This document shows positions 1 through 64,000 of a DNA stretch of 64,000 nucleotides, piece by piece. Source of the stretch: Nocardia sp. NBC_00403 (GTDB lineage Bacteria > Actinomycetota > Actinomycetes > Mycobacteriales > Mycobacteriaceae); contig NZ_CP107939.1 in assembly GCF_036046055.1 (NCBI RefSeq), forward strand, positions 4,960,001 to 5,024,000. Reading direction: 5' to 3'. Each line of letters starts with the position of its first letter. The stretch's first letter is position 1. The translations under genes were made by a program, and so were the position numbers. The notes beneath the pieces were generated by a model. That model searched no databases and was not told the DNA's origin. It worked only from the letters and a program-made list of their open reading frames with translations.

Positions 1-1044
1 GCGTTCGAAGGCCTGCGGCTGATGGACGACATCATGACCCGCAAGCGCGGCGGCGGTATCGACCCCGACAGCCCGGAGGCGATCGCGGAGCGCGAGAAGG
101 CCGCCGAACGCAAGGCTCGCCACGAGCGTTCCAAGCGCATCGCCGAACAGCGCAAGGCGGTCGAGGTGCCGGTCGAGGTGCCCGCACGCTCGGATGTGGC
201 CGCGGATCTGCCGGTGCCGGTGCCGCCGTTCTGGGGCACCCGCGTGGTGAAAGGTCTTTCGCTGCAGGAATATTCGGGGCTACTCGACGAGCGCGCGCTG
301 TTCCTCGGCCAGTGGGGTCTGCGCGGCCAGCGCGGCGGCGAGGGGCCAGGCTATGAGGAACTGGTGGAGACCGAGGGCAGGCCGCGGCTGCGGTACTGGC
401 TCGACCGGCTCAGCACCGAGAGCGTGCTGCAGCATGCCGCGGTGGTGTACGGATACTTCCCCGCCGTATCCGAGGGCGATGACGTCATCGTGCTGACCGA
501 GCCGAGTCCGGATGCGCCGGAACGGTATCGGTTCACTTTCCCGCGTCAGCAGCGCGACCGCTTTCTCTGCATCGCTGACTTCATTCGCTCCCGCAAGCAG
601 GCGAAACAGACCGGCCAGGTGGACGTGCTGCCGTTCCAGCTGGTCACCATGGGCCAGCCGATCGCCGACTTCGCCAATGAACTGTTCGCCGCCGACAACT
701 ACCGCGACTACCTCGAGGTGCACGGCATCGGCGTGCAGCTCACCGAGGCGCTGGCCGAGTACTGGCACCGCCGCGTCCGCGAAGAGTTGGTTCTGGAAGG
801 GCACTCGGTCGCCGAATCCGACCCGGCGGACGTGCAGGACTACTTCAAACTCGGCTACCGCGGCGCTCGCTACTCCTTCGGCTATGGCGCCTGCCCCGAA
901 TTGGAAGACCGCGCGAAGCTGGTGGACCTGCTGGAAGCCGGTCGCATCGGGGTGGTGCTCTCCGAAGAGTTGCAGTTGCATCCTGAGCAGTCGACCGACG
1001 CGTTCGTGCTGCTGCATCCAGAGGCGAAGTACTTCAACGCCTGA
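1..1044 (+). CDS. metH: Methionine synthase (cobalamin-dependent), C-terminal part
   Basis: This is the C-terminal end of cobalamin-dependent methionine synthase, which moves a methyl group from methyltetrahydrofolate through cobalamin to homocysteine. The frame is already open at base 1, so the gene starts upstream of the window; about 347 of the roughly 1,200 residues usual for the family are present. They contain the reactivation domain that binds S-adenosylmethionine and flavodoxin. The visible motif FGYGACPELEDR matches the AdoMet-binding region, and the end (LSEELQLHPEQS, then KYFNA) matches the family C-terminus. A decayed copy of the last 34 codons lies at 7611-7715. Confidence 0.93.
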   Translation, partial: AFEGLRLMDDIMTRKRGGGIDPDSPEAIAEREKAAERKARHERSKRIAEQRKAVEVPVEVPARSDVAADLPVPVPPFWGTRVVKGLSLQEYSGLLDERALFLGQWGLRGQRGGEGPGYEELVETEGRPRLRYWLDRLSTESVLQHAAVVYGYFPAVSEGDDVIVLTEPSPDAPERYRFTFPRQQRDRFLCIADFIRSRKQAKQTGQVDVLPFQLVTMGQPIADFANELFAADNYRDYLEVHGIGVQLTEALAEYWHRRVREELVLEGHSVAESDPADVQDYFKLGYRGARYSFGYGACPELEDRAKLVDLLEAGRIGVVLSEELQLHPEQSTDAFVLLHPEAKYFNA

Positions 1045-1317
1045 TCTGCCCTACCGCTGCTGGGAACACCGGATCGATCGGCTGCCGACTCGGTCACGTT
1101 CGCGCTCCAACCGATCGCTCTTGATCTTGATCAGGTTCTGGATCCGAGTGATCTTGTGCGGAGCTTTCGGCGGGTGCCACACCGGTAGAAGTCGCCTCCA
1201 GCGGGCTTCGAGGTGGGTGCTGCTACACACGTTTACCTGCGCTAACGGCACTGTTCAAGTGGGTTTGCCGGTGGTGTAGTGGACGAAGAGGGGGATCCCC
1301 TGTACGAGGAGCAGGCA

Positions 1318-3675
1318 ATGGCCAAGCCATTCAGAGGTCTCGTCAATCTCGACATTCGCGACTCGATCCCCGACTGGGGACCGTACGAACAACCGAAGGC
1401 GCCACCGGGGTCGCCGAACGTGCTGTACATCGTGCTCGACGACGTGGGATTCGGGGCACTGGGCTGCTATGGCGGCCCGATCGACACTCCGAACATCGAC
1501 CGGATCGCGGCCAACGGTCTGCGCTACGGCCAGTGGCACACCACAGCGCTGTGTTCCCCGACCCGATCCTGCCTGCTGACCGGCCGCAACCACACCACCA
1601 ACGGCATGGCGTGCATCAGTGAGGCGGCGGTCGGCTTCCCCGGTGCGAACGGGCACATCCCGCCGGAATGCGCCACCCTCGCCGAGGTCCTGGTCGAGCA
1701 AGGCTTTTCCACCGCGATGGTCGGCAAATGGCATCTGTGTGCCGAGGACGAGATGAATTTGGCGTCCACCAAAAGGAATTGGCCGATCGGCCGCGGATTC
1801 GAGCGCTTCTACGGCTTCCTCGGCGCCGAGACCAACCAGTGGTACCCCGACCTGGTCCACGATAACCATCCCGTCGAGCAGCCCGCCACCCCGGAGCAGG
1901 GCTACCACTTCAGTGTCGACATCACCGACAAGGCCCTCGACTACCTCGGAGACGTCAAGGCGATTGCACCGGACCGGCCGGTGTTCCTGTACTACGCGCC
2001 CGGCTGCGCCCACGCCCCGCATCAGGTGCCGCGCGAATGGGCAGACCGCTACCGCGGCCGGTTCGACGCCGGCTACGAGGCAATGCGGGAGCAGATCCTG
2101 GCGCGGCAGAAGGAGATGGGTCTGGTCCCCGCCGACACCGAGTTGCCGCCGCTGAACCCGATCGGCACTCCCGAGACTCGCACCGGCCCAGATGGGAAAC
2201 CCTTCCCGGCATTGGACTACACCAAACCGTGGGACACCCTCTCCGACGACGAGAAACGTCTGTTCGCCCGGATGGCCGAGGTGTACGCGGGATTCGTCTC
2301 GCACTGCGACGATCAGATCGGTCGGCTGCTGAACTATCTCGAGGACATCGAGCAGCTCGACAACACCATCATCGTGGTGGTCTCCGACAACGGCGCCAGT
2401 GGCGAAGGCGGTCCCACCGGGTCGGTCAACGAGAACAAGTTCGCCAACGGTGTTCCGGACAATCTGGCCGAAAATCTCGCCAAACTGGACGAGTTGGGTG
2501 GCACCAAGACCTATAACCACTACCCGAACGGGTGGGCGATGGCCTTCAACACCCCGTTCAAGATGTGGAAACGCTACTCGTTCAACGGCGGTACCGCCGA
2601 CCCGTGCATCTTCTCGTGGCCTGCGGGGATCGAAGCGCGCGGCGAGACCCGGGACCAGTACCACCACGCGATCGACGTGGTCCCGACGTTGTTGGACTGC
2701 ATCGGCATCGAACTTCCGGACACGGTGAAGGGGTACACCCAGCACCCCCTGCAGGGTGTGAGCATGCGCTACAGCTTCGACGCCGCCAACATCCCCACCG
2801 CCAAGCGCACCCAGTTCTATTCGATGCTTGGCACCCGGGGTATCTGGCACGACGGCTGGAAGGCCGTCACCACCCATCCCGCGATCAGCGGCTGGGGCCA
2901 CTTCCCGGAGGACACCTGGGAGCTCTACCACTGCCAGGTGGACCGATCGGAGCTTTGCGATCTCGCCGCCGAGGAGCCCGTGCGGCTCGCCGAGCTGGTT
3001 GGGTTGTGGTTCCACGAAGCCGGTGCGAACCAGGCGTTGCCGCTCGACGATCGCGCCGCCGTCGAGATCGTCACCACCCCGCGTCCGCAGCTCGCGCCGC
3101 CTCGAAACCGGTACGTCTACCGACCCGGTGGAGCCGAGGTGCCCGAGTCCGTCGCGGTCAACATCCGCAACCGTTCGTACTCGATCGGCGCGCTTGTCGA
3201 CATCCCCGACCCGGGCTCGGCCGGGGTGTTGTTCTCCCATGGCGGCCGGTTCGGCGGGCACGCCCTGTATGTCAAGGCCAATCGGCTGCACTACGTCTAC
3301 AACTTCCTCGGCAGCGAGGAGCAGAAGATCAGCGCGTCCGAGGACCTGCCAACCGGGGAGAACCTGATCCTGGCGGCCTCGTTCGAGAAGGACGGTGAGG
3401 ATCCGCCCGGCACCGCGCACGGCGTCGTCAGCCTTTACTACGGTGACCGCAAAGTCGGTGACGGACGGATCAAAACCCAGGCCGGCAAGTTCAGTATCGC
3501 TGGCGAGGGTCTGCACGCCGGCCGCGACAGCGGGGAATCGGTCACCGACGACTACCCCGGATCCGCTCCTTGGGCGTTCACCGGTGGCACCTTGAAACGG
3601 GTGGCGGTGGATGTCAGCGGCGAACCCTACGTCGACCTCGAACGCGAAGCCGTCGCCATGCTCTCGCGCGAATGA
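1318..3675 (+). CDS. Arylsulfatase (type I sulfatase)
   Basis: Type I sulfatase of 785 residues that hydrolyses sulfate esters. The catalytic signature CSPTR is at residue 79 onward; its Cys must be oxidised to formylglycine. Metal-binding Asp residues (VLDDVGFG) near the N-terminus and the distal SDNGASGEGG segment are present. The last 200 residues look like a beta-rich C-terminal domain. I chose the ATG at 1318 because GAGGAG lies 6 nt upstream; an in-frame GTG at 1279 would add 13 residues. No signal peptide is visible. The convergent neighbour at 3952-4953 encodes the maturase for exactly this Cys, so the two probably work as a pair. The natural substrate cannot be read from sequence. 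Confidence 0.93.
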   Translation: MAKPFRGLVNLDIRDSIPDWGPYEQPKAPPGSPNVLYIVLDDVGFGALGCYGGPIDTPNIDRIAANGLRYGQWHTTALCSPTRSCLLTGRNHTTNGMACISEAAVGFPGANGHIPPECATLAEVLVEQGFSTAMVGKWHLCAEDEMNLASTKRNWPIGRGFERFYGFLGAETNQWYPDLVHDNHPVEQPATPEQGYHFSVDITDKALDYLGDVKAIAPDRPVFLYYAPGCAHAPHQVPREWADRYRGRFDAGYEAMREQILARQKEMGLVPADTELPPLNPIGTPETRTGPDGKPFPALDYTKPWDTLSDDEKRLFARMAEVYAGFVSHCDDQIGRLLNYLEDIEQLDNTIIVVVSDNGASGEGGPTGSVNENKFANGVPDNLAENLAKLDELGGTKTYNHYPNGWAMAFNTPFKMWKRYSFNGGTADPCIFSWPAGIEARGETRDQYHHAIDVVPTLLDCIGIELPDTVKGYTQHPLQGVSMRYSFDAANIPTAKRTQFYSMLGTRGIWHDGWKAVTTHPAISGWGHFPEDTWELYHCQVDRSELCDLAAEEPVRLAELVGLWFHEAGANQALPLDDRAAVEIVTTPRPQLAPPRNRYVYRPGGAEVPESVAVNIRNRSYSIGALVDIPDPGSAGVLFSHGGRFGGHALYVKANRLHYVYNFLGSEEQKISASEDLPTGENLILAASFEKDGEDPPGTAHGVVSLYYGDRKVGDGRIKTQAGKFSIAGEGLHAGRDSGESVTDDYPGSAPWAFTGGTLKRVAVDVSGEPYVDLEREAVAMLSRE

Positions 3676-3712
3676 CCGCTGCCCGACCTGGACAGACATG
3701 AATAGGACACAC

Positions 3713-3750
3713 AGGCCGGTCGCCGCCCCTGCCGCGGCGGCGACCGGCCT
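3713..3750. terminator. Bidirectional terminator-like hairpin
   Basis: A perfect 14-bp inverted repeat (3713-3726 with 3737-3750) closes a 10-nt loop. It lies between the convergent sulfatase and formylglycine-generating enzyme genes. There is no T-run, which is common for actinobacterial terminators. Confidence 0.6.
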
Positions 3751-3951
3751 GCTGTCCCTGTGGAGACTTGCCGCCCTCGGCCTTCCTCCGATATGTCTCT
3801 ATCCCGGGTCGCTGGTGCGCGCGTGGCTGACGGCGACGATGCGGATCGCGGAGTTCAATTCGTCAGGTCCGATATCGCGGACTATCGGCACACTTCCGGA
3901 AACCGAAGCCGTCTGCTTGGGACCGAACCCGGGTAGAAAGGTTTCGGTCCA

Positions 3952-4953
3952 TCACGGTCTGATGATGCATCGGAAGCCGATGTGACATGTGGAGGTCTCC
4001 TCGGTCTGGCCCTGACGCGCCGCAGGTCGATATCGCAGGCAGTAGTTCGGCGCACACAGGTACGAGCCGCCTTTGATAACACGACGTGCGTATGGCTCGC
4101 CGGGCTCGGGCGAAGGCGCAACGGCCTGGCGTGGGTTGGCGGGAATGCAGCAGGCAGCTGCCGTTGCGCCGGTCTTCCCCGCCTCGGAGTGGTCGGCGGT
4201 GTAGTAGTCCACCGTCCACTCCCACACATTGCCCGCCATATCGCTGAGTCGATAGCCGTTCGACGGGAACCGGCCCACCGGCGACGTGCCCGCGACGCCG
4301 TCCCCATTGAGGTTCTCCCAGGGAAACCGGCCCTGCCAGACGTTGGCGCCGCGCCTGCCACCAGGTTCGTGCGTTGCGCCCCATACGAACGGTTGCCGGT
4401 CCAGGCCACCCCGGGCGGCGAATTCCCACTCTGCTTCGGTCGGCAATTGCTTGCCGGCCCACCGGACGTAGGCCGAGGCGTCGAACCAGGACACTTGGGT
4501 GACCGGATGGCGTTGCCTTCCATCGAGACTGCTGCCGGGTCCCTGCGGATGGCGCCAATCCGCACCCGGCGTAAACGACCACCAGCGCCAGTAGTCATCG
4601 AGCGGCACCGGTCCTGGGGTGGGGGTGAACACCAAGGAACCGGGCACCAGCAACGACGGGTCTGCTTCCGGGTGTTGCGCCGGTTCTGGCGGTGTTTCTG
4701 CGGTGGTGACGTATCCGGTGTCCTTCATGAACCGCCGGAACTCCGCCACCGTCACCGGATGGGTATCCATCCAGAAACCATCCACGGTGGCCTGATGAAC
4801 GGGACTTTCTTCCGGATAGAAGTTTTGGGATCCCATCCAGAAAGTCCCGCCCGGGATCCACTCCATGTTCTTCGGAGCCGTACGCGTCATAGAATTCAGC
4901 GTTTCATAGTTGGCTCCAGCATAGGAGGGATCCACGCGGTCGGTCGGCTTCAA
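3952..4953 (-). CDS. Formylglycine-generating enzyme (sulfatase maturase)
   Basis: SUMF1/FGE-family enzyme that oxidises the sulfatase active-site Cys to formylglycine with O2 and copper. The N-terminal WIPGGTFWMGSQNFYPEE, central LPTEAEWEFAARGG and distal NVWEWT segments are family hallmarks. The redox-active Cys pair is at residues 300 and 305 (YLCAPNYC). It resembles M. tuberculosis Rv0712 along its length. The frame opens with a TTG at 4953 (333 residues), but ATGs at 4890 or 4869 match the family N-terminus better and no start has a clear ribosome site. It is convergent with the arylsulfatase, its probable client. Confidence 0.92.
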   Translation of the reverse strand: MKPTDRVDPSYAGANYETLNSMTRTAPKNMEWIPGGTFWMGSQNFYPEESPVHQATVDGFWMDTHPVTVAEFRRFMKDTGYVTTAETPPEPAQHPEADPSLLVPGSLVFTPTPGPVPLDDYWRWWSFTPGADWRHPQGPGSSLDGRQRHPVTQVSWFDASAYVRWAGKQLPTEAEWEFAARGGLDRQPFVWGATHEPGGRRGANVWQGRFPWENLNGDGVAGTSPVGRFPSNGYRLSDMAGNVWEWTVDYYTADHSEAGKTGATAAACCIPANPRQAVAPSPEPGEPYARRVIKGGSYLCAPNYCLRYRPAARQGQTEETSTCHIGFRCIIRP

Positions 4954-5299
4954 ACCCTATTGCGACCAGTGCTTATTCGGTGGAGTCGCGCCGGGGCCCG
5001 CGAGCAACTTTTTGTGTCGCAGCCATCGCTCGCGGTCGGCGTGGCGATGCACGCCGGAAGGCGGCGAAGCCGAAGAATACGTAGATTCCGCGCGTCGGTC
5101 CGAGGTGGGAAAACGCTGGGAGACAATTCACGCATCCCGGTGCAGTCAGCGGTCGGTCGACTCGACTCGCGATTAGACCACCTCTCACGTGGTGGTGGTA
5201 CCGCCCCAGTCCTCGCTGTGGCACTGACTCGCTACAAGAAACACGCGAAATCAACCACATGAGACGCGGTCTCAGCGGGACTTTTCGCAGATCTGGTCC
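4954..5299. other. Intergenic region, no gene recognised
   Basis: About 350 bases between the FGE gene start and the HxlR gene stop. A 95-codon open frame on the minus strand has no recognisable motif and no ribosome site. I see no RNA gene or repeat. Confidence 0.5.
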
Positions 5300-5935
5300 T
5301 CAACCCCCGTACAGCAGCCGGTTGAGGGCCAGAAGGTCGCCCACAAAGGTGACGCTCCCTTCGGCGAGCGCAGCGTCGAGCGAGGCTGGATCGGCCAGCA
5401 GACTGCCGAGCGTCTTGGGGTCCGTACGAAGCGAGATGTCGGCCGTGGCAGGTTCACCGCTGTGCACCTGAACCTTTCCGGAGTCTGCGCAGACCGTCCA
5501 GACCGAGCCGTCGAGGTCGAGGCGACAAACGATAGGCGCCGCCGCCGGGTCGGGACGAGCGGCGCCTCGCAGGAAGATCAGCACCGAGGTGGCGCTGAGC
5601 GAGGTGGGCTCCGTGGGGTTGGGGGCATCGATCCCCCAATCGCCAAGAGCTAGCACGATCGGTTCCAGCTTCCGGCCCCACTCTGTCAGTTCGTAGACCT
5701 GTGGGCCTGCCGTTGACGCCAGTTTGCGGCGACGGATCACCCCGTGACGTTCGAGTTCTCGAAGTCGATCGGCAAGCAGGTTCGAGCTGGCGTTAGGCAG
5801 AGCGTGCCGCAGCTCGGAGAAGCGTTGTGGCACCAAGAGCAGCTCCCGGACGACCAGCAGTGCCCACCGCTCCCCGACAACGTCGAGAGCCCGAGCTATC
5901 CCACATGAGTCCCGATAGCTACGGCTGGTCGGCAT
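5300..5935 (-). CDS. HxlR-family regulator with SCP2-like C-terminal domain
   Basis: Transcription regulator of 211 residues. The first 95 residues form an HxlR winged helix (ALDVVGERWALLVVRELL, with QRFSELRHALP and the wing LASTAGPQVYELTEWG). The rest resembles an SCP2/sterol-carrier fold (the stretch RTDPKTLGSLLADPASL), an arrangement common in actinobacterial HxlR proteins and probably ligand-sensing. The start is the ATG at 5935, preceded by GAGGAGGGAGTGGTC. The first 22 codons and the promoter are duplicated just upstream. It is divergent from the cupin and VOC genes, which are plausible targets. Confidence 0.88.
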   Translation of the reverse strand: MPTSRSYRDSCGIARALDVVGERWALLVVRELLLVPQRFSELRHALPNASSNLLADRLRELERHGVIRRRKLASTAGPQVYELTEWGRKLEPIVLALGDWGIDAPNPTEPTSLSATSVLIFLRGAARPDPAAAPIVCRLDLDGSVWTVCADSGKVQVHSGEPATADISLRTDPKTLGSLLADPASLDAALAEGSVTFVGDLLALNRLLYGG

Positions 5936-6004
5936 GACCACTCCCTCCTCGTCCACCCTCATTCGAAACTGCCACTCATGGTAGTTGCTTTTCGCAACTC
6001 TTTG
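5869..6004. repeat. 136-bp direct repeat, copy A (hxlR 5' end and promoter)
   Basis: Copy A covers the first 22 codons of the HxlR gene, its ribosome site and its upstream region. Copy B starts 142 bp to the right (6011-6146). The two align without gaps with about 9 mismatches in 136 bp by eye. Confidence 0.9.
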
Positions 6005-6077
6005 CCGACGGCTCCCCGACAGCGTCGAGAGCCCGAGCTATCCCACATGAGTCCCGATAGCTACGGCTGGTCGGCAT
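5976..6077 (-). CDS. Truncated hxlR copy forming a 33-residue upstream ORF
   Basis: The duplicated hxlR start (ATG at 6077, with the same strong ribosome site as the real gene) runs 22 codons in the HxlR frame. It then continues into copy A's promoter and stops at a TGA at 5976-5978, 41 nt before the real start. If copy B's promoter is active, this would be translated as a leader peptide on the hxlR transcript. The ORF is seen; translation and any attenuation role are inference. Confidence 0.35.
   Translation of the reverse strand: MPTSRSYRDSCGIARALDAVGEPSAKSCEKQLP
5983..5999. promoter_or_regulatory. Palindromic operator candidate, copy A
   Basis: AGTTGC-TTTTC-GCAACT is an inverted repeat with 6-bp arms, 48-64 nt upstream of the HxlR start. 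It is probably a self-operator. The copy at 6126-6140 differs by compensating changes that preserve the palindrome. Confidence 0.55.
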
Positions 6078-6146
6078 GACCACTCCCTCCTCGTCCATTC
6101 TGATTCGAAACTGCCACTCATGACGGTTGTTTTTCACAACTCTTTG
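6011..6146. repeat. 136-bp direct repeat, copy B
   Basis: Second copy of the hxlR 5' end plus promoter. It keeps the ATG and the GAGGAGGGAGTGGTC ribosome site but lacks the rest of the gene. It therefore lies between the intact HxlR gene and the divergent cupin gene. Confidence 0.9.
6126..6140. promoter_or_regulatory. Palindromic operator candidate, copy B
   Basis: GTTGT-TTTTC-ACAAC has 5-bp arms and the same spacer as copy A. The C-to-T change in the left arm is matched by G-to-A in the right arm. It could serve the divergent cupin/VOC transcript. Confidence 0.5.
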
Positions 6147-6338
6147 TGGTTATTGTTTAGCAGTCAGCCCGGCGAAGCCAGCGAGGTCAGGTGGCGACGA
6201 TGGCGCTCGGCGGCGATCTGGCGCTCGGAAGGACAGATCCATGCGACAGCCAAGTGGCCCACTCCGAGATCACCGGACCGATCCGGCGGTGGAGCCAGCG
6301 TCAAGGTCGCGCAATAACCCGGCAAATAGGAGCCTGCA

Positions 6339-6680
6339 ATGAGTATTTCGACCCCAGCCTCAGCTCAGAAGCCCCAGCATGCATCGATCGTGGATCCCGA
6401 TGCGCACCAAGTCTTGTTCGAGAATGAACACGTTCGGGTGATCCATGCGCGCGCCTCGCACGGTTGGGAAAGTGCGATGCACTCGCACCCGCCGATGCTG
6501 GTGGTCAACCTCGGCTCCGGGCGACAGAAAGTGACCTGGGCGGATGGGACGACGCAGATCGTGGATCTGAACCCCGGTGCGGTCGTCTGGCAAGAAGACG
6601 CCTTCGATCACGCCTGGGAATTGCTGGCGGGCGAAGTGAACGTGATTCTCGTCGAGGTCAAGTCGGCATCCACGACATGA
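6339..6680 (+). CDS. Small cupin-domain protein
   Basis: Protein of 113 residues with a single cupin-like beta barrel. The segments HVRVIHARASHG, HSHPPMLVVNLG and WADGTTQIVDLNPG resemble the strands around a cupin metal site, with His residues in the HSHP stretch. The ribosome site AATAGGAGCCTGCA precedes the ATG. Function unknown; it may be a small-molecule isomerase, dioxygenase or binding protein. It is probably cotranscribed with the VOC gene 95 bp downstream, and divergent from the HxlR regulator that may control it. Confidence 0.75.
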   Translation: MSISTPASAQKPQHASIVDPDAHQVLFENEHVRVIHARASHGWESAMHSHPPMLVVNLGSGRQKVTWADGTTQIVDLNPGAVVWQEDAFDHAWELLAGEVNVILVEVKSASTT

Positions 6681-6710
6681 GGCACGGTCTCGAATCCCAC
6701 GCGTGAATCG

Positions 6711-6737
6711 GCAGCAGGCCCACTCCGGGCCTGCTGC
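6711..6737. terminator. Hairpin between cupin and VOC genes
   Basis: Perfect 11-bp stem (6711-6721 with 6727-6737) and a 5-nt loop, without a T-run. It may partly terminate or process the transcript between the two genes. Confidence 0.5.
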
Positions 6738-6775
6738 GTACTACCAGCACTCGCACACAATAAGGAGATTCGCCA

Positions 6776-7129
6776 ATGACCATCCCGAAACCCGGCAGCA
6801 TCCTGCTCGGCACCACCCAGCCCGCGGTCCTGCGCGACTGGTACCGCAAGGCACTCGCGCCAGAGCACACGGGCGACGGACCGATCGATCTCGGAGGGTT
6901 TCTGCTAGTCATCGATCAACGGGACGACGTCGGCTCGAAAACCAACGAGCCGGGCCGGGTGATCCTCAACTTCCACGTCGACAATTTCGACGAGGTCGAG
7001 GAACAGTTGCAGGCGGCGGGCGTGGAGTGGATCGCCCCCGCCGAGGATCGCCCGTCCGGCCGCTTCGCGACGTTCGCCGACCCTGACGGAAACTATCTTC
7101 AGATCATCCAGTTCAAGCGGAACGGGTGA
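6776..7129 (+). CDS. VOC-family (glyoxalase-like) protein
   Basis: Protein of 117 residues with the vicinal-oxygen-chelate fold. The N-terminal beta-alpha-beta contains GTTQPAVLRDWYRKAL, and the C-terminus ends in FATFADPDGNYLQIIQF, the usual VOC closing strand. Members act as glyoxalases, dioxygenases or resistance proteins; substrate cannot be assigned. AAGGAGATTCG gives a good ribosome site. It lies downstream of the cupin gene in the putative HxlR-controlled unit. Confidence 0.82.
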   Translation: MTIPKPGSILLGTTQPAVLRDWYRKALAPEHTGDGPIDLGGFLLVIDQRDDVGSKTNEPGRVILNFHVDNFDEVEEQLQAAGVEWIAPAEDRPSGRFATFADPDGNYLQIIQFKRNG

Positions 7130-7526
7130 GCCTGGCCTCGGCCCACACATAAGCTCAGTGAGCGAAAAGAAGTACCCGCGCTGCGCGGGCCGGGCCGATG
7201 AGAAAGCTGTCCTGGCCCGCACGGTGGTTGACGGCGGTTAGTGGAACGAGCATCGAGCCCGCCGTGATCAGCACCGGAAACTGTCGTAGCTTTCTGCTAC
7301 CACGGAGTCTCGCGCTCCGGGTTGCCGGCCCGCCGACCCAAGCCGAAGCGGACCTTCGGCTGCTGCCCCGCCGCCGCCGTCGTCGGTGATCGGACCGAAG
7401 GGGACGGTGTGATTCTCAACGCATCGGATCCCGCAGGGTCGCAGCGCCGTTCGACTGGCTATTGCCGTGATTGCCTCGAAATATGCGATCGCGGTGCAGG
7501 TCCCGGCCGGTCGCGGGAAATTCCGT

Positions 7527-7550
7527 AGCCGGGGCGCGCCGGGCTTTTTT
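7527..7550 (+). terminator. Intrinsic terminator with T6 tract
   Basis: A short GC hairpin (AGCCGG pairing with CCGGGCT with one bulge) is followed directly by TTTTTT at 7545-7550. This is one of the few T-tract terminators in the window. It lies about 400 bp after the VOC gene, so its transcript is unclear. Confidence 0.4.
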
Positions 7551-7610
7551 GCTGACAGGGCCTGTGGTGACCTGCGGAATCGCGGAAGATCGCGCGCGAT
7601 GGTGGATGTA

Positions 7611-7715
7611 TGTCAGTTGGGTATGACATTGTCGGAAGCATTGCAACTGCATCCGGAGCAGTCGGCGGATGCCGCCACCCTGCTGTATTCGGGTGCAATG
7701 TACTTCAGCGCGTAG
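7611..7715 (+). pseudogene. Decayed C-terminal remnant of a second metH
   Basis: The last 34 codons of this open frame read LSEALQLHPEQSADA and end in MYFSA. The end of the real metH reads LSEELQLHPEQSTDA and KYFNA at 964-1041. Only this C-terminal tail is recognisable; no MetH motif is seen upstream in 7130-7610 and there is no ribosome site. It is best read as the stub of a deleted methionine synthase paralogue or a partial duplication. The rest of the 658-bp gap (7130-7787) holds only the T-tract hairpin. Confidence 0.75.
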
Positions 7716-7787
7716 GATTTTGGACGATTTCCGCTTACGCGCGGAGTGCTGGACGACTCGGCGGGCAAGTAGGAGGGGCACAACACC

Positions 7788-9482
7788 ATGACCTCGGATC
7801 GGTTGATCGCGGGACGGTATCGGATCACGGATCCGATCGGTACCGGTGCGATGGGGGTTGTGTGGCGGGGGACCGACGTCCGATTGCGCCGTACCGTCGC
7901 GGTGAAGCAACTGCTGCTCGCACCGGGTCTGTCCCGGTCGGCCGCCATCGAGGCCAGGCTGCGGGCGATGCGGGAGGGGCGGATCGCGGCCCGTCTGCAT
8001 CATCCCAATGCGATCACCGTTTTCGATGTCGCCGAAGAGGACGGCCAGCCGTGGCTGGTGATGGAGTACATGAACGCTCCGAGTCTGGCGGCCAAACTGT
8101 CCGGCAAGCGCACGCTCACGCCGATAGAGGTGGCCAAGATCGGCGCCCAGGCCGCCGGTGCCCTGGCCGCCGCGCACGACGCGGGCATCATGCACCGGGA
8201 CGTGAAGCCGGCGAATCTGCTTGTCGGCGATGACGGGACGGTGAAGATCACCGACTTCGGCATCTCCCGCGCGGTCGGAGATGTGACTGTCACTGCGACC
8301 GGTTTCCTGGCGGGCACACCTGCCTACTTGGCGCCGGAGGTGGCGCGCGGCGAGAATCCTGAGTCGGCCTCCGACGTGTTCGCGCTCGGTTCCACCCTGT
8401 ACGCGGCGGTCGAGGGTTCGCCACCGTTCGGCGAGGGCGACAACCCCTTGGCGGTGCTGCATGCGGTGGCGCGCGGGGAGATACCGCCGCCGAAGCAGGC
8501 CGGTGCGCTCGGACCGGTGCTGCTGCGACTGCTCGCGCCGACGATCGATGCGCGCCCCACCATGCGCGAGGCGCAGGAGGCCATGGAAGCCGTTGCCGCG
8601 GGGCGTATCCCGGCCTTGGCGTCGGCACCGGCATCGACGAAGACGCTGCCTGCTCCAGGAGCGGACGCGACGACGGTGCTGGCCGCCCCCGGCTCCGACG
8701 GTGTGGCCGTAGCGGGCAATGCCGCCGGGGCCACCGAGATGATCTCCGCCGCCGCAGCGTCGGGCGCGCCTGCCGTCGCCGCGGCCGCCGCACCGCCCGC
8801 GCCGCCGAGCCGCTCGGGTGGCACGCTGCCCGGCGGTTCCGGTGACGGTCAGTCGCGTGGGCGGTTGCTTGCCGTCACGGCTATCGCGGTCGTCGCGGTG
8901 CTCATCGTGGTCGGACTGATCGTGGCCTCGACCAACGGTGACGGCGCGGACGGCCCGACCGCCGCGCCGTCGACCGGTGCCGTCATCTCGGGCGCCGCGG
9001 AAAGCCCGGCGGACCCGTCGACGAACGCCGTGGGACCGGCTCAGCAGGAGCCGTCCGCCGCATCGCAGGCGACGACTCCCGCTGCCTCCTCGGCGTCGGT
9101 CACGCCGAGCCCATCGGTCAAACCGACCACCACCCGACCGCCGGCTACCACCATCACCACCACACCGTTCGGCCCGCCCACTGCCGAGCGGATCGCGCAA
9201 TTCATCCAGGGCTACTACGGAATGCTGCCCGGCAATGTGGGCGCCGCGTGGTCCCAGTTGTCGCCCGCCTATCAGGCTCAGACCGGCGGCTACGACGCCT
9301 ACGCCCGGTTCTGGGGTTCGGTCCGCTCGGTGAGCGTGGGTGCCGTCACACCGAACGGTGAGAACCGAGCGGTCGCTTCGCTGACCTATAACCTGAAGGA
9401 CGGCACGACCCCATCGGAGAACCGGTGGTTCCAGATCGCGTCGGACAATGGGCGACTGCTGATCGCGGCCTCTGGCACGTAG
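7788..9482 (+). CDS. Membrane-anchored Ser/Thr protein kinase (PknB class)
   Basis: Receptor-type eukaryotic-like kinase of 564 residues. The kinase domain spans about 10-270, with a glycine loop (IGTGAMGVVW), ATP-binding Lys40, catalytic HRDVKPAN at 136-143 (Asp138) and DFG at 156-158. Thr residues at 167-171 are probable autophosphorylation sites. A low-complexity juxtamembrane linker runs to about 355, one membrane helix covers about 359-380, then a Thr/Pro/Ser-rich extracellular linker. A C-terminal globular domain from about 465 resembles an NTF2-like sensor. The ribosome site is AGGAGGGG. Signal and targets are unknown. Confidence 0.95.
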   Translation: MTSDRLIAGRYRITDPIGTGAMGVVWRGTDVRLRRTVAVKQLLLAPGLSRSAAIEARLRAMREGRIAARLHHPNAITVFDVAEEDGQPWLVMEYMNAPSLAAKLSGKRTLTPIEVAKIGAQAAGALAAAHDAGIMHRDVKPANLLVGDDGTVKITDFGISRAVGDVTVTATGFLAGTPAYLAPEVARGENPESASDVFALGSTLYAAVEGSPPFGEGDNPLAVLHAVARGEIPPPKQAGALGPVLLRLLAPTIDARPTMREAQEAMEAVAAGRIPALASAPASTKTLPAPGADATTVLAAPGSDGVAVAGNAAGATEMISAAAASGAPAVAAAAAPPAPPSRSGGTLPGGSGDGQSRGRLLAVTAIAVVAVLIVVGLIVASTNGDGADGPTAAPSTGAVISGAAESPADPSTNAVGPAQQEPSAASQATTPAASSASVTPSPSVKPTTTRPPATTITTTPFGPPTAERIAQFIQGYYGMLPGNVGAAWSQLSPAYQAQTGGYDAYARFWGSVRSVSVGAVTPNGENRAVASLTYNLKDGTTPSENRWFQIASDNGRLLIAASGT

Positions 9483-9510
9483 TCGGCGACACGAAGGAGA
9501 CGTACCGCAG

Positions 9511-10224
9511 GTGACAGCGCGATCAGAACTGGCGGGTGTGCTGTGGGACATGGACGGCACGCTGCTGGATTCGGAGAAGCTGTGGGACATCGGTGTCCGT
9601 GAGCTGGCGCGCCGGCACGGCCACGAGATGACCCAGGACCTGCGGCATGCATTGATCGGCGCTTCGGGCCCCGATGCGCTGCGCATCATGTTCGACGGCC
9701 TCGGCATCGAGCACACCGCCGCCGCTGTGCGCGCCGCGGGCGAGTTCCTGGAGCGGCGGGTGACCGAGTTGATGACGGGCCCGATTCCGTGGCGTCCCGG
9801 CGCGAAAGACGCACTGGCTCTGGTGCGGACGGCGGGACTTGCCACGGCACTGGTCACCAACACCAAACGGTCGCTCACCGAATTCGGACTCGACACCCTC
9901 GGCCGTGACTTCTTCGACGAGTCGGTCTGCGGCGACGAGGTGGCCAACGGCAAGCCCGAACCCGACGTCTATCTGCGCGCCGCGGGGCTGCTCGGTGTCG
10001 ACCCGCGCAACTGCGTCGCCATCGAGGATTCGCCGACCGGCGCACGTGCGGCCCAGGCCGCGGGCTGCGCGGTGATCGTGATCCCGTGCGAGATTCCGGT
10101 GCCGCAGCTGCCGGGCCGCGTCTTCCGTGATTCACTGGTCGGGTTGACTCTCGGCGATCTGCACGACGCATTGCGCGTGCGCGACGCGATGGCGGCTTCG
10201 GCAGAATCCGGCCATCGGCGTTGA
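9511..10224 (+). CDS. HAD-superfamily hydrolase (beta-phosphoglucomutase-like)
   Basis: HAD phosphatase of 237 residues. Motif I is DMDGT with nucleophile Asp13 and acid Asp15; motif II is the Thr in LVTNT; motif III/IV appear as KPEPDVYL and AIEDSPTGARAA. The helical cap sits after motif I, as in beta-phosphoglucomutase and phosphoglycolate phosphatase-type enzymes. It has a GTG start with GAAGGAG upstream and lies 28 bp after the kinase gene, so the two may be cotranscribed. Substrate unknown. Confidence 0.9.
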   Translation: MTARSELAGVLWDMDGTLLDSEKLWDIGVRELARRHGHEMTQDLRHALIGASGPDALRIMFDGLGIEHTAAAVRAAGEFLERRVTELMTGPIPWRPGAKDALALVRTAGLATALVTNTKRSLTEFGLDTLGRDFFDESVCGDEVANGKPEPDVYLRAAGLLGVDPRNCVAIEDSPTGARAAQAAGCAVIVIPCEIPVPQLPGRVFRDSLVGLTLGDLHDALRVRDAMAASAESGHRR

Positions 10225-10416
10225 TCTTGTTCTGCGCCACAACAATTCGGTCGACGCCATTGTGACCGACAGGTATACACCGCCGATGCCGGGCGAGTCT
10301 CAGTGAGAGTTACTGTGCCGCAACACAAATGAGTGCTGTTCGGGGGTGTGACGGTAGTCACGGGCAATCTTTCCGAATCCCGGGCGTGTCTGCGAATGCT
10401 GCACCAAAATTACGCC

Positions 10417-11280
10417 ATGACAGCGACGGGAGTGCTGGATGAAATCGTCGATACGGCACGGTATTCGCTTGCGGATCCTGGGGGATCGTCCTGGCGGGAT
10501 ACGGTGGCGCGGGCGCGCGCGGAATTGGCCGAGGTCGGCTGCACTGTGCTGCGGGAATTCATCCGGCCGGAGCTGATCGAGACGCTGCGCGCGCAGGGGG
10601 AGGCGATAGCGCCCGAGGCGTATTACGAGGTCGAGCGGGTGAATGCGTACAACATTCCGCTGGATACCGAACTGCCGGAAGACCATCCGGGACGGATCGT
10701 GCTAACCCGCGGAAATGCGTTCGTGCCGCGCGATCGGATCCCGGTCGACGCACTGATCCACCGCCTCTACATCAGCGCGGTGTTCCAGCGGTTCGTCGCG
10801 GATTGTTTCGGGCTGGCCGAACTGCACGAATTCGCCGATCCGCTGGCCGGACTCTGTCTGAATGTCGTCGCGCCCGGAATGGCGCATCCGTGGCATTTCG
10901 ACACCAACGAATTCACCGTCAGCATGCTGACGCAGCCCGCCGAGACGGGCGGTGTCTTCGAGTATTGCCCCAATATCCGCTCGACCGAGACCGAGAACCT
11001 CGACAACGTGCGCGCCGTGCTCACCGGCGCGGGGGCACGGCTGATCCGGCGACTGGACTTGCGGCCCGGCGACCTGCAGCTGTTCAAGGGCCGCTTCTCG
11101 CTGCACCGGGTGTCGCCGGTCGAGGGCGGCACGCAACGACATTCGGCGATCTTCGCCTACACGAATCGTCCCGGCGTCATCGGCACCGTGGAGCGCACTC
11201 GCCAGCTGTTCGGGCGGGTGCTGCCCGACCACCTGGCCGCCGCGGCCGACGCCGTCCGAGGCGACCGATTGCTCGACTGA
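10417..11280 (+). CDS. 2-Oxoglutarate/Fe(II)-dependent oxygenase (putative hydroxylase)
   Basis: Double-stranded beta-helix oxygenase of about 287 residues from the ATG at 10417. The frame extends to a GTG at 10333, and an ATG at 10396 is also possible; none has a strong ribosome site. The iron ligands appear as WHFDTNEF (His160, Asp162) and a distal His230, with Arg241 placed to bind 2-oxoglutarate. The stretch around ETGGVFEYCPNIR is shared, as far as I recall, with the BesD/HalD group acting on free amino acids. The retained Asp argues for hydroxylation rather than halogenation. First gene of a three-gene operon with a methyltransferase and a carnitine-acyltransferase homologue. Confidence 0.8.
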   Translation: MTATGVLDEIVDTARYSLADPGGSSWRDTVARARAELAEVGCTVLREFIRPELIETLRAQGEAIAPEAYYEVERVNAYNIPLDTELPEDHPGRIVLTRGNAFVPRDRIPVDALIHRLYISAVFQRFVADCFGLAELHEFADPLAGLCLNVVAPGMAHPWHFDTNEFTVSMLTQPAETGGVFEYCPNIRSTETENLDNVRAVLTGAGARLIRRLDLRPGDLQLFKGRFSLHRVSPVEGGTQRHSAIFAYTNRPGVIGTVERTRQLFGRVLPDHLAAAADAVRGDRLLD

Positions 11281-11333
11281 GTACAACGACGCTGCCTGGG
11301 CAGTACATAGCTCGACCCGAGAGGAACGAACTA

Positions 11334-12167
11334 GTGTCAGTGCCGTTACACACGACCGGAAAAGCTTCCTTCGACGATATCTACACCCGTCCCGATCCCC
11401 GCGACTACTACGCCCGGATGGCCGAACTCGACTATCGGATTCCGGAACTGGCGAAACCGTTCTTCCAGCAACAGATTCGGGAGTATTGCGCCTCGGCGCG
11501 CGTGAGCACCCCGACGGTGCTCGACATCGGCTGTTCCTACGGCGTCAATGCGGCACTGCTGCGCCTGGACACCACCATCGGCGAACTCGCCGGGCACTAC
11601 CGGCGGGCCGAAGGCGACCAGACCGCGCTCATCGCCCGCGATCGAGCCCGGCTGGCCGCGCAGGACCGGCTGCCCGATGTTCGCTTCATCGGCATGGATG
11701 TCGCTCACCCCGCCCTGTCCTACGCCAACGCCGCCGGATTCCTGCACGACACCGTGCACGCCGACCTGGAGGCCACGGACCCGACCGAGCAGCAGCGAGC
11801 CATCCTGGCGACTGCGGATATCGTCGTGTCCACCGGCTGTGTCGGTTACGTGACCGAAAAAACATTGTCCCGGGTTGCGCTCGCGCACCCACACCGGCGG
11901 CCGTGGATGGCACACTTCGTCTTGCGCATGTTCAGCTTCGAGCCGATGGCCGCGGAGCTTGCCGCGCTCGGCTACCGCACCGAGCAGGCGCCCGGCATCT
12001 TCGAGCAACGCAGGTTCGCCTCCGACGCCGAACGCACGCAGGTGCTGAATACCCTGTCCGACAATGGCATCGACACCACCGATCGCGAAACCGAAGGCTG
12101 GCTCTACGCCAACCTGTACCTCTCCCGCCCGCTGACCGAACACGCCGACCCCGAGGAACTGCATTGA
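11334..12167 (+). CDS. Class I SAM-dependent methyltransferase
   Basis: Protein of 277 residues with SAM-binding motif I VLDIGCSYGVNAALL at 62-76. An acidic residue follows in the next strand region (FIGMDVAHPAL), and ADIVVSTGCVGYVTEK occupies the post-motif position. GTG start at 11334 with GAGAGGAAC upstream. The stop overlaps the start of the acyltransferase gene by four bases (TTGA), indicating translational coupling. The acceptor is not identifiable by motif; from the operon partners, an amino acid or hydroxy amino acid amine is a reasonable guess. Confidence 0.8.
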   Translation: MSVPLHTTGKASFDDIYTRPDPRDYYARMAELDYRIPELAKPFFQQQIREYCASARVSTPTVLDIGCSYGVNAALLRLDTTIGELAGHYRRAEGDQTALIARDRARLAAQDRLPDVRFIGMDVAHPALSYANAAGFLHDTVHADLEATDPTEQQRAILATADIVVSTGCVGYVTEKTLSRVALAHPHRRPWMAHFVLRMFSFEPMAAELAALGYRTEQAPGIFEQRRFASDAERTQVLNTLSDNGIDTTDRETEGWLYANLYLSRPLTEHADPEELH

Positions 12168-13978
12168 GTCAACGCACCTTCGCCGCCGACGAACACCTGC
12201 CCCGGGTGCCGCTGCCGACGCTGGAGGACAGCTGCACCCGATTCCTGGAATGGTGCGCACCGCTGCTGACCGCCGATGAAATCACCACCACCGAGGCGGC
12301 CGTCGCCGACCTGCTGGCCGCGGACGGCCCCGGCCGGACTCTGCACGCCGCACTGGCGGAATACGACGCGACCCCTGGCGTCGGGAGCTGGCTGGATCTG
12401 TTCTGGCCGTCGCGCTACCTCGGCAGGCGCGATCGAATCGCCTTGAACGCCAACTTCTTCTTCCTCTTCCGCGACGACACCCCGTTGGCCACCTCGACCG
12501 CTCCCGACCAGGTGGAGCGCGCGGCGGGGATCGTCGCGGCCGCCGTCGACTACAAGCTGGCGCTGGACGCCGAGGACGTCCCGCCCGCCACCCAGCGTGG
12601 GCAGTTGCTGACGATGTGGCAGCACAAATACCTGTTCTCCGAGACGCGGATTCCCGGCGCGGAACAGGATTCCGTGCGGGTGCCCTACAGCGCGGAATGG
12701 CCGGGGCCGTCGCAGGCCGGGCACATCGTCGTGTTCTTCCGCGGGAGCATGTTCCGGATGGAAGTGATCGGGCCCGACGGCGCGCCCTACTCGCTCGACG
12801 ACCTCGCCGACGGTCTGCGCGCGGTATTGAAGGCCGGTGCGCGCTCGGCCCGCACCGACACCGCGGTCGGGCATCTGACCACCAAAGCGCGTGCCGAATG
12901 GGCGGCGAGCAGACAAGAGTTGCGCGCCGAACCGTCCAACATCGCGGCGCTGGACACCATCGAGACCGCATTGTTCTGCCTGTGTCTGGAGGACTTCACC
13001 CCACGCGACGAATTGCAGGCCTGCGATCAGCTGCTGCATGGCGACAGCGCCAACAGGTGGTTCGACAAGGCCGTGTCGTTCATTGTCTTCGGCGACGGGC
13101 AGGCCGGCATCAATATCGAGCACTGCGGGTTGGACGGCACCACCATCCTGTCGTTCGTGGACACGCTGCTGGAAAAGCCCACGCAAGAGCATGCCGACCG
13201 GTCCGGCGCACAGCCGCAGGGGCTGCCCCCGGTCGAACCGATCGAGTTCGTGCTCGATGCTGCCCAGCGCAGCGATATCGCGGCGGCGGGAGCGGCCTTC
13301 GCTCGGTATGCGGCCGAGAACGCCACCACCACAGTCACTTTCGAGAACTTCGGCACCGCGCGGGCCAAGCAGCTCGGCATCTCGCCGGATGCCTTCGCGC
13401 AGTTGAGCTATCAGCTGGCCCACCGTCGCAGCAAAGGTGTCACCGGCGCCACCTACGAATCCATCGCGACGCGCCAATACCGCAACGGCCGCACCGAGGC
13501 GATGCGGGTAGTGACCCCACAGCTGGTGGCCTTCGTCGACGCCATGCAGGATCCCGCGGCCGCTCCCGCCGACCGGGTGACCGCGGCACGGGCCGCGGCG
13601 ACCGCACACGTCGAGCGGGCCAAACAGTGCCAGGCAGGGGACGCGCCCGAACAGCACCTCTGGGAGCTGCAGTGGATTCAACGCCGCCGCGGAGCCGAGC
13701 TCGGCGTCGAAGCGCCGATCCCGCTCTACGACAGCCCGGGCTGGACGATCATGCGCGACGACTATCTGAGCACCAGCTCGGCGCCGTCGGTCAACATCCG
13801 CTACTTCGGATTCGGGTCCACCAGTCCCAAGTGCATCGGCGTCGCATACGTGCTGCTGCCGGACCGGTGGAATCTGTACCTCGCGACGCCGCGCGCGGTC
13901 GCGAACGAGATGCATGTGTTCGCCGACCATCTGCGCACGGCTGTCGCTGATCTCGAGGCGCTGCTCTCGGGCGCGTGA
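12164..13978 (+). CDS. Choline/carnitine O-acyltransferase family protein
   Basis: Protein of 604 residues resembling carnitine/choline acyltransferases, which move acyl groups between CoA and the hydroxyl of carnitine or choline. The N-terminus has the family start (LPRVPLPTLEDS). The catalytic His is at residue 320 in GINIEHCGLDGTTI, matching the HxxxDG active-site motif. The C-terminal SSAPSVNIRYFGFGSTSP fits the substrate-binding strand region. TTG start at 12164 overlaps the methyltransferase stop. Such proteins are rare in bacteria. Acceptor inferred to be a product of the two upstream enzymes rather than host carnitine. Confidence 0.87.
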   Translation: MSQRTFAADEHLPRVPLPTLEDSCTRFLEWCAPLLTADEITTTEAAVADLLAADGPGRTLHAALAEYDATPGVGSWLDLFWPSRYLGRRDRIALNANFFFLFRDDTPLATSTAPDQVERAAGIVAAAVDYKLALDAEDVPPATQRGQLLTMWQHKYLFSETRIPGAEQDSVRVPYSAEWPGPSQAGHIVVFFRGSMFRMEVIGPDGAPYSLDDLADGLRAVLKAGARSARTDTAVGHLTTKARAEWAASRQELRAEPSNIAALDTIETALFCLCLEDFTPRDELQACDQLLHGDSANRWFDKAVSFIVFGDGQAGINIEHCGLDGTTILSFVDTLLEKPTQEHADRSGAQPQGLPPVEPIEFVLDAAQRSDIAAAGAAFARYAAENATTTVTFENFGTARAKQLGISPDAFAQLSYQLAHRRSKGVTGATYESIATRQYRNGRTEAMRVVTPQLVAFVDAMQDPAAAPADRVTAARAAATAHVERAKQCQAGDAPEQHLWELQWIQRRRGAELGVEAPIPLYDSPGWTIMRDDYLSTSSAPSVNIRYFGFGSTSPKCIGVAYVLLPDRWNLYLATPRAVANEMHVFADHLRTAVADLEALLSGA

Positions 13979-13996
13979 TCAGGCAGTTCCGATACA

Positions 13997-14022
13997 CCGG
14001 CCGTCGTGGTTGCGGCGGCCGG
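13997..14022 (+). terminator. Terminator-like hairpin after the acyltransferase operon
   Basis: A 10-bp stem with one G:T pair (13997-14006 with 14013-14022) and a 6-nt loop begins 18 nt after the acyltransferase stop. It closes the three-gene operon before hisE. Confidence 0.5.
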
Positions 14023-14182
14023 ACCTCATCGGTGGCATGTGCACGCGGATGACGGGTTCGGCTGGCCGTCGCCGCCGGTGTCCTGCCGGGCAGGTGGTGG
14101 TCGGCGGAGATGGCAGGTGGCGTAGCGGTGCGTGCGGACCGCAGCAACAGGCCCGCATGCGGGTCTGAAAGAATGACCTCTC

Positions 14183-14446
14183 GTGAAGAACTTCGAAACC
14201 CTGTTCGCCGAGCTCCAGGATCGTGCAGTCACCCGCCCCGAGGGGTCTGGGACTGTCGCTGCGCTGGACGCAGGCGTGCATAGCCAGGGCAAGAAGGTGC
14301 TCGAGGAAGCCGGTGAAGTGTGGCTCGCCGCCGAGCACGAGAGCGACGAGTCGCTCGCGGAGGAGATCTCGCAACTGCTCTATTGGGTCCAGGTGCTGAT
14401 GGTCGGCCGCGGATTGAAGCTCGAAGACGTGTACCGACATCTGTGA
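14183..14446 (+). CDS. hisE: Phosphoribosyl-ATP pyrophosphohydrolase
   Basis: HisE, 87 residues, removes pyrophosphate from phosphoribosyl-ATP in the second step of histidine synthesis. The all-helical MazG-like fold shows the metal-binding Glu cluster in [14 protein letters not shown] and [15 protein letters not shown] start at 14183 with only a weak ribosome site. hisG follows 48 bp downstream, the pairing usual in mycolic-acid actinomycetes. Confidence 0.95.
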
Positions 14447-14494
14447 CGGTCGCCGGATTCCGTAGTTTCTCCCTTCCGAAAGGACACCCTCCCC

Positions 14495-15346
14495 ATGCTG
14501 CGCGTCGCAGTCCCCAATAAAGGCGCCCTGTCCGAATCCGCCACCTCGATCCTGTCCGAGGCCGGCTACCGCAAGCGCACCGATTCCCGCGACCTGACCG
14601 TCCTCGATCCGGCCAACCAGGTGGAGTTCTTCTTCCTGCGACCCAAGGACATCGCCATCTACGTCGGGTCGGGCGAGCTCGACCTCGGCATCACCGGTCG
14701 CGACCTCGCGCTGGATTCCGGTGCCACCGTCCAGGAACGGCTCTCGCTCGGCTTCGGCCGCTCCACCTTCCGCTATGCCGCCCCGGCCGGTCGCGAATGG
14801 AAGGTCGAGGACCTCTACGACAAGCGCATCGCCACCTCCTACCCGAACCTGGTACTCAGTGATCTGCGTGCACGCGGCATCGAGGCCGAGGTGATCCGCC
14901 TCGACGGCGCGGTCGAGATCTCCATCCAGCTCGGCGTCGCCGACGCCATCGCCGATGTGGTCGGCTCTGGGCGCACGCTGCGTCAGCACAATCTGGTCGC
15001 GTTCGGTGAGACGCTGTGCGATTCGGAGGGCGTGCTGATCGAACGGACCGGCTCCGATCAGAAGGACCGCGCCCGCAACCAGCTCATCGCGCGCGTTCAG
15101 GGCGTGGTGTTCGCACAGCAGTACCTGATGCTGGATTACGACTGCCCGAAGGAGCTCCTGGACGCCGCGGTACAGATCACCCCGGGTCTGGAGTCGCCGA
15201 CGGTCTCGCCGCTGACCGATCCCGGCTGGGTCGCTGTCCGTGCCCTGGTGCCGCGCAAACAAGGCAACGAGGTCATGGATCAGCTTGCCGAGTTGGGTGC
15301 CAAGGCGATTCTCGCCACCGATATCCGCTCCTGCCGCGCCTTCTGA
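14495..15346 (+). CDS. hisG: ATP phosphoribosyltransferase
   Basis: HisG, 283 residues, condenses ATP with PRPP in the first, feedback-controlled step of histidine synthesis. [14 protein letters not shown] opens the periplasmic-binding-like catalytic fold, and the PRPP loop appears as [13 protein letters not shown]. The length shows the long form with a C-terminal PII-like regulatory domain (from about 212), which binds histidine. The ribosome site GAAAGGA precedes the ATG. Confidence 0.96.
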
Positions 15347-15613
15347 GGCGCCTCGGCGGGTGGCGGGTGCTTTGTCTGGTCGTGTTTGCTGCCCGAGAAC
15401 GGCCGATGCGCGCGATTTCATCGCTATGGCATCGGCCGTTCGGCGCGTCTGAGTTGCCGAGTGTTCGGGCGGCCGCGAGCGGGTGTCCTACCCATGAACA
15501 CGGTCGGTTTGTCTTGTCCGGGTGATTAATTCACGTCGAGCGCAACCGGTGTGCTGCCTCGTCGAACGTTGCTACTGTGCGGCCTCTCGATGAGGAAACG
15601 CAAGGAGCACATC

Positions 15614-15748
15614 GTGTCACAGACACCGCCTGAGGAACGTTCGGGCAGCACATTCGCGTGGAGTGAGGACTGGCTGGCGGCAATTGTCGGACTCGCCCTC
15701 ATTGCGCTGGTTCTCGTCGGCGTCATCCCGGATTGGCTGGTGCCGTGA
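15614..15748 (+). CDS. 44-residue single-helix membrane protein coupled to YeiH
   Basis: Small protein with GTG start at 15614 and the strong ribosome site CAAGGAGCACATC. A hydrophilic N-terminus ending in WSEDW is followed by one hydrophobic helix (about residues 20-38). Its stop overlaps the start of the downstream YeiH-type transporter by ATGA. In longer members of the transporter family I recall a similar SEDW-plus-helix segment at the N-terminus, so this looks like the first helix split off as its own cistron. Real gene likely; split interpretation is inference. Confidence 0.7.
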   Translation: MSQTPPEERSGSTFAWSEDWLAAIVGLALIALVLVGVIPDWLVP

Positions 15749-16998
15749 TGTCGGAGACCGATGCGGAAGTACCCGCGGTAGCCGAGGCTGACAATACGAT
15801 CGACACCGAGCAGCCGGCGGCGACAACCGATGCCGCTGCGCAGTCGGACGTCGATGCTCGTGCGCAGTCGGACACCGATGTGCCAGTGCGGTCGGAAACC
15901 GCTGCGCTGCAGGCGATCGCCCGCCCGACGGTGACGGAGGTGGTGGTAGGCATTGCCGTCGTCATCCTGCTCGGTGCGCTGACCCGCTACTTCGACACCC
16001 ATGTGCCGCGCTGGGCTGTCGACACTCCGCTGCAGCGGGTCGCCAGGTCGATCGAGTTCCCGGTCTACGCGATCGGCATCGGCCTGCTCGGCAATGGGGT
16101 ACTCGCCGAACTCGACTTGCGCGAACGGCTTTCGGCCGGCTTCCGCACCGAGTTCTTCATCAAGACCGGTGTGGTATTGCTCGGCGCATCGATCAACCTG
16201 AAGATTCTGGTGACCGCCGCGGGTCCGTCGATACTGCAGGCGCTGCTGCTGATCACCTCGGTGTTCGCCTTCACCTGGTGGCTCGGCGGTCGCCTCGGGC
16301 TCGACGACAAGCTGCGCGCCCTGCTGTCGTCCGCGGTGTCGATCTGCGGCGTCAGCGCGGCGATCGCGGCCGCGGGCGCGGTGCAGGCCCGACGTGAGCA
16401 GATCGCCTACGCCGCGTCGCTGGTGATCATTTTCGCGCTGCCCTCGATCTTCGTATTGCCGTGGCTCGCTGATGTTTTCGGGCTGCCCGACGCCGTAGCC
16501 GGAGCGTGGATCGGCGGCAATATCGACACCACCGCTGCCGTCGCCGCCTCCGGCGCCATCGCGGGGGAGAAGGCGTTACAGATCGCCACCATCGTGAAGA
16601 CCACCCAGAACGCGCTGATCGGCATTGTCGCGATCGCGCTGACCGCCTACTTCACCCTGCGGGTCGAGCGGAGCGCGGGCGCGGCGCGGCCGTCGCTCGG
16701 GCAGTTTTGGGAGCGGTTCCCGAAGTTCGTGATCGGCTTCGTGGCCGCCTCCGTCATCGGTACTCTCTACCTACAGTCGGTGGACAAAAAGGCCGGCGCG
16801 GCCCACATCGCGATCATCAACGACCTGCGCACCTGGTTTCTGATCTTCGCGTTCGTTTCCATCGGCCTGGAGTTCTCGCTACGCGGCCTGCGCGAGGCGG
16901 GCTGGCGCCCGATTGTGGTCTTCGGTTCGGCTGTCGTGGTGAATCTTCTTGTCGGCCTCGGCCTTTCGGTGCTGCTGTTCCACAACTTCACGGTTTGA
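15748..16998 (+). CDS. YeiH/PSE-family putative sulfate exporter
   Basis: Polytopic membrane protein of 416 residues, UPF0324 (conserved hypothetical 698) family. After a hydrophilic acidic N-terminus of about 60 residues it has roughly nine to ten helices. Family segments such as FFIKTGVVLLGASINL, SSAVSICGVSAAIAAAGA and WIGGNIDTTAAVAASGA are visible. Members are proposed sulfate or taurine-derived sulfite exporters, but function is weakly established. Start taken as the ATG overlapping the 44-residue ORF's stop. M. tuberculosis has a membrane protein at the same place (Rv2120c). Confidence 0.88.
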   Translation: MSETDAEVPAVAEADNTIDTEQPAATTDAAAQSDVDARAQSDTDVPVRSETAALQAIARPTVTEVVVGIAVVILLGALTRYFDTHVPRWAVDTPLQRVARSIEFPVYAIGIGLLGNGVLAELDLRERLSAGFRTEFFIKTGVVLLGASINLKILVTAAGPSILQALLLITSVFAFTWWLGGRLGLDDKLRALLSSAVSICGVSAAIAAAGAVQARREQIAYAASLVIIFALPSIFVLPWLADVFGLPDAVAGAWIGGNIDTTAAVAASGAIAGEKALQIATIVKTTQNALIGIVAIALTAYFTLRVERSAGAARPSLGQFWERFPKFVIGFVAASVIGTLYLQSVDKKAGAAHIAIINDLRTWFLIFAFVSIGLEFSLRGLREAGWRPIVVFGSAVVVNLLVGLGLSVLLFHNFTV

Positions 16999-17159
16999 CC
17001 GGCGCGTGCCGCATCCACACGTTGGTGGGTGCGGCGCGGTGACCAGCGTCGATTGCTCACGAAATGTTAACGATTCGTTCCCGATACTGGATGACGAAAG
17101 TGTCGGAAGATGTCTGGGGCGCCGTGGTGCCACAGCGTTATGACTATCGGAGGACAGTG

Positions 17160-17321
17160 ATGGATATCGGCGTCGAAACGGCCGGCCCGTGGCGGAGAAC
17201 TCGAAATATGCTGATCGCCGCGGGGGACGTGATGGGCGTGATGGTGTTGAGCGGGGCGGTGTACGTGCTCGGATCCCATGGCGGCGCGCTGGATGCGTTA
17301 CTGGCGTTCCGCGCGAAGTAG
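17160..17321 (+). CDS. Small membrane protein, 53 residues
   Basis: Start ATG at 17160 with GGAGGACAGTG just upstream. The peptide has a short polar N-terminus with an Arg pair, one hydrophobic helix (about residues 19-40) and a short tail ending in FRAK. It ends four bases before the convergent RecB-like gene. No family recognised; it may be a small regulatory or envelope protein. Confidence 0.5.
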   Translation: MDIGVETAGPWRRTRNMLIAAGDVMGVMVLSGAVYVLGSHGGALDALLAFRAK

Positions 17322-17325
17322 TCGC

Positions 17326-19150
<1,825 letters not shown>

Positions 19151-19184
19151 TGTAGCGAGCGCAACATGACCGATCGAACACAGA

Positions 19185-19217
19185 CCGCCCTCGTCCCGTC
19201 GTATAGGGCGAGGGCGG
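19185..19217. terminator. Bidirectional terminator hairpin
   Basis: Nine-bp perfect stem (19185-19193 with 19209-19217) and a 15-nt loop, placed between the convergent trmI and lipoprotein genes. Confidence 0.55.
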
Positions 19218-19234
19218 CCTCGGGTCCGTGCCCG

Positions 19235-19747
19235 CTACGACGTGCAGGGCGCCTGGGCGAAGCCCAGCATGGTGCAGGCGGTGGCATCGGAGAGCTTCCA
19301 CTTGCCATCGACGTGTTCCCAGGTCATCGGCATGGCCGGGGCAGCTCCGTGCGGGGAGGTGATGACGACCTGTGCGGTCGCGGTGGTGCCTTCGACCTTG
19401 ACGTCGGTGACGGCGAAGGTCAGCGCACCGTAGCCGGCGAGCGCCTGATTCATCTGATCGATATTGGCGCTGCGCTTGTCGCCGTTGACGATGAGCGCGG
19501 TCTTCTCGGCTGTCGACTTGGCCGGATCGGCGACCAGCGTCAGGGTGGCCTTCAGTTCGTCCGCCAGCGGTGCGGTCGCGGTGCCGTGCGCACCGTGGTC
19601 GGCGCTGGTGGCCACCACACTGGTGGATGTCGCCGTTGCGGTGTCGGACTTGTCGTCGGAGCCGCAGGCGGTGAGCCCGAGGGTAACGGTGACGGCCGCT
19701 GCGGCGGTAGCCACGGAAACGCGCAGTGTCCTGGCGGGAAGGAGCAT
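19235..19747 (-). CDS. LppK-like lipoprotein
   Basis: Secreted lipoprotein of about 170 residues. A signal peptide ends in the lipobox LTAC, so the Cys is lipidated, followed by a Ser/Thr linker. The mature part resembles small NTF2-like actinobacterial lipoproteins (DELKATLTLVADP, TWEHVDGKWKLSD, paired Cys at the end). Its place between trmI and mpa is that of M. tuberculosis lppK (Rv2116). Start ATG 19747; a TTG at 19756 is possible. Function unknown. Confidence 0.8.
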   Translation of the reverse strand: MLLPARTLRVSVATAAAAVTVTLGLTACGSDDKSDTATATSTSVVATSADHGAHGTATAPLADELKATLTLVADPAKSTAEKTALIVNGDKRSANIDQMNQALAGYGALTFAVTDVKVEGTTATAQVVITSPHGAAPAMPMTWEHVDGKWKLSDATACTMLGFAQAPCTS

Positions 19748-19927
19748 CGTCAGCAACCTTTCAGTTCAGTCGGCGGAGTAGGTCGCCGGAAGCAGGTTAG
19801 GGCAGGCTAACATGGTTCGTCCGGCCGCTGACCGCAGCCTAGATGTGATCACGACGAAACCATGTCGGAAAGCGAGAACAGTTCGCGCCCGGTAGCGTTG
19901 ATAGACCGGGACTGGGAGGAGCAGCAC

Positions 19928-21688
19928 ATGAGCCCCATCGAGAATTCGGATTCGGCGGCCTGGAGAGAGCTCGAGGCGGTACGCGCCGAAGCGGCTGCAC
20001 TCCGAAGGCAACTTGCCGATTCGCCGGATCATGCGCGGGAATTGGAAGCCCGCATCGATTCGCTGACCATTCGCAACGGCAAGCTGATGGACACACTCAA
20101 GGAAGCGCGTCAGCAGCTCGTCGCGTTGCGTGAGGAAGTCGATCGGCTGGGTCAGCCACCGAGCGGATACGGCGTTCTGATCGGCGTGTACGAGGATCAG
20201 ACGGTCGACGTGTTCACTTCGGGTCGCAAGATGCGGTTGACGTGTTCACCGAACATCGACACCACGACCCTCGAATACGGCCAGACCGTCCGCCTCAATG
20301 AGGCGCTGACGGTTGTCGAGGCGAACTACTTCGACAAGGTCGGCGAGATCGGTACCCTGCGCGAGATCCTCGACGACGGCCGCCGGGCCCTTGTCGTCGG
20401 CCACGCCGATGAAGAGCGCGTGGTGTGGTTGGCGGGTCCGCTTGCCAAGGTCGCCGAGGTCGACGATATCGACGACCCCGATTCGCCCATTCGCAAGCTG
20501 CGCCCTGGCGACTCGCTATTGGTGGATACCAAGGCGGGCTTCGCCTTTGAGCGCATTCCCAAGGCCGAGGTCGAAGACCTCGTGCTGGAGGAAGTGCCCG
20601 ATGTCGGCTACACCGATATCGGTGGCCTCGGTCGCCAGATCGAGCAGATCCGCGACGCGGTGGAACTGCCCTTCCTGCACAAGGAGCTGTTCCGTGAGTA
20701 TGCGCTGCGCCCGCCCAAGGGCGTGCTGCTCTACGGTCCGCCCGGCTGCGGCAAGACGCTGATCGCGAAGGCGGTGGCCAACTCGCTGGCCAAGAAGATC
20801 GCCGAGTCCCGTGGTGAAGATGCCAAGGAAGCCAAGTCGTTCTTCCTCAACATCAAGGGCCCCGAGCTGCTGAACAAGTTCGTGGGTGAGACCGAGCGGC
20901 ACATCAGGATCATCTTCCAGCGGGCACGGGAGAAGGCGTCCGAAGGCACGCCGGTGATCGTGTTCTTCGACGAGATGGACTCGATCTTCCGCACCCGCGG
21001 ATCGGGCGTGTCCTCCGATGTGGAGACCACGGTCGTGCCGCAGCTGCTGTCGGAGATCGACGGTGTCGAGGGCCTCGAGAATGTCATCGTGATCGGCGCT
21101 TCCAACCGCGAGGACATGATCGACCCCGCGATCCTGCGACCGGGTCGTCTCGATGTCAAGATCAAGATCGAGCGGCCGGACGCGGAATCGGCGCAGGACA
21201 TCTTCTCGAAGTACCTGACCGAGTTCCTGCCGCTGCACCAGGACGATCTCGCCGAGTTCGACGGCGACAAGGCCAAGTGCATCCGCGCGATGATCGAACG
21301 GGTCGTCGACCGGATGTACGCCGAGAGCGAGGACAACCGCTTCCTGGAGGTCACCTACGCCAACGGTGACAAGGAAGTCCTGTACTTCAAGGACTTCAAC
21401 TCCGGCGCCATGATCCAGAACATCGTGGACCGCTCCAAGAAGTACGCCATCAAGGCGGTGCTCGACACCGGTAGCCCGGGTCTGCGCATCCAGCATCTCT
21501 ACGATTCGATCGTGGACGAGTTCTCTGAGAACGAGGACCTGCCCAACACCACGAATCCCGATGACTGGGCTCGTATTTCGGGTAAGAAGGGCGAGCGGAT
21601 CGTCTATATCCGCACGCTGGTGACAGGCAAGAACGCCTCGGCCAGTCGCGCGATCGACACCGAGTCGAATACGGGTCAGTACCTGTAG
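19928..21688 (+). CDS. mpa: Proteasome-associated AAA+ ATPase (Mpa/ARC)
   Basis: Mpa/ARC, 586 residues, forms the hexameric ATPase that unfolds pupylated proteins and feeds them to the 20S proteasome. In order: an N-terminal coiled coil (about 10-75) that binds Pup, tandem OB domains, and one AAA+ module with Walker A GPPGCGKT at 270-277 and Walker B Asp348/Glu349. The C-terminal GQYL carries the tail that docks into the proteasome ring. Start chosen at 19928 because GGGAGGAG lies just upstream; an ATG at 19862 would add 22 residues. No dop, pup or prcBA follows in this window. Confidence 0.97.
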
Positions 21689-21699
21689 GTTCGAGACCG

Positions 21700-21731
21700 A
21701 GGGCCGCGCTTTCCACGGGAAGCGCGGCCCT
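21700..21731 (+). terminator. Strong terminator hairpin after mpa
   Basis: Perfect 12-bp stem (21700-21711 with 21720-21731) and 8-nt loop starting 12 nt after the mpa stop. It ends the mpa transcript before the minus-strand Lrp pseudogene. Confidence 0.75.
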
Positions 21732-21745
21732 TTGGTGTGTGGCGA

Positions 21746-22706
21746 TCAGTGCCGGGGCGCGGTGCGTTTGGCATAGGAGGTGACCGGTGTCGCTTCCATG
21801 CGTTCGATGTCGTTCAGTGCGCTGATCCGGTCGGTCAGGTAGGTGGCGAGGGCGGCCGAATCTCGCAGGACCGTGATGACGATCAGGTTGTGTACACCGG
21901 TCATCGCGCCGATGAACGCCACTTCGTTGTCGGCGGCCAGCGCCCGAGCGACGTTGATCAGATGGGTCGGCGCCACCGTGAGCCAGAGCACGCACTGCGT
22001 CGAGTAGCCGAACACCGCGGGCTCGACCTCGACCTCGAGCCGCACCGCCTGGGCACGCCGCAGTTCTTCCAGACGGCGTCGGACCGCGGATTCCGACCAG
22101 CCGAGCCTGCGCGCCAGGTCGGGGTAGGTGGCTCGGCCGTCCACCGCGAGCGCCGGGACCAGCGCCCGGTCGAGATCGATCGGGGAGACCGGGGCGGCCT
22201 CGTCCTCATGTGGCGGCCGCAGCGCATCGATCTGAGACCCCGTGAGCGCCGAGGTGCGGCCATGCCAACGGCCGTCCATCAGTTGGGCCAGCAGTTGTTG
22301 CGCGGACACGTCGCGAACCTATGGGTGGCGTGCGAGCGCTGCCAGCGGCACCGCCCCACCGTCGGGGACACGAAAGACGCAGGCGATCTCCGTGCCGCTC
22401 GACATCGTGGTGACCCAGGCGGTGTCGGGGCGCCGGGCCAGCGCGCGGGCCAGGACGTCGGTCCCGTGCGGGAGCACGCGCATGCGCACCACCCACTCGG
22501 CCGCCCCGGATAGGTCGCTGTCGGTCGCGCTGGTCACCCGCAGCTTTCCCGCGGCGCGCAGCCGTTCATAGCGTCGGGCGACGGTGCGGTCGGAGACGCC
22601 GAGTACTTCGGCGATCCTGCTGAACGACGCGCGCCCGTCGATCTGCAAGCGCGTGCAGTAGCTGCAGGTCGAGGTTGTCGAGCGGGTGGTGTGTGTCCGA
22701 TTCCAC
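21746..22706 (-). pseudogene. Broken double-domain Lrp/AsnC-type regulator
   Basis: Two AsnC-type halves (each a helix-turn-helix plus ligand-binding RAM domain) can be read as one protein of about 320 residues. The first half starts with LDNLDLQLLHAL and needs a one-base shift near 22647 (one extra A on the plus strand) to continue as QIDGRASFSRIAEVLGVSD. A TAG at 22319-22321 then interrupts it before the second half (VDGRATYPDLARRLGWSES). Neither half alone is a normal family length. Both lesions are visible; sequencing error for one or both cannot be excluded. Confidence 0.85.
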
Positions 22707-22790
22707 CAGTCCAGGGTAGGTGAGTGTCGGATACCGGCGTAGCGCTCCGTGCTGGGGTCCCAGCAGCCGCCGCGATCGCAGAATCGGCCT

Positions 22791-23657
22791 ATGACCTACA
22801 GCATCAACGCCTTTCACCACACCGGAATTCTGACGCGCGACCTCGACGGACTGGAACGCACGTACCGCTCCTTCGGCTTCACCGCGAGCCCGCGTTCTCG
22901 CCACCTGCTCAGCGAGCGGCCGGGCGAGCCGCCGCAACCGGGGTGCACGGCCAATGCGTGCCTGTTGTTCGGCGGCTCGTACATAGAGTTGCTCGGCATC
23001 ATCGACGAGTCCGCGCCGGACCCGTGGCGCACCAAGTCGATGGCCGACGGTTTCCAGATCCTGAACTTCGACACCGACAACGCCGAGGGCGTCGACCGTG
23101 CACTGACCGCCGCCGGGTTGCGCACCTCGGGCGTCCTCGATCTGGAACGCGAGGTCGACACCGACGAGGGCACCCGCACCATGCGGGCCCGCTCCCTGCA
23201 CATCGATCCGCGCACCACCGTTGAGGGCTACATCGGCATCGCCCAGCACCTCACCAGGGAGTAAGTACACCAGCCGCGCTACCTCGGCCACCCGAACGGC
23301 GCCCGGGGCATTGCGGCCGTGCTGATCGTGGCCGCCGACGGTCAGTTCGACGCGGTCGTGGAGCGGTATCGTCGGGTGCTGGAAACCGATTCCAGGCTAG
23401 AGGGTCCGCGCACAGTACTGGAGCGAAAAGATGTGCGGCTCGAGCTGGTTCGCGCTTCGGGCGTGCCGGACGCACTGCCCGGCGAACCCCTCCTCGCGCA
23501 GTCCTACCTCGCGGCGATGACCATCCAGGTCGACGACGTGAATCATGCCCGCGGGATCGTGGAAAGCGCAGGCACCGAGACTCGGTCCACCTCGGACGGG
23601 TTCTTCGTCTCCGCGCGTGACGCCTACGGCGCCGCTTTGTACTTCGCGGCGCGATGA
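22791..23657 (+). pseudogene. VOC/glyoxalase-like protein split by an in-frame stop
   Basis: A 288-residue VOC-type protein (Glyoxalase_3-like) interrupted by TAA at 23262-23264. The same frame continues on both sides: FHHTGILTRDLDGLERTY opens the first half, and the second half shows VLIVAADGQFDAVVERY and AMTIQVDDVNHARGIVESAG. A single C-to-A change would restore Tyr. The end overlaps the esterase start by ATGA, so it belongs to a former operon. Divergent from the broken Lrp gene. Confidence 0.8.
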
Positions 23658-24915
23658 TCGTCGAGACGACCTCTGGCCGCGTTCGCGGCGTCTCCGACGG
23701 CCGGGTTGGTGCTTACCTCGGCATACCGTTCGCTCGCGCCACGCGATTCGGGCCGCCACAAGCCGCGACGCCGTGGCAGGGGGTGCGTGAGGCTGTCGCA
23801 CCCGGCCCGGCCGCACCGCAGCCGCCATCTCGCATGGCACCGGTGATGGGGCCTGGCACGACACCACAACAGTCGGAGGACTGCTTGTCGCTGAACGTGT
23901 GGGCGCCCGCGGGCGCCGGCCATCCGGTCCTGGTGTTCATCCACGGCGGTGGGTTCCTCACCGGCTCGGGTGGGCTGCCATGGTACGACGGCACAGAATT
24001 CGTGGCGCAGGGCGACATCGTGGTGGTGACCGCGAACCATCGGCTCGGCGCGCTCGGCTACCTGCGTCTACCCGGGGTGTGCGAGGGCAATATGGGGCTG
24101 GCGGACACGCGCGCGGCGCTGAATTGGGTGCGCGACAACATCTCTGCCTTCGGTGGTGATCCAGAGAAGGTCACCGTCGCAGGACAGTCCGCGGGGCGAT
24201 CTCGATTCTGGCGTTGCTGTCGGGGAACCGCGCGTGCGGGCTGGTCCGCCGCGCGATCGTGCAGAGTGCGCCGCTGGGTATGCTCCCGGCAGCGCCGGAT
24301 GCAGCAGCGGATATCGGGGGAATGTTGTTGCGGGAGTTGGGCATCGGTCCGAACCGGGCGGAGCGGATCATCGACGTGCCGGTGGCGCGGTTGCTCGCCG
24401 CGCAAGGCGTGGTCGCGCGCCGCACGGCGGGCCCGACGAACCCGGTTCCGCCGTTCCAACTCGTCGCCGACGGCACGATGGTCGCCGCCGATTTGGCTGA
24501 GGCGATCGGGCGCAGCGACGCGGACGGGGTCGAGATCCTCATGGGCACAACGCGCGACGAGGCGGCAGCGTTCTTTGCCGGCGATGGGAATGCCGTGGAG
24601 ACCGTGACAGACCGGATGTTTCACGAGCCGACGCGGCAGCTGGCGAAGTCGCTCACCGACCGGGGCGAGCCACCATGGCTATACCGCTTCGATTGGCATC
24701 CCGGCGCCAGCCCGTTCGGTGCCTGCCATGGCATCGAGCTGCCGTTCCTGCTCGGCCACGCGATGGCATGGCGACATGCGCCGATGCTCAACGGTGCACG
24801 CCCTGCCGGCCTCGTCGCCGAGGTCCGCGCCGGCTGGACCGGCTTCGTCCGACACGGTGATCCGGGCTGGGCGCGTGGCACAACCCACCACTTCGCAGGT
24901 CGAGCCGTCCAGTGA
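23654..24915 (+). pseudogene. Type B carboxylesterase, frameshifted at the active site
   Basis: Para-nitrobenzyl-esterase-type alpha/beta hydrolase. The first part has GRVGAYLGIPFARA, the oxyanion-hole HGGGF and the nucleophile elbow GQSAG with Ser at 24188-24190. The frame is lost within a few bases after the elbow: one base is missing in the stretch 24191-24200. The remainder (LSGNRACGLVRRAIVQSAPLG onward, including the His region FGACHGIELPF) lies in another frame. The product would stop early and be inactive. Starts in a 4-nt overlap with the VOC gene. Confidence 0.85.
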
Positions 24916-24977
24916 ACGGTGGCTTCGGCACTCGAATTCTGGCGGGAAAGGCAATAGGCGACACCCTCGCGCGCAGC

Positions 24978-25266
24978 CACCCGCCCGAGCCGCACTGGTA
25001 CCTCGCGGCGATCGGCGGCGACCCGCAGGTCCGTGGAGCCGGGTACGGGCGAGCGCTGATGCAACATCGCCTGGACCAATGCGACGCCGACCAGCACCCG
25101 GCTTACTGGAATCCAGCCACCCGGACAACGTTCCTACTACGAGCGGTTCGGCTTCGAAGTCGTCAACCGGGTTGCGCTGGCCGACGGCGGCCCGACGTTG
25201 TGGGCGATGTGGCGGAACCCGTACTGGCCGTCCGTGCTAAAATTTGGCCGTGCGGCCAGAAAATAG
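24978..25266 (+). pseudogene. GNAT acetyltransferase remnant
   Basis: C-terminal half of a GNAT N-acetyltransferase. HPPEPHWYLAAIGGDPQVRG and GAGYGRALMQHRLDQCDAD give the acetyl-CoA region. Then LESSHPDNVP and YYERFGFEVVNRVALADGG follow in two other frames, so bases are missing near 25106 and 25134. The N-terminal half is absent. The remnant ends inside the TetR promoter region. Confidence 0.8.
25238..25258 (+). promoter_or_regulatory. Promoter -10 and palindromic operator of the TetR gene
   Basis: TAAAAT at 25238-25243 is a good -10 match. It abuts the perfect inverted repeat TGGCCG-TG-CGGCCA (25245-25258). A TetR-type repressor bound there would block its own promoter. No convincing -35 is seen. 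Confidence 0.45.
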
Positions 25267-25270
25267 TCCG

Positions 25271-25885
25271 ATGGGCCAGCAGCGGTCCTTTATCGAGGAG
25301 GCACGGCGGCGGCAGATCATCGCGTCCGCGGTGGAGGTGATCTCGGAGGTTGGGTACGGGAAGGCGTCCTTGGCGCGGATCGCCAAGCACGCCGGCATCT
25401 CGAAAGGCGTGATCTCCTATCACTTCGAGGGCAAAGACGATCTGATGATGCAGTTGGTGATTCAGCTGTATGTGTCCGGCGCGGAGTACATGGTTCCGGT
25501 GGTCGCCGCGGCCGAAGGGCCGCGCAATCGGCTACTGGCGTACCTGGCTTCGAATCTGGCGTTCATCGAGGCGAACAAGAACTACGTCGCGGCGATGACC
25601 GACGTGGTGGTGAATCTTCGTGACGTGGAAGGGAAGTCGGTCTTCGCCAATCCGGACGGCGAGCGAGAGGTGCTCGAGCCGCTGGTGGAGATGCTGCGCG
25701 AGGGCCAGGACGCCGGGGTTTTCGGCGAGTTCGATGTGGTGATCATGGCCAAGTCGATCCGAGACTCCATCGACAGCGCGGCCGGACGCTCGATCCGGGA
25801 GCCGGATTTCGACATGGGCAAGTACTCGGCGCATTTGAGGAGGTTGTTCGATTTGGCGACGCGGAAGGTGGGGGACGATGACTAG
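25271..25885 (+). CDS. TetR-family transcriptional regulator
   Basis: Regulator of 204 residues. The N-terminal helix-turn-helix reads RRRQIIASAVEVISEVG, then ASLARIAKHAGISKGVISYHF; the C-terminal helical domain would bind a ligand. ATG at 25271; an in-frame GTG at 25250 is possible but lies in the putative operator. The stop overlaps the start of the GT39-type gene by 8 nt, so the regulator is translationally coupled to it and probably controls it. Confidence 0.92.
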   Translation: MGQQRSFIEEARRRQIIASAVEVISEVGYGKASLARIAKHAGISKGVISYHFEGKDDLMMQLVIQLYVSGAEYMVPVVAAAEGPRNRLLAYLASNLAFIEANKNYVAAMTDVVVNLRDVEGKSVFANPDGEREVLEPLVEMLREGQDAGVFGEFDVVIMAKSIRDSIDSAAGRSIREPDFDMGKYSAHLRRLFDLATRKVGDDD

Positions 25886-27401
25886 TGTGGCGGAAACCGA
25901 TGTGCGGGAGGGTGATAGGCCCGAAGCGCGGCAGCCGTACGCGCTCGTCGGTGTCACGGCGATCGCCCTGGTGTCGGCCATGGCATTGCTGGCGACCCTC
26001 GGGCGCTACGGCTTCTTCGGTGACGAACTGTATTTCGTGTCCGCCGGGCGCAGGCTTGCTGTCGGATACGCCGATCAGGGTCCGCTGTTGCCTGCGATCG
26101 CGCGACTGATGGATCTGCTCGCACCGGGATCGCTGATAGCACTGCGGATTCCGGCCGTGCTGGTCACCATCGCGGCGATCTTCCTCAGCGCGCAGATCGC
26201 GCGGGAATTCGGTGGCTCCCGTGCCGCACAGCTGTTGACCGCGACCGCGTACGCGACCTCGCCGTTCCTGCTCGTGCAGGGCAGCCAGTTGGCCACCAAC
26301 ACCATCGACACCGCTCTGTGGGTGCTGATCAGCTGGCTGCTGATCCGATGGGTACGGACCCGCCAGGACGGCTTACTGGTGTGGGCGGCGGTGGTGACCG
26401 CGATCGACATGCAGGTGAAATGGCTGATCCCGTTCTTCTGGGTTGCGGTGGCGATCGGTGTGTCGATCTATGGTCCGCGAGAACTGTTGCGACGCCCAGC
26501 GCTGTGGCTGGGTGGGGCAATCGTGGTCGTGGCCACCGTGCCGAGCTTGACCTGGCAGGCCGGTCACGACTGGCCGCAGCTGCGCCTCGGCGCGGTGGTC
26601 GCCGCGGAACAGAGCGTGATCGGCGGTCGCTACACATGGCTGCCGATCGCCGTTATGGCGGCCGGGGTGTTGGGCGCGGTGTTGCTCTTCGCAGGCGTCT
26701 GGGCGCTGTTTCGTTGGGAATCGTTGCGCCCGTATCGATTCCTCGGTCTGATGCCGATCCTGCTCGCCGTCGTTTTCATGATCACCAATGGCCGTCCGTA
26801 CTACGCCGTAGGTTGTTACGCGGCCGTCATGGCGGCGGGGGCGGTGCGGTGGACTCAGAGCGCCGCACGCTGGCGGCCCTTCGTCGCCGTTCCACTCGTC
26901 GCGATTTCGGTTGTGGTAGTGGTGTTTTCGTTACCCCTGAAATCCGAGTCGACGATCGATCCGGCGGACAGTCAGGCCGAGGCCGGGCTGCAGATCTCGG
27001 TATACGGCAAGTTCGGCTGGCCGGAGCTGCGCCGGGCAACCGCCGAAGCCTATCGCGGACTGCCGGAGTCGGCGCGCGAGAAGGCGGTCGTGATCGTCGA
27101 TTCCTACTGGCAGGCGAGTGCACTGGACGTGGATCGGGAGAGCTATGGACTGCCCGCGATCTACAGCCCCAACCGCGGCTTCGGCTATTTCGGCACCCCA
27201 CCGGACGCCGCGACGACGGTGCTGTGGGTCGGCGGCGACGAAGTGGACCTGCACTCGATCTTCGAGACCGTGACACCGATCGGCCGCGTGGATGCCCGCC
27301 TGGGATACCCGGGCGTCACCCGCGATGTCACGATCTGGCGTGGTGAGCAGCCGCGTCGGATGTGGTCGCAGGCATGGCCGGACATGCTCCGACTGGACTG
27401 A
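25878..27401 (+). CDS. GT39/ArnT-like membrane glycosyltransferase, paralogue 1
   Basis: Polytopic protein of 507 residues of the dolichyl-phosphate-mannose mannosyltransferase (PMT/ArnT) type, transferring sugars from a polyprenyl donor on the outer face of the membrane. The acidic motif of the first extracytoplasmic loop is visible in FFGDELYFVSAGRR. About ten helices follow, then a soluble C-terminal domain (SVYGKFGWPELRRATAEAY, IYSPNRGFGYFGTPP). The paralogue at 39366-40901 shares these segments. Coupled to TetR. Acceptor unknown. Confidence 0.85.
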   Translation: MTSVAETDVREGDRPEARQPYALVGVTAIALVSAMALLATLGRYGFFGDELYFVSAGRRLAVGYADQGPLLPAIARLMDLLAPGSLIALRIPAVLVTIAAIFLSAQIAREFGGSRAAQLLTATAYATSPFLLVQGSQLATNTIDTALWVLISWLLIRWVRTRQDGLLVWAAVVTAIDMQVKWLIPFFWVAVAIGVSIYGPRELLRRPALWLGGAIVVVATVPSLTWQAGHDWPQLRLGAVVAAEQSVIGGRYTWLPIAVMAAGVLGAVLLFAGVWALFRWESLRPYRFLGLMPILLAVVFMITNGRPYYAVGCYAAVMAAGAVRWTQSAARWRPFVAVPLVAISVVVVVFSLPLKSESTIDPADSQAEAGLQISVYGKFGWPELRRATAEAYRGLPESAREKAVVIVDSYWQASALDVDRESYGLPAIYSPNRGFGYFGTPPDAATTVLWVGGDEVDLHSIFETVTPIGRVDARLGYPGVTRDVTIWRGEQPRRMWSQAWPDMLRLD

Positions 27402-27494
27402 CGAGACATCCTCAGCAGGGGAGGTCGGAGTGTCCGCGCTCATCGAACCTGCCGGTGTCCGACAGTGCGCAGTGCACCGTCAACAAGCCAGAAC

Positions 27495-27524
27495 AGCCCA
27501 CCAGACCGCGAGGTCTGGTGGGCT
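27495..27524. terminator. Bidirectional terminator hairpin
   Basis: Perfect 13-bp stem (27495-27507 with 27512-27524) with a GCGA tetraloop between the convergent GT39-type and cyclophilin genes. Confidence 0.75.
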
Positions 27525-27548
27525 GGCGGCGTTCGTGAGTGGTCGGAC

Positions 27549-28295
27549 TCAGTTGCGCACGGTGGTCACCGAATCGAGAATCACGTCGGTGGCGGGGGCG
27601 CCGTCGCCCGATCCGTCCTGGACACCCGCAGCGGCGATAGTGCCGAGCACGTCCATGCCGCCGATGATCCGGCCGAACGGGGTGTAGTTCGCGGGCAACC
27701 TGGTGTCCTGGTAGACGAGGAAGAACTGGCTGCCGTTGGTGCCGGGTCCGGCGTTCGCCATCGCGACCGTGCCCGCGGGGTAGGTCGCGCCCGCGAGGTT
27801 CTCGTCGGGGAACTTGTAGCCGGGGCCGCCCATGCCGGAGGCGGTCGGATCACCGCACTGGAGCACATAAATGCCCTGGGTGGTCAGCCGGTGGCATTTG
27901 GTGTGGTCGAAGTACTGTTCGCCGGACAGGAACGCGAAGGAGTTGACCGTGCGCGGCGCCCGAGCGGACTCCAGCGCGATGGTTACTGTGCCGCAGGTGG
28001 TTTCCAGCGTGGCTGTGTATCCGGCGCTGGTATCGATGACCATTCCGGGCTCGGCCTGCCACTGCTTGCCGTTGGGCTGGCCCGCGGCCGGCTCGGAACA
28101 GCCCGCGCCCGTTGCTTTTTCGAGTCGGATCCCGGTGTCGGCCGAGACGCCGCCCGCGGCGAGAACCGCCACCGCCGCCCCGGCGGCCAGGACGCCGAGC
28201 AAGCGCACCGCACGCATGGGGACGCCGATTCGGCGATGCTGCTGCCGGTTGCGCCGATCGTGGTCGAGTTCTCGGGCCTGCAGTTCGCTGCTCAC
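27549..28295 (-). CDS. Membrane-anchored cyclophilin-type peptidyl-prolyl isomerase
   Basis: PPIase of 248 residues that speeds prolyl bond isomerisation of envelope proteins. A basic cytoplasmic N-terminus, one hydrophobic anchor (about 28-50), then the cyclophilin domain. Visible motifs are FDHTKCHRLT (catalytic Arg in the usual FxRxxP-like position), FPDENLAGATYPAG, MANAGPGTNGSQFFL and FGRIIGGMDVL. The layout matches mycobacterial PpiB-like anchored forms. GTG start at 28295 with AGGAG upstream. Confidence 0.93.
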   Translation of the reverse strand: MSSELQARELDHDRRNRQQHRRIGVPMRAVRLLGVLAAGAAVAVLAAGGVSADTGIRLEKATGAGCSEPAAGQPNGKQWQAEPGMVIDTSAGYTATLETTCGTVTIALESARAPRTVNSFAFLSGEQYFDHTKCHRLTTQGIYVLQCGDPTASGMGGPGYKFPDENLAGATYPAGTVAMANAGPGTNGSQFFLVYQDTRLPANYTPFGRIIGGMDVLGTIAAAGVQDGSGDGAPATDVILDSVTTVRN

Positions 28296-28433
28296 CGGTC
28301 GGAATCTCCTTCTGTCGGGTTGCGCACCGGACGATGCTCCGGGCGATCATTCCATCTCACCCCGAAGCGCGTGGCAGGTTGGTGCTTTGCGGCGTCGATC
28401 GGCCGCGAGCACGCGCGGCTTGTTGCCGTGCAA

Positions 28434-29882
28434 TCAGGCTCGACGGACCCGTCGATAGGTAGGGGCGGCGGTGGTGGCGGCGACCAATTCCGTTGTCAGC
28501 CAGTCGAGATCGCTATCGGTGACGGCCGCGACGGTGATGCGCAAATGGTCGGAGACGGGGTGGTCGCTGACTTCGAAGGGTCCCCCGGGGGCGACTTTGA
28601 TGCCTGCGGCGGCGAGCGAGATCATGGCCGCGTTCTCGTCGGCGACCGGTAGCCAGAGGTTGATGCCGTCGTTGCGGGCGATGGTGATGCCTCTGCTGGA
28701 CAGCGCGCGGCGGAGTTCGGCCGAGCGTCTTCGATACTCGGCGCGAGCCGCGGTGACGATGTGGATGGCATCTTCGTTGTCGAGCATGCTGAGCAGGACG
28801 CGTTGCAGCAGGCGGCTGGTCCAGCCGGGGCCGAGCATGCGGCGTTCGACGACGGGGTCGAGGAGTCCGGCGGGTCCGCCCGCCACCGCGAGACGCAGGT
28901 CGGCGCCGTGGGATTTCGAGAACGAGCGGATATGCACGGTGTGCCGGGGCAGCCTGCTGCCGAGGGAGCGCAATGGTGCCGCGGCGATCCCGGCCGAATG
29001 GTCGTCTTCGATCACCAGGGTGGCGGTGCTCTGCAGGATGTCGGACAGTTCACGGACCCGGCCCGCGGTGAGGGAAACGCCGGTGGGGTTCTGTGCGCGG
29101 GGTTGCAGAATCAGAGCGGTGGCGGCGTGCGGACCGACAGCGCGAGCCAGATCGCCGGGTAGTAGACCGGATTCGTCCATTCGAACCGGTATCGGGCGGG
29201 CGCCGATGCGGGCCAAGAGGTCCAGAAACGGCGGGAAACACGGGTCTTCGACAGCGACCGCGTCGCCGAGTCGGATGTGCGCGGTGAGCAGCCGATCGAC
29301 AGCGTCGAGGGCGCCGTCGAGAACGGCGAGACGTTCGGCACGGAAGGGCCAGTCGGTGCGCACCTTGGCGGCGAGGTCGGGCAACACCGCTTCGCCCATG
29401 TAGTCGGCGGCCAGGTCGTCGCCACCATGGCGGGCGATGTCGCGCAGCGCGGCGGCGAGATCGGGGAGCAGATCCGGATCGGGGGTGCCGCGGGACAGAT
29501 CGACACGGAACGCGCTGTCGGTCGGTGGGTGCAGACGCTGGTAGCGGCCTGTCGAGGTGGTGGGCCGTGCGATTTCGGGTTGGCCGACGAAGGTGCCTGC
29601 CCGTCCGCGGGCGATGATCGCCCCGGTCGCGGCCAGCGCCCGCCAGGCCTGGTTCACCGTAGAAGGCGATACCCGTAGCTCCTTGGCGACCTCGCGGACG
29701 GTGGGCAGTCGCGACCCGGGTTGGAGTGCGCCGGAACGGATCCGGCGGCTGACGGCGGCGGCGATGCCCGCCGGGGTGCGATCGTCGAGATCCGCGGTGA
29801 ACTCGGCCGGTGACACAACGGCCGGAGCGGGCGCCGCGCCGTTGTTCGGTGCGCGGGGTGTCGTCGCGGGCTCGATTGTCAC
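28434..29882 (-). CDS. MocR-type regulator (GntR helix-turn-helix plus aminotransferase domain)
   Basis: MocR/GabR-family protein of about 480 residues. The N-terminal winged helix reads SRLPTVREVAKELRVSPSTV, and the C-terminal domain is a type I aminotransferase fold. The PLP Lys is in IRSFSKSHG, and the Asp that contacts the pyridine nitrogen is in VIEDDHSAG. Such proteins sense PLP adducts and control adjacent amine or amino acid genes. It is divergent from the pyrimidine catabolism operon, which ends in a beta-alanine-type aminotransferase, so that operon is the likely target. GTG at 29882 preferred; a TTG at 29930 is possible. Confidence 0.85.
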   Translation of the reverse strand: MTIEPATTPRAPNNGAAPAPAVVSPAEFTADLDDRTPAGIAAAVSRRIRSGALQPGSRLPTVREVAKELRVSPSTVNQAWRALAATGAIIARGRAGTFVGQPEIARPTTSTGRYQRLHPPTDSAFRVDLSRGTPDPDLLPDLAAALRDIARHGGDDLAADYMGEAVLPDLAAKVRTDWPFRAERLAVLDGALDAVDRLLTAHIRLGDAVAVEDPCFPPFLDLLARIGARPIPVRMDESGLLPGDLARAVGPHAATALILQPRAQNPTGVSLTAGRVRELSDILQSTATLVIEDDHSAGIAAAPLRSLGSRLPRHTVHIRSFSKSHGADLRLAVAGGPAGLLDPVVERRMLGPGWTSRLLQRVLLSMLDNEDAIHIVTAARAEYRRRSAELRRALSSRGITIARNDGINLWLPVADENAAMISLAAAGIKVAPGGPFEVSDHPVSDHLRITVAAVTDSDLDWLTTELVAATTAAPTYRRVRRA

Positions 29883-29961
29883 ACGCTCATTCTGCTTCGG
29901 GCACCGGACCGTAACCATCATCGGCATCAAGGTTTACGGCCACGAAACTGTTTCCGCAATC

Positions 29962-29999
29962 TTGTAACACAACCGAATTGGATCGGAGTGAAGTATAAC
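29962..29999 (+). promoter_or_regulatory. Promoter of the pyrimidine catabolism operon, likely leaderless
   Basis: TATAAC at 29994-29999 is a good -10 hexamer only 5 nt before the ATG at 30005, so transcription would start at or next to the start codon. No Shine-Dalgarno sequence is present. The inverted repeat TTGT-AAC-ACAA (29962-29972) lies where a MocR regulator might bind. Confidence 0.5.
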
Positions 30000-30004
30000 A
30001 AAGC

Positions 30005-30844
30005 ATGGGAATCGTTCGAGCGGCGCTCGTCCAGACGAACTGGACGGGCGACAAAGAGTCCATGATCAAAGTGCACGAGGACTATGCACGTCAGGCCGCC
30101 GCGCAGGGCGCGAAGGTGATCTGCTTCCAGGAGTTGTTCTACGGCCCGTACTTCTGCCAGTTGCAGGACGCGAAGTTCTATGACTACGCGGAATCGGTGC
30201 CGGGTCCGACCACGGAACGATTCGCCGCCCTGGCAAAAGAATTGGGCCTCGTCATGGTCCTGCCGGTGTACGAGCAGGAGCAGCCCGGGTTGCTCTACAA
30301 CACCGCGGCGGTGATCGACGCCGACGGCAGCTATCTCGGCAAGTACCGCAAGCATCATATCCCGCACGTCAACGGGTTCTGGGAAAAATTCTACTTTCGG
30401 CCGGGAAACCTGGGCTGGCCGGTGTTCGACACCGCAGTCGGCAAGGTCGGTGTCTATATCTGTTACGACCGGCATTTCCCGGAGGGCTGGCGGGCACTCG
30501 GCTTGGCGGGTGCGGAGATCGTATTCAATCCATCGGCCACCTCGCGCGGGCTTTCGGGTTATCTGTGGAAATTGGAGCAGCCCGCGTCCGCGGTCGCCAA
30601 CGAGTACTACATCGGCGCGATCAACCGGGTGGGCATCGAGGCCGAATACGGCGATGACGATTTCTACGGAACCAGCTACTTCGTCGATCCTGAGGGCAAG
30701 TTCGTCGGTGACGTCGCCTCCGACACGGCCCCCGAACTGATCATCCGTGATCTCGACATGGACCTGATCAAGACGGTGCGCGACCGGTGGGCCTTCTACC
30801 GCGACCGTCGCCCCGACGCCTACGGACCGTTGGTAGCACCCTGA
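30005..30844 (+). CDS. pydC: Beta-ureidopropionase (N-carbamoyl-beta-alanine amidohydrolase)
   Basis: Nitrilase-superfamily amidohydrolase of 279 residues that splits N-carbamoyl-beta-alanine into beta-alanine, CO2 and ammonia, the last ring-degradation step of reductive pyrimidine catabolism. The catalytic triad is visible: Glu43 (FQELFYG), Lys116 (YRKHHIP) and Cys153 (YICYDRHFPE). Substrate is assigned from the dihydropyrimidinase gene 16 bp downstream. First gene of the operon, probably translated from a leaderless mRNA. Confidence 0.9.
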   Translation: MGIVRAALVQTNWTGDKESMIKVHEDYARQAAAQGAKVICFQELFYGPYFCQLQDAKFYDYAESVPGPTTERFAALAKELGLVMVLPVYEQEQPGLLYNTAAVIDADGSYLGKYRKHHIPHVNGFWEKFYFRPGNLGWPVFDTAVGKVGVYICYDRHFPEGWRALGLAGAEIVFNPSATSRGLSGYLWKLEQPASAVANEYYIGAINRVGIEAEYGDDDFYGTSYFVDPEGKFVGDVASDTAPELIIRDLDMDLIKTVRDRWAFYRDRRPDAYGPLVAP

Positions 30845-30860
30845 GGCCGGTGAAACTCAT

Positions 30861-32282
30861 ATGACAAAGACCTTCATCCACGGCGGCACGGTCGTCTCGG
30901 CGACCGGATCGCAATTGCTCGACGTCCTCGTGGACGGCGAAACCATCGTCGCCGTTCTGCAACCGGGTGCAGCGGCGTTGGGCGCCGACCTCACGCAATC
31001 CGCGGACATCGTGATCGACGCCACCGGCAAATACGTGATCCCCGGCGGCGTCGATGGGCATACCCACATGCAACTGCCCTTCGGCGGTACCGAGGCGTCC
31101 GACACCTTCGAGACCGGCACCAGAGCCGCGGCCTGGGGCGGCACCACCACGATCGTCGATTTCGCGGTGCAGAAGCCCGGGGAGCGAGTGCAGGACACTC
31201 TCGGCGCCTGGCACGAGAAGGCCGCGGGGCGGTGCGCTATCGACTACGGATTCCACCAGATCATCGGCGAGGTGAACGACGAATCCCTCAAGGGGATGAG
31301 CGAATTGGTGGCCGAGGGCGTCACCAGCTTCAAACTGTTCATGGCCTACCCCGGCGTCTTCTACTCGACCGACGGCCAGATACTGCGGGCCATGCAGGCG
31401 GCGGGTGATCTCGGCGCGCTGCTGATGATGCACGCGGAGAACGGAATCGCCATCGACGTGCTCGTCGAGCAGGCGCTCGCCCGCGGCGAGACCACGCCGT
31501 ACTTCCACGGTGTCTCACGGCCGTGGCAGATGGAGGAGGAAGCGACCCACCGGGCCATCATGCTCGCCCAGTTGACCGGCGCGCCGCTGTATGTCGTGCA
31601 CGTCTCGGCCAAGCAGGCGATGGAACAGATCGCCACCGCACGGGGCAACGGGCAGAACGTCTTCGGTGAAACGTGTCCGCAATATCTGTACCTTTCACTC
31701 GAAGAGCATTTGGGCGCACCGGGTTTCGAAGGCGCGAAGTGGGTGTGCTCGACGCCGCTGCGGTCGCGGGCCGAGGGGCATCAGGACGAGCTGTGGCGGT
31801 ATATCCGCACCGGTGACGTCAGCTCCGTCAGCACCGACCACTGCCCGTTCTGCATGAAGGACCAGAAAGAGCTCGGCATCGGAGATTTCAGCAAGATCCC
31901 CAATGGGATCGGCGGCGTGGAACACCGGATGGACCTGATGTTCCAGGGCGTGAAGAACGGCTTGATCTCGCTGGAACGCTGGGTAGAGGTCTGCTGCACC
32001 ACCCCGGCCCGGATGTTCGGCATGTACCCGCGCAAGGGTGTCATCAGCCCGGGCGCCGACGCCGACATCGTGATCTACGACCCGAGCGGGCACACCAGCA
32101 TCGGCTTCGGCAAGACCCATCACATGAACATGGACCACTCGGCCTGGGAGGGCTTCGAGATCGATGGCCATGTCGACACGGTGCTCTCGCGCGGCCGGGT
32201 GGTCATCGACCGCGGCGAATACCTCGGCAGCAAGGGGCACGGCCGGTTCATTATCCGCGAGCTGTCGCAAAACCTGATCTGA
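30861..32282 (+). CDS. hydA: Dihydropyrimidinase (D-hydantoinase)
   Basis: Cyclic amidohydrolase of 473 residues that opens 5,6-dihydrouracil or dihydrothymine to the N-carbamoyl beta-amino acid. The dinuclear zinc site is visible: His67 and His69 (GGVDGHTHMQLP), the carboxylated Lys158 (TSFKLFMAYPG), the His of LLMMHAEN, the His of VVHVSAK and the Asp of VSTDHCPF. Ends with an ordinary C-terminal segment. It sits between beta-ureidopropionase and an LLM oxidoreductase in one transcript. Confidence 0.94.
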   Translation: MTKTFIHGGTVVSATGSQLLDVLVDGETIVAVLQPGAAALGADLTQSADIVIDATGKYVIPGGVDGHTHMQLPFGGTEASDTFETGTRAAAWGGTTTIVDFAVQKPGERVQDTLGAWHEKAAGRCAIDYGFHQIIGEVNDESLKGMSELVAEGVTSFKLFMAYPGVFYSTDGQILRAMQAAGDLGALLMMHAENGIAIDVLVEQALARGETTPYFHGVSRPWQMEEEATHRAIMLAQLTGAPLYVVHVSAKQAMEQIATARGNGQNVFGETCPQYLYLSLEEHLGAPGFEGAKWVCSTPLRSRAEGHQDELWRYIRTGDVSSVSTDHCPFCMKDQKELGIGDFSKIPNGIGGVEHRMDLMFQGVKNGLISLERWVEVCCTTPARMFGMYPRKGVISPGADADIVIYDPSGHTSIGFGKTHHMNMDHSAWEGFEIDGHVDTVLSRGRVVIDRGEYLGSKGHGRFIIRELSQNLI

Positions 32283-32329
32283 CGCGCGTCCGCAACACGA
32301 CGCACCTGATTCGAAACGGAGAGTGCCGC

Positions 32330-33367
32330 ATGGACATCGGCGTGGTGCTGCAATGCACACCCCCTGCCTCGCGGGTGGTCGAGCTGGCCAGACAGGCCGA
32401 GACGCACGGCTTCTCACACGTGTGGACTTTCGACTCGCATCTGCTGTGGCAGGAGCCGTACGTCATCTACAGCCAGATCCTCGCCGCCACCCGCAAAGTA
32501 GTCGTTGGTCCGATGGTGACGAATCCGGCTACCAGGGATTGGACGGTGACCGCTTCCACATTTGCGACGCTCAACGACATGTTCGGCAACCGCACCGTCT
32601 GCGGTATCGGTCGCGGCGACTCGGCGGTGCGGACACTGGGCGGTAAGCCGGCCACCCTGGCCACACTGCGGGAATCGATCGCGGTGATCAGGGAACTCGG
32701 CAACGGTCGCAGCGCCCGCATCGGCGACACCGTGGTGCGCTTTCCATGGGCGGGCGCCTCACAGCTCGAGGTCTGGGTCGCCGGCTACGGTCCGCGCGCC
32801 CTCGACCTGACCGGCGAGGTTGCCGACGGCTTCATCCTGCAACTGGCCGATCCGGACATCACCGCGTGGACCATCGCGCGGGTGCGGGCGGCGGCCGAGC
32901 GGGCGGGCCGTGATCCCGGCACGGTCAAAATCTGTGTGGCCGCACCGGCCTATGTCACCGACGGCTCCGAGGGCGCGACCGCTCATGCGCGCGAGCAATG
33001 CCGCTGGTTCGGCGGCATGGTCGGTAACCATGTTGCCGACATCGTCACAAAATACGGGACCGGCGGCGATATTCCGGCCGCACTGACCGAATACATCGCG
33101 GGCAGGCAGGGCTATGACTACAACCAGCACGGCAGGGCGGGCAACATCCATGCCGATTTCGTGCCGGACGCCATCGTGGATCGCTTCTGCCTGATCGGCA
33201 CGCCCGACGATCAGATTGCCCGTTTGCGCGAACTCGAGAAGCTCGGCGTCGATCAGTTCGCGGTCTACCTCCAGCACGACGCGAAGACCGCGACGCTGGA
33301 AGCTTATGGCGAGTCGGTTATTCCGCATATCGCGCACCCCGTCACCGCGACCGCGGCGGCCGAGTGA
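32330..33367 (+). CDS. LLM-class F420/flavin-dependent oxidoreductase (TIGR03842-like)
   Basis: Luciferase-like TIM-barrel oxidoreductase of 345 residues. The N-terminal strand MDIGVVLQCTPP, the TFDSHLLWQEPY region and CGIGRGDS resemble the TIGR03842 group, which is known near pyrimidine degradation genes. The cofactor is probably F420. Its reaction is not established; it could oxidise or reduce a pyrimidine or act downstream on a semialdehyde. No classical dihydropyrimidine dehydrogenase is present here. Its stop overlaps a mini-ORF by GTGA. Confidence 0.83.
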   Translation: MDIGVVLQCTPPASRVVELARQAETHGFSHVWTFDSHLLWQEPYVIYSQILAATRKVVVGPMVTNPATRDWTVTASTFATLNDMFGNRTVCGIGRGDSAVRTLGGKPATLATLRESIAVIRELGNGRSARIGDTVVRFPWAGASQLEVWVAGYGPRALDLTGEVADGFILQLADPDITAWTIARVRAAAERAGRDPGTVKICVAAPAYVTDGSEGATAHAREQCRWFGGMVGNHVADIVTKYGTGGDIPAALTEYIAGRQGYDYNQHGRAGNIHADFVPDAIVDRFCLIGTPDDQIARLRELEKLGVDQFAVYLQHDAKTATLEAYGESVIPHIAHPVTATAAAE

Positions 33368-33480
33368 TCGCGCAGGTGGCGGCTGCCGCGGCACTCGCGG
33401 CAGCGTGCGCCGAGCTGGTTCGGTGCAGGCTCGTCGATCATGCCGGGCAACCGGTGACAGTGTCGGTGGGTACGCGATGA
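33364..33480 (+). CDS. 38-residue coupled mini-ORF in the pyrimidine operon
   Basis: GTG at 33364 overlaps the LLM stop (GTGA), and the frame ends in an ATGA overlap with the next mini-ORF. The peptide is Ala-rich (AAAAALAAACAELVRC), then a short strand-like end. About three quarters of its codons end in G or C, a little below the neighbours. No family recognised. Support rests on the overlap pattern at both ends. Confidence 0.4.
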   Translation: MIAQVAAAAALAAACAELVRCRLVDHAGQPVTVSVGTR

Positions 33481-33572
33481 CGAGTCGACAGTGGCCTTTT
33501 CCGCCGAACACGGTCTGTGAGCTCACGAAGCGAGACGCCCATCCAATGCCGGTGTCGGCAGGTGCGAAATGA
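33477..33572 (+). CDS. 31-residue coupled mini-ORF before the ABC permease
   Basis: ATG at 33477 in an ATGA overlap with the preceding mini-ORF, and an ATGA overlap with the permease start at 33569. The peptide is polar (MTSRQWPFPP, then VCELTKRDAH) with weaker third-position GC. It may be a real peptide or only a ribosome bridge that carries translation into the transporter genes. Confidence 0.3.
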   Translation: MTSRQWPFPPNTVCELTKRDAHPMPVSAGAK

Positions 33573-34456
33573 GTGCGGCATGGCGGGCGCGGCGGGCCGG
33601 GTATGCGATCGGCGTGCTGGTGCTGGTTATCGGACTATGGGAACTGGTGAAGTTCGCGGTGCCCGAAGGCGGGGTAAGCATCGGCGATCAACGGGTATTG
33701 CCGCGCACCAGCGATGCCGCTTTGCCGCATGCGTGGTCGGTGATCACCGTGCTCGGAGAAAAAGACGGTAGCGGCACGGTAGGGGGAACGCTGTTGCGAA
33801 CAGCGGGATTCACCTTTGAACTGGCACTGCTCGCGCTGTTGCTCGGCACCGTCATGGGGGTGGCGCTGGCCGTGGTGATGCAGCGTTTCGCGTTTGTCGA
33901 ACGCGGTTTGCTGCCGTACATCATTGTCTCGCAGACGGTTCCACTGATCGCCTTGGCTCCGCTCGTCGCTGGGTGGGGCGGCAAGATCGTCATCGCGGGT
34001 GAGCCGTGGCGGCCGTGGATGAGTATCGCGGTGATCGCCGCGTACCTCGCCTTCTTCCCGATCGCAGTCGGCATGCTGCGCGGGTTGCAAGCCCCGTCGA
34101 AGGCCTCGGTGGAATTGCTGCACAGCTATTCGGCGAGTTGGTGGAATACCTTGGTGCACCTGAGGTTTCCCGCTGCGGTGCCGCATTTCCTTCCCGCGCT
34201 GCGGTTGGCCGCGGCGGCCTCGGTGATCGGTGCGGTGGTCGCGGAGATCTCAACCGGGACCGCGGGCGGCATCGGCCGCCAGATCATCGTCTTCGCCCAG
34301 CAGGCCACCGGTGACGCCTCGCGGCTGTACGCGGCCGTCTTCGCCGCCGCCCTGCTCGGCGTCGCGATCACCGCCGTGGTCGGCCTCGCCGAGTTCGTAT
34401 TACGTCGCTATAGCCGCCCGATCGGGGCGCGCAGCTCTTCAGGAGGTACCCGTTGA
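33569..34456 (+). CDS. ABC transporter permease (NitT/TauT type), subunit 1
   Basis: Membrane permease of 295 residues with about six helices (first at 12-30, five more from about 75). The cytoplasmic coupling segment near VELLHSYSASWWNTLVHLRFP corresponds to the EAA loop. It pairs with the permease at 35409-36203 around the ATPase at 34453-35412. The stop overlaps the ATPase start (TTGA). In this operon the cargo is probably a pyrimidine, hydantoin or related compound. Confidence 0.88.
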   Translation: MSAAWRARRAGYAIGVLVLVIGLWELVKFAVPEGGVSIGDQRVLPRTSDAALPHAWSVITVLGEKDGSGTVGGTLLRTAGFTFELALLALLLGTVMGVALAVVMQRFAFVERGLLPYIIVSQTVPLIALAPLVAGWGGKIVIAGEPWRPWMSIAVIAAYLAFFPIAVGMLRGLQAPSKASVELLHSYSASWWNTLVHLRFPAAVPHFLPALRLAAAASVIGAVVAEISTGTAGGIGRQIIVFAQQATGDASRLYAAVFAAALLGVAITAVVGLAEFVLRRYSRPIGARSSSGGTR

Positions 34457-35412
34457 TCGCCAAGGCAGACCAGGAAGCAACCGACGGTGCCACCTCGTCA
34501 GCGGCTGGGTCCGATGGCGCATTCCCGGAGAGCGGAGCGGCCGAGGCCCGGGACCTGCGCACGACGGTCGATCACTCGGCCGGCGCGGCGGGCGCTGTCG
34601 AGTCGGTGGCGGCCGTCTCGCTCGCACATGTCGGCAAGATCTTCGCGGCCGGTGCTGTCACCGCGCTGTCGAATGTGTCGCTCACCGTGGCCGCGGGCGA
34701 ATTCGTTTCGCTGATCGGCCCTTCCGGCTGCGGCAAGTCGACCCTGCTTCGGATCATCGCGGATCTCGAGCAACCCAGCAGCGGCACCGTCGCGGTGCAC
34801 GGCAAGACCGCACGGCAAGCCAGAATCGACCAGGACTACGGCATTGCCTTCCAGCAGGCGGGGTTGCTGGATTGGCGCACGGTGCAGGCTAATGTCGAAT
34901 TGCCGATGGAGTTGCACAAGGTGCCGAAGGCCCAGCGCCGGACCCGCAGTGCGGAACTGCTCGAAATGGCCGGGCTGACCGATTTCGCGCGCCGCTATCC
35001 CGCGGAGCTGTCGGGCGGCATGCAGCAACGCGTCGCGATCGCGCGGGCGCTGGCCCGCAAGCCGTCGCTGCTGCTGATGGACGAACCGTTCGGTGCGCTC
35101 GATGAGATGACGCGTGAACGAATGCAGGGCGAGCTATTGCGGATTGCCGGTGAGACCGGTGCGGCCGTGGTTTTCGTGACGCACTCGATCCCCGAAGCCG
35201 TGTTCCTCTCCGATCGGGTGGTGGTCATGTCACCGCGCCCCGGCCGCATCACCGACATCGTCGCGACCGATGGCTGGAGCCGCGACCTCGCCGCCGCTGG
35301 GAACGATGTGCGTTCCAGCACCGCGTTTTTCGATGCGGTAGCGGCGGTCCGCGCGGCACTGCGCGAAGGCCACGACGCCGACGCCGCAGCGGCCGGACGG
35401 GACCCGCGATGA
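34453..35412 (+). CDS. ABC transporter ATP-binding protein (NitT/TauT type)
   Basis: ATPase of 319 residues. After a hydrophilic, probably disordered extension of about 50 residues, the ABC domain shows Walker A GPSGCGKST at 89-97, the Q-loop FQQAGLLDW, the signature LSGGMQQR, Walker B LLLMDEP and the switch His in FVTHSIPEAV. TTG start in a 4-nt overlap with the first permease, with the ribosome site AGGAGG inside the permease gene. Energises uptake with the two flanking permeases. Confidence 0.94.
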   Translation: MIAKADQEATDGATSSAAGSDGAFPESGAAEARDLRTTVDHSAGAAGAVESVAAVSLAHVGKIFAAGAVTALSNVSLTVAAGEFVSLIGPSGCGKSTLLRIIADLEQPSSGTVAVHGKTARQARIDQDYGIAFQQAGLLDWRTVQANVELPMELHKVPKAQRRTRSAELLEMAGLTDFARRYPAELSGGMQQRVAIARALARKPSLLLMDEPFGALDEMTRERMQGELLRIAGETGAAVVFVTHSIPEAVFLSDRVVVMSPRPGRITDIVATDGWSRDLAAAGNDVRSSTAFFDAVAAVRAALREGHDADAAAAGRDPR

Positions 35413-36203
35413 AAGCGGCGCTCTCGGCCGGTGCACTACCACTGCGGACGGTGCTGCCGCCGTTGGTGTTCGGCGTCGGTGGTCTGGCGCTCTGGCAACT
35501 GCTGACCGTCGCGGCAGGCGTGCCCTCGTTCCTGCTCCCCGCTCCGACCGCCATCGCGCGCGAGTTCACCGACAACTTCGGCCGCATCGTCGACGCCGCG
35601 AGCGCGACCGGGAAGAACGCGCTCATCGGACTGTTGCTCGGTGCGGTGCTCGGCATCGCCGCCGCAATGTTGGCCGTGCGCTTCCGGCTGGTCGATGGTC
35701 TACTCACACCGCTGGCCGCCGCCGCGGCGGCGGTGCCGATCGTCGCGCTCGCGCCGTTGCTCAATTCGATGTACTCCACCACCACCGACACACCGCGCCG
35801 CATCGTCGTCACCATCGTGGTGTTCTTTCCGATGTTCGTCAGCACCGCGCGCGGACTGCGCCAGGTTCCGCAGGTTCAGTCGGATCTGATGGCTTCCTAC
35901 GCGGCGGGCGGCTGGCGGATCACCCGGACCGTCCGGCTGCCCGCGGCCATGCCGTACCTGTTCACCGGTCTGCGCATCGCCGCACCCGGAGCGGTGATAG
36001 CCGCGATCATCGCCGAATACTTCGGCGGTTTGCAGAACGGCCTCGGCAGCCGGATCACCTCTGCCGCGGCCAATACCGCATATCCGAGGGCCTGGGCCTA
36101 TGTGGCGGGCGCCATGCTCGTCGGCCTGCTCTTCCTGGCCGCTGTCCTGCTGCTCGAACAACTCACCCGACGACCCCGCAACACCTTTTGGAGAACGAAA
36201 TGA
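35409..36203 (+). CDS. ABC transporter permease (NitT/TauT type), subunit 2
   Basis: Permease of 264 residues with about six helices. The family opening ALWQLLTVAAGVPSFLLPAP and the EAA-like loop (DLMASYAAGGWRITRTVRLP) are visible. ATGA overlaps join it to the ATPase upstream and to the binding protein downstream. Forms the transport pathway with the permease at 33569. Confidence 0.9.
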   Translation: MKAALSAGALPLRTVLPPLVFGVGGLALWQLLTVAAGVPSFLLPAPTAIAREFTDNFGRIVDAASATGKNALIGLLLGAVLGIAAAMLAVRFRLVDGLLTPLAAAAAAVPIVALAPLLNSMYSTTTDTPRRIVVTIVVFFPMFVSTARGLRQVPQVQSDLMASYAAGGWRITRTVRLPAAMPYLFTGLRIAAPGAVIAAIIAEYFGGLQNGLGSRITSAAANTAYPRAWAYVAGAMLVGLLFLAAVLLLEQLTRRPRNTFWRTK

Positions 36204-37342
36204 CACCCACCCCCAGGCGATTGCGCGCCTGTCTGGCGCTGGCAGCGCTGGCCGCCGCGGCGCTGGCCGGCTGCAGCACCACCGAAAACGGCTCGACGAC
36301 GACCTCCGACGGACTGGCGAAGGTCCGCCTGCAACTGCAGTGGTTCAAGCAGGGGCAGTTCGCAGGCTACCTGGCGGCGGTCGATCAGGGCTTCTACAAG
36401 GAGCAGGGCCTGTCGGTCGAGATACTCGACGGGGGCACCGACATCGTGCCGCAGACCGTACTCGCTCAGGGCCAGGCCGATTACGCCATCGCCTGGGTGC
36501 CGAAGGCGCTGGCATCGCGCGCGGCCGGTGCGGGCATCACCGATGTCGCACAGGTCTTCCAGCGCTCGGGCACCAAACAGGTCTCCTTCAAGTCCGACAA
36601 TATCGCCGGACCGGCGGCGCTGCGCGGCAAGACCGTCGGAAACTGGGGCTACGGCAATGAGTTCGAGCTGTTCGCCGGCATGACCAAGGCGGGCATCGAC
36701 CCGGCCAAGGACGTCAAGCTGGTCCAGCAGCAGTTCGATATGAATGCCTTCCTCGCCAAGGACCTCAACGCCGCACAGGCCATGTCCTACAACGAATACG
36801 CGCAGCTGCTGGAGACCAAGAACCCGGCAACCGGAAAGCTCTACACCGCAGACGATTTCGCCACGATCGACTGGAACGATGAGGGCGTCGCCATGCTCCA
36901 GGACGCAATCTGGGCGAACAGCGAAAAGCTGAAGGATGCCAAGTATCAGGACCAGACGGTGAAGTTCATCGCGGCCTCGCTGAAGGGCTGGGCCTTCTGC
37001 CGTGACAATGTCGACAAGTGCCGCGACATCACCGTCGCCGCGGGCAGCACGCTGGGTGCCACGCATCAGCAGTGGCAGATCAACGAGGTGAACAAATTGA
37101 TCTGGCCCTCGCCCGCCGGCGTGGGGCTCATCGATCAGGCCGCCTGGGATCGCACCGTGAAGATCGCCAAGGAAACCCGTAACCAAGAGGGCGCCACGGT
37201 CCTGAAGGAGGATCCCGACGCCGGTGCTTTCACCAACGAGTACGTTACGAAAGCGCTGGACTTGCTGAAGTCCGGTGGAATCGACGTCACCGGAACGAGT
37301 TTCGCGCCGAGCCAGGTGACGTTGACCGAGGGCGGTAAATAG
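36200..37342 (+). CDS. ABC substrate-binding lipoprotein (NMT1/THI5-like)
   Basis: Lipoprotein of 380 residues with a signal peptide ending in the lipobox LAGC. The mature part shows the NMT1/THI5-like fold of transporters for pyrimidine, nitrate or sulfonate-type compounds (VRLQLQWFKQGQFAGYLAA, KEQGLSVEILDGGTD). It captures substrate outside the membrane for the adjacent permeases. The THI5-like class is associated with thiamine pyrimidine precursors, consistent with a pyrimidine-like ligand here. ATG at 36200 overlaps the permease stop. Confidence 0.9.
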   Translation: MTPTPRRLRACLALAALAAAALAGCSTTENGSTTTSDGLAKVRLQLQWFKQGQFAGYLAAVDQGFYKEQGLSVEILDGGTDIVPQTVLAQGQADYAIAWVPKALASRAAGAGITDVAQVFQRSGTKQVSFKSDNIAGPAALRGKTVGNWGYGNEFELFAGMTKAGIDPAKDVKLVQQQFDMNAFLAKDLNAAQAMSYNEYAQLLETKNPATGKLYTADDFATIDWNDEGVAMLQDAIWANSEKLKDAKYQDQTVKFIAASLKGWAFCRDNVDKCRDITVAAGSTLGATHQQWQINEVNKLIWPSPAGVGLIDQAAWDRTVKIAKETRNQEGATVLKEDPDAGAFTNEYVTKALDLLKSGGIDVTGTSFAPSQVTLTEGGK

Positions 37343-37416
37343 GTGGCGCGTCGGCCGAAGCCGAGCGCCGACGATCGAACGATGGATGCCGAAGGGCAAG
37401 AGCGGAGCGACCGGAG

Positions 37417-38733
37417 ATGACTACCGATCACGTCTTCTATCCGTGGATGGCGCAGGGTGGCGCGAATCCGACGCCGATCACCGGTGCGTCGGGCTCGTGG
37501 TTCTGGGACGACTCCGGCAAGCGATATCTCGACTTCTCCTCCCAGCTGGTGAATGTGAACATCGGCCACCAGCATCCGGATATGGTCGCTGCGATCATTG
37601 CGCAGGCCCAGAAACTAGCCACCATCTCGCCGACGGTCGGCAACCAAGCGCGCAGCGAATTGGCCGGACTGATCGTCGAACGCGCACCCGGTGACCTGAA
37701 CCGCGTGCTGTTCACTACCGGCGGTGCGGAGGCCGTCGAGCACGCGGTGCGGTTGGCGCGCAGCTTCACCGGTCGCACCAAGATGCTCGCCGCCTACCGC
37801 TCCTATCACGGCGGCACGGGTGTCGCCATCGGCTTGACCGGTGAGCCGCGGCGCTGGGGCGCGGAGCCGACCAATGTCGACGTGGTGCGATTCTTCGGGC
37901 CCTACCCCTACCGATCACCGTGGGACACGAGCACTCCTGAAGAGGAGACCGCCGCGGCGTTGAAGCATCTGCGTCAGGTGATCGAGCTGGAGGGTCCGCA
38001 GCACATTGCGGGCCTGATCTTGGAGACGGTGGTCGGCACCAACGGTGTGCTCGTCCCGCCGCCCGGCTATCTGGCGGGGGTGCGCGCGCTGTGCGACGAA
38101 TTCGGCATCGTCTACATCGCCGACGAGGTGATGGTCGGCTTCGGCCGGGTCGGGGAGTGGTTTGCGGTACAGGCGTTCGGGGTCGAGCCCGACATCATCA
38201 CCTTCGCCAAGGGCGTGAACTCCGGCTATGTCCCGCTCGGTGGTGTGCTGATCGCCGAGCGGATCGCGCAGCGCTATGACGACCAGGTGTACCCCGGCGG
38301 GCTCACCTATGCGGGTCATCCGCTGGCCTGCGCGGCCGGGATCGCCTCGATCGAGGTATTCGAGCGCGACGGCATTCTCGACCACGTGCGGTCGGTGGGA
38401 GCTGACGTGCTCGGAAAAGGCTTGGCGGAGTTGGCCACTCGTCACCCGAGCGTCGGTGAGGTACGTGGCCTCGGCTTCTTCTGGGCGCTGGAATTGGTGC
38501 GTGACGCGGATACCCGGCAGCCGCTGATCCCGTTCGCGGCCGCAGGCGACACCGCCGAGCCGATGGCCAGGGTGACCGCCGCCGCGAAGGCGCACGGACT
38601 ATGGCCGTTCAACGCCGGCAATCGTTTTCAGATCGCGCCGCCGCTCACCACCTCGGCGGACGAAATCCGCACCGGCTTGGAGATCGTGGACGAGGTGCTG
38701 GAGGTGGCCGACGAATACGTCGGCGCATCCTGA
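37417..38733 (+). CDS. Class III aminotransferase, probably beta-alanine (omega-amino acid) specific
   Basis: PLP-dependent aminotransferase of 438 residues. PLP Lys265 lies in ITFAKGVNSGY, the Asp that holds the pyridine nitrogen in VYIADEVMVGFG, and the phosphate region in FTTGGAEAVEHA. In this operon it most likely moves the amino group of beta-alanine to pyruvate or 2-oxoglutarate, giving malonate semialdehyde, the step after beta-ureidopropionase. GGAG directly precedes the ATG. Last gene of the pyrimidine island. Confidence 0.88.
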   Translation: MTTDHVFYPWMAQGGANPTPITGASGSWFWDDSGKRYLDFSSQLVNVNIGHQHPDMVAAIIAQAQKLATISPTVGNQARSELAGLIVERAPGDLNRVLFTTGGAEAVEHAVRLARSFTGRTKMLAAYRSYHGGTGVAIGLTGEPRRWGAEPTNVDVVRFFGPYPYRSPWDTSTPEEETAAALKHLRQVIELEGPQHIAGLILETVVGTNGVLVPPPGYLAGVRALCDEFGIVYIADEVMVGFGRVGEWFAVQAFGVEPDIITFAKGVNSGYVPLGGVLIAERIAQRYDDQVYPGGLTYAGHPLACAAGIASIEVFERDGILDHVRSVGADVLGKGLAELATRHPSVGEVRGLGFFWALELVRDADTRQPLIPFAAAGDTAEPMARVTAAAKAHGLWPFNAGNRFQIAPPLTTSADEIRTGLEIVDEVLEVADEYVGAS

Positions 38734-38740
38734 ACGGGTG

Positions 38741-39244
38741 TCAGTGCGGGGTCAATGCCACCACGACCCCGCCCTGCTGCCATGTCTGATAGATATCGGC
38801 CCGCACAGGTGTGCCGTCGGCGGCGAAACCGATGCCGTTGAACTTGGCATTGGCCCGGTTATCCTCGGCGATGATCTCGAACAGCCGCATCACATCCGGC
38901 TCGGCGGTGTAGACCACTGGATCGAACGACTGTGGCTTACCGCCGAGCGATACCTCGATCGGGCCGCCGGACTGGAGGTTCTTGACCCACGGTCGCAGCG
39001 CCGTTCCGATCAGGAGCGCGCCGTCGTGCCGGGTGTAGGCCACCGGTACGTCGTAGACCTTCCCGGACTTTCGCCCGACGACGTGCAATGTCGCAAGCCG
39101 CTTTCCGACGCCGCGTGAAAGTCCTGGAACCCGCAGCAGCGTTCGAATGAGTTTGTTGATCGCGCCTTGATAGGACGGGATCGGCTCCGGACCGGTTGTG
39201 GTCGGTGTGCCATAAGGATTTTCGGGTTTCGATTCGGCGCTCAT
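38741..39244 (-). CDS. Deazaflavin (F420)-dependent nitroreductase-family protein
   Basis: Protein of 167 residues in the Ddn/FDOR-A split-barrel group that uses reduced F420. The family core LATLHVVGRKSGKVYDVPVAY is visible, followed by DGALLIGTALRPWVKNLQSG and the closing NRANAKFNGIG region. Members reduce quinones, nitro compounds or act on lipids; substrate unknown. Convergent with the aminotransferase and divergent from the second GT39-type gene. A smaller relative lies at 43324-43701. Confidence 0.85.
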   Translation of the reverse strand: MSAESKPENPYGTPTTTGPEPIPSYQGAINKLIRTLLRVPGLSRGVGKRLATLHVVGRKSGKVYDVPVAYTRHDGALLIGTALRPWVKNLQSGGPIEVSLGGKPQSFDPVVYTAEPDVMRLFEIIAEDNRANAKFNGIGFAADGTPVRADIYQTWQQGGVVVALTPH

Positions 39245-39365
39245 GGTCCCAGTATCGAATCGGTTCGGACAGCGCGCCAGCGGACTCGACCGTCCGGTAG
39301 TCCATCCGACGGCCTTTTCCCGCTACATTCGATGCGTCCGACTCGGAACTCCTTCAGGAGCTGGC

Positions 39366-40901
39366 GTGACCGACACCGAAGATCGTCACGAGCTCGACAC
39401 CGCGCCCGATGGGCGCCCGCCGCTGGCGACCACGAGCATCGCCGTCGTCGCCGCGGTTTCGGCGGGTGTGCTGCTGTTCTCCATCAGCCGCTACGACTAC
39501 TTCGGTGACGAGCTCTACTTCCTCGCCGCGGGACGGCGGCCGTCTTTCGGTTATGCCGATCAAGGTCCGGTGCTGCCGATGCTGGCCCGGCTGATGGACA
39601 CCATCGCGCCCGGGTCCTATTTCGTGTTGCGGCTGCCGGTGGTCGCACTGACCGTGCTGGCGACCGTGCTCTGCGCGATGATCGCCCGCGAGCTCGGTGG
39701 TGGTCGCGGCGCGCAACTGTTCGCCGCTTTCGCCTACGTCACCTCGCCGTTCCTGCTGTTGCAGGGCAAGATGCTCACCACCAACGCCGTCGACACCGTG
39801 CTGTGGGCGATCATCACCTGGCTGGTGGTGCGGTGGGTGCGCACGCGGCGCGACCGGCTGCTGCTGTGCGCGGCGCTGGTGACGGCAGTCGATATGCAGG
39901 TGAAGTGGTTGATCCCGTTCTTCTGGATCACCGTCGCGGTCAGCGCGCTGGTCTTCGGTCCGCGCGAGTTGCTGCGGCGGCCGCTGCTGTGGCTCGGCGG
40001 GCTGATCGTGGTCATCGCGACGGTGCCGACGCTGATCTGGCAGGCGCGGCACGACTGGCCGCAACTGGAAATGGGCATGGTGATCAGTGGTGAACAGGGA
40101 ATTCTGGGTGGCAAGGTGATGTTCGTGCCACTCGCCCTGCTCACCGCGGGATATCTGGGCACAGTCCTGCTGGTGTACGGCGTGTTGGCCCTGCTGTGGC
40201 AGGTCTCGCTGCGTCCCTACCGGTTCCTCGCGGTGAGCCTGCTGTTGCTGTTCGCGATCTTCCTGACGATCGGCGGCCGTGTCTACTATGTGGCCGGAAT
40301 GTACGGCGTAATGTTCGCGGCGGGCGCGGTCGGGCTCACCGAACTGGCCACGCGGTTGCGGCCTGCGCCGCGACGCTTGCTGACCGGCGGCGGCATCGCG
40401 CTCGCCGCGGTGGCGATGGCCTACATGCTGATGTCGACTCCGTGGCGGGACGCGGCACACGTCGATCCGCCCGTCGACGATGCCGAGGCGATGATCAATA
40501 TCGGCGTCTACGGCGAGTTCGGCTGGCCGGAGCTGACGACGGCGGTCACCGATGCCTACGATTCGCTGACTCCCGACGAACAGGCCGGGGCCATCGTGGT
40601 GACCGATACCTATTGGCAGGCAAGTGCATTGGACCAGTTCGCCCGTGACCGGCTGCCCCCGATCTACAGCCCGAGCCGCGGCTACGGCTACTTCGGCACG
40701 CCGCCCGACACGGCGACGGTGGTACTTGCCGTCGGCGTCAACGAAGCCTTCCTGCGCTGGAACTTCGATCAGATAGCACCCGTCGGCAAGGTCGACAGCA
40801 GACTCGGCTACGAAGGCAACACCCAGAACGTCACCATCTGGAAGTGCACCGGGCTGCGCCACCCGTGGTCAGAGGTGTGGCAGGTTTGGATGCATCTGTG
40901 A
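39366..40901 (+). CDS. GT39/ArnT-like membrane glycosyltransferase, paralogue 2
   Basis: Protein of 511 residues, paralogous to the gene at 25878-27401. Shared landmarks are DYFGDELYFLAAGRR with the acidic loop motif, GYADQGPVLPMLARLMD, the segment TAVDMQVKWLIPFFW and the C-terminal IYSPSRGYGYFGTPP. About ten membrane helices precede a soluble tail. The GTG at 39366 is preferred, with CAGGAG upstream; the frame is open to 39243. No adjacent regulator, unlike paralogue 1. Confidence 0.85.
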   Translation: MTDTEDRHELDTAPDGRPPLATTSIAVVAAVSAGVLLFSISRYDYFGDELYFLAAGRRPSFGYADQGPVLPMLARLMDTIAPGSYFVLRLPVVALTVLATVLCAMIARELGGGRGAQLFAAFAYVTSPFLLLQGKMLTTNAVDTVLWAIITWLVVRWVRTRRDRLLLCAALVTAVDMQVKWLIPFFWITVAVSALVFGPRELLRRPLLWLGGLIVVIATVPTLIWQARHDWPQLEMGMVISGEQGILGGKVMFVPLALLTAGYLGTVLLVYGVLALLWQVSLRPYRFLAVSLLLLFAIFLTIGGRVYYVAGMYGVMFAAGAVGLTELATRLRPAPRRLLTGGGIALAAVAMAYMLMSTPWRDAAHVDPPVDDAEAMINIGVYGEFGWPELTTAVTDAYDSLTPDEQAGAIVVTDTYWQASALDQFARDRLPPIYSPSRGYGYFGTPPDTATVVLAVGVNEAFLRWNFDQIAPVGKVDSRLGYEGNTQNVTIWKCTGLRHPWSEVWQVWMHL

Positions 40902-40923
40902 GATCGTGGGGTACCGGATTTCG

Positions 40924-41241
40924 TTATGCGAGCTCGACCACCGGCCCCAGAACTACCCACGAAAAATGATCAAAGGCGACGCCGACTCGCCTGCCGCCGT
41001 CGCCTGCGACCCACATGGGTGATCCGTCGGGCCGGCCCTCGTGCCGGTACCAGTCGAGGAAGCCCTCGTGTGCGATTCCATAGATCTGGCCGTTGGCATC
41101 GTATGAACCGAAGACCTCGGTGTAGAACTGCCATCCGCTGCCGATCCGGCGGCCACCCTTACCTCCGGTCCAAGTGGCTGATTCGTCGGTCCAGCCGTCA
41201 TGGCGATACCACCCCACATCGCCGTTTGCCGTAAATCCCAT
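40924..41241 (-). pseudogene. Tachylectin-like repeat protein remnant
   Basis: Two to three repeats of a tachylectin/beta-propeller lectin: DVGWYRHDGWTDES and FLDWYRHEGRPDGSP, each followed by a Gly-Gly-Arg-Arg turn. The open frame is 105 residues from an ATG at 41241. Upstream, DGTGDTRMGF shows that a further repeat once preceded it, but a TAG closes the frame about ten codons before. It is probably the 3' end of a longer lectin-like gene whose front is lost. A short functional lectin cannot be excluded. Confidence 0.55.
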
Positions 41242-41336
41242 GCGGGTATCGCCTGTTCCGTCGCCATGAAGTTGCTATCGGTGGCCAAGGGGTGTGACCC
41301 GTCCGGACGCAACTGTGAAGGCGATAGTGTGCGTTC

Positions 41337-41705
41337 ATGACTTCCGGGCAGACCGAGATCTGGCACAACCCGCGGTGCACCAAGAGCCGCAATGCCACCG
41401 CGTTCCTCGATGAGGCGGGCGTCGAATACACGGTCCGGCGTTACCTCGACGATCCGCCGACGACCGAGGAACTGCGCGCCGTGCTGCGGCGGCTCGGCGC
41501 GGAGCCGTGGGACATCACCCGCACCGGCGAGCAGATCGCCAAGGATCTCGGCATGTCCGGCTGGGGTCGCGGTGCGGCCGACCGGGAACGCTGGATCGAG
41601 GCGCTCGCCGCGAATCCGAAGCTGATCCAGCGGCCGATCGTGCTCACCCCTGACGGCGGCGGCGTGGTCGCGCGAGACGACGCCACCCTGCGATCGCTGG
41701 AGTGA
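41337..41705 (+). CDS. ArsC/Spx-family arsenate reductase-like protein
   Basis: Thioredoxin-fold protein of 122 residues of the glutaredoxin-coupled ArsC group. The active-site Cys is in WHNPRCTKSRNATAF, the YLDDPPTTEEL segment follows, and IQRPIVLTPDGG contains the cis-Pro region. It could reduce arsenate or another oxyanion, but no arsenic regulator or efflux gene is nearby. The family also includes proteins without arsenate activity. Confidence 0.85.
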   Translation: MTSGQTEIWHNPRCTKSRNATAFLDEAGVEYTVRRYLDDPPTTEELRAVLRRLGAEPWDITRTGEQIAKDLGMSGWGRGAADRERWIEALAANPKLIQRPIVLTPDGGGVVARDDATLRSLE

Positions 41706-41799
41706 CACCGACGACGGTGTGACGCAGGGATCTCCGGCCCTGACGCGCCCGTGATCGCCGCCTCTCGGCCGTCGTCCGGACGCGGTAGGGTCGGCGAAT

Positions 41800-42480
41800 A
41801 TGAAGGTACAACTGCGCCATAACCCCGCGTCAACCATCGCGAGATGCTTCCTCGCGGGTGGTGAGCCGATGCGGGTCGAAAGCGGCGCCATGGTCGCGCA
41901 TTCGGCGGGAGTCACGTTGCAGGCCAAGGCCGAAGGCGGGATTCTGGCCAGGTTGAAGCGCTCGGTGCTGGCGGGTGAATCGTTCTTCGTCTCCACGTTC
42001 ACCGCGCCCCCGCAGGGTGGTTGGGTCGATGTGGCGCCCGCGCTGCCCGGCGACATGCTGAATCTGCAGATCACGCCGGACCGCCCGTTCTTCATCAGCC
42101 GCGGCGGCTGGATCGCGAATTCCCATGGCGTGCAGGTGGAAAGCAAGTGGGGTGGCTTCGCGAATCTGTTCGGCGGCGAGGGCGGCTTCGGGCTGCGCGC
42201 GCACGGCGACGGCGAGATCGTGGTCGGCGTTTTCGGCGCGATCGACGTCATCGATCTGCAGCCGGGAGAACCGATCACCATCGACACCGGACACGTGGTG
42301 GCCTACGACCTCGCGATGAACTTCACCATCCGCCGAGCGGTCTCCGGGCGGTCGATCCAGTCGCTGAAATCCGGTGAGGGCTTCGTGTTCGATTTCGTCG
42401 GACCGGGCCGGGTGCTACTGCAGACTCGCAATCCCGGCGCGTTTGCCGCATGGGCGGGATCGGTCGCCTCGTCGAGCTGA
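41800..42480 (+). CDS. AIM24-family protein
   Basis: Protein of 226 residues of the AIM24/TIGR00266 group, a beta-rich tryptophan-RNA-binding-attenuator-like fold found across bacteria and mitochondria. Visible features are SGAMVAHSAGVTLQAKAEGG, the segment LAGESFFVSTFTAP and the repeated Gly-rich strands to VLLQTRNPGAFAAW. Cellular role unknown; paralogues often occur in tandem but only one is here. ATG at 41800. Confidence 0.88.
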   Translation: MKVQLRHNPASTIARCFLAGGEPMRVESGAMVAHSAGVTLQAKAEGGILARLKRSVLAGESFFVSTFTAPPQGGWVDVAPALPGDMLNLQITPDRPFFISRGGWIANSHGVQVESKWGGFANLFGGEGGFGLRAHGDGEIVVGVFGAIDVIDLQPGEPITIDTGHVVAYDLAMNFTIRRAVSGRSIQSLKSGEGFVFDFVGPGRVLLQTRNPGAFAAWAGSVASSS

Positions 42481-42532
42481 GCAGGCATTTCACGACCGGG
42501 TTACCTCCCGGACATCTCCCTCGTCGAGACTT

Positions 42533-42568
42533 CCAGCTTCGTCAATGTTCCACACCACACGAAGCTGG
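42533..42568 (+). promoter_or_regulatory. 5'-leader hairpin at the ribosome site of the 23-residue peptide gene
   Basis: Perfect 9-bp stem CCAGCTTCG (42533-42541) with CGAAGCTGG (42560-42568) around an 18-nt loop. The right arm runs into GGGAAAG, the only plausible ribosome site of the downstream peptide, 9 nt before its ATG. It could expose or hide that site. Structure is seen; regulation is inference. Confidence 0.45.
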
Positions 42569-42577
42569 GAAAGAAAT

Positions 42578-42649
42578 ATGGAATTGCTCCAAGTCGTGGC
42601 CATGATCGTCGAATCCATCCTGAAGGTCGGCAGCGGCAGCGCCGGCTGA
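42578..42649 (+). CDS. 23-residue amphipathic peptide
   Basis: Reading frame MELLQVVAMIVESILKVG plus a Ser-Gly-rich tail, with GGGAAAGAAAT before the ATG. The first 17 residues form an amphipathic or membrane-spanning helix with Glu2, Glu12 and Lys16. Its 5' hairpin and immediate strong terminator suggest a free-standing expressed unit. It could be a pore-forming peptide like the short corynebacterial porins, a type I toxin-like peptide, or a leader. No homologue is known to me. Confidence 0.45.
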   Translation: MELLQVVAMIVESILKVGSGSAG

Positions 42650-42670
42650 TCTGCCGCGGCAGATCAGCCG
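42643..42670 (+). terminator. Terminator overlapping the peptide stop codon
   Basis: CGGCTGATCTGCC and GGCAGATCAGCCG form a nearly perfect hairpin (11-12 bp usable stem) that includes the TGA of the peptide gene. Confidence 0.65.
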
Positions 42671-42676
42671 ACGTCA

Positions 42677-42728
42677 TCCCGGCGGCCGTGGGATCCACCG
42701 TGGAGGTGGCTCCCTCCGGCCGCCGGGA
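42677..42728. terminator. Long nested hairpin between peptide and Nudix genes
   Basis: An 11-bp outer stem (42677-42687 with 42718-42728) encloses a second stem CCACC-GTGGA-GGTGG. It lies 12 nt after the minus-strand Nudix stop, so it probably terminates from both sides. Confidence 0.6.
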
Positions 42729-42740
42729 CGACCGGGGGAG

Positions 42741-43271
42741 TCAACCCAGCACGCCCTTGACGAGGATGCGCGTGTCGGGAACGAAAGGCCAGGTCGGGTC
42801 GGCCAGGTGGGCGGCAAGTTCGGCGTCGGTCCACCACCAGCCGTCGGCGATCTCTTCGGGCTGATGCCGCAGGGGACCGTCGTAGCGCAATTCATAGGCG
42901 AACAGATGGCAGCGCATCGGCCGGCCGTGCCATTCGCCGTCCCAGGAAGTCGTGCGCAGCAGCGGCAGGGTCGTACCCGCCGGCAGCGTGATGCCCAGCT
43001 CCTCGGCGAGTTCGCGGACCGCGGTCTGCGCGGGTGTTTCGCCGGGCTCGACGACGCCACCGGCCAGACAATCGTGCATGCCGGCGAACACCATTTTGGT
43101 GTCGGTGCGGCGGTGCACATAGATGCGCGTGCCGTCGCCGGATCGAACGAGCACACCAGCACTGGCGTGCCAGATTCCGTCACGGTAGACCGTGGCGCGA
43201 TCGGCTGCACCGACTACGCTTCCTGCCTGGTCGTAGATCGCGATCATCTCCGAGTTCGATTGAGCTGACAC
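42741..43271 (-). CDS. Nudix hydrolase (isopentenyl-diphosphate isomerase-like group)
   Basis: Nudix protein of about 176 residues. The Nudix box spans about residues 71-93 with the REL..EELG metal-binding Glu residues intact. The preceding YVHRRTDTKMVFAGMHD is typical of the YfcD/IDI-like Nudix branch, which acts on nucleotide or prenyl diphosphates. GTG at 43271 or ATG at 43247 (with GGAG upstream). Divergent from an F420-type gene. Confidence 0.9.
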   Translation of the reverse strand: MSAQSNSEMIAIYDQAGSVVGAADRATVYRDGIWHASAGVLVRSGDGTRIYVHRRTDTKMVFAGMHDCLAGGVVEPGETPAQTAVRELAEELGITLPAGTTLPLLRTTSWDGEWHGRPMRCHLFAYELRYDGPLRHQPEEIADGWWWTDAELAAHLADPTWPFVPDTRILVKGVLG

Positions 43272-43323
43272 CGGTCGAGAGTAACGTGAGTGCCGCACGC
43301 CACCTGGAGAGAGGATCGCCCCG

Positions 43324-43701
43324 ATGGTGCTTCCGCGCGCACTGGCGAATTTCAACCGACACGTCACCAATCCCGCGGCGAACCGCCTCGCAGGCAAGGT
43401 TCCGCCATTCGGCGTCGTCGTGCACAAGGGTCGAAAATCCGGTCGCGCCTACCGAACTCCGGTCTGGGTCTTCGAAAGCGACGGCGTCTACCGTATCGCG
43501 CTCACCTACGGCCGTGATGTCGATTGGGTCAAGAACATCTGCGCCGCAGGTGCTTTCGAGCTGGAGACCAAGGGAAGGGTCCTCTCGCTCGTCGACCCGG
43601 TCGTCGAACACGACGCGTCGGCGACCTGGGCGCCGGTCGGCGTACGGCAGGTGTTGAGCACAGTCTCGGTCGTCTACCACTTGCAGGCGCGCACGGCCTA
43701 G
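43324..43701 (+). CDS. Small F420-dependent nitroreductase-family protein
   Basis: Protein of 125 residues in the deazaflavin-dependent split-barrel family. GVVVHKGRKSGRAYRTPVWV is the cofactor-binding signature, and YGRDVDWVKNICAAG the central helix. Related to but shorter than the protein at 38741-39244. Substrate unknown. Divergent from the Nudix gene; the downstream flank is mobile-element debris. Confidence 0.85.
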   Translation: MVLPRALANFNRHVTNPAANRLAGKVPPFGVVVHKGRKSGRAYRTPVWVFESDGVYRIALTYGRDVDWVKNICAAGAFELETKGRVLSLVDPVVEHDASATWAPVGVRQVLSTVSVVYHLQARTA

Positions 43702-43758
43702 CCCATAGCAAGGACCTCGAGTGCGCCGATAGTCCGCCTGCAATGCTTGACGTTGGGC

Positions 43759-43839
43759 AATGCGTGGACTCTCGCGCAGCAGCACCTCGTCTACCGGCGG
43801 CTAGACGCCGAATCGGCCTCCAAGGCACGACAAGTCGCA
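43759..43839 (+). repeat. 81-bp duplicated fragment of yidC
   Basis: Encodes NAWTLAQQHLVYRRLDAESA and a few more residues. It matches the 3' part of the minus-strand yidC at 55122-55202 over the same 81 bp, with about 7 differences by eye. It begins and ends abruptly and has no start codon. This is a partial duplication, next to the intron reverse transcriptase fragment. Confidence 0.85.
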
Positions 43840-43861
43840 CACACGTCTGCACCGTGCCGGG

Positions 43862-44069
43862 GGTGCGACCTACAAGGTCGTCCGCTACGGGGACGACTTC
43901 GTGGTCCTGGTCCACGGCAATCAACAACATGCCGACCCTGCCCGAACCGAGGTCGCCGAGATTCTTGCGCCGACGGGTCTGAACCTGTCGGAGAGAAAAC
44001 CCGTGTGGTGCACATGGATTCGGGGTTCGACTCCTGGGTTCGCGCATCCAGCGTCGAACCGAAGCATGA
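43862..44069 (+). pseudogene. Group II intron reverse transcriptase/maturase fragment
   Basis: The frame reads YKVVRYGDDFVVLVHG, carrying the reverse transcriptase catalytic YxDD motif (here YGDD), then EVAEILAPTGLNLSE. It moves through two other frames for KTRVVHMDSGFD and LGSRIQRR, the usual next motif. About 65 residues of the roughly 400-600 of a maturase remain. No intron domain V or VI was found. Starts 22 bp after the yidC fragment. Confidence 0.75.
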
Positions 44070-44275
44070 ACGACCCGATAGGTACTGGCATCGAACCACG
44101 CGAGTGCAGTTGCAGGATCAGCGCGGAAACTTCTCCACACCACTGGCGGATCGATCGTCCGCTCGGCCACCGAGGTGCACTCCAAACACGCTGCAAAGGA
44201 CGAATACTCGCCGTTCGGCCGCGGCAGCCCCGATGGCAACGCCTCGGCGTTGAACACGTCGAGTTTGGATCTGCC

Positions 44276-44575
44276 ATGAGCTCTGAATTCAAGGTTGACT
44301 TGGACCATCTCGATGAGATCGTGGCACGTCTGTCAGGGCTCGCTGGGTTCATAGGCGAGCATCTCGACGAGATCGACGACCGAGTCGCGACCTTGACCGG
44401 CAGCGGCTGGGAAAGCGTTGCCGCCCAGGCCTACTCCGAGGCACACACCCAATGTGTCGCTGGTGCACGGGAATTTGTCGAAAGTATGCGCGATATGAGT
44501 GATGCCGCCAGGGCAGCGCACGCCAGATTTCTCGAATTTGGTCATTCTGAGACTCGGCACTCGTGTGTCAGTTGA
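44276..44575 (+). CDS. WXG100-like protein
   Basis: Small helical protein of 99 residues with two predicted helices joined by the turn SGWESVAAQAYSEAH, which fits the WxG hairpin of ESX/type VII substrates or their relatives. No partner Esx gene, PE/PPE gene or Ecc secretion component is nearby, so it is an orphan. ATG at 44276 has no clear ribosome site and directly follows transposon debris; expression is uncertain. Confidence 0.55.
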   Translation: MSSEFKVDLDHLDEIVARLSGLAGFIGEHLDEIDDRVATLTGSGWESVAAQAYSEAHTQCVAGAREFVESMRDMSDAARAAHARFLEFGHSETRHSCVS

Positions 44576-44700
44576 GCGAGCTGCGGATTCGTCAATCGTG
44601 TCAGTAAGTCTCGTCACGGCATGTCAGTGATTCCCCAGCGCTTCCCGAGCCGGGCTCCGTGTGGCCGGAATGTCAGTAGGTGATTCGTCACAACTGACAC
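44565..44700. repeat. 10-bp inverted repeat with internal TGTCAGT copies
   Basis: GTGTCAGTTG (44565-44574) and CAACTGACAC (44691-44700) are perfect inverted repeats. Related TGTCAGT units occur between them near 44599, 44623 and 44671. Repeated end sequences of this kind occur in IS21-like elements, but no transposase frame remains. The rest of the gene-free stretch 44576-44880 holds only the palindrome at 44828. Confidence 0.4.
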
Positions 44701-44827
44701 CGCAATCGCCGAGGAGGATGTGCCAGGTTTCGATGTCACCTTCTACTGGTGCCGCCTTGCGGGCGAAAAGGCGTCGAAGGGACTGTACTGGTGGTGAGCT
44801 TGGACAGGCCCCTCTCAGGATTCTGGC

Positions 44828-44849
44828 CCAGCTGGGTGCACCCAGCTGG
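44828..44849. repeat. 22-bp perfect palindrome
   Basis: Both arms of CCAGCTGGGTGCACCCAGCTGG are complementary without a spacer. It lies 32 bp after the stop of the GH172 gene (minus strand). It could be a terminator arm, a recombination site or an operator. Confidence 0.45.
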
Positions 44850-44880
44850 AGGAATGACGCCTCGTACCGGGGATGAAGCT

Positions 44881-46986
44881 TCATCCTGCCAGTGGGTCGG
44901 CGGAGTACTGTGTGGCTGTCCACGGTGGCGCGCCGGTTGTGGGCGTGAGCGTCACCGTGATCTCGGTTTTGCCGGCGGTTGTCGACTCCGGCAGCAGGTA
45001 GGCGTCTTCCAGCCAACGGTGGATATCGTTGCTGCGGGCTTGAAGCCAGGTTCCGGCGGGTTTGTCGTCGACGAGTACCTGGGCGGACTGGTTGCCGGCG
45101 ATCTGGTCGGAGATTCGGCGCAACACAACGCCGTGGTTGTCGGGACGTATCCGCAGCCGGAAGGTGACCCTGCCGCTTCCCACCTCGACCGTGCCGGGTA
45201 CCGCGACCGCGTCCTCGGTCCCCTCGTACTGGCTGACCAGGTGGTACTGGGTGCTGTCGGGGTCGGCGTACGCATGCTGGGCACGACTGGCCGGATCGGC
45301 GAGATCGATGCTGTCGCTGCCGGTCGTCGCGGCGTCGGGCTGGGTGTAGAGGAAGGTGGTGGAGCTGTAGTCGGCGTCGATGAGGTCGCGTTTGCCGTGT
45401 TCCATCCCGAACCGTATCCCGGACCGATAACCGATGGCGTCGGCGAGCATCACCCGGTAGGTGGACAGGCAATAGTCGGGGCAGCCGGGACCGGCGTCGC
45501 GGTGGGCCGGCATCCCGGTGAATGGGGCGGTATAGATCGTGCCGCCGACCGGGAAGTGATCGGGCTCGGCCGGGTTGTCGGGATACCACTCGATATGCGC
45601 CAGGTAGTACCAGCCGCCCTCGTAGAAGTCCTCGGTCCCGGTGCCATACAGCTGCGGCGAACGCAACCCGTCCACATAGACGCGGTCGGCGCCTTCGAGG
45701 AAGGTGGGGACTGCGGGCGAGAACGAGGTCGGGGTGCGGGTGCCGCGCATGGTCTCGTTGACGCCGACGACCTTGCCGTGCCCGTGTTGATCGGCGAATA
45801 TCCAGTCTTTGCCGGACGTGGTCGGCTCGGCGCGAGAGATGGTGGTGAAATACCCGACGCTACGGTTGTCCAGCGCCTTCGCCCAGCGGGGATCCGGCGC
45901 GGACGCGACGTCGGTCTGTACTCCGGTCACCGGATTCTTCGTAGTGTTGACCAGGCTTACTTTCGCGTCGTGCCCGTACGGCATCGGCCACCAGCTCGAC
46001 ATCCAGCCGTTCGGATCGGCCGCGAACAGCAACGACCGCACCGGTGCGGCACCCAATCCCGAGCCGAAGAATTCCCCGACCGGGGCATCGACGGTCTGGT
46101 GCCCGTCGAACGTGATCCGCAGCTGCAGACCGGCTCTGACCTCGTCGCTGTCGGTCGGCAGGCGCAACCGCAGCGCAAGGATACTGCCGGATCCGGTGGG
46201 CGTGGCGACTGGAACCTCGGCGCCGGGTGGGAGGTCGACGGTGTGGATGTCGTTGTGAGTGTCCGGCATCGCGGGTTTGGGGTCGCGGGTCCCGGCCGCC
46301 CGAAGGAGCGTCACCACGTCGTCGGCGCGGTCGGACGGATCGAAAGTCCGCACCCCGTTGGCATCCGGAAAATGACGATAGTAGACGTGGTAGTACTTCA
46401 ACTTCGCTTGGACACTGATGCGCATCGAGTCGCGGTACGCCATCGGCACTTTGAGATACACCCCGCCCGCAGCCTGCTCGGCATTCGCTACAAGCGGGAA
46501 CACGTATGGGGCGCCGAGCCGGCCGTCCACCACCGACTGCAGCGGCGCGTCCAGCACGGTTCGACCGTCGAGCTCGATCTGGATGTCCCCCATGGCCGAT
46601 ACATCACCTCGAACACCGTTGACATCATTGGTGAACCAGATCGAGGAGATCTCGCCCGCGCCCGCGTCTTGGGCGATCACACATCCCGCACCGCCGGTGC
46701 TCAGACATCCCCCGCTGCCGTTCTGATTGCCGGTGTACGCCTCGTACGTGCCGCCGGAACGATCGAAACTGGAGAACTCGAGTGTCCGAGATCCGCCCGG
46801 TAGATTCGGCAGTCGATCCAGCCGGCGGTAGGTGTCCCAACCGACCAGCGGCGCTTCGGATTCGGTGTGTTCCGCTGTTTTCGGGTCGGGCGTGCCGACG
46901 CTCGGTGCACTGCATCCGGCCACCAGCACGGCCCCGACAGCAGGCCCAGCCAATACACGCCACCACCGACTCCGCCTCGACATCAT
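44881..46986 (-). CDS. GH172 (DUF2961) glycoside hydrolase lipoprotein
   Basis: Secreted lipoprotein of about 701 residues with a signal peptide ending in the lipobox VAGC. The catalytic GH172 region is visible in YGTGTEDFYEGGWYYLAH, with Glu452 in the conserved TED. Known family activities include alpha-D-fructofuranosidase, difructose-anhydride enzymes and exo-D-arabinofuranosidases acting on mycobacterial arabinan. A C-terminal beta-sandwich (RVTFRLRIRPDNHGVVLRR) follows. The ribosome site GAAAGG at 46994-46999 fits the ATG at 46986. It is downstream of the sugar ABC permeases on the same strand, 257 bp apart. Confidence 0.88.
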   Translation of the reverse strand: MMSRRSRWWRVLAGPAVGAVLVAGCSAPSVGTPDPKTAEHTESEAPLVGWDTYRRLDRLPNLPGGSRTLEFSSFDRSGGTYEAYTGNQNGSGGCLSTGGAGCVIAQDAGAGEISSIWFTNDVNGVRGDVSAMGDIQIELDGRTVLDAPLQSVVDGRLGAPYVFPLVANAEQAAGGVYLKVPMAYRDSMRISVQAKLKYYHVYYRHFPDANGVRTFDPSDRADDVVTLLRAAGTRDPKPAMPDTHNDIHTVDLPPGAEVPVATPTGSGSILALRLRLPTDSDEVRAGLQLRITFDGHQTVDAPVGEFFGSGLGAAPVRSLLFAADPNGWMSSWWPMPYGHDAKVSLVNTTKNPVTGVQTDVASAPDPRWAKALDNRSVGYFTTISRAEPTTSGKDWIFADQHGHGKVVGVNETMRGTRTPTSFSPAVPTFLEGADRVYVDGLRSPQLYGTGTEDFYEGGWYYLAHIEWYPDNPAEPDHFPVGGTIYTAPFTGMPAHRDAGPGCPDYCLSTYRVMLADAIGYRSGIRFGMEHGKRDLIDADYSSTTFLYTQPDAATTGSDSIDLADPASRAQHAYADPDSTQYHLVSQYEGTEDAVAVPGTVEVGSGRVTFRLRIRPDNHGVVLRRISDQIAGNQSAQVLVDDKPAGTWLQARSNDIHRWLEDAYLLPESTTAGKTEITVTLTPTTGAPPWTATQYSADPLAG

Positions 46987-47243
46987 TGCCATACCTTTCG
47001 CTACTTCCTTCCGACGCGTCAACGTGAGCGAAACAACTTCACTTCGACCACAAGAGTCGCCCCTGCGGTACCACCACCGTCGGGAAGCCACACCGTGCGG
47101 GCGCCGCACCCCGACAATCACAGCGGCACAAAGCGATCCGACATTCTGGTGTGCAGTACCACAGTTGAAACCACAGAGCCGAAAGATCTGGGGCGCGTAT
47201 AGTTTCGTCGCCTGCGGGTCCGTCGAGCGACCTCCATGTGCGG

Positions 47244-48164
47244 CTATTTGACCGCCCCCTCCACAAGCCCGGAGATGAACTGCTTCTGCGTCAAGAGAAA
47301 TACGACGAAGATCGGGGTCGTCGCCATGGTCAGGGCCGCAAACAACTGCGGATAGTTTGTCTGTCCCATCTGCTGGCTGAAGTTCAGTAATCCGACCGGG
47401 ATTGTTCGGACGCTGTCGGACTGGGTCAGTGTGAGGGCGAGAATGAATTCGTTCCAGGTGTTCAAGAATGTGAGGATGACAATCGTGGCTATTGCGGGGC
47501 GTGACAAAGGCAGGCATATCCATACGAATATCTGTCCTAGGTTGCAGCCATCCAACCGTGCGGCCTCGTCGAGTTCGGCTGGAAGGCCCTGAAAGAACGA
47601 AGTCGCGAACACCACAGAAAAGGGAAGCGCACCAGCAGCATACGGGAGGATGAGTCCCCAATAAGTGTTGATGATGCCGAGATTCGCTTCGAGCTCGTAC
47701 ATGGGGATGATGAGCAGTTGCAGTGGCATGAACAGGGTGATGATGAACAACCCGAAGATCACTTTGCCCCCGATGAACCGGGTCCTCGCCAAGGCGAAGG
47801 AAAGAGGAAGCGAGAGAACGAGGACCAGGAGCACGCTGAACCCGGTCACGATCACGCTGTTCAGCAGATAGCGGCCGATGTTGCCGACCGACCATGCATC
47901 GAAGAAGTTCTGGAAGTCCCAGTTGGAGGGCAGGCCCCAAAGGTTCGCGAAGAAGGTGCTCTGCGTTTTGAACGCGCCGAGTACCATCCAGACCAGCGGA
48001 TAGACGAATAGGGCGCACAACAGGATCAGCGCGACTGCCCTGGGCATTCCGAATATAAATCTGCGCTTACGACGGGTTTTCCGCGCCGGTTCATTCGCAG
48101 CGGTCGCCAGGCCCGCGGCGGGAACGGCGACACCGGTGTCGACCATCAATTCGTCCCCTTTCAT
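47244..48164 (-). CDS. CUT1 sugar ABC transporter permease (MalG-like)
   Basis: Permease of 306 residues with six helices. The EAA loop reads ELDEAARLDGCNLGQIFV and ends in LPLSRPAIAT, which docks with the ATPase. ATGA overlap with the preceding permease stop. No ATPase gene is in the locus; CUT1 systems of actinobacteria commonly share one multi-substrate ATPase. With the GH172 neighbour, an oligosaccharide or sugar released by that enzyme is the likely cargo. Confidence 0.93.
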   Translation of the reverse strand: MKGDELMVDTGVAVPAAGLATAANEPARKTRRKRRFIFGMPRAVALILLCALFVYPLVWMVLGAFKTQSTFFANLWGLPSNWDFQNFFDAWSVGNIGRYLLNSVIVTGFSVLLVLVLSLPLSFALARTRFIGGKVIFGLFIITLFMPLQLLIIPMYELEANLGIINTYWGLILPYAAGALPFSVVFATSFFQGLPAELDEAARLDGCNLGQIFVWICLPLSRPAIATIVILTFLNTWNEFILALTLTQSDSVRTIPVGLLNFSQQMGQTNYPQLFAALTMATTPIFVVFLLTQKQFISGLVEGAVK

Positions 48165-49075
48165 GCGTTGTAATCCGAACGAAGCAGCCGGATCTGGATG
48201 AGGGTGACGACGGCCACGACTACGAACAAGACTGAAGCAAGGGCGGAGGCGAACCCGTACTGCTGCACGTCGAATGCCTGTCGATACATGAATGTCATGA
48301 CGGTGTCGGTGGATCCGTCTGGACCGCCTTTCGTCATGACGTAAACGAGATCAAAGACATTGAAGCCGCCCGCGATTGCGATGATGAGGTTCAAACCGAT
48401 CATCGTGCGCATGGACGGCACCGTCACGTGGAAGAACAAGGCGATTCGCCCCGCACCATCGACCTTGGCTGCTTCGTAGAGTTCGGGTCGCACGGCCTGA
48501 AGGCCGGCGACGAATAGGATGACGTGATAGCCCAGCCACTTCCACACGTCGACGGCCATCACCGAGCACAGAGCCAAGCCGGGCTGTCCGAGCCACGGCG
48601 TGGTGTGCGGCAAGCCGAGCGCGCCGAGCGTTCCGTTGAGAAGGCCCTGGTTTGGGTCGAGAATGAAGGTCCACAGTACACCGACGGCCACGAACGACAT
48701 CAGTACCGGTATGAAGATGACGGAGCGGAATAGGGCCACACCACGAGTACGTCGTGCAACGAGCAGCGCGATGAGGAGCGCGAGCACGACCTTGGCGACG
48801 CCCGTTCCGATCGCATAGATCGCCGTGTGCTCGAGCGTCTGGTATGTCTGCGATGATGTGAAGACTTGTTTGTAGTTCTGTACGCCAGCGAATACCTTGG
48901 GGCCGAGGCCATCCCAGGAGAACAGGCTGTTCGCGAAGGCGTTGACCAATGGCCACAGCATGAAGATCGCGAAGAGCGTGAGCCCGGGCAGCGCCATGAT
49001 CAGCGCCCAGGGGTCGAAGTGGAACCGGCGGGACCGCCGCCGTGGTACGTGCACAGCTTGCGTCTGCGCTGCCAT
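48161..49075 (-). CDS. CUT1 sugar ABC transporter permease (MalF-like)
   Basis: Permease of 304 residues with six helices (first at about 25-45) and an EAA loop in ELYEAAKVDGAGRIALFFHV ending in TVPSMR. Start ATG at 49075 with AGGAAG upstream; the frame is open further to 49150. It pairs with the MalG-like subunit. An IS110 transposase fragment fills the space between this gene and the binding protein gene. Confidence 0.93.
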   Translation of the reverse strand: MAAQTQAVHVPRRRSRRFHFDPWALIMALPGLTLFAIFMLWPLVNAFANSLFSWDGLGPKVFAGVQNYKQVFTSSQTYQTLEHTAIYAIGTGVAKVVLALLIALLVARRTRGVALFRSVIFIPVLMSFVAVGVLWTFILDPNQGLLNGTLGALGLPHTTPWLGQPGLALCSVMAVDVWKWLGYHVILFVAGLQAVRPELYEAAKVDGAGRIALFFHVTVPSMRTMIGLNLIIAIAGGFNVFDLVYVMTKGGPDGSTDTVMTFMYRQAFDVQQYGFASALASVLFVVVAVVTLIQIRLLRSDYNA

Positions 49076-49106
49076 CGGTTCTTCCTGAGGTTGTCGGTGT
49101 CTGGGG

Positions 49107-49320
49107 TTGGTGCCGACCAGTGAGGGTCGGAGCGGTATCGACCTCGGCAAGGCGTCGCATCACGTGTGTACGGTCGACGAGAACGGCAAAAGGTGTGCCC
49201 GGCGCAGAAGGTCGGCAACCATCAGCGGTCGATCGAGGCGGTCGTGGAGCGGGCACGCGGCGACGGTGCGGAGGCCGTACAGACCGTTTTGAGACGACTG
49301 TGCGGACTCGCGCAGCAGTG
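49107..49320 (+). pseudogene. IS110-family transposase fragment
   Basis: GIDLGKASHHVCTVDENGK matches the N-terminal DEDD-domain start of IS110 transposases. After Lys the frame must shift to read VGNHQRSIEAVVERARGDG, the next conserved part. Only about 65 codons remain, and no ends or C-terminal domain are recognisable. It lies antisense in the 247-bp gap inside the sugar transport operon. Confidence 0.7.
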
Positions 49321-49322
49321 CA

Positions 49323-50603
49323 TCAATTGAATTTCCATCCGCCTGACTTGGCTTGGGTGAATGCGTTCTGCACGTCTTGCGACGCCTGCTGCGGTGTTCT
49401 CGATCCGGAGACCACACCGACCATGTTGTTCTGGTAGGCGGCGGTCACCTGCTTGGGCCAGTACCAGTCGAGGTAGGTGCTCGCGGTCGGGACAACGTCG
49501 TTCATGAGCTGGGTCTGCAACGTCGTGGATGCCGGCGGCTTGACGGATTTCACTGTCGGCAGGCAGATGGCCTCGCCTCCGGACAGGAGCTGCCTGTCGA
49601 CAGCGGCCGAAGCCATGTACGTCACCAACTTGTCGGCGAGAGTCTTACGGATCGGGTTGATCTTCCCGTATCTGGCGGCGACGACACCGGCTCCGCCGAA
49701 TCCTGTCGACGTTACGCCGGGCACGAAATTCGGGAACGGGAACGCCTTGACATCCATCGACGGCGCCTGCTGCACGATGGTCGATATGTCCCAGGAACCG
49801 CCGAAGAACATCGCCGCCTTGCCCTGAGTGAACAGTGAGACCGCAGCTGGCTCCTGCAGACCCTGCCACCCGTTGGCGAAGACATCACCGGCACCGAGCC
49901 TGGCCATCTGGGCCAGGGCCTGGGTGTACTCCGTCGAATCAAACGCGGGACTGCCGGTTTGCAACGTGTTGAACGTCGTCTCCGTCGAGGTGTTCTTCGT
50001 GGTCTGCTGAAGCATCTGCATCATCCACATCGGCCAAAGGTATGTCTGGCCGCCCGGCACGCTGACCGGTGCCACCCCAGTGCCCTGCAGTTTTTTCGCG
50101 TCGGCGATGAGGTCGTCGATCGTCTTCGGCACTGTGAGTCCGTACCTGTCGAAGATCGCCTGGTTGTAGACGAACGCCGTCACGTTCACACCACCGACCC
50201 CGACCGCGTAGAGGTTCTCGTTGATGGTGAAAGGCGCGTAAGCCGCCGGAATCAGGTCACTGGTGTCGACGTCACCTCCGAGAGAGCCCACGAGCCCGCG
50301 GCTCTGCAAGTAGCGGATGTCCTGCCCGTTGGCGAGCAGGACATCGATTTGGCTCCTGCTGTTGACGGCGGGGGTGAACTGCTGGATGAAGCTCGAGCTC
50401 GGATAGCTGACGACAGAGATCGAGACGCCGTTCTCCTTGCCGAACTCGTCGAGGACCTTCTGGTAGTTCGGGTTCCCCGGATCTGTGCTGTAGACGACGA
50501 GGTGCTTGGCGTCGCCGTCCGATGAGGAACATGCTGTGACACCGATAAGCGCGGCAACGCTCGCGACAAGCGCGACCACCGCACGGAACCTGGATATGGC
50601 CAC
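49323..50603 (-). CDS. CUT1 sugar-binding lipoprotein
   Basis: Extracellular solute-binding protein (family 1) of 426 residues. A signal peptide ends in a lipobox (VTAC), and the mature protein opens with HLVVYSTDPGNPNYQKVLDEF. Later landmarks are AMFFGGSWDIST and GGEAICLPTVKS, usual in sugar-binding proteins. GTG at 50603 with GGAG at the right distance. A LacI-type operator lies 46-61 bp upstream (50649-50664). First gene of the transport operon. Confidence 0.92.
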   Translation of the reverse strand: MAISRFRAVVALVASVAALIGVTACSSSDGDAKHLVVYSTDPGNPNYQKVLDEFGKENGVSISVVSYPSSSFIQQFTPAVNSRSQIDVLLANGQDIRYLQSRGLVGSLGGDVDTSDLIPAAYAPFTINENLYAVGVGGVNVTAFVYNQAIFDRYGLTVPKTIDDLIADAKKLQGTGVAPVSVPGGQTYLWPMWMMQMLQQTTKNTSTETTFNTLQTGSPAFDSTEYTQALAQMARLGAGDVFANGWQGLQEPAAVSLFTQGKAAMFFGGSWDISTIVQQAPSMDVKAFPFPNFVPGVTSTGFGGAGVVAARYGKINPIRKTLADKLVTYMASAAVDRQLLSGGEAICLPTVKSVKPPASTTLQTQLMNDVVPTASTYLDWYWPKQVTAAYQNNMVGVVSGSRTPQQASQDVQNAFTQAKSGGWKFN

Positions 50604-50648
50604 TTCTAACTCCAGCATCGGGGGAGTGGAACTGTTCGATAGCCCATC

Positions 50649-50664
50649 CGGCAAACGTTTGCCG
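50649..50664. promoter_or_regulatory. LacI-family operator upstream of the binding protein
   Basis: CGGCAAACGTTTGCCG is a perfect 16-bp palindrome with the central CG typical of LacI operators. A near copy (one mismatch in 14) is at 51815-51828. It lies between the binding protein start and the lacI stop. Confidence 0.8.
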
Positions 50665-50731
50665 AGATGTGTGCTCTATCCCAACACGGCTTGCGGAAGA
50701 CGGCATGTCCAGCCTTGGGAACACTGGCGGG

Positions 50732-51745
50732 TCAGCCGGTAACCGTGCGCAACCTGCTGGAGTCGCGGATGACGAGCTCGGGCTCGAGGACTGCGTGCAG
50801 TGGATCGTCGTCGCCACGGACGCCGGCGACGAGATCTGGCACGGCGATCTCGGCCATGTCGTCGACCGGCTGCCGCACGGAGGTGAGCCCGCTCGCCTGG
50901 GCGATAAGCGTGTCGTCGAAGCCTGAGATCAAGATGTCGCGGGGCACGGACAGGCCCTGCGCCGTGAACTCCTGAAGTGCGCCCAGGGCGATGAGATCGT
51001 TCGCGCAGATCACGCCGTTCACTTCCGGCCAGAGGCGCCGTACCTTGTGGGCAGCGTCGCGGCCCCACTCGACAGTGAAATCTCCGACCAGGACTCGTCC
51101 TGCCGCTGCGGGATCCTTGTCGGGCGCGATCTGCAGAAACGCCTCCTGACGTTCCCATGAGGTGGCGACGGAGGGATCGGAGCCGAGGAACGCCAGATGG
51201 ATGCGGTTCTGGGCCACCATATGATCGACGAGGAGTTCAATCGCTGCACGTTGATCCATGCGCACATACGCCTTCTGCTCATCGACGACGCGGTCGAGTT
51301 GGATCACCGGAACTGTCTGCGCCGCCATGTCGATCGTTGCTTTGCTCAGAAATCGGTGGCTCGCCGAGATCAACAGTGCGTCGATCCGTTTGTCGAGCAG
51401 AAGTCGCACACTTTCGGCCTCGAGGTCGGCGCTGTTCCGCGAGTCGACCAAGAGAAGACCGAAGCCGGCGCCACGCGACCGTTCCACGACAGCCTGCACG
51501 AGCGACGGGAAGAACGGATTGGTGATGTCGGGGACCACGAGGCCGAGGGTTCCGGTCTCCTGCCGTCTGAGGGACCGGCCGACAGCATCCGGACGGTACC
51601 CGAGCAGCAGCGCGGCCTCCTTCACACGCGCGGCCACATCGGGGTTCACACGACGGGCGCCCGTCAGGGCTCGCGACACGGACGACGTGGACAGGCCAGC
51701 GACCCGCGCCACGTCGTGGATCGTCACCCTACGTTGCAGCGTCAT
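50732..51745 (-). CDS. LacI-family transcriptional repressor
   Basis: Regulator of 337 residues. The helix-turn-helix reads TIHDVARVAGLSTSSVSRAL and the hinge contains RRQETGTLGLVVPDI, followed by a periplasmic-binding-like sugar domain (FLGSDPSVATSWERQEAF, VICANDLIALGAL). ATG at 51745 with GAAAGG upstream. Palindromic operators flank it at 50649 and 51815, so it should repress both the transporter operon and the divergent glycosidase gene, plus itself, until the sugar ligand appears. Confidence 0.94.
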   Translation of the reverse strand: MTLQRRVTIHDVARVAGLSTSSVSRALTGARRVNPDVAARVKEAALLLGYRPDAVGRSLRRQETGTLGLVVPDITNPFFPSLVQAVVERSRGAGFGLLLVDSRNSADLEAESVRLLLDKRIDALLISASHRFLSKATIDMAAQTVPVIQLDRVVDEQKAYVRMDQRAAIELLVDHMVAQNRIHLAFLGSDPSVATSWERQEAFLQIAPDKDPAAAGRVLVGDFTVEWGRDAAHKVRRLWPEVNGVICANDLIALGALQEFTAQGLSVPRDILISGFDDTLIAQASGLTSVRQPVDDMAEIAVPDLVAGVRGDDDPLHAVLEPELVIRDSSRLRTVTG

Positions 51746-52096
51746 GACACTACCTTTCTGTCGCCCGGGCATTGTCACGAGCGCTTCGGTAATACTACTG
51801 TGCCGAAGCACATAGGAAAACGTTTGCCCAATGCAACCAGGCCGCGAAGGAGCCACCGTGGAACCCGAACGTCGCTCTCCTGCGGGCACGGTCGTCGCAG
51901 TCACCACCAGCCAGTTCCGGAGTCAGCTGCGCGACCGCTCGCGGACTCGTGCGATGCGCAAAGGCCGGCGTCACCGCGGGGCGTGCGACCGTCTCGCCAG
52001 TCGCTGTGGTCCGCGGCGGAAGCCAGTTGCGCGGATGGCTGCTCGGCAACATCTTGGCGACCATCGGCGTGGTCGTGCAGGATGGGAAAGAAAGAT
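51746..52096. other. Intergenic region between lacI and the putative glycosidase
   Basis: Holds the LacI-type operator near its left end. The remaining 270 bp are strongly coding-like in composition, including VTAGRATVSPVAVVRGG and GNILATIGVVVQDGK on the plus strand. I recognise no family and no start signal, so it could be a gene remnant. Confidence 0.4.
51815..51828. promoter_or_regulatory. LacI-family operator between lacI and the glycosidase
   Basis: GGAAAACGTTTGCC differs at one base from the palindrome at 50651-50664 region. It lies 70-83 nt upstream of the lacI start and 269 nt before the divergent glycosidase. Confidence 0.65.
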
Positions 52097-54187
52097 ATGA
52101 GCGGCGATATCCGCGGGCTGGAGAGCGACTCGACGAGGGTGGGAATAGCCGCGGACACTGGGGCGCTGGTGGCGTACGTCGATGTCGGCTCAGGGTGGAG
52201 CGTGGTCGGACGGGAGCCGCTCGGTATCTCGTTCCGCCTGCTCCTACCGCTCGAAGGACGACGAAACAACTCCGTGTTCGGCGTCCACCAACGACCGCCG
52301 TCTATCGAGGCGGATGGAACGTCGATCGAGCTGCGCTGGAACGGCGTGCGGTCGCAGTTCGGCGGAGAGCACGACATCCGGATCGTGCAGCGATACCGTC
52401 TTGATGGCCGTCGGCTCACGGTCGAGACAAACGTCGACAACAGATCGGACCTGATCGTCGAGAACGTCTTCTCGCCCTGTATCGGTGACCTCCGGCCCGC
52501 GCCGGGTGACACCCGGCTCGAATCGATCGGTCATGACTACGGCGCCGGGAGCCGACAGCGGCTGTGGCCCACCTATGAGAACAACGTCGGCTATTTCGGA
52601 GTCGATGTGCCGACTCAGCTGTCGGAAGGCAACTACGGAACGCCGGCCGCGCCATACCGACTCATCCAAGGAGATGCTCACGGTCTGTACCTGGGTGTGG
52701 CGAACAGCAGCACCGAGCTCGTCGCCTGGCATTCCGAGCTTTGGCCCGGCTACGGTGACTCGCTCGAGGCGACTGTGCCCGAGACCGACGAGATCGACGG
52801 TCATCCCGTGGCGATCACCTACGCGGCAGTGCATCTGCCGTTCATCCGTCCGGGAGAATCGCGCGATCTGACACCGCTGTTCCTGGAGGTCTATGACGGC
52901 GACTGGCACGTGGGAGCCGATATCTACAGGAAATGGCGAGACATGTGGTTCCGACGTGCGTCCGCGCCCGAATGGGCGCGGGAGCCGCACTCCTGGCTGC
53001 AGATTCAGATCAATTCACCCGAGGACGAACTACGCCTGCCGTTCGAGCGGCTCGTCGAGGTGGGGCGTGAATGCGCCGCAGCCGGTGTGGCCGCGATCCA
53101 GCTCGTGGGGTGGAACGACGGCGGCCAGGATCGCAACAACCCGTCGCATCAACCGGAGCCTCGGCTCGGCGGTTTCGACGCCCTCGCAGCCGCGATCGCC
53201 GAGGTACAGACGCTCGGTGTAAAGGTCATCCTGTTCGCCAAGTTCAATTGGGCAGACCGGTCGACGGCCGCATTCCGTGAGCACTTCATCGACCACGCCG
53301 TCAAGGATCCGTACGGCGACTATTACATGCACCCCGGATACAGATACGAGACGGTCACGCAGATACTCGATATCAACACCCGACGCCTGGTTCCGATGTG
53401 CTTCCTCTACGAGACCTATCTCGAGGAATGCGCGCGACAATTCCAGATCATCGTCGACTTGGGCGCTGACGGGATGCTTTTCGACGAGTGCCAGCACCAC
53501 TCGCCGACACTGCTTTGCTTCGACGAACAGCACGGCCATCGCTACGGTGCGCCGACATACGCGAACGATCGTGAGCTGATTCATCGCCTCGACACCCAAG
53601 CGCCAGAGGATTTCCTCTACGCGGGCGAAGGGATCTACGACTGGCAGTTCGATGCGTACACGGTCTCCTATCACCGCAGCGAAGACCGACACCATCTCCC
53701 ACTACATCGCTACACCCAGCCGCACGCGCAGTTCATGACCGCTGTCACCGGCTTCAACGACCGCAACATGATCGCTCAATGCCTGCTGTACCGCTACATC
53801 GTGAGCTATGAGCCGTTCAACTTCAAAGGGCGGCTACCCGACTTCCCGAGCACCGTGGCGTACGGCGGTCGAATGGATGCATTGCGTCGAGAAACGCGGG
53901 CCTGGACGTGGGACGGCCGCTTCACCGACACCGTCGGAGCAAGTGTCACGCACGCGAACGGGCGAGCGCACCACCCGTACACGGTCTTCGAGGCCGAGGA
54001 CGGCAGCCACGCGGTTGCCGTCGCGAACTACGACCCCAGCCCGACTTCTGTCACTATCCGCGTCGACGGATACGACGGGCTGCTCTTCGCCAAGGCAGTC
54101 GACACCGACGAATGGCTCGAACTCAGCGGTGGACGGTTGAATCTCGGTCCTCGCTCCGCCGCGGTCGTTCTGCCGCGGGTGCCGTAA
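52097..54187 (+). CDS. Putative glycoside hydrolase (DUF6259-like)
   Basis: Cytoplasmic protein of 696 residues without signal peptide. An N-terminal beta-sandwich (about 1-260) precedes a TIM-barrel-like region with SWLQIQINSPEDEL, the segment VGVAAIQLVGWNDGGQDRN-like strand at about 330-350, LGVKVILFAKFNWADRS and the acidic GADGMLFDECQHH, where Asp and Glu may be catalytic. A small C-terminal beta domain closes it. I class it with DUF6259-type proteins related to alpha-galactosidase-like clans, with modest certainty. The ribosome site GGGAAAGAAAG precedes the ATG. Divergent from lacI and probably repressed by it. Confidence 0.72.
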   Translation: MSGDIRGLESDSTRVGIAADTGALVAYVDVGSGWSVVGREPLGISFRLLLPLEGRRNNSVFGVHQRPPSIEADGTSIELRWNGVRSQFGGEHDIRIVQRYRLDGRRLTVETNVDNRSDLIVENVFSPCIGDLRPAPGDTRLESIGHDYGAGSRQRLWPTYENNVGYFGVDVPTQLSEGNYGTPAAPYRLIQGDAHGLYLGVANSSTELVAWHSELWPGYGDSLEATVPETDEIDGHPVAITYAAVHLPFIRPGESRDLTPLFLEVYDGDWHVGADIYRKWRDMWFRRASAPEWAREPHSWLQIQINSPEDELRLPFERLVEVGRECAAAGVAAIQLVGWNDGGQDRNNPSHQPEPRLGGFDALAAAIAEVQTLGVKVILFAKFNWADRSTAAFREHFIDHAVKDPYGDYYMHPGYRYETVTQILDINTRRLVPMCFLYETYLEECARQFQIIVDLGADGMLFDECQHHSPTLLCFDEQHGHRYGAPTYANDRELIHRLDTQAPEDFLYAGEGIYDWQFDAYTVSYHRSEDRHHLPLHRYTQPHAQFMTAVTGFNDRNMIAQCLLYRYIVSYEPFNFKGRLPDFPSTVAYGGRMDALRRETRAWTWDGRFTDTVGASVTHANGRAHHPYTVFEAEDGSHAVAVANYDPSPTSVTIRVDGYDGLLFAKAVDTDEWLELSGGRLNLGPRSAAVVLPRVP

Positions 54188-54224
54188 CGATCAGCACGAA
54201 ATGTCTGCCGTCGGTGACCAGCCG

Positions 54225-54712
54225 TTACAGGGTCGTGACACCCGGCAGCAGAGCATTGCGTTCCCGCAGCCAGCCCACCGCGCCCGCGAGCAGGACCTTC
54301 GGGCCGTCGCCGGTCATCCACCCCTGATCAGCGATCCACTCCAGCAGCTCGGCCTCGACCTGCGCGAACGAGACCACCCCGCCCTGGGCTGGGTCTCCCA
54401 AGCGTGTTCGAACCTGGTCTTCTCCCGGTCGATGTAGGACTTCACGCACGACGGATCCGCGATCTCCAACTGCTCGGCCAGATAATCGACCAGCTCACCA
54501 GGAACATCGAGCGGATCAGGCAAAAACATCCCCAAGTACCGAACAGTGACCAGCTGAAGCGCGAATCCCAGGCGATTCGAATCCCGCCGGCGGCCCGCGA
54601 TCAGCTCCCGATCCTTTGTTGTCGAGATAAAAGAACTGCTCCAGCTCGACCCTCGACAGCACACCGAACTGGCCGTACCCGGCCCCGCCCTCATCACCCA
54701 CAAAACCGACAT
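54225..54712 (-). pseudogene. Tn3-family transposase N-terminal fragment
   Basis: Three consecutive pieces in different frames spell the DUF4158 N-terminus of Tn3 transposases: SRVELEQFFYLDNK, then RRRDSNRLGFALQLVTVRYL and DPLDVPGELVDYLAEQL, then FAQVEAELLEWIADQGW and GWLRERNALLPGV. At least two frameshifts and loss of the remaining 800 residues make it inactive. It faces the convergent glycosidase, 37 bp away. Confidence 0.85.
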
Positions 54713-55061
54713 GCAACCACCACACGCCCGCCAGCACCCGCCGATCCAGCGAATTAACCTCCACAGCAAAGCGTTTCGGTCGCCAGCACCCGCTAGCGCC
54801 AGTTTCCGTTCAACTGGACCCCTCATGCCGAAACGCGGTGGTGCCAGCTGCGGGTCGCGCCACGTCAGGATCTTGTCGTTGATCGTGAGTATTCCGGCGC
54901 CGAGGAAGACATGATCGGCCAACAGCATGGAACTGGTGAGGTGCGAGCCCAGCGAGCGCCCGTGCCGAGGTGGTCCGCGCGCTGTCGAGCCGCGTACTAC
55001 GTGCAGGCGCGCCCGGCTGGCCCCATGCCGCCCCACCCGGGAAGTAGGGCGGCGTAAGTGC
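54713..55061. other. Gene-free stretch between Tn3 fragment and yidC
   Basis: Minus-strand frames contain ADHVFLGAGILTINDKILTW and a few similar coding-like residues, but I recognise no family and see no ribosome site. Probably transposon flank or decayed cargo. Confidence 0.35.
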
Positions 55062-55952
55062 TTACCGTCGGCGTCGGTTCGGCTTAACGCCTGGCTTGGG
55101 AGCGGTGTTTGCCCGCGCCGCTGCGACTCGTCGTGCTTCGGTGGCCGATTCGGCGTCGAGCCGTCGGTAGACGAGGTGTTGCTGCGCGAGAGTCCACGCA
55201 TTGTTCGACACCCAGTACAACAGGATCGCCACCGGCAGCAGCGCGCCACCGACGATCGCGCCCGCGGGAAACACCCACAGCGACAACGTGTTCATGAGCG
55301 GCAGCTGGTTCGTGCTGGGGTCCTGCCGTGTGATGGCAGCTCTGGCGGTGAAATGTGTTGCGACAGCGGCGATCAGCATTAAGGGAATCGCGACTAGAGC
55401 AACGGTTGAGGCGAGGCCGACTGTATTGGCCAACGTTGCCGACATCGGTGCACCGAACAGTTTGGCCTGCATGAAGGATTGCACGTCCGCGGCGGTGAAC
55501 ATGTAGTTGGGTGTGACGGCATTCTGGGCAGCCGTCATCGGGGCGGTAGGCGTGAGGAAGGGCAGGTGCCCGGTCGTGCCGGTGCGGTCGAAGGACCGCA
55601 GCACGTGGAACAGGCCGAAGAACACCAGACCCTGTCCGAGTATCGGCAGACAGCCTGCGAGCAGGCTGACACCGTGCTCTTTGTGCAGCTTCCGGATCTC
55701 GATCGTCTGCCGTTGCCGGTCGTCGGCGTATTTCTTCTTCAACGCCGTGATCTGCGGTTGCAGGCGCTTGACCGCGGCTTGGGTGCGCGCTTGTTTCAGG
55801 AACGGCAGAAATAGCGCCGCGCGCAGGGTGACGACGAGAAATACCACCGCAAGGACCCAGGAGAGCCCGCTGTCCGGGCCGAGGATCACGCCGAATGCGG
55901 TGTGCCACATCCAGAGAATGGCGGACACGGGGTAATAGATGAAGTCGAGCAT
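55062..55952 (-). CDS. yidC: YidC/Oxa1-family membrane protein insertase
   Basis: Insertase of 296 residues that places proteins in the inner membrane. Helix 1 is at the N-terminus, followed by the cytoplasmic hairpin (RLQPQITALKKKYADDRQRQ) and the core helices (GCLPILGQGLVFFGLFHVL; LWVFPAGAIVGGALLPVAI). The tail is basic. It is not next to rnpA/rpmH or jag, where the housekeeping yidC resides, so it is an accessory copy. It follows the DUF6412-like gene. An 81-bp piece is duplicated at 43759-43839. Confidence 0.93.
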   Translation of the reverse strand: MLDFIYYPVSAILWMWHTAFGVILGPDSGLSWVLAVVFLVVTLRAALFLPFLKQARTQAAVKRLQPQITALKKKYADDRQRQTIEIRKLHKEHGVSLLAGCLPILGQGLVFFGLFHVLRSFDRTGTTGHLPFLTPTAPMTAAQNAVTPNYMFTAADVQSFMQAKLFGAPMSATLANTVGLASTVALVAIPLMLIAAVATHFTARAAITRQDPSTNQLPLMNTLSLWVFPAGAIVGGALLPVAILLYWVSNNAWTLAQQHLVYRRLDAESATEARRVAAARANTAPKPGVKPNRRRR

Positions 55953-56049
55953 GACGGAATACCTGACTGCGAAACGTGCGAGCGCGCACGGGAATGGGAA
56001 TGGTCAGCCGGAATGCCGACGACACCACGCACCGGGTGCGAGGTGGACG

Positions 56050-56349
56050 TCAGGCGTCGGCGAGACCGGGCGCTCGAGGTCGCGGCCGACCCGCAGTGTC
56101 AGGATTGCTCTGGCGCAGAAAGGAACCCCGTCGCCGGCGTTGCGCGGAAGGCGGCGGGCCGGATCGGGCGACAAGTAGCGGCAGCCTGCGGGTGGTCTGC
56201 AGCGCGATGAGCGCGAAGACCACCGAAGCCGCCACCACGCCGAGCAAGGCCAGTGAGCCGTGCTCGTTGGTGGGTGCCACGATCAGCGCGAGCGCGGGGA
56301 GGACGACTGCGAAAACCGCAAACGTCGAGAGCTGGACCCGCGCGAACAT
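56050..56349 (-). CDS. DUF6412-like small membrane protein
   Basis: Protein of 99 residues with two hydrophobic helices (about 5-25 and 32-53) and a basic, Pro- and Arg-rich tail. Start ATG at 56349 with GGGGA upstream. It precedes yidC on the same strand by about 100 bp; I recall DUF6412 proteins paired with accessory yidC genes in actinobacteria. It may assist insertion or be a client. Function not established. Confidence 0.6.
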   Translation of the reverse strand: MFARVQLSTFAVFAVVLPALALIVAPTNEHGSLALLGVVAASVVFALIALQTTRRLPLLVARSGPPPSAQRRRRGSFLRQSNPDTAGRPRPRAPGLADA

Positions 56350-56499
56350 TCCCCGAGCGTACCCGGTCGGTGTTGCGACATCGCGCTGTGTGCCGAATCT
56401 TCGAGCGCGTCGTGTCGGCGAACACATGCGCCGAAGTTATGGTTCGCGGGAGCTCCACACAGGTGTCGAAGGTTTGACCGGTGATTGGAGGGGTGCGCA

Positions 56500-56952
56500 T
56501 TGAGTTACGAATCTGGCCCCGACGAATCGACTCGCGGTGGCGGCGCCGAATATGGGGTTCCTTTCACACGTGCGGGAATCTCGCAGCCCGTTAGTCGGCA
56601 GCGGATGCCGGAAGCCGTCCGTTCGGCCCAGGTGGCCGCCTGGTCTCTCGGCGCATTCGGAGCCGCACTCACGACCATTGCTTGGCGAGCCGAGAACGTC
56701 GAATTGGCGGGCGCCATGGTATTCGGATATTTCTTCGCCTGGCTGCTTGCCGTCGTTGCGTTCGTATTCGGTATCTTCGGTCGACCGGTCCAGGTGATCG
56801 GTGTCGCTCTCGCTGCGGTCGAAGCCTTCGTATGCCTCGGGCTGGTGGCGATCGGCCCGTTGACGGGCTTTCTCGGTCTCGGCCTGTCGGTCACGGTCCT
56901 CGTGCTGCTCTGCAAAGGCGAATCCACGGCCTGGTTCACCCGGGACCGTTGA
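56500..56952 (+). CDS. Four-helix membrane protein, 150 residues
   Basis: TTG at 56500 is preferred because GGAGGGG lies 7 nt upstream; TTG at 56485 is in frame. A polar N-terminus of about 40 residues leads into four hydrophobic helices (starting near AQVAAWSLGAFG, AMVFGYFFAWLLAV, VIGVALAAVEAF and LGLSVTVLVLL). It ends in a short polar tail and is convergent with the AraC gene. Family not recognised. Confidence 0.65.
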   Translation: MSYESGPDESTRGGGAEYGVPFTRAGISQPVSRQRMPEAVRSAQVAAWSLGAFGAALTTIAWRAENVELAGAMVFGYFFAWLLAVVAFVFGIFGRPVQVIGVALAAVEAFVCLGLVAIGPLTGFLGLGLSVTVLVLLCKGESTAWFTRDR

Positions 56953-56961
56953 TCCCTAGGG

Positions 56962-57771
56962 CTACGGTTCGTCGCCGAGATCCCAGTCGACGTGGCTGCC
57001 CAGCGCCGTAGGGGGCAGACCGAAGATGCGGCGACAGGCGCGGGTGAGCTGGGCGCTGTCGGCGTAGCCCGCGGCGCGGGCAGCAGCGGTCAGGTCGTCG
57101 CCGGATCGGACCCGGGTCACGGCGACGTGCAGGCGCAACCAAAAGATGTAGGGACGCATCGGGATTCCCATCTGTTCGGTGAACAGATGTGTCAGCCGGG
57201 TCGCCGAAATACCGAGCCCGCGGGCGACGTCGGTGCCACGGACCGGGCCGTTGCGAATCAACGTGGGAAGCAACCCGAGCGCTTCGGTCACCGCGGCATG
57301 CCGTGCGGGGTTGCCGCTGTGGTGCTCGTCGTGCTGGAGATCTCGGACGACATCGGCCACCATGTCGGCCAGTGCCGCTCCCGTTGGATCGACCGGCAGT
57401 GAGTGGGCGCTGTCTGCCCAACCGTAGGTGTGCGCCCTACGGTCGGCGGCCGCGCCCGCGGCGGTCTCGGGATCGAGGTAGATCGCCGTGCCGCGCTCGG
57501 CGCCCGCGGCGATCCGGTGCGGCGCGTCGGCGGGGACGATCACGTGGGTGCCCTGATGGCGAATGCCGCTGGCGTCCACCACGATTACCGGGGTACATGC
57601 GGCGACGATCTGCACGGCGTGATGGGCATGCAGTGTGGTCGGGCCGATCGAACCGCCGAAGGCGAGCACGCCGGCCCGCAGCAACGCGCTACCTTCGCTG
57701 CGAGCGTCGCCGGGTGGGCCGACGGCAGCGCTCGCGGATCGAGGTGAGGTCGAGGTAACCAGAGCCTTCAT
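56962..57771 (-). CDS. AraC-family transcriptional regulator
   Basis: Regulator of 269 residues. The N-terminal half is a small cupin-like sensing domain (HAHHAVQIVAA, HVIVPADAPHRIAAG); the C-terminal half has two helix-turn-helix motifs, GTDVARGLGISATRLTHLF and DDLTAAARAAGYADSAQLTR, closing with FGLPPTALG. This layout resembles AraC proteins that control drug- or metabolite-response genes. No obvious target next to it. Confidence 0.9.
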   Translation of the reverse strand: MKALVTSTSPRSASAAVGPPGDARSEGSALLRAGVLAFGGSIGPTTLHAHHAVQIVAACTPVIVVDASGIRHQGTHVIVPADAPHRIAAGAERGTAIYLDPETAAGAAADRRAHTYGWADSAHSLPVDPTGAALADMVADVVRDLQHDEHHSGNPARHAAVTEALGLLPTLIRNGPVRGTDVARGLGISATRLTHLFTEQMGIPMRPYIFWLRLHVAVTRVRSGDDLTAAARAAGYADSAQLTRACRRIFGLPPTALGSHVDWDLGDEP

Positions 57772-57825
57772 CATCGGATGCTCCCGGCAGACTGCGAATC
57801 CCGGTTCGGATCCCCCGCCGAGACT

Positions 57826-58240
57826 ATCCCGGGCGCACGGCGGTTGTCAGGATATCGGCGACTCGATCGAGGAACTCGGTGACCACAGGCCGGGCCACGG
57901 GGGTTCGGGAACCGGGTGCGCAACGCGAGGCCATCGTCGCTGCGGGTGAACCACAACTGCACGTCGTCCAGCGGTGTGCTGCGGCTGAATTGCGCTGCGT
58001 TGCGTGGACGGGACCGAATGGTGTCGCATCGTGAACCTCCGTACGGCGCGAAACTGTACGGCGTGCAGGCATTGTCGAGCCTGGTGGCGAGCAGTGCACG
58101 GAGCTCGTCCCGATAACCTGCCCGGACGGCAGGCTGTGCGCCGAGCCGGATATCGGTGTCGGGCACCAGATGCACCGACACCGCCCGGCCTCCGCAGGCG
58201 AACCGAAGCAGCAGTGCAGTGAGTCGTGGCGCGGGATTCA
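57826..58240 (-). pseudogene. Possible decayed gene, family uncertain
   Basis: In the 608-bp stretch 57772-58379 a minus-strand frame reads AVSVHLVPDTDIRLG and PLDDVQLWFTRSDDGLALR. After a C-run near 57893 it continues in another frame as PVARPVVTEFLDRVADIL, ending in a stop. The closing part looks weakly like the end of a condensation- or PapA-type acyltransferase. The start is not clear. One frameshift is needed, so I treat it as decayed. Confidence 0.4.
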
Positions 58241-58379
58241 TGCCGCGAATGCGGCTTCGGCGCGGTCGCATCGATCGGTCCCGCGACGCCGAAACCGGCG
58301 GCCGGCCAGGGGGTTGGCCGCTGCCTAGCTGCCTCGACACCTGTGCAGGCAATTGCTCGCACACCGACCCGACGAATGG

Positions 58380-59597
58380 TCACGGGGCGAAGTCGGCGGA
58401 CTCCAAGCGGCGAGCCAGGCGGGCTGCGGAGAGAGTCATGGCGTCTGCGGGCCGATGCGGGTCCAGGCCCGTGAGTTCGTGGACACGCGAGAGGCGGTAG
58501 GTGACCGTGTTGCGGTGCACGCTGAGCTGACGTGCGGTGGCCAGCTGATTGAAGCCGTTGTCGACGAACACTTCGAGCGTCTCGGCCAGCATCGGCTGCG
58601 CATCCAGCGGCGCGAGCACCGAGGCCAGTCCCGGTCGGGCCGTGTCACTCGCTGCGACGGTGTACTCGAATTGCAAATGTTTTCTGCGGCACAGTATTTC
58701 ACGGCGCACTAGGCAACGGCCGAGTTCCGCGAGCACCCGCGACTCGGCGAACATCGCGGGAATCTCGGCACGCGACCGGGCAGCGCAGACACCCACCCAG
58801 TACGGCGGCGGCTGTCCGGGAAGCTGGGCGGGCATGCGCGCGGTGAGGGCGGTCAGCGTCGCCGCGCCGTCATCGCCCGGTAGTAGCGGAATGAGAGCGG
58901 TCCAGCCGCCCGCGTCCAGGCGCAGGAACACCCCGGGGATGGCCTCGACCCGGTGCCGCAGTGCGGCTGTGGGCCCGCCTCGGGTGCCGCACAGGCGGAA
59001 CACCGCGACGAGGAAGGCGTCGGCTACCGGGATCACCGGGTCATTGGCCCATTCGATCGGGTCGCGGCCGGTGAGCAGGGCATCGGCGATGCCGCGCCTG
59101 CGCTCGAGCAGCTCCCAGCGCGGATCGTGCGAACGCTGGGTGGCGCCGCCGGCAATGCGCCCGGTCACCAGCGTGACGTACTTCAACAGCACCAGCGACG
59201 CGTCGAGCAGTAGCTCGCGCTCGGCCGGCGGGGCCGATTCGCGCAGCCGCTCCCAGAGAAAGGACGCGCCGAGCCGGTAACGGTCGAGCACCTCCGGCAG
59301 CGGTGTGCCGTCGCGCATCCGCTCCATCGCGAGCTCGACGAGCCCTCTGGTGTCTTCCTCGGACGGCTCCGCGCCGCTGCGCAGATACTCGAAGAACAGG
59401 TCGACATTCAGCTTCGTTCCATGGGCGAAGTCGGTCTCGACCAGGGATTGCGGCAGCTGCTGATAAGGCGGGAGCACGGTATAGAACCCGTCGATCATCG
59501 ACGCGACCCTGCGGTGCCAATCGTCGAACACCGGCATGGTCCGGGGCGCCCGCAGCCGGTCGGCTCCGATGAGCGGGGCATTGCCAGGATCGCTCAT
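58380..59597 (-). CDS. PucR/CdaR-type transcriptional regulator
   Basis: Regulator of 405 residues. A helical N-terminal domain and a central GGDEF-like CdaR domain precede the C-terminal helix-turn-helix (VFVDNGFNQLATARQLSVHR, then NTVTYRLSRVHELTGLDP). Such proteins control purine, sugar-acid or polyketide genes. It is 48 bp downstream of the acyl-CoA ligase stop, on the same strand, but transcription order places the ligase first, so the two may share a transcript. Confidence 0.9.
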   Translation of the reverse strand: MSDPGNAPLIGADRLRAPRTMPVFDDWHRRVASMIDGFYTVLPPYQQLPQSLVETDFAHGTKLNVDLFFEYLRSGAEPSEEDTRGLVELAMERMRDGTPLPEVLDRYRLGASFLWERLRESAPPAERELLLDASLVLLKYVTLVTGRIAGGATQRSHDPRWELLERRRGIADALLTGRDPIEWANDPVIPVADAFLVAVFRLCGTRGGPTAALRHRVEAIPGVFLRLDAGGWTALIPLLPGDDGAATLTALTARMPAQLPGQPPPYWVGVCAARSRAEIPAMFAESRVLAELGRCLVRREILCRRKHLQFEYTVAASDTARPGLASVLAPLDAQPMLAETLEVFVDNGFNQLATARQLSVHRNTVTYRLSRVHELTGLDPHRPADAMTLSAARLARRLESADFAP

Positions 59598-59645
59598 CTA
59601 CTCCTCCGGGTCCGCGCTGACATCAGTGCTGTCCTCCGTCCCGGA

Positions 59646-61454
59646 CTACGTCGAGTACAGGGACTCGATCGTATCCGTGTAGCGGGTGGCGATCGGGATT
59701 CGCCGGAGTTTGCCGGTGGCGGTCAGAATGTCGCTGCCCGGCTCCCACACCTCGGTGAGCACGAGGTATTTCTTGATCTGCTCCACACGGGAGAGCTTGC
59801 TGTTGGCGGCCGCCACGCCTCGTTCGATCGCCGCAAGCACCTCTGGGTTCTTCGCCAACTCGGCGACGGTGGCTGCGGCGAGCTGGTTGCGTTGCGCGAA
59901 CGCAGTGGTCAGATCGGGGTCTAGGCAGATCAGCGCGGTGTTGTAGGGGCGCTGCTCGCCGATCACCACGACAGTGCCCGCCAGCGGGCAGTTCTCGGTG
60001 ACCGTGTTCTCGATATTGGACGGCGACATGTTCTTGCCCGCCGCGTTGATGATGAGTTCCTTCTTGCGGTCGACGATCGAGAGGTAGCCGTCGGCGTCGA
60101 TGATGCCGATGTCGCCGGTGTGCAGCCAGCCGTCGGCATCCACCGTCTCCGCGGTCTTTTCCGGGTCGTTGCGGTAGCCGCGCATCACCATCTTGCCGCG
60201 GATCAGCACTTCGCCGTCGTCGCCGAGTTTCACCTCCGCGCCAGGCAGCGGCCTGCCGACGGTGCCGATCTTGACCCGCTCCGGCCCGCTCAGCGTTGCT
60301 CCCGCGGTGCATTCGGTCATGCCGTACCCCTCGCACAACGGCAGACCGAGACCGAGGAAGAATTCGTGCACCTCCGGCGGAATCGCCACCGATCCGGTGA
60401 CTGCGACGCGCGTGCGATCCAGGCCGAGGCGAGTGCGGATGGGGGCGAGCACCAGGAGCTCGGCGAGCCGGTGCCAGAGTCGATCCAGCGGGCCGAGGGT
60501 ACGGCCGTCGGAGATTGCGCGAGCCTTTGCGCGGCCGACGCCGATCGCCCAGAGCACCAGTCGGCGCTTGATCGGGCGCTCGGCGTTGAACCGATCCTCC
60601 AGAGCACCTTTGACTTTCACCCACACGCGCGGTACGCCGAGGAAGACTGTCGGATGCACCTCGGTAAGGGCATCCGCCACCTTCCCGAAAACGGCGACGG
60701 TGGTGATCTCGCCGCCCTCGAGCATGGTCAGATAGTGTGCGAACCACCGGTTGGCGGCATGCGCGTCGGGCAGGTAAGAGATCACCCGATCGTCCGGTCC
60801 ACCGCCGCCGAATTGTTCGATGACACGGGCGTTTTCGATGAAGTTGGTGTGGGTGAGCTCGACGCCCTTGGGTGGCCCGGTGGTGCCCGAGGTATAGACG
60901 ATGGTCAGTAGATCATCGGGTTTCACTGCGCGCCAGGTGGTGTCGAAATCGAAATCCGCCAGTGGCGCTGCCTCGACGGCCGAAAGCGCAGTCGTGCCGT
61001 CCGGTGCTTCGTCGACGCAGATCACGTGCTCGACCCGGTTGCCGTGCTCGGCGGCCTTGGCCGCCGCCGCAAGGATTTGTGGCACGAACTGGCGCTCGCA
61101 GATCACCACCTTGTTGCCGGCGTTGCCGAATTGGTAGGCGAGCAGGTCGATGGGGTTGGTGTTGTACACCGAGAACGGGGTGCCGCCGGTGTGCAGAACG
61201 GCGGTGTCGCACAAATGGAATTCGGGGCGGTTGGTCATCATCAGCGCGACCGTGTCGCCGGGGCGCACGCCGAGTCCGGCCAGCCCGGCGGCGATGGTGC
61301 GCACTCGATCGGCATAGGCCTGCCAGGTGATCGTGAACCCGCCGCCCATGGTGCGCAATGCAATGGCGTCGGGATACTTCGCGGCATTCGCCTGGAATGC
61401 GGCACACAGTGTGTCCGGACGGACCGCGCCCGCCGGGACTGTCGATGAAACCAA
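59646..61454 (-). CDS. Long-chain fatty acyl-CoA synthetase (FadD-type)
   Basis: AMP-forming acyl-CoA ligase of 602 residues. The phosphate loop is YTSGTTGPPKGVELTH, the adenylate motif GYGMTECTAG, the hinge region DGWLHTGDIGIIDADGYLSI, and RKKELIINAAGKNMSP with ATGKLRRIPI near the end gives the catalytic Lys. The length and the long C-terminal insert match FadD15-like bacterial enzymes that activate long-chain fatty acids. ATG at 61454 lies before a gene-free region. Confidence 0.95.
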   Translation of the reverse strand: MVSSTVPAGAVRPDTLCAAFQANAAKYPDAIALRTMGGGFTITWQAYADRVRTIAAGLAGLGVRPGDTVALMMTNRPEFHLCDTAVLHTGGTPFSVYNTNPIDLLAYQFGNAGNKVVICERQFVPQILAAAAKAAEHGNRVEHVICVDEAPDGTTALSAVEAAPLADFDFDTTWRAVKPDDLLTIVYTSGTTGPPKGVELTHTNFIENARVIEQFGGGGPDDRVISYLPDAHAANRWFAHYLTMLEGGEITTVAVFGKVADALTEVHPTVFLGVPRVWVKVKGALEDRFNAERPIKRRLVLWAIGVGRAKARAISDGRTLGPLDRLWHRLAELLVLAPIRTRLGLDRTRVAVTGSVAIPPEVHEFFLGLGLPLCEGYGMTECTAGATLSGPERVKIGTVGRPLPGAEVKLGDDGEVLIRGKMVMRGYRNDPEKTAETVDADGWLHTGDIGIIDADGYLSIVDRKKELIINAAGKNMSPSNIENTVTENCPLAGTVVVIGEQRPYNTALICLDPDLTTAFAQRNQLAAATVAELAKNPEVLAAIERGVAAANSKLSRVEQIKKYLVLTEVWEPGSDILTATGKLRRIPIATRYTDTIESLYST

Positions 61455-61865
61455 GACCCAACCTTCTGCTCACATCTGGTCGAGGCGCACCGTCGTCCTG
61501 CGAGTCGGTCGACCTCGTTGGCATCTCTCACCTCACCGCATGGCCGAGCAGTGGCACCAGCGGCAAACACCAAGACTGTTGCCCGCCGCCTTGTGCATTC
61601 GACCAAATTCATGTGCTCGACGGCTCGATTCCGCCCCGGTCACCCGGAGTTCATGAACTGGATCACATCACCGGTGACATAACGGGCGGACCCTGGATTG
61701 CATTGCGGCATGGTGGCGCGGCTCGCGGGCGGCATCCATGCCGGTGGGTGCGACTCGGGCTGGGTTCGATATCGGGATGGTGCCGGACGTGGGGTGCGTC
61801 GGAGTCGTGTTCGTTTCGCGCGCAGGTCGCTGTGTGCCGTCGAGATCAGCGTGTGGTGCGCGCAG
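61455..61865. other. Gene-free region upstream of the acyl-CoA ligase
   Basis: About 410 bp between the ligase start and the Nudix gene stop, both minus strand. Open frames here have no recognisable motif or ribosome site. No RNA gene or repeat seen; it should hold the ligase promoter. Confidence 0.45.
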
Positions 61866-62393
61866 CTACGGGCGGTGGAGTTCCACTGCGAGTGAGAGCA
61901 ATTCGGCCATGTGATCGCCGTCGGTGCAAGCGAGCCGAATGGCCTCGGGGATCGGAAATGCGCACACCTCGATGATGTTCTCGGCATCGTCGGGATTGCT
62001 GGGCGCGGATTCCAGGACGACGTCGGCAGCGCACCACAGCCACGCCTTGTGCGGGTGCGGCTGCCAATCGCGGTAGGGCGCAGGATGATCGGAGGTCGCA
62101 TAGTGGGCGCCGAGCCACCGGACCGAGCCCACCGGCCGGGCACCCGCCTCCTCGCGCAGCTCACGCCGCATGCACTCGTCGATGCTCTCGCCCGCCTCGC
62201 GGGTGCCGCCCGGGACGAGCCACACGTCGCGGTCGTCGCGGCACAGCACGATTTCGTTGCCGACGAAACAGACGACATGGATGTTTGTCACGAGACCATC
62301 GGGCGGCGGGTCGGTCGAGAACTGGACGTCCAGACCGCCCCACTCCCAGCGAGTGGGGGTGTGCAGCAAGGGATACCGGTCGGCGAGTGTCAC
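61866..62393 (-). CDS. Nudix hydrolase
   Basis: Nudix protein of about 175 residues from the GTG at 62393. The Nudix box covers about residues 62-84 with the RELREEAG core intact. A NUDIX-like N-terminal strand (VTNIHVVCFVGNEIVLCRD) precedes it, and a C-terminal helix (MAELLSLAVELHRP) follows. Substrate unknown. It starts 15 bp after the stop of the metallopeptidase-like gene on the same strand, so the two are probably cotranscribed. Confidence 0.88.
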   Translation of the reverse strand: MTLADRYPLLHTPTRWEWGGLDVQFSTDPPPDGLVTNIHVVCFVGNEIVLCRDDRDVWLVPGGTREAGESIDECMRRELREEAGARPVGSVRWLGAHYATSDHPAPYRDWQPHPHKAWLWCAADVVLESAPSNPDDAENIIEVCAFPIPEAIRLACTDGDHMAELLSLAVELHRP

Positions 62394-62407
62394 ACCGACG
62401 ACGGTAG

Positions 62408-63193
62408 CTATTCGGTGCCGGTTCTGCCGATCTGCATATGAATATGGTTGAAATGCGCCTCGCGGCCGTTCTTGGCGGGCAATGGGTGCGACGCCGGGTG
62501 GTCTGGGTGCATGATGAAGCTGCTGTCGCCGATCGTGGTGGTGACGCCGGCGGGGTCCGCGCCGTCGGAGGTGTCCTGCCATTCAGTGGCGATGAAGCCG
62601 TAGACGCTGCGGAAGAAATCGGCGATGAACATATTGCCATCGGGGTCGTCGCCGAGCGGCTGCGCGTCGACCTCGTCGAGGCGGTAGTGCACGTTGCCGC
62701 CGGCGCCGGGCGGCCAGCTACCGCCAGGAGTTGCGGAGGTGGCGACGGTGCCCCAGTGCTTCGTCACGGTGATCGTGCGCATCACACCGCCGACCGGCAT
62801 CGTCACCCCGGCGAAGTCGCAGGCCCGGCCTTGACCGTGGCAGTCGGTGCGCGGTGAGCCGTCGGCGTTGAATCCACCGCCGTCGAGGCCGAAATGGACC
62901 ATGTCGGTCACGCCGAAGTTATTGGAGAGGAACTGGCAGAATCGCACTATTGCCAGTGCGTTTCGCGGATCGAGCCGGTCCGGTGCATTGGGCGTGTTGT
63001 TATGGTTGCCGTTGCGGATGATAACCCCGGCAACATTGCCCGGCATCAAGTTTCCGGTGCTGGGATCATGGCCCTCGAAACTGACCATGCTCGGCGACGC
63101 CGCGCCCTCGAACAAGATCAAGCCGTCGGTGGCGAGGCTTTCGAGTTCAGCGAAAGCATCATCTTTACTAATTGCGCGTGCCGGATCCGACAT
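62408..63193 (-). CDS. Putative LAS/M15-like zinc metallopeptidase
   Basis: Protein of 261 residues without signal peptide. The spacing HGQGRACDF (His119, Asp126) and a C-terminal HFNHIHM (His250, His252) fit the zinc site of the LAS superfamily (VanY/M15 and hedgehog-like), which cuts D-Ala-D-Ala or similar bonds. The rest shows no familiar domain. Strong ribosome site GGAGGAG before the ATG at 63193. Cytoplasmic location would be unusual for a cell-wall peptidase; export by another route or a toxin-like role is possible. Confidence 0.55.
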   Translation of the reverse strand: MSDPARAISKDDAFAELESLATDGLILFEGAASPSMVSFEGHDPSTGNLMPGNVAGVIIRNGNHNNTPNAPDRLDPRNALAIVRFCQFLSNNFGVTDMVHFGLDGGGFNADGSPRTDCHGQGRACDFAGVTMPVGGVMRTITVTKHWGTVATSATPGGSWPPGAGGNVHYRLDEVDAQPLGDDPDGNMFIADFFRSVYGFIATEWQDTSDGADPAGVTTTIGDSSFIMHPDHPASHPLPAKNGREAHFNHIHMQIGRTGTE

Positions 63194-63521
63194 GACGCTC
63201 CTCCAGGTGCCGATGGAATTGATACGTCGACGCGAGATCGGTGACGCAGGGTAAGAATCCGGCGCAGTCCCGTGGAGGGCACGAGTAGCTGCGTACTCGT
63301 ATTCCGGTCCGCCGCTACCCCGGCGGGCAGGCGGCGCTGGCTGGTCGCGTGGATATCCAGGCGTGCGGTTATGTGATCGGGCAATGATGCGAGCGCGTTG
63401 TTGGCTTGCCGTTCGGCCGTGATCGGCCGACCACATGACAGGCTTTCGGCGGAAGCCTTGTGCAGGCAGGTTCGGTGCGGGAATATGTGTGCCTGAAGAT
63501 ATGGCCGCGGGAGGTGGTCGA
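63194..63521. other. Divergent intergenic region
   Basis: About 330 bp between the divergent metallopeptidase-like and EACC1-like genes. No gene, repeat or clear promoter motif was recognised; it must contain both promoters. Confidence 0.45.
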
Positions 63522-63941
63522 ATGAACGGAGGCGATGCAGCGCATGTGCTGACGGCAAGAATTGTCATGGCCCTTGCCGCGGATTCCGATACCGACCAGG
63601 TGGACCGTCTGGCACGGCAATTGCGCGCGGAACTGTCCGAACTCGATGTCGATTCGGTGGCACTGGTTCGCGACGGTCTGGTGCCGTATGCGGCGAAGTC
63701 GGCCGACCCTGTCACAATCGGCGCGCTGGTTGTCGCATTGAGTGCATCCGGCGGAGTATTCACCGCGCTGATCGAGACGCTGCGTGACTGGCTCAACCGG
63801 CAGGCCGCGACCCGCAAGATATCGGTGACAATCGACGGTGACACCATCGAACTGGAGCGTGCGACGGCCGACCAGCGTGGTGCACTGATCGAGGCATTCC
63901 TGGTGCGGCACACCGCAGAAGGGCGACGGTCACCGGCCTGA
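63522..63941 (+). CDS. EACC1-like effector-associated constant component
   Basis: Protein of 139 residues. ELDVDSVALVRDG, then DPVTIGALVVALSASGGVF, ALIETLRDWLNRQ and KISVTIDGDTIELERATADQ follow in the order I recall for the EACC1 family. That family occurs next to variable effectors (often caspase-like) in bacterial conflict systems described for multicellular actinobacteria. One membrane-like hydrophobic helix lies about 66-85. ATG at 63522 with GGAGGTGG upstream. The effector gene is not in the window on this side. Confidence 0.6.
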   Translation: MNGGDAAHVLTARIVMALAADSDTDQVDRLARQLRAELSELDVDSVALVRDGLVPYAAKSADPVTIGALVVALSASGGVFTALIETLRDWLNRQAATRKISVTIDGDTIELERATADQRGALIEAFLVRHTAEGRRSPA

Positions 63942-64000
63942 TCAACGAGGCACATCACCCGGGTCGGTGAGGCGGTAGGCGATTTCTACAAACCGGGTCC
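63942..64000 (-). CDS. 3' end of an unidentified minus-strand gene
   Basis: A minus-strand frame open to the window edge reads TRFVEIAYRLTDPGDVPR and stops at a TGA immediately after the EACC1-like gene. Too short to identify; it could be chance. Confidence 0.3.
   Translation of the reverse strand, partial: TRFVEIAYRLTDPGDVPR

Follow-up and report, generated by a model that had tools for sequence, protein, structure and literature searches.

A conserved oxygenase, methyltransferase and carnitine acyltransferase-like operon in Nocardia, a candidate pathway to an acylated hydroxy-amine

Eukaryotic carnitine biosynthesis (TMLD, BBOX), taken together with CrAT, uses in principle the same three kinds of chemistry as an operon of Nocardia sp. 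NBC_00403 that encodes an Fe(II)/2-oxoglutarate (2OG) oxygenase (OXY), a methyltransferase (MT) and a carnitine/choline acyltransferase homologue (CAT). The two differ in that OXY matched PF02668/TauD only below the cut-off (13.5 bits against 27), and no aldolase or dehydrogenase was found recurring beside the OXY-MT-CAT module in our comparison of flanking genes. Closer relatives are described for the single proteins. OXY resembles, by profile match, the halogenases BesD, HalB and HalD and a lysine hydroxylase homologue (PDB 6nie, 7u6i, 7u6h and 7jsd). CAT shares with CrAT, CrOT and CPT2 homology over the full length, the active-site His, the STS motif, the trimethylammonium Phe and a GRT motif but, unlike these enzymes, is encoded together with an oxygenase and a methyltransferase. 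Choline O-acetyltransferase (ChAT) is of the same Pfam family (CAT matches a ChAT chain with an E-value of 7.2e-57), and we know of no comparable operon partners for it.

The window, meaning the whole 64-kb stretch of DNA analysed, carries the three genes on its forward strand. OXY (10417..11280, ATG start at 10417) belongs to the HalD/BesD family and has an HxD...H triad and Arg241; MT (11334..12167, GTG start at 11334) is a class I SAM-dependent methyltransferase with the motif VLDIGCSYG; and CAT (12164..13978, TTG start at 12164) is a full-length PF00755 homologue. The gene identities, frames and coordinates of the initial annotation all agreed with our re-examination, and the TTGA stop/start overlap by which it had coupled MT to CAT is present at 12164..12167 on the forward strand, the end of MT being the start of CAT. 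This 4-nt overlap is common but not universal: it was found at 47 of 53 Nocardia loci (the window's own counted) and is missing from Nocardia L006, L007, L013, L115, L116 and L117 and from the Actinomadura locus L016. An NCBIfam search returned no name for OXY, MT or CAT, and Rfam and tRNA scans of the 64-kb window gave no matches.

We tentatively favor, with a confidence slightly short of even, a model where the operon would be a self-contained tailoring pathway to an acylated, hydroxylated and methylated amine, with an acceptor other than carnitine and with CRP-type control in Nocardia. In the presumed order of steps, OXY would use Fe(II), 2OG and O2 to hydroxylate a small amine resembling an amino acid at an unactivated carbon, MT would methylate the molecule, most likely at nitrogen, to give a choline- or betaine-like head, and CAT would esterify the hydroxyl from a short acyl-CoA, most likely acetyl-CoA. 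The final acceptor would not be carnitine, a neutral group lying where the carnitine carboxylate would sit. The product that fits best is a hydroxylated and methylated amine esterified with a short chain, the substrate and the methylation site being provisional. What the sequences show directly is the identity, conservation, linkage and fusion of the genes, the residues and the operator-like site; the substrate class, nitrogen methylation, acyl chain length, order of steps, regulator and role are inferred. The pathway first proposed, to an acylated betaine, is supported in part: the conserved unit, the MT-CAT fusions, the hydroxylating type of OXY and the family residues of CAT agree with it, and what lacks support is a carnitine-like betaine acceptor with a free carboxylate, given the acceptor site described below.

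The acyltransferase acceptor site and the methyltransferase

CAT matched PF00755 with 524.7 bits (cut-off 22.3) over profile positions 1-573 of 574 and aligned over its full length with human CrAT. His320, already singled out as catalytic in the initial annotation, faces the active-site His of CrAT (His343) and is invariant in all 166 distinct CATs, as are Asp324, Tyr431, Thr444, Thr537 and Phe550; Ser536 and Ser538, which flank Thr537 in the STS motif, occur in 165 of the 166. This set was obtained by collapsing 198 full-length matches by core identity, 111 of its members coming from the best 120 rows of a list of 1723, nearly all named Nocardia, and 33 from non-Nocardia loci; an earlier, broader count of 222 rows included duplicates as well as 23 rows in which position 497 was a gap.

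In CrAT, Arg518 clamps the carnitine carboxylate. For this residue and for Thr465, Tyr452, Met564 and Phe566, we use what we take to be their mouse numbering and roles. Tyr431 and Thr444 of CAT face Tyr452 and Thr465, and CAT also keeps the family Phe that packs on the trimethylammonium. The position facing Arg518 is Gln497, which leaves CAT without the carboxylate Arg of CrAT, CrOT and CPT enzymes. Gln is found there in 164 of the 166 distinct CATs (132/133 Nocardia rows and 32/33 non-Nocardia rows), and Arg only in L087, the second copy in this genome, and in L025, a distant stand-alone CAT. Of the carnitine/betaine pocket, which had been put forward as a test of the pathway, the trimethylammonium Phe, Tyr431 and Thr444 are retained and the carboxylate Arg is replaced. 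Because the clamping Arg is replaced in almost every CAT, carnitine itself is improbable as the acceptor; a switch from Arg to Gln that is so nearly fixed suggests that the family has been turned to a new acceptor in bacteria. CAT also departs from its relatives at Phe548 (164/166 CATs), where CrAT has Met564 and CPT2 has Gly; with Met564 presumably acting on acyl-chain length, Phe at this position predicts a short acyl pocket.

ChAT has Val, Asn and Asn at the carboxylate end, with the neutral Asn at the clamp position, so both ChAT and CAT carry a neutral residue there. CAT, however, is bacterial and keeps the CrAT-like Thr444, and its combination of Thr444, Ala446 and Gln497 is neither the CrAT set nor the ChAT set.

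The methyltransferase has a Rossmann fold with a DxGxxxG motif, on which the predicted model and the fold matches agree, and Asp64, Gly66 and Gly70 are invariant in 51 sequences. The fold matches tie among N-, C- and O-methyltransferases; TylM1, BamL and further class I methyltransferases of small molecules share 10-18% identity with MT among the 50 matches listed, and a PDB sequence search with MT gave chance-level matches only. In the favored model, nitrogen would be the most likely site of methylation. Loss of the clamp Arg would nevertheless follow directly if the carboxylate were capped by a methyl ester, which leads to an unlikely alternative where MT would be a carboxyl (O-) methyltransferase esterifying an amino acid hydroxylated by OXY, and CAT would acylate the hydroxyl. 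The prevalence of Gln497 is what such a route predicts, and there are faint echoes of the SABATH carboxyl methyltransferases, PF03492 appearing in 9 of 51 MT members (best E 0.012) and 1m6e, a salicylic acid carboxyl methyltransferase, at E 2, both below any cut-off. Gln497 is kept, however, at the four loci where OXY and CAT occur with no adjoining MT (L020 of Saccharomonospora, L094, L097 and L098), and the predicted MT model ties with many other class I methyltransferases. Plant-type carboxyl methyltransferases do not appear among the 50 fold matches listed, an absence that does not count against them.

More doubtful still is a literal carnitine-like pathway, in which the product would be an O-acyl betaine that keeps its carboxylate free and that CAT would recognize much as it would carnitine. 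CAT is a PF00755 member along its whole length, Tyr431 and Thr444 never vary among the 166 sequences, and the CAT of the genome's other operon copy has Arg at the clamp position, all of which would fit; the equivalent of Arg518 is nonetheless Gln in all but two of the distinct CATs.

Conservation and linkage of the three genes

MT was found in 147 of the 148 Nocardia genomes drawn, and the order and strand of OXY-MT-CAT are intact in 29 of 30 Nocardia loci, these being the 30 loci inspected out of the 147 matching genomes, with the window's own included. In a draw of 394 genomes of the class, a close OXY was present in 40 and CAT in 42. The 40 genomes with a close OXY all carry CAT, and 30 of them belong to one family (f87), in which CAT is found in 30 of 35 genomes. 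A search for OXY in the five f87 genomes lacking CAT gave no match; across the seven genomes searched in this way none matched, one of them (G784) being 63% complete. An empty result says little by itself, but the identical query matched 45 genomes elsewhere. The three-gene cluster, whose presence in other actinobacteria had been set as a test, is a conserved unit that extends beyond Nocardia to a number of relatives. A chance neighbourhood of the three genes was rejected on the co-occurrence in the class draw and the kept order.

MT and CAT are fused in a single frame at 4 of 25 distinct loci carrying both (26 were listed, L067 and L135 being one genome), and one of these fusions is the second operon copy of Nocardia sp. 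NBC_00403 itself. The loci with OXY and CAT but no adjoining MT, and two cases of MT and CAT without OXY (G341 and contig C184 of G455), argue against a strict three-step chain. Such pairs would be expected if CAT were a general acyl shuttle, buffering acyl-CoA as mitochondrial CrAT and CPT2 do, that lies beside two unrelated genes, and the best PDB sequence scores of CAT are indeed to CPT2 and CrAT. We regard this as improbable in view of the 40 genomes with both a close OXY and CAT, the lack of an OXY match in the five f87 genomes without CAT, the fusions, and the residues of CAT itself, which has Phe where acyl length is set and Gln where carnitine would be clamped.

Pairwise distances among OXY, MT and CAT correlate with r of 0.87-0.91 (28-32 loci), and with r of 0.91-0.94 when the main Nocardia copies are removed (18-22 loci); such correlations are also expected from shared descent alone. 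In Nocardia the module lies in a hisE-hisG neighbourhood, which is probably meaningless as the module has other neighbours in other genera. Apart from the Nocardia synteny, a handful of genes common to close f87 loci, and broad families, the search for recurrent flanking genes found none.

The remark in the initial annotation that a bacterial carnitine acyltransferase is unusual holds: the family was found in 4 of 296 genomes of a phylum draw (this Nocardia counted) and in none of 14 control genomes, and 30 of its 42 carriers in the class draw are of one family. A literature search of titles and abstract openings found no paper on the OXY-MT-CAT operon among those listed, and the words carnitine, halogenase, betaine and acyltransferase do not occur in a Nocardia pangenome paper (PMC12153302).

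The oxygenase and its substrate

OXY matched PF23169 (Halogenase D) with 51.3 bits (cut-off 26). A PDB search with the OXY sequence alone gave no useful match; a broad profile of 20 members was needed to reach HalB (E 2.6e-10), HalD (2e-8), 7jsd (2.3e-5) and BesD (0.002), the profiles A1 and A3 giving weak matches to HalB and HalD. OXY has the triad of His160, Asp162 and His230 named in the initial annotation, and none of the three residues varies in 51 aligned relatives. In halogenases, the iron-ligand carboxylate is replaced by Gly or Ala, according to PMC13244439. OXY, unlike BesD, HalB and HalD, keeps Asp162, which aligns with the Gly of HalB and HalD, and it combines the features of the hydroxylase branch of the family (profile match, HxD...H and the 2OG Arg). 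OXY is of the hydroxylating type, as judged from Asp162 standing where HalB and HalD have Gly. A halogenase producing a chlorinated amine as the acceptor is barely conceivable and was rejected, despite the PF23169 match and the name "HalD/BesD family halogenase" that NCBI/UniRef gives to many of the 120 relatives listed, since Asp162 is invariant in the 51 relatives and a halogen would leave CAT without a hydroxyl.

In BesD, three acidic residues, E123, D143 and D239, bind the lysine ammonium groups, with further contacts numbered R77, H137 and W241, according to PMC13244439; the spacing of E123, the carboxylate-binding His (H137) and D143 given there matches Glu129, His143 and Asp149 of HalB. 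In our alignment, HalB Glu129 and Asp149 face Leu143 and Thr163 of OXY. The published BesD contact numbers run 3 higher than what we take to be the usual numbering (Glu120, Asp140, His134 and Arg74). Two of the three acidic residues are thus replaced in OXY, the third, near the C-terminus, not being placeable. Lysine is an unlikely substrate because OXY has Leu143 and Thr163 in place of the Glu and Asp that serve the lysine ammonium in BesD. Arg93 lies opposite the carboxylate-binding Arg of BesD, in a stretch of uncertain alignment, and some relatives have Ala, Lys or Thr at this position. With the ammonium residues replaced and the Arg93 position variable, the idea of an amino acid substrate rests on family resemblance. 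Three of five distant OXY relatives have amino-acid-related neighbour genes (arginine deiminase/DDAH and an M20 peptidase; an amino-acid-type ABC transporter; creatinase and a nitrilase), the neighbours of the other two, L099 and L108, being uninformative. Family membership and these neighbours together point to an amino-acid-like substrate.

Flanking elements and wider meaning

A GTGA-N6-TCAC palindrome, a candidate CRP-type operator, lies at 10348..10361 on the forward strand, 69 nt 5' of the OXY start. It is the single match in the window, where 1.14 would be expected by chance, so its rarity is by itself uninformative. The new observation is its conservation across Nocardia: the palindrome is found 69-70 nt 5' of OXY in all 21 further Nocardia loci, several of them from close species, with 12 different N6 spacers (window counted), and at the corresponding place in 0 of the 23 other loci. 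The survey covered 44 loci, leaving out L015, where the contig ends early. By sequence, the site resembles the CRP/GlxR-like operator TGTGA-N6-TCACA given in Table 1 of PMC5449483, and a CRP-type regulator probably controls the operon in Nocardia. In an upstream alignment of 12 Nocardia loci (window counted), a conserved block, GAGAGTTACTGTGCCGCAAC (10305..10324, forward strand), possibly a promoter element, is recognisable in 10, L013 and L014 deviating.

A wider proposal, which we count as possible though rather unlikely, is that Nocardia and probable Frankia near-universally make an O-acetylated hydroxy-amine by hydroxylation, N-methylation and O-acetylation, under cAMP-CRP-type control in Nocardia, and that the second copy, its CAT having regained or kept the clamp Arg, yields a related compound in which the carboxylate is free. 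If true, this would be an undescribed bacterial counterpart of acetylcholine and acetylcarnitine, and an acetylcholine-like ester would represent a new metabolite class, with producers among soil organisms, among opportunistic pathogens and probably among plant symbionts. The CAT family is rare in the bacteria sampled, yet near-universal in Nocardia and tied to a hydroxylase, and the three enzymes provide a direct route to finding the acceptor.

The operon had also been described as closed by a hairpin. An 11-bp hairpin does exist 3' of the CAT stop (13997..14022, forward strand), but no T run goes with it, and a terminator scan of the window did not report it. The 85-nt stretch that bears it has a folding z of -1.83, with 6 of 200 shuffles folding equally well. 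Among 12 folded Nocardia loci (window counted), 4 have no clear stem, and 8 have, by eye, a stem of ~10 bp or longer directly 3' of CAT, these stems differing in sequence from locus to locus.

The three-gene module and its conservation

The window comes from an 8.7 Mb genome (G000:C1:4960001-5024000) whose closest protein matches carry Nocardia names. The places and frames of the three genes in the initial annotation were borne out when the window sequence was re-read: a Fe/2OG oxygenase (OXY, 10417-11280, 287 residues), a class I methyltransferase (MT, 11334-12167, 277 residues) and a carnitine/choline acyltransferase homologue (CAT, 12164-13978, 604 residues). The flanking genes look ordinary and lie outside the module, with a HAD-family gene (9511-10224) before it and, after it, hisE (assigned by sequence and position) and hisG (14495-15346). 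The cluster proved to be conserved in other actinobacteria. MT was present in 147 of the 148 genomes of Nocardia (genus g1 of our genome search), and neither OXY nor CAT was found in the remaining one (G347). The three genes stood in this order on one strand at 29 of the 30 Nocardia loci examined, the window's own included; the exception, in genome G341 (L036), has MT and CAT with no OXY at the locus, and a search found none elsewhere in that genome. The 4-nt overlap between MT and CAT was seen at 47 of the 53 Nocardia loci checked (window's own included). In one Nocardia genome (G321:C13:18715-21311), the MT match extends no further than residue 217 and CAT is matched in two pieces that lie in different frames, reflecting either decay or a sequencing error.

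In class-wide draws of 394 genomes each, compared by shared carriers, 40 genomes had OXY at E 3.3e-106 or better and 42 had CAT. All 40 OXY genomes also carry CAT, although 30 of them come from one bacterial family (f87), so they count as fewer than 40 independent cases. The two further CATs, in G139 and G688, are distant, stand-alone carnitine acyltransferases with 28-30% identity; the one in G139 (L025/L112) adjoins neither OXY nor MT, and the one neighbor scanned had no Pfam match. In five more genomes of the draw, the OXY matches are all distant (E 2.5e-79 or weaker). Within f87, which is probably Frankiaceae since NifH occurs in 25 of its 35 genomes, CAT was present in 30 of 35, and a search for OXY in the five genomes lacking it gave no match. 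Carriers outside Nocardia, among the matches listed, include Actinomadura nitritigenes and a Saccharomonospora sp., with Skermania and Alloactinosynnema for OXY. No further gene recurring beside the module across genera was found, and the module therefore consists of OXY, MT, and CAT. Between-locus distances of the three proteins were correlated (r 0.87-0.91, 28-32 loci), also when the main Nocardia copies were left out and the second copy kept (r 0.91-0.94, 18-22 loci), a correlation that shared descent alone would yield too.

The window's genome holds a second copy of the operon at about G000:C1:481960-485486 (GC 0.614 versus 0.669 for the window copy), sharing 56-57% identity with the window copy for OXY and CAT and about 45% for MT. 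Its MT and CAT are fused in a single frame of 888 residues. Such fusions were found at 4 of the 25 distinct loci with both genes, the other three being in f87 genomes. In G455, OXY and CAT lie on contig C176 (L097) and MT and CAT on contig C184 (L120), which looks like a duplicated operon whose two copies each lost a different gene. The fusions, the overlap, and this split argue that MT and CAT belong to one pathway. OXY and CAT without an adjoining MT were also seen in Saccharomonospora (L020) and at L094 and L098, and G667 and G700 hold nothing closer to MT than a distant relative (40-41% identity) at another place. Such absences speak for a pathway in which one step can be supplied from elsewhere or the third step is dispensable in some cases. 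Stand-alone MT relatives (37-41% identity) occur near an M23 peptidase gene in Nocardia G311 and G372 (L113, L114), near a GntR regulator (L121), and near an AMP-binding enzyme and a GST-like protein (L122).

Oxygenase type and substrate

OXY matched the Pfam family Halogenase D (PF23169) with 51.3 bits against a cut-off of 26. A profile of 20 members, distant relatives included, was compared with the PDB and matched HalB (E 2.6e-10), HalD (E 2e-8), lysine halogenases (E 2.5e-6 to 2.3e-5), a lysine hydroxylase (2.3e-5), and BesD (0.002). In this alignment, HalB and HalD have Gly at the position of Asp162, which is invariant across 51 OXY relatives; judging by this residue, OXY is of the hydroxylating type. 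Many of the relatives listed are named "HalD/BesD family halogenase" or "arpA protein"; the former name, from NCBI/UniRef, is misleading, as the halogenase-defining Gly is Asp here.

In BesD, three acidic residues hold the ammonium groups of lysine (PMC13244439). Spacing allows two of them to be placed, and these fall on Leu143 and Thr163 of OXY. His157 lies opposite the carboxylate-contact His of BesD, being invariant in the operon type and variable in distant relatives, and Arg93 lies opposite the carboxylate-contact Arg, in a gapped and uncertain part of the alignment, and is absent from some relatives. This comparison of substrate contacts makes lysine an unlikely substrate. Among the distant OXY relatives, five without CAT were looked at, and three of them adjoin genes of amino-acid or guanidino metabolism, namely arginine deiminase/DDAH with an M20 peptidase at L106, an ABC transporter of the amino-acid type at L107, and, at L104, genes for a creatinase, a nitrilase-type protein, and an aminotransferase; the neighbors of the other two were uninformative (another 2OG oxygenase and DUF6817 at L108, an M28 peptidase and an EF-Tu-like protein at L099). 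We infer that the substrate is amino-acid-like.

The acyltransferase and the proposed chemistry

CAT is a full-length PF00755 match (E 3.8e-65 to CPT2, 5.8e-59 to human CrAT). In 166 distinct CATs, 111 of them from the best 120 of 1723 matches, His320, Asp324, Tyr431, Thr444, Thr537, and Phe550 are invariant; Ser536 and Ser538 have one variant each. At the position of CrAT Met564, where CPT2 has Gly, 164 sequences carry Phe; the remaining two carry Leu (G455, contig C176) and Ala. CAT is thus read as a working acyltransferase with a predicted short-chain acyl pocket. Arg518 of CrAT clamps the carboxylate of carnitine. The facing residue, Gln497, is Gln in 164 of the 166 (132 of 133 from Nocardia, 32 of 33 from elsewhere) and Arg in two, one from the second operon copy (L087) and the other being the distant CAT of G139; we read the acceptor as probably having a neutral group at the place of carnitine's carboxylate.

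The three enzymes would most likely act, in one order or another, to hydroxylate an amino-acid-like amine (OXY), to methylate it, with nitrogen favored over oxygen (MT), and to attach a short acyl chain as an ester to the hydroxyl so introduced (CAT). The initial annotation proposed that the operon hydroxylates and N-methylates a free amino acid and then O-acylates it to an acylated betaine; the acylated betaine holds up in outline, but a carnitine-type acceptor with a free carboxylate is weakened by Gln497. If MT were instead a carboxyl methyltransferase making a methyl ester, Gln497 would be neatly accounted for; however, this residue is retained also in loci without MT, and sequence support for such an activity is faint. 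Each of the three proteins is from a known enzyme family, and the proposed novelty is the turning of carnitine/choline acyltransferases to a new bacterial acceptor. In literature searches, with most subscription journals outside their scope, no listed paper appeared to treat the combination, and the same holds for its near-universal occurrence among Nocardia, the replacement of Arg by Gln, and the operator.

A candidate operator upstream of the module

An upstream alignment of 12 Nocardia loci (window included) uncovered a palindrome, GTGA-N6-TCAC, at 10348-10361. It stands 69-70 nt before the OXY start at 21 of 21 Nocardia loci beyond the window (L001-L014, L017-L019, L115-L118; L016 excepted), with fixed arms and 12 different spacers (window counted). 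At that place it was found in none of 23 other loci, the second copy among them, with L089 having such a site at 197 nt. With one match in the window against 1.14 expected by chance, rarity lends the site no weight, and the argument comes from the conservation of its position and arms. Its pattern matches the CRP operators in Table 1 of PMC5449483, making this a candidate CRP-type operator in Nocardia. A conserved block, GAGAGTTACTGTGCCGCAAC, lies upstream of the palindrome at 10305-10324.
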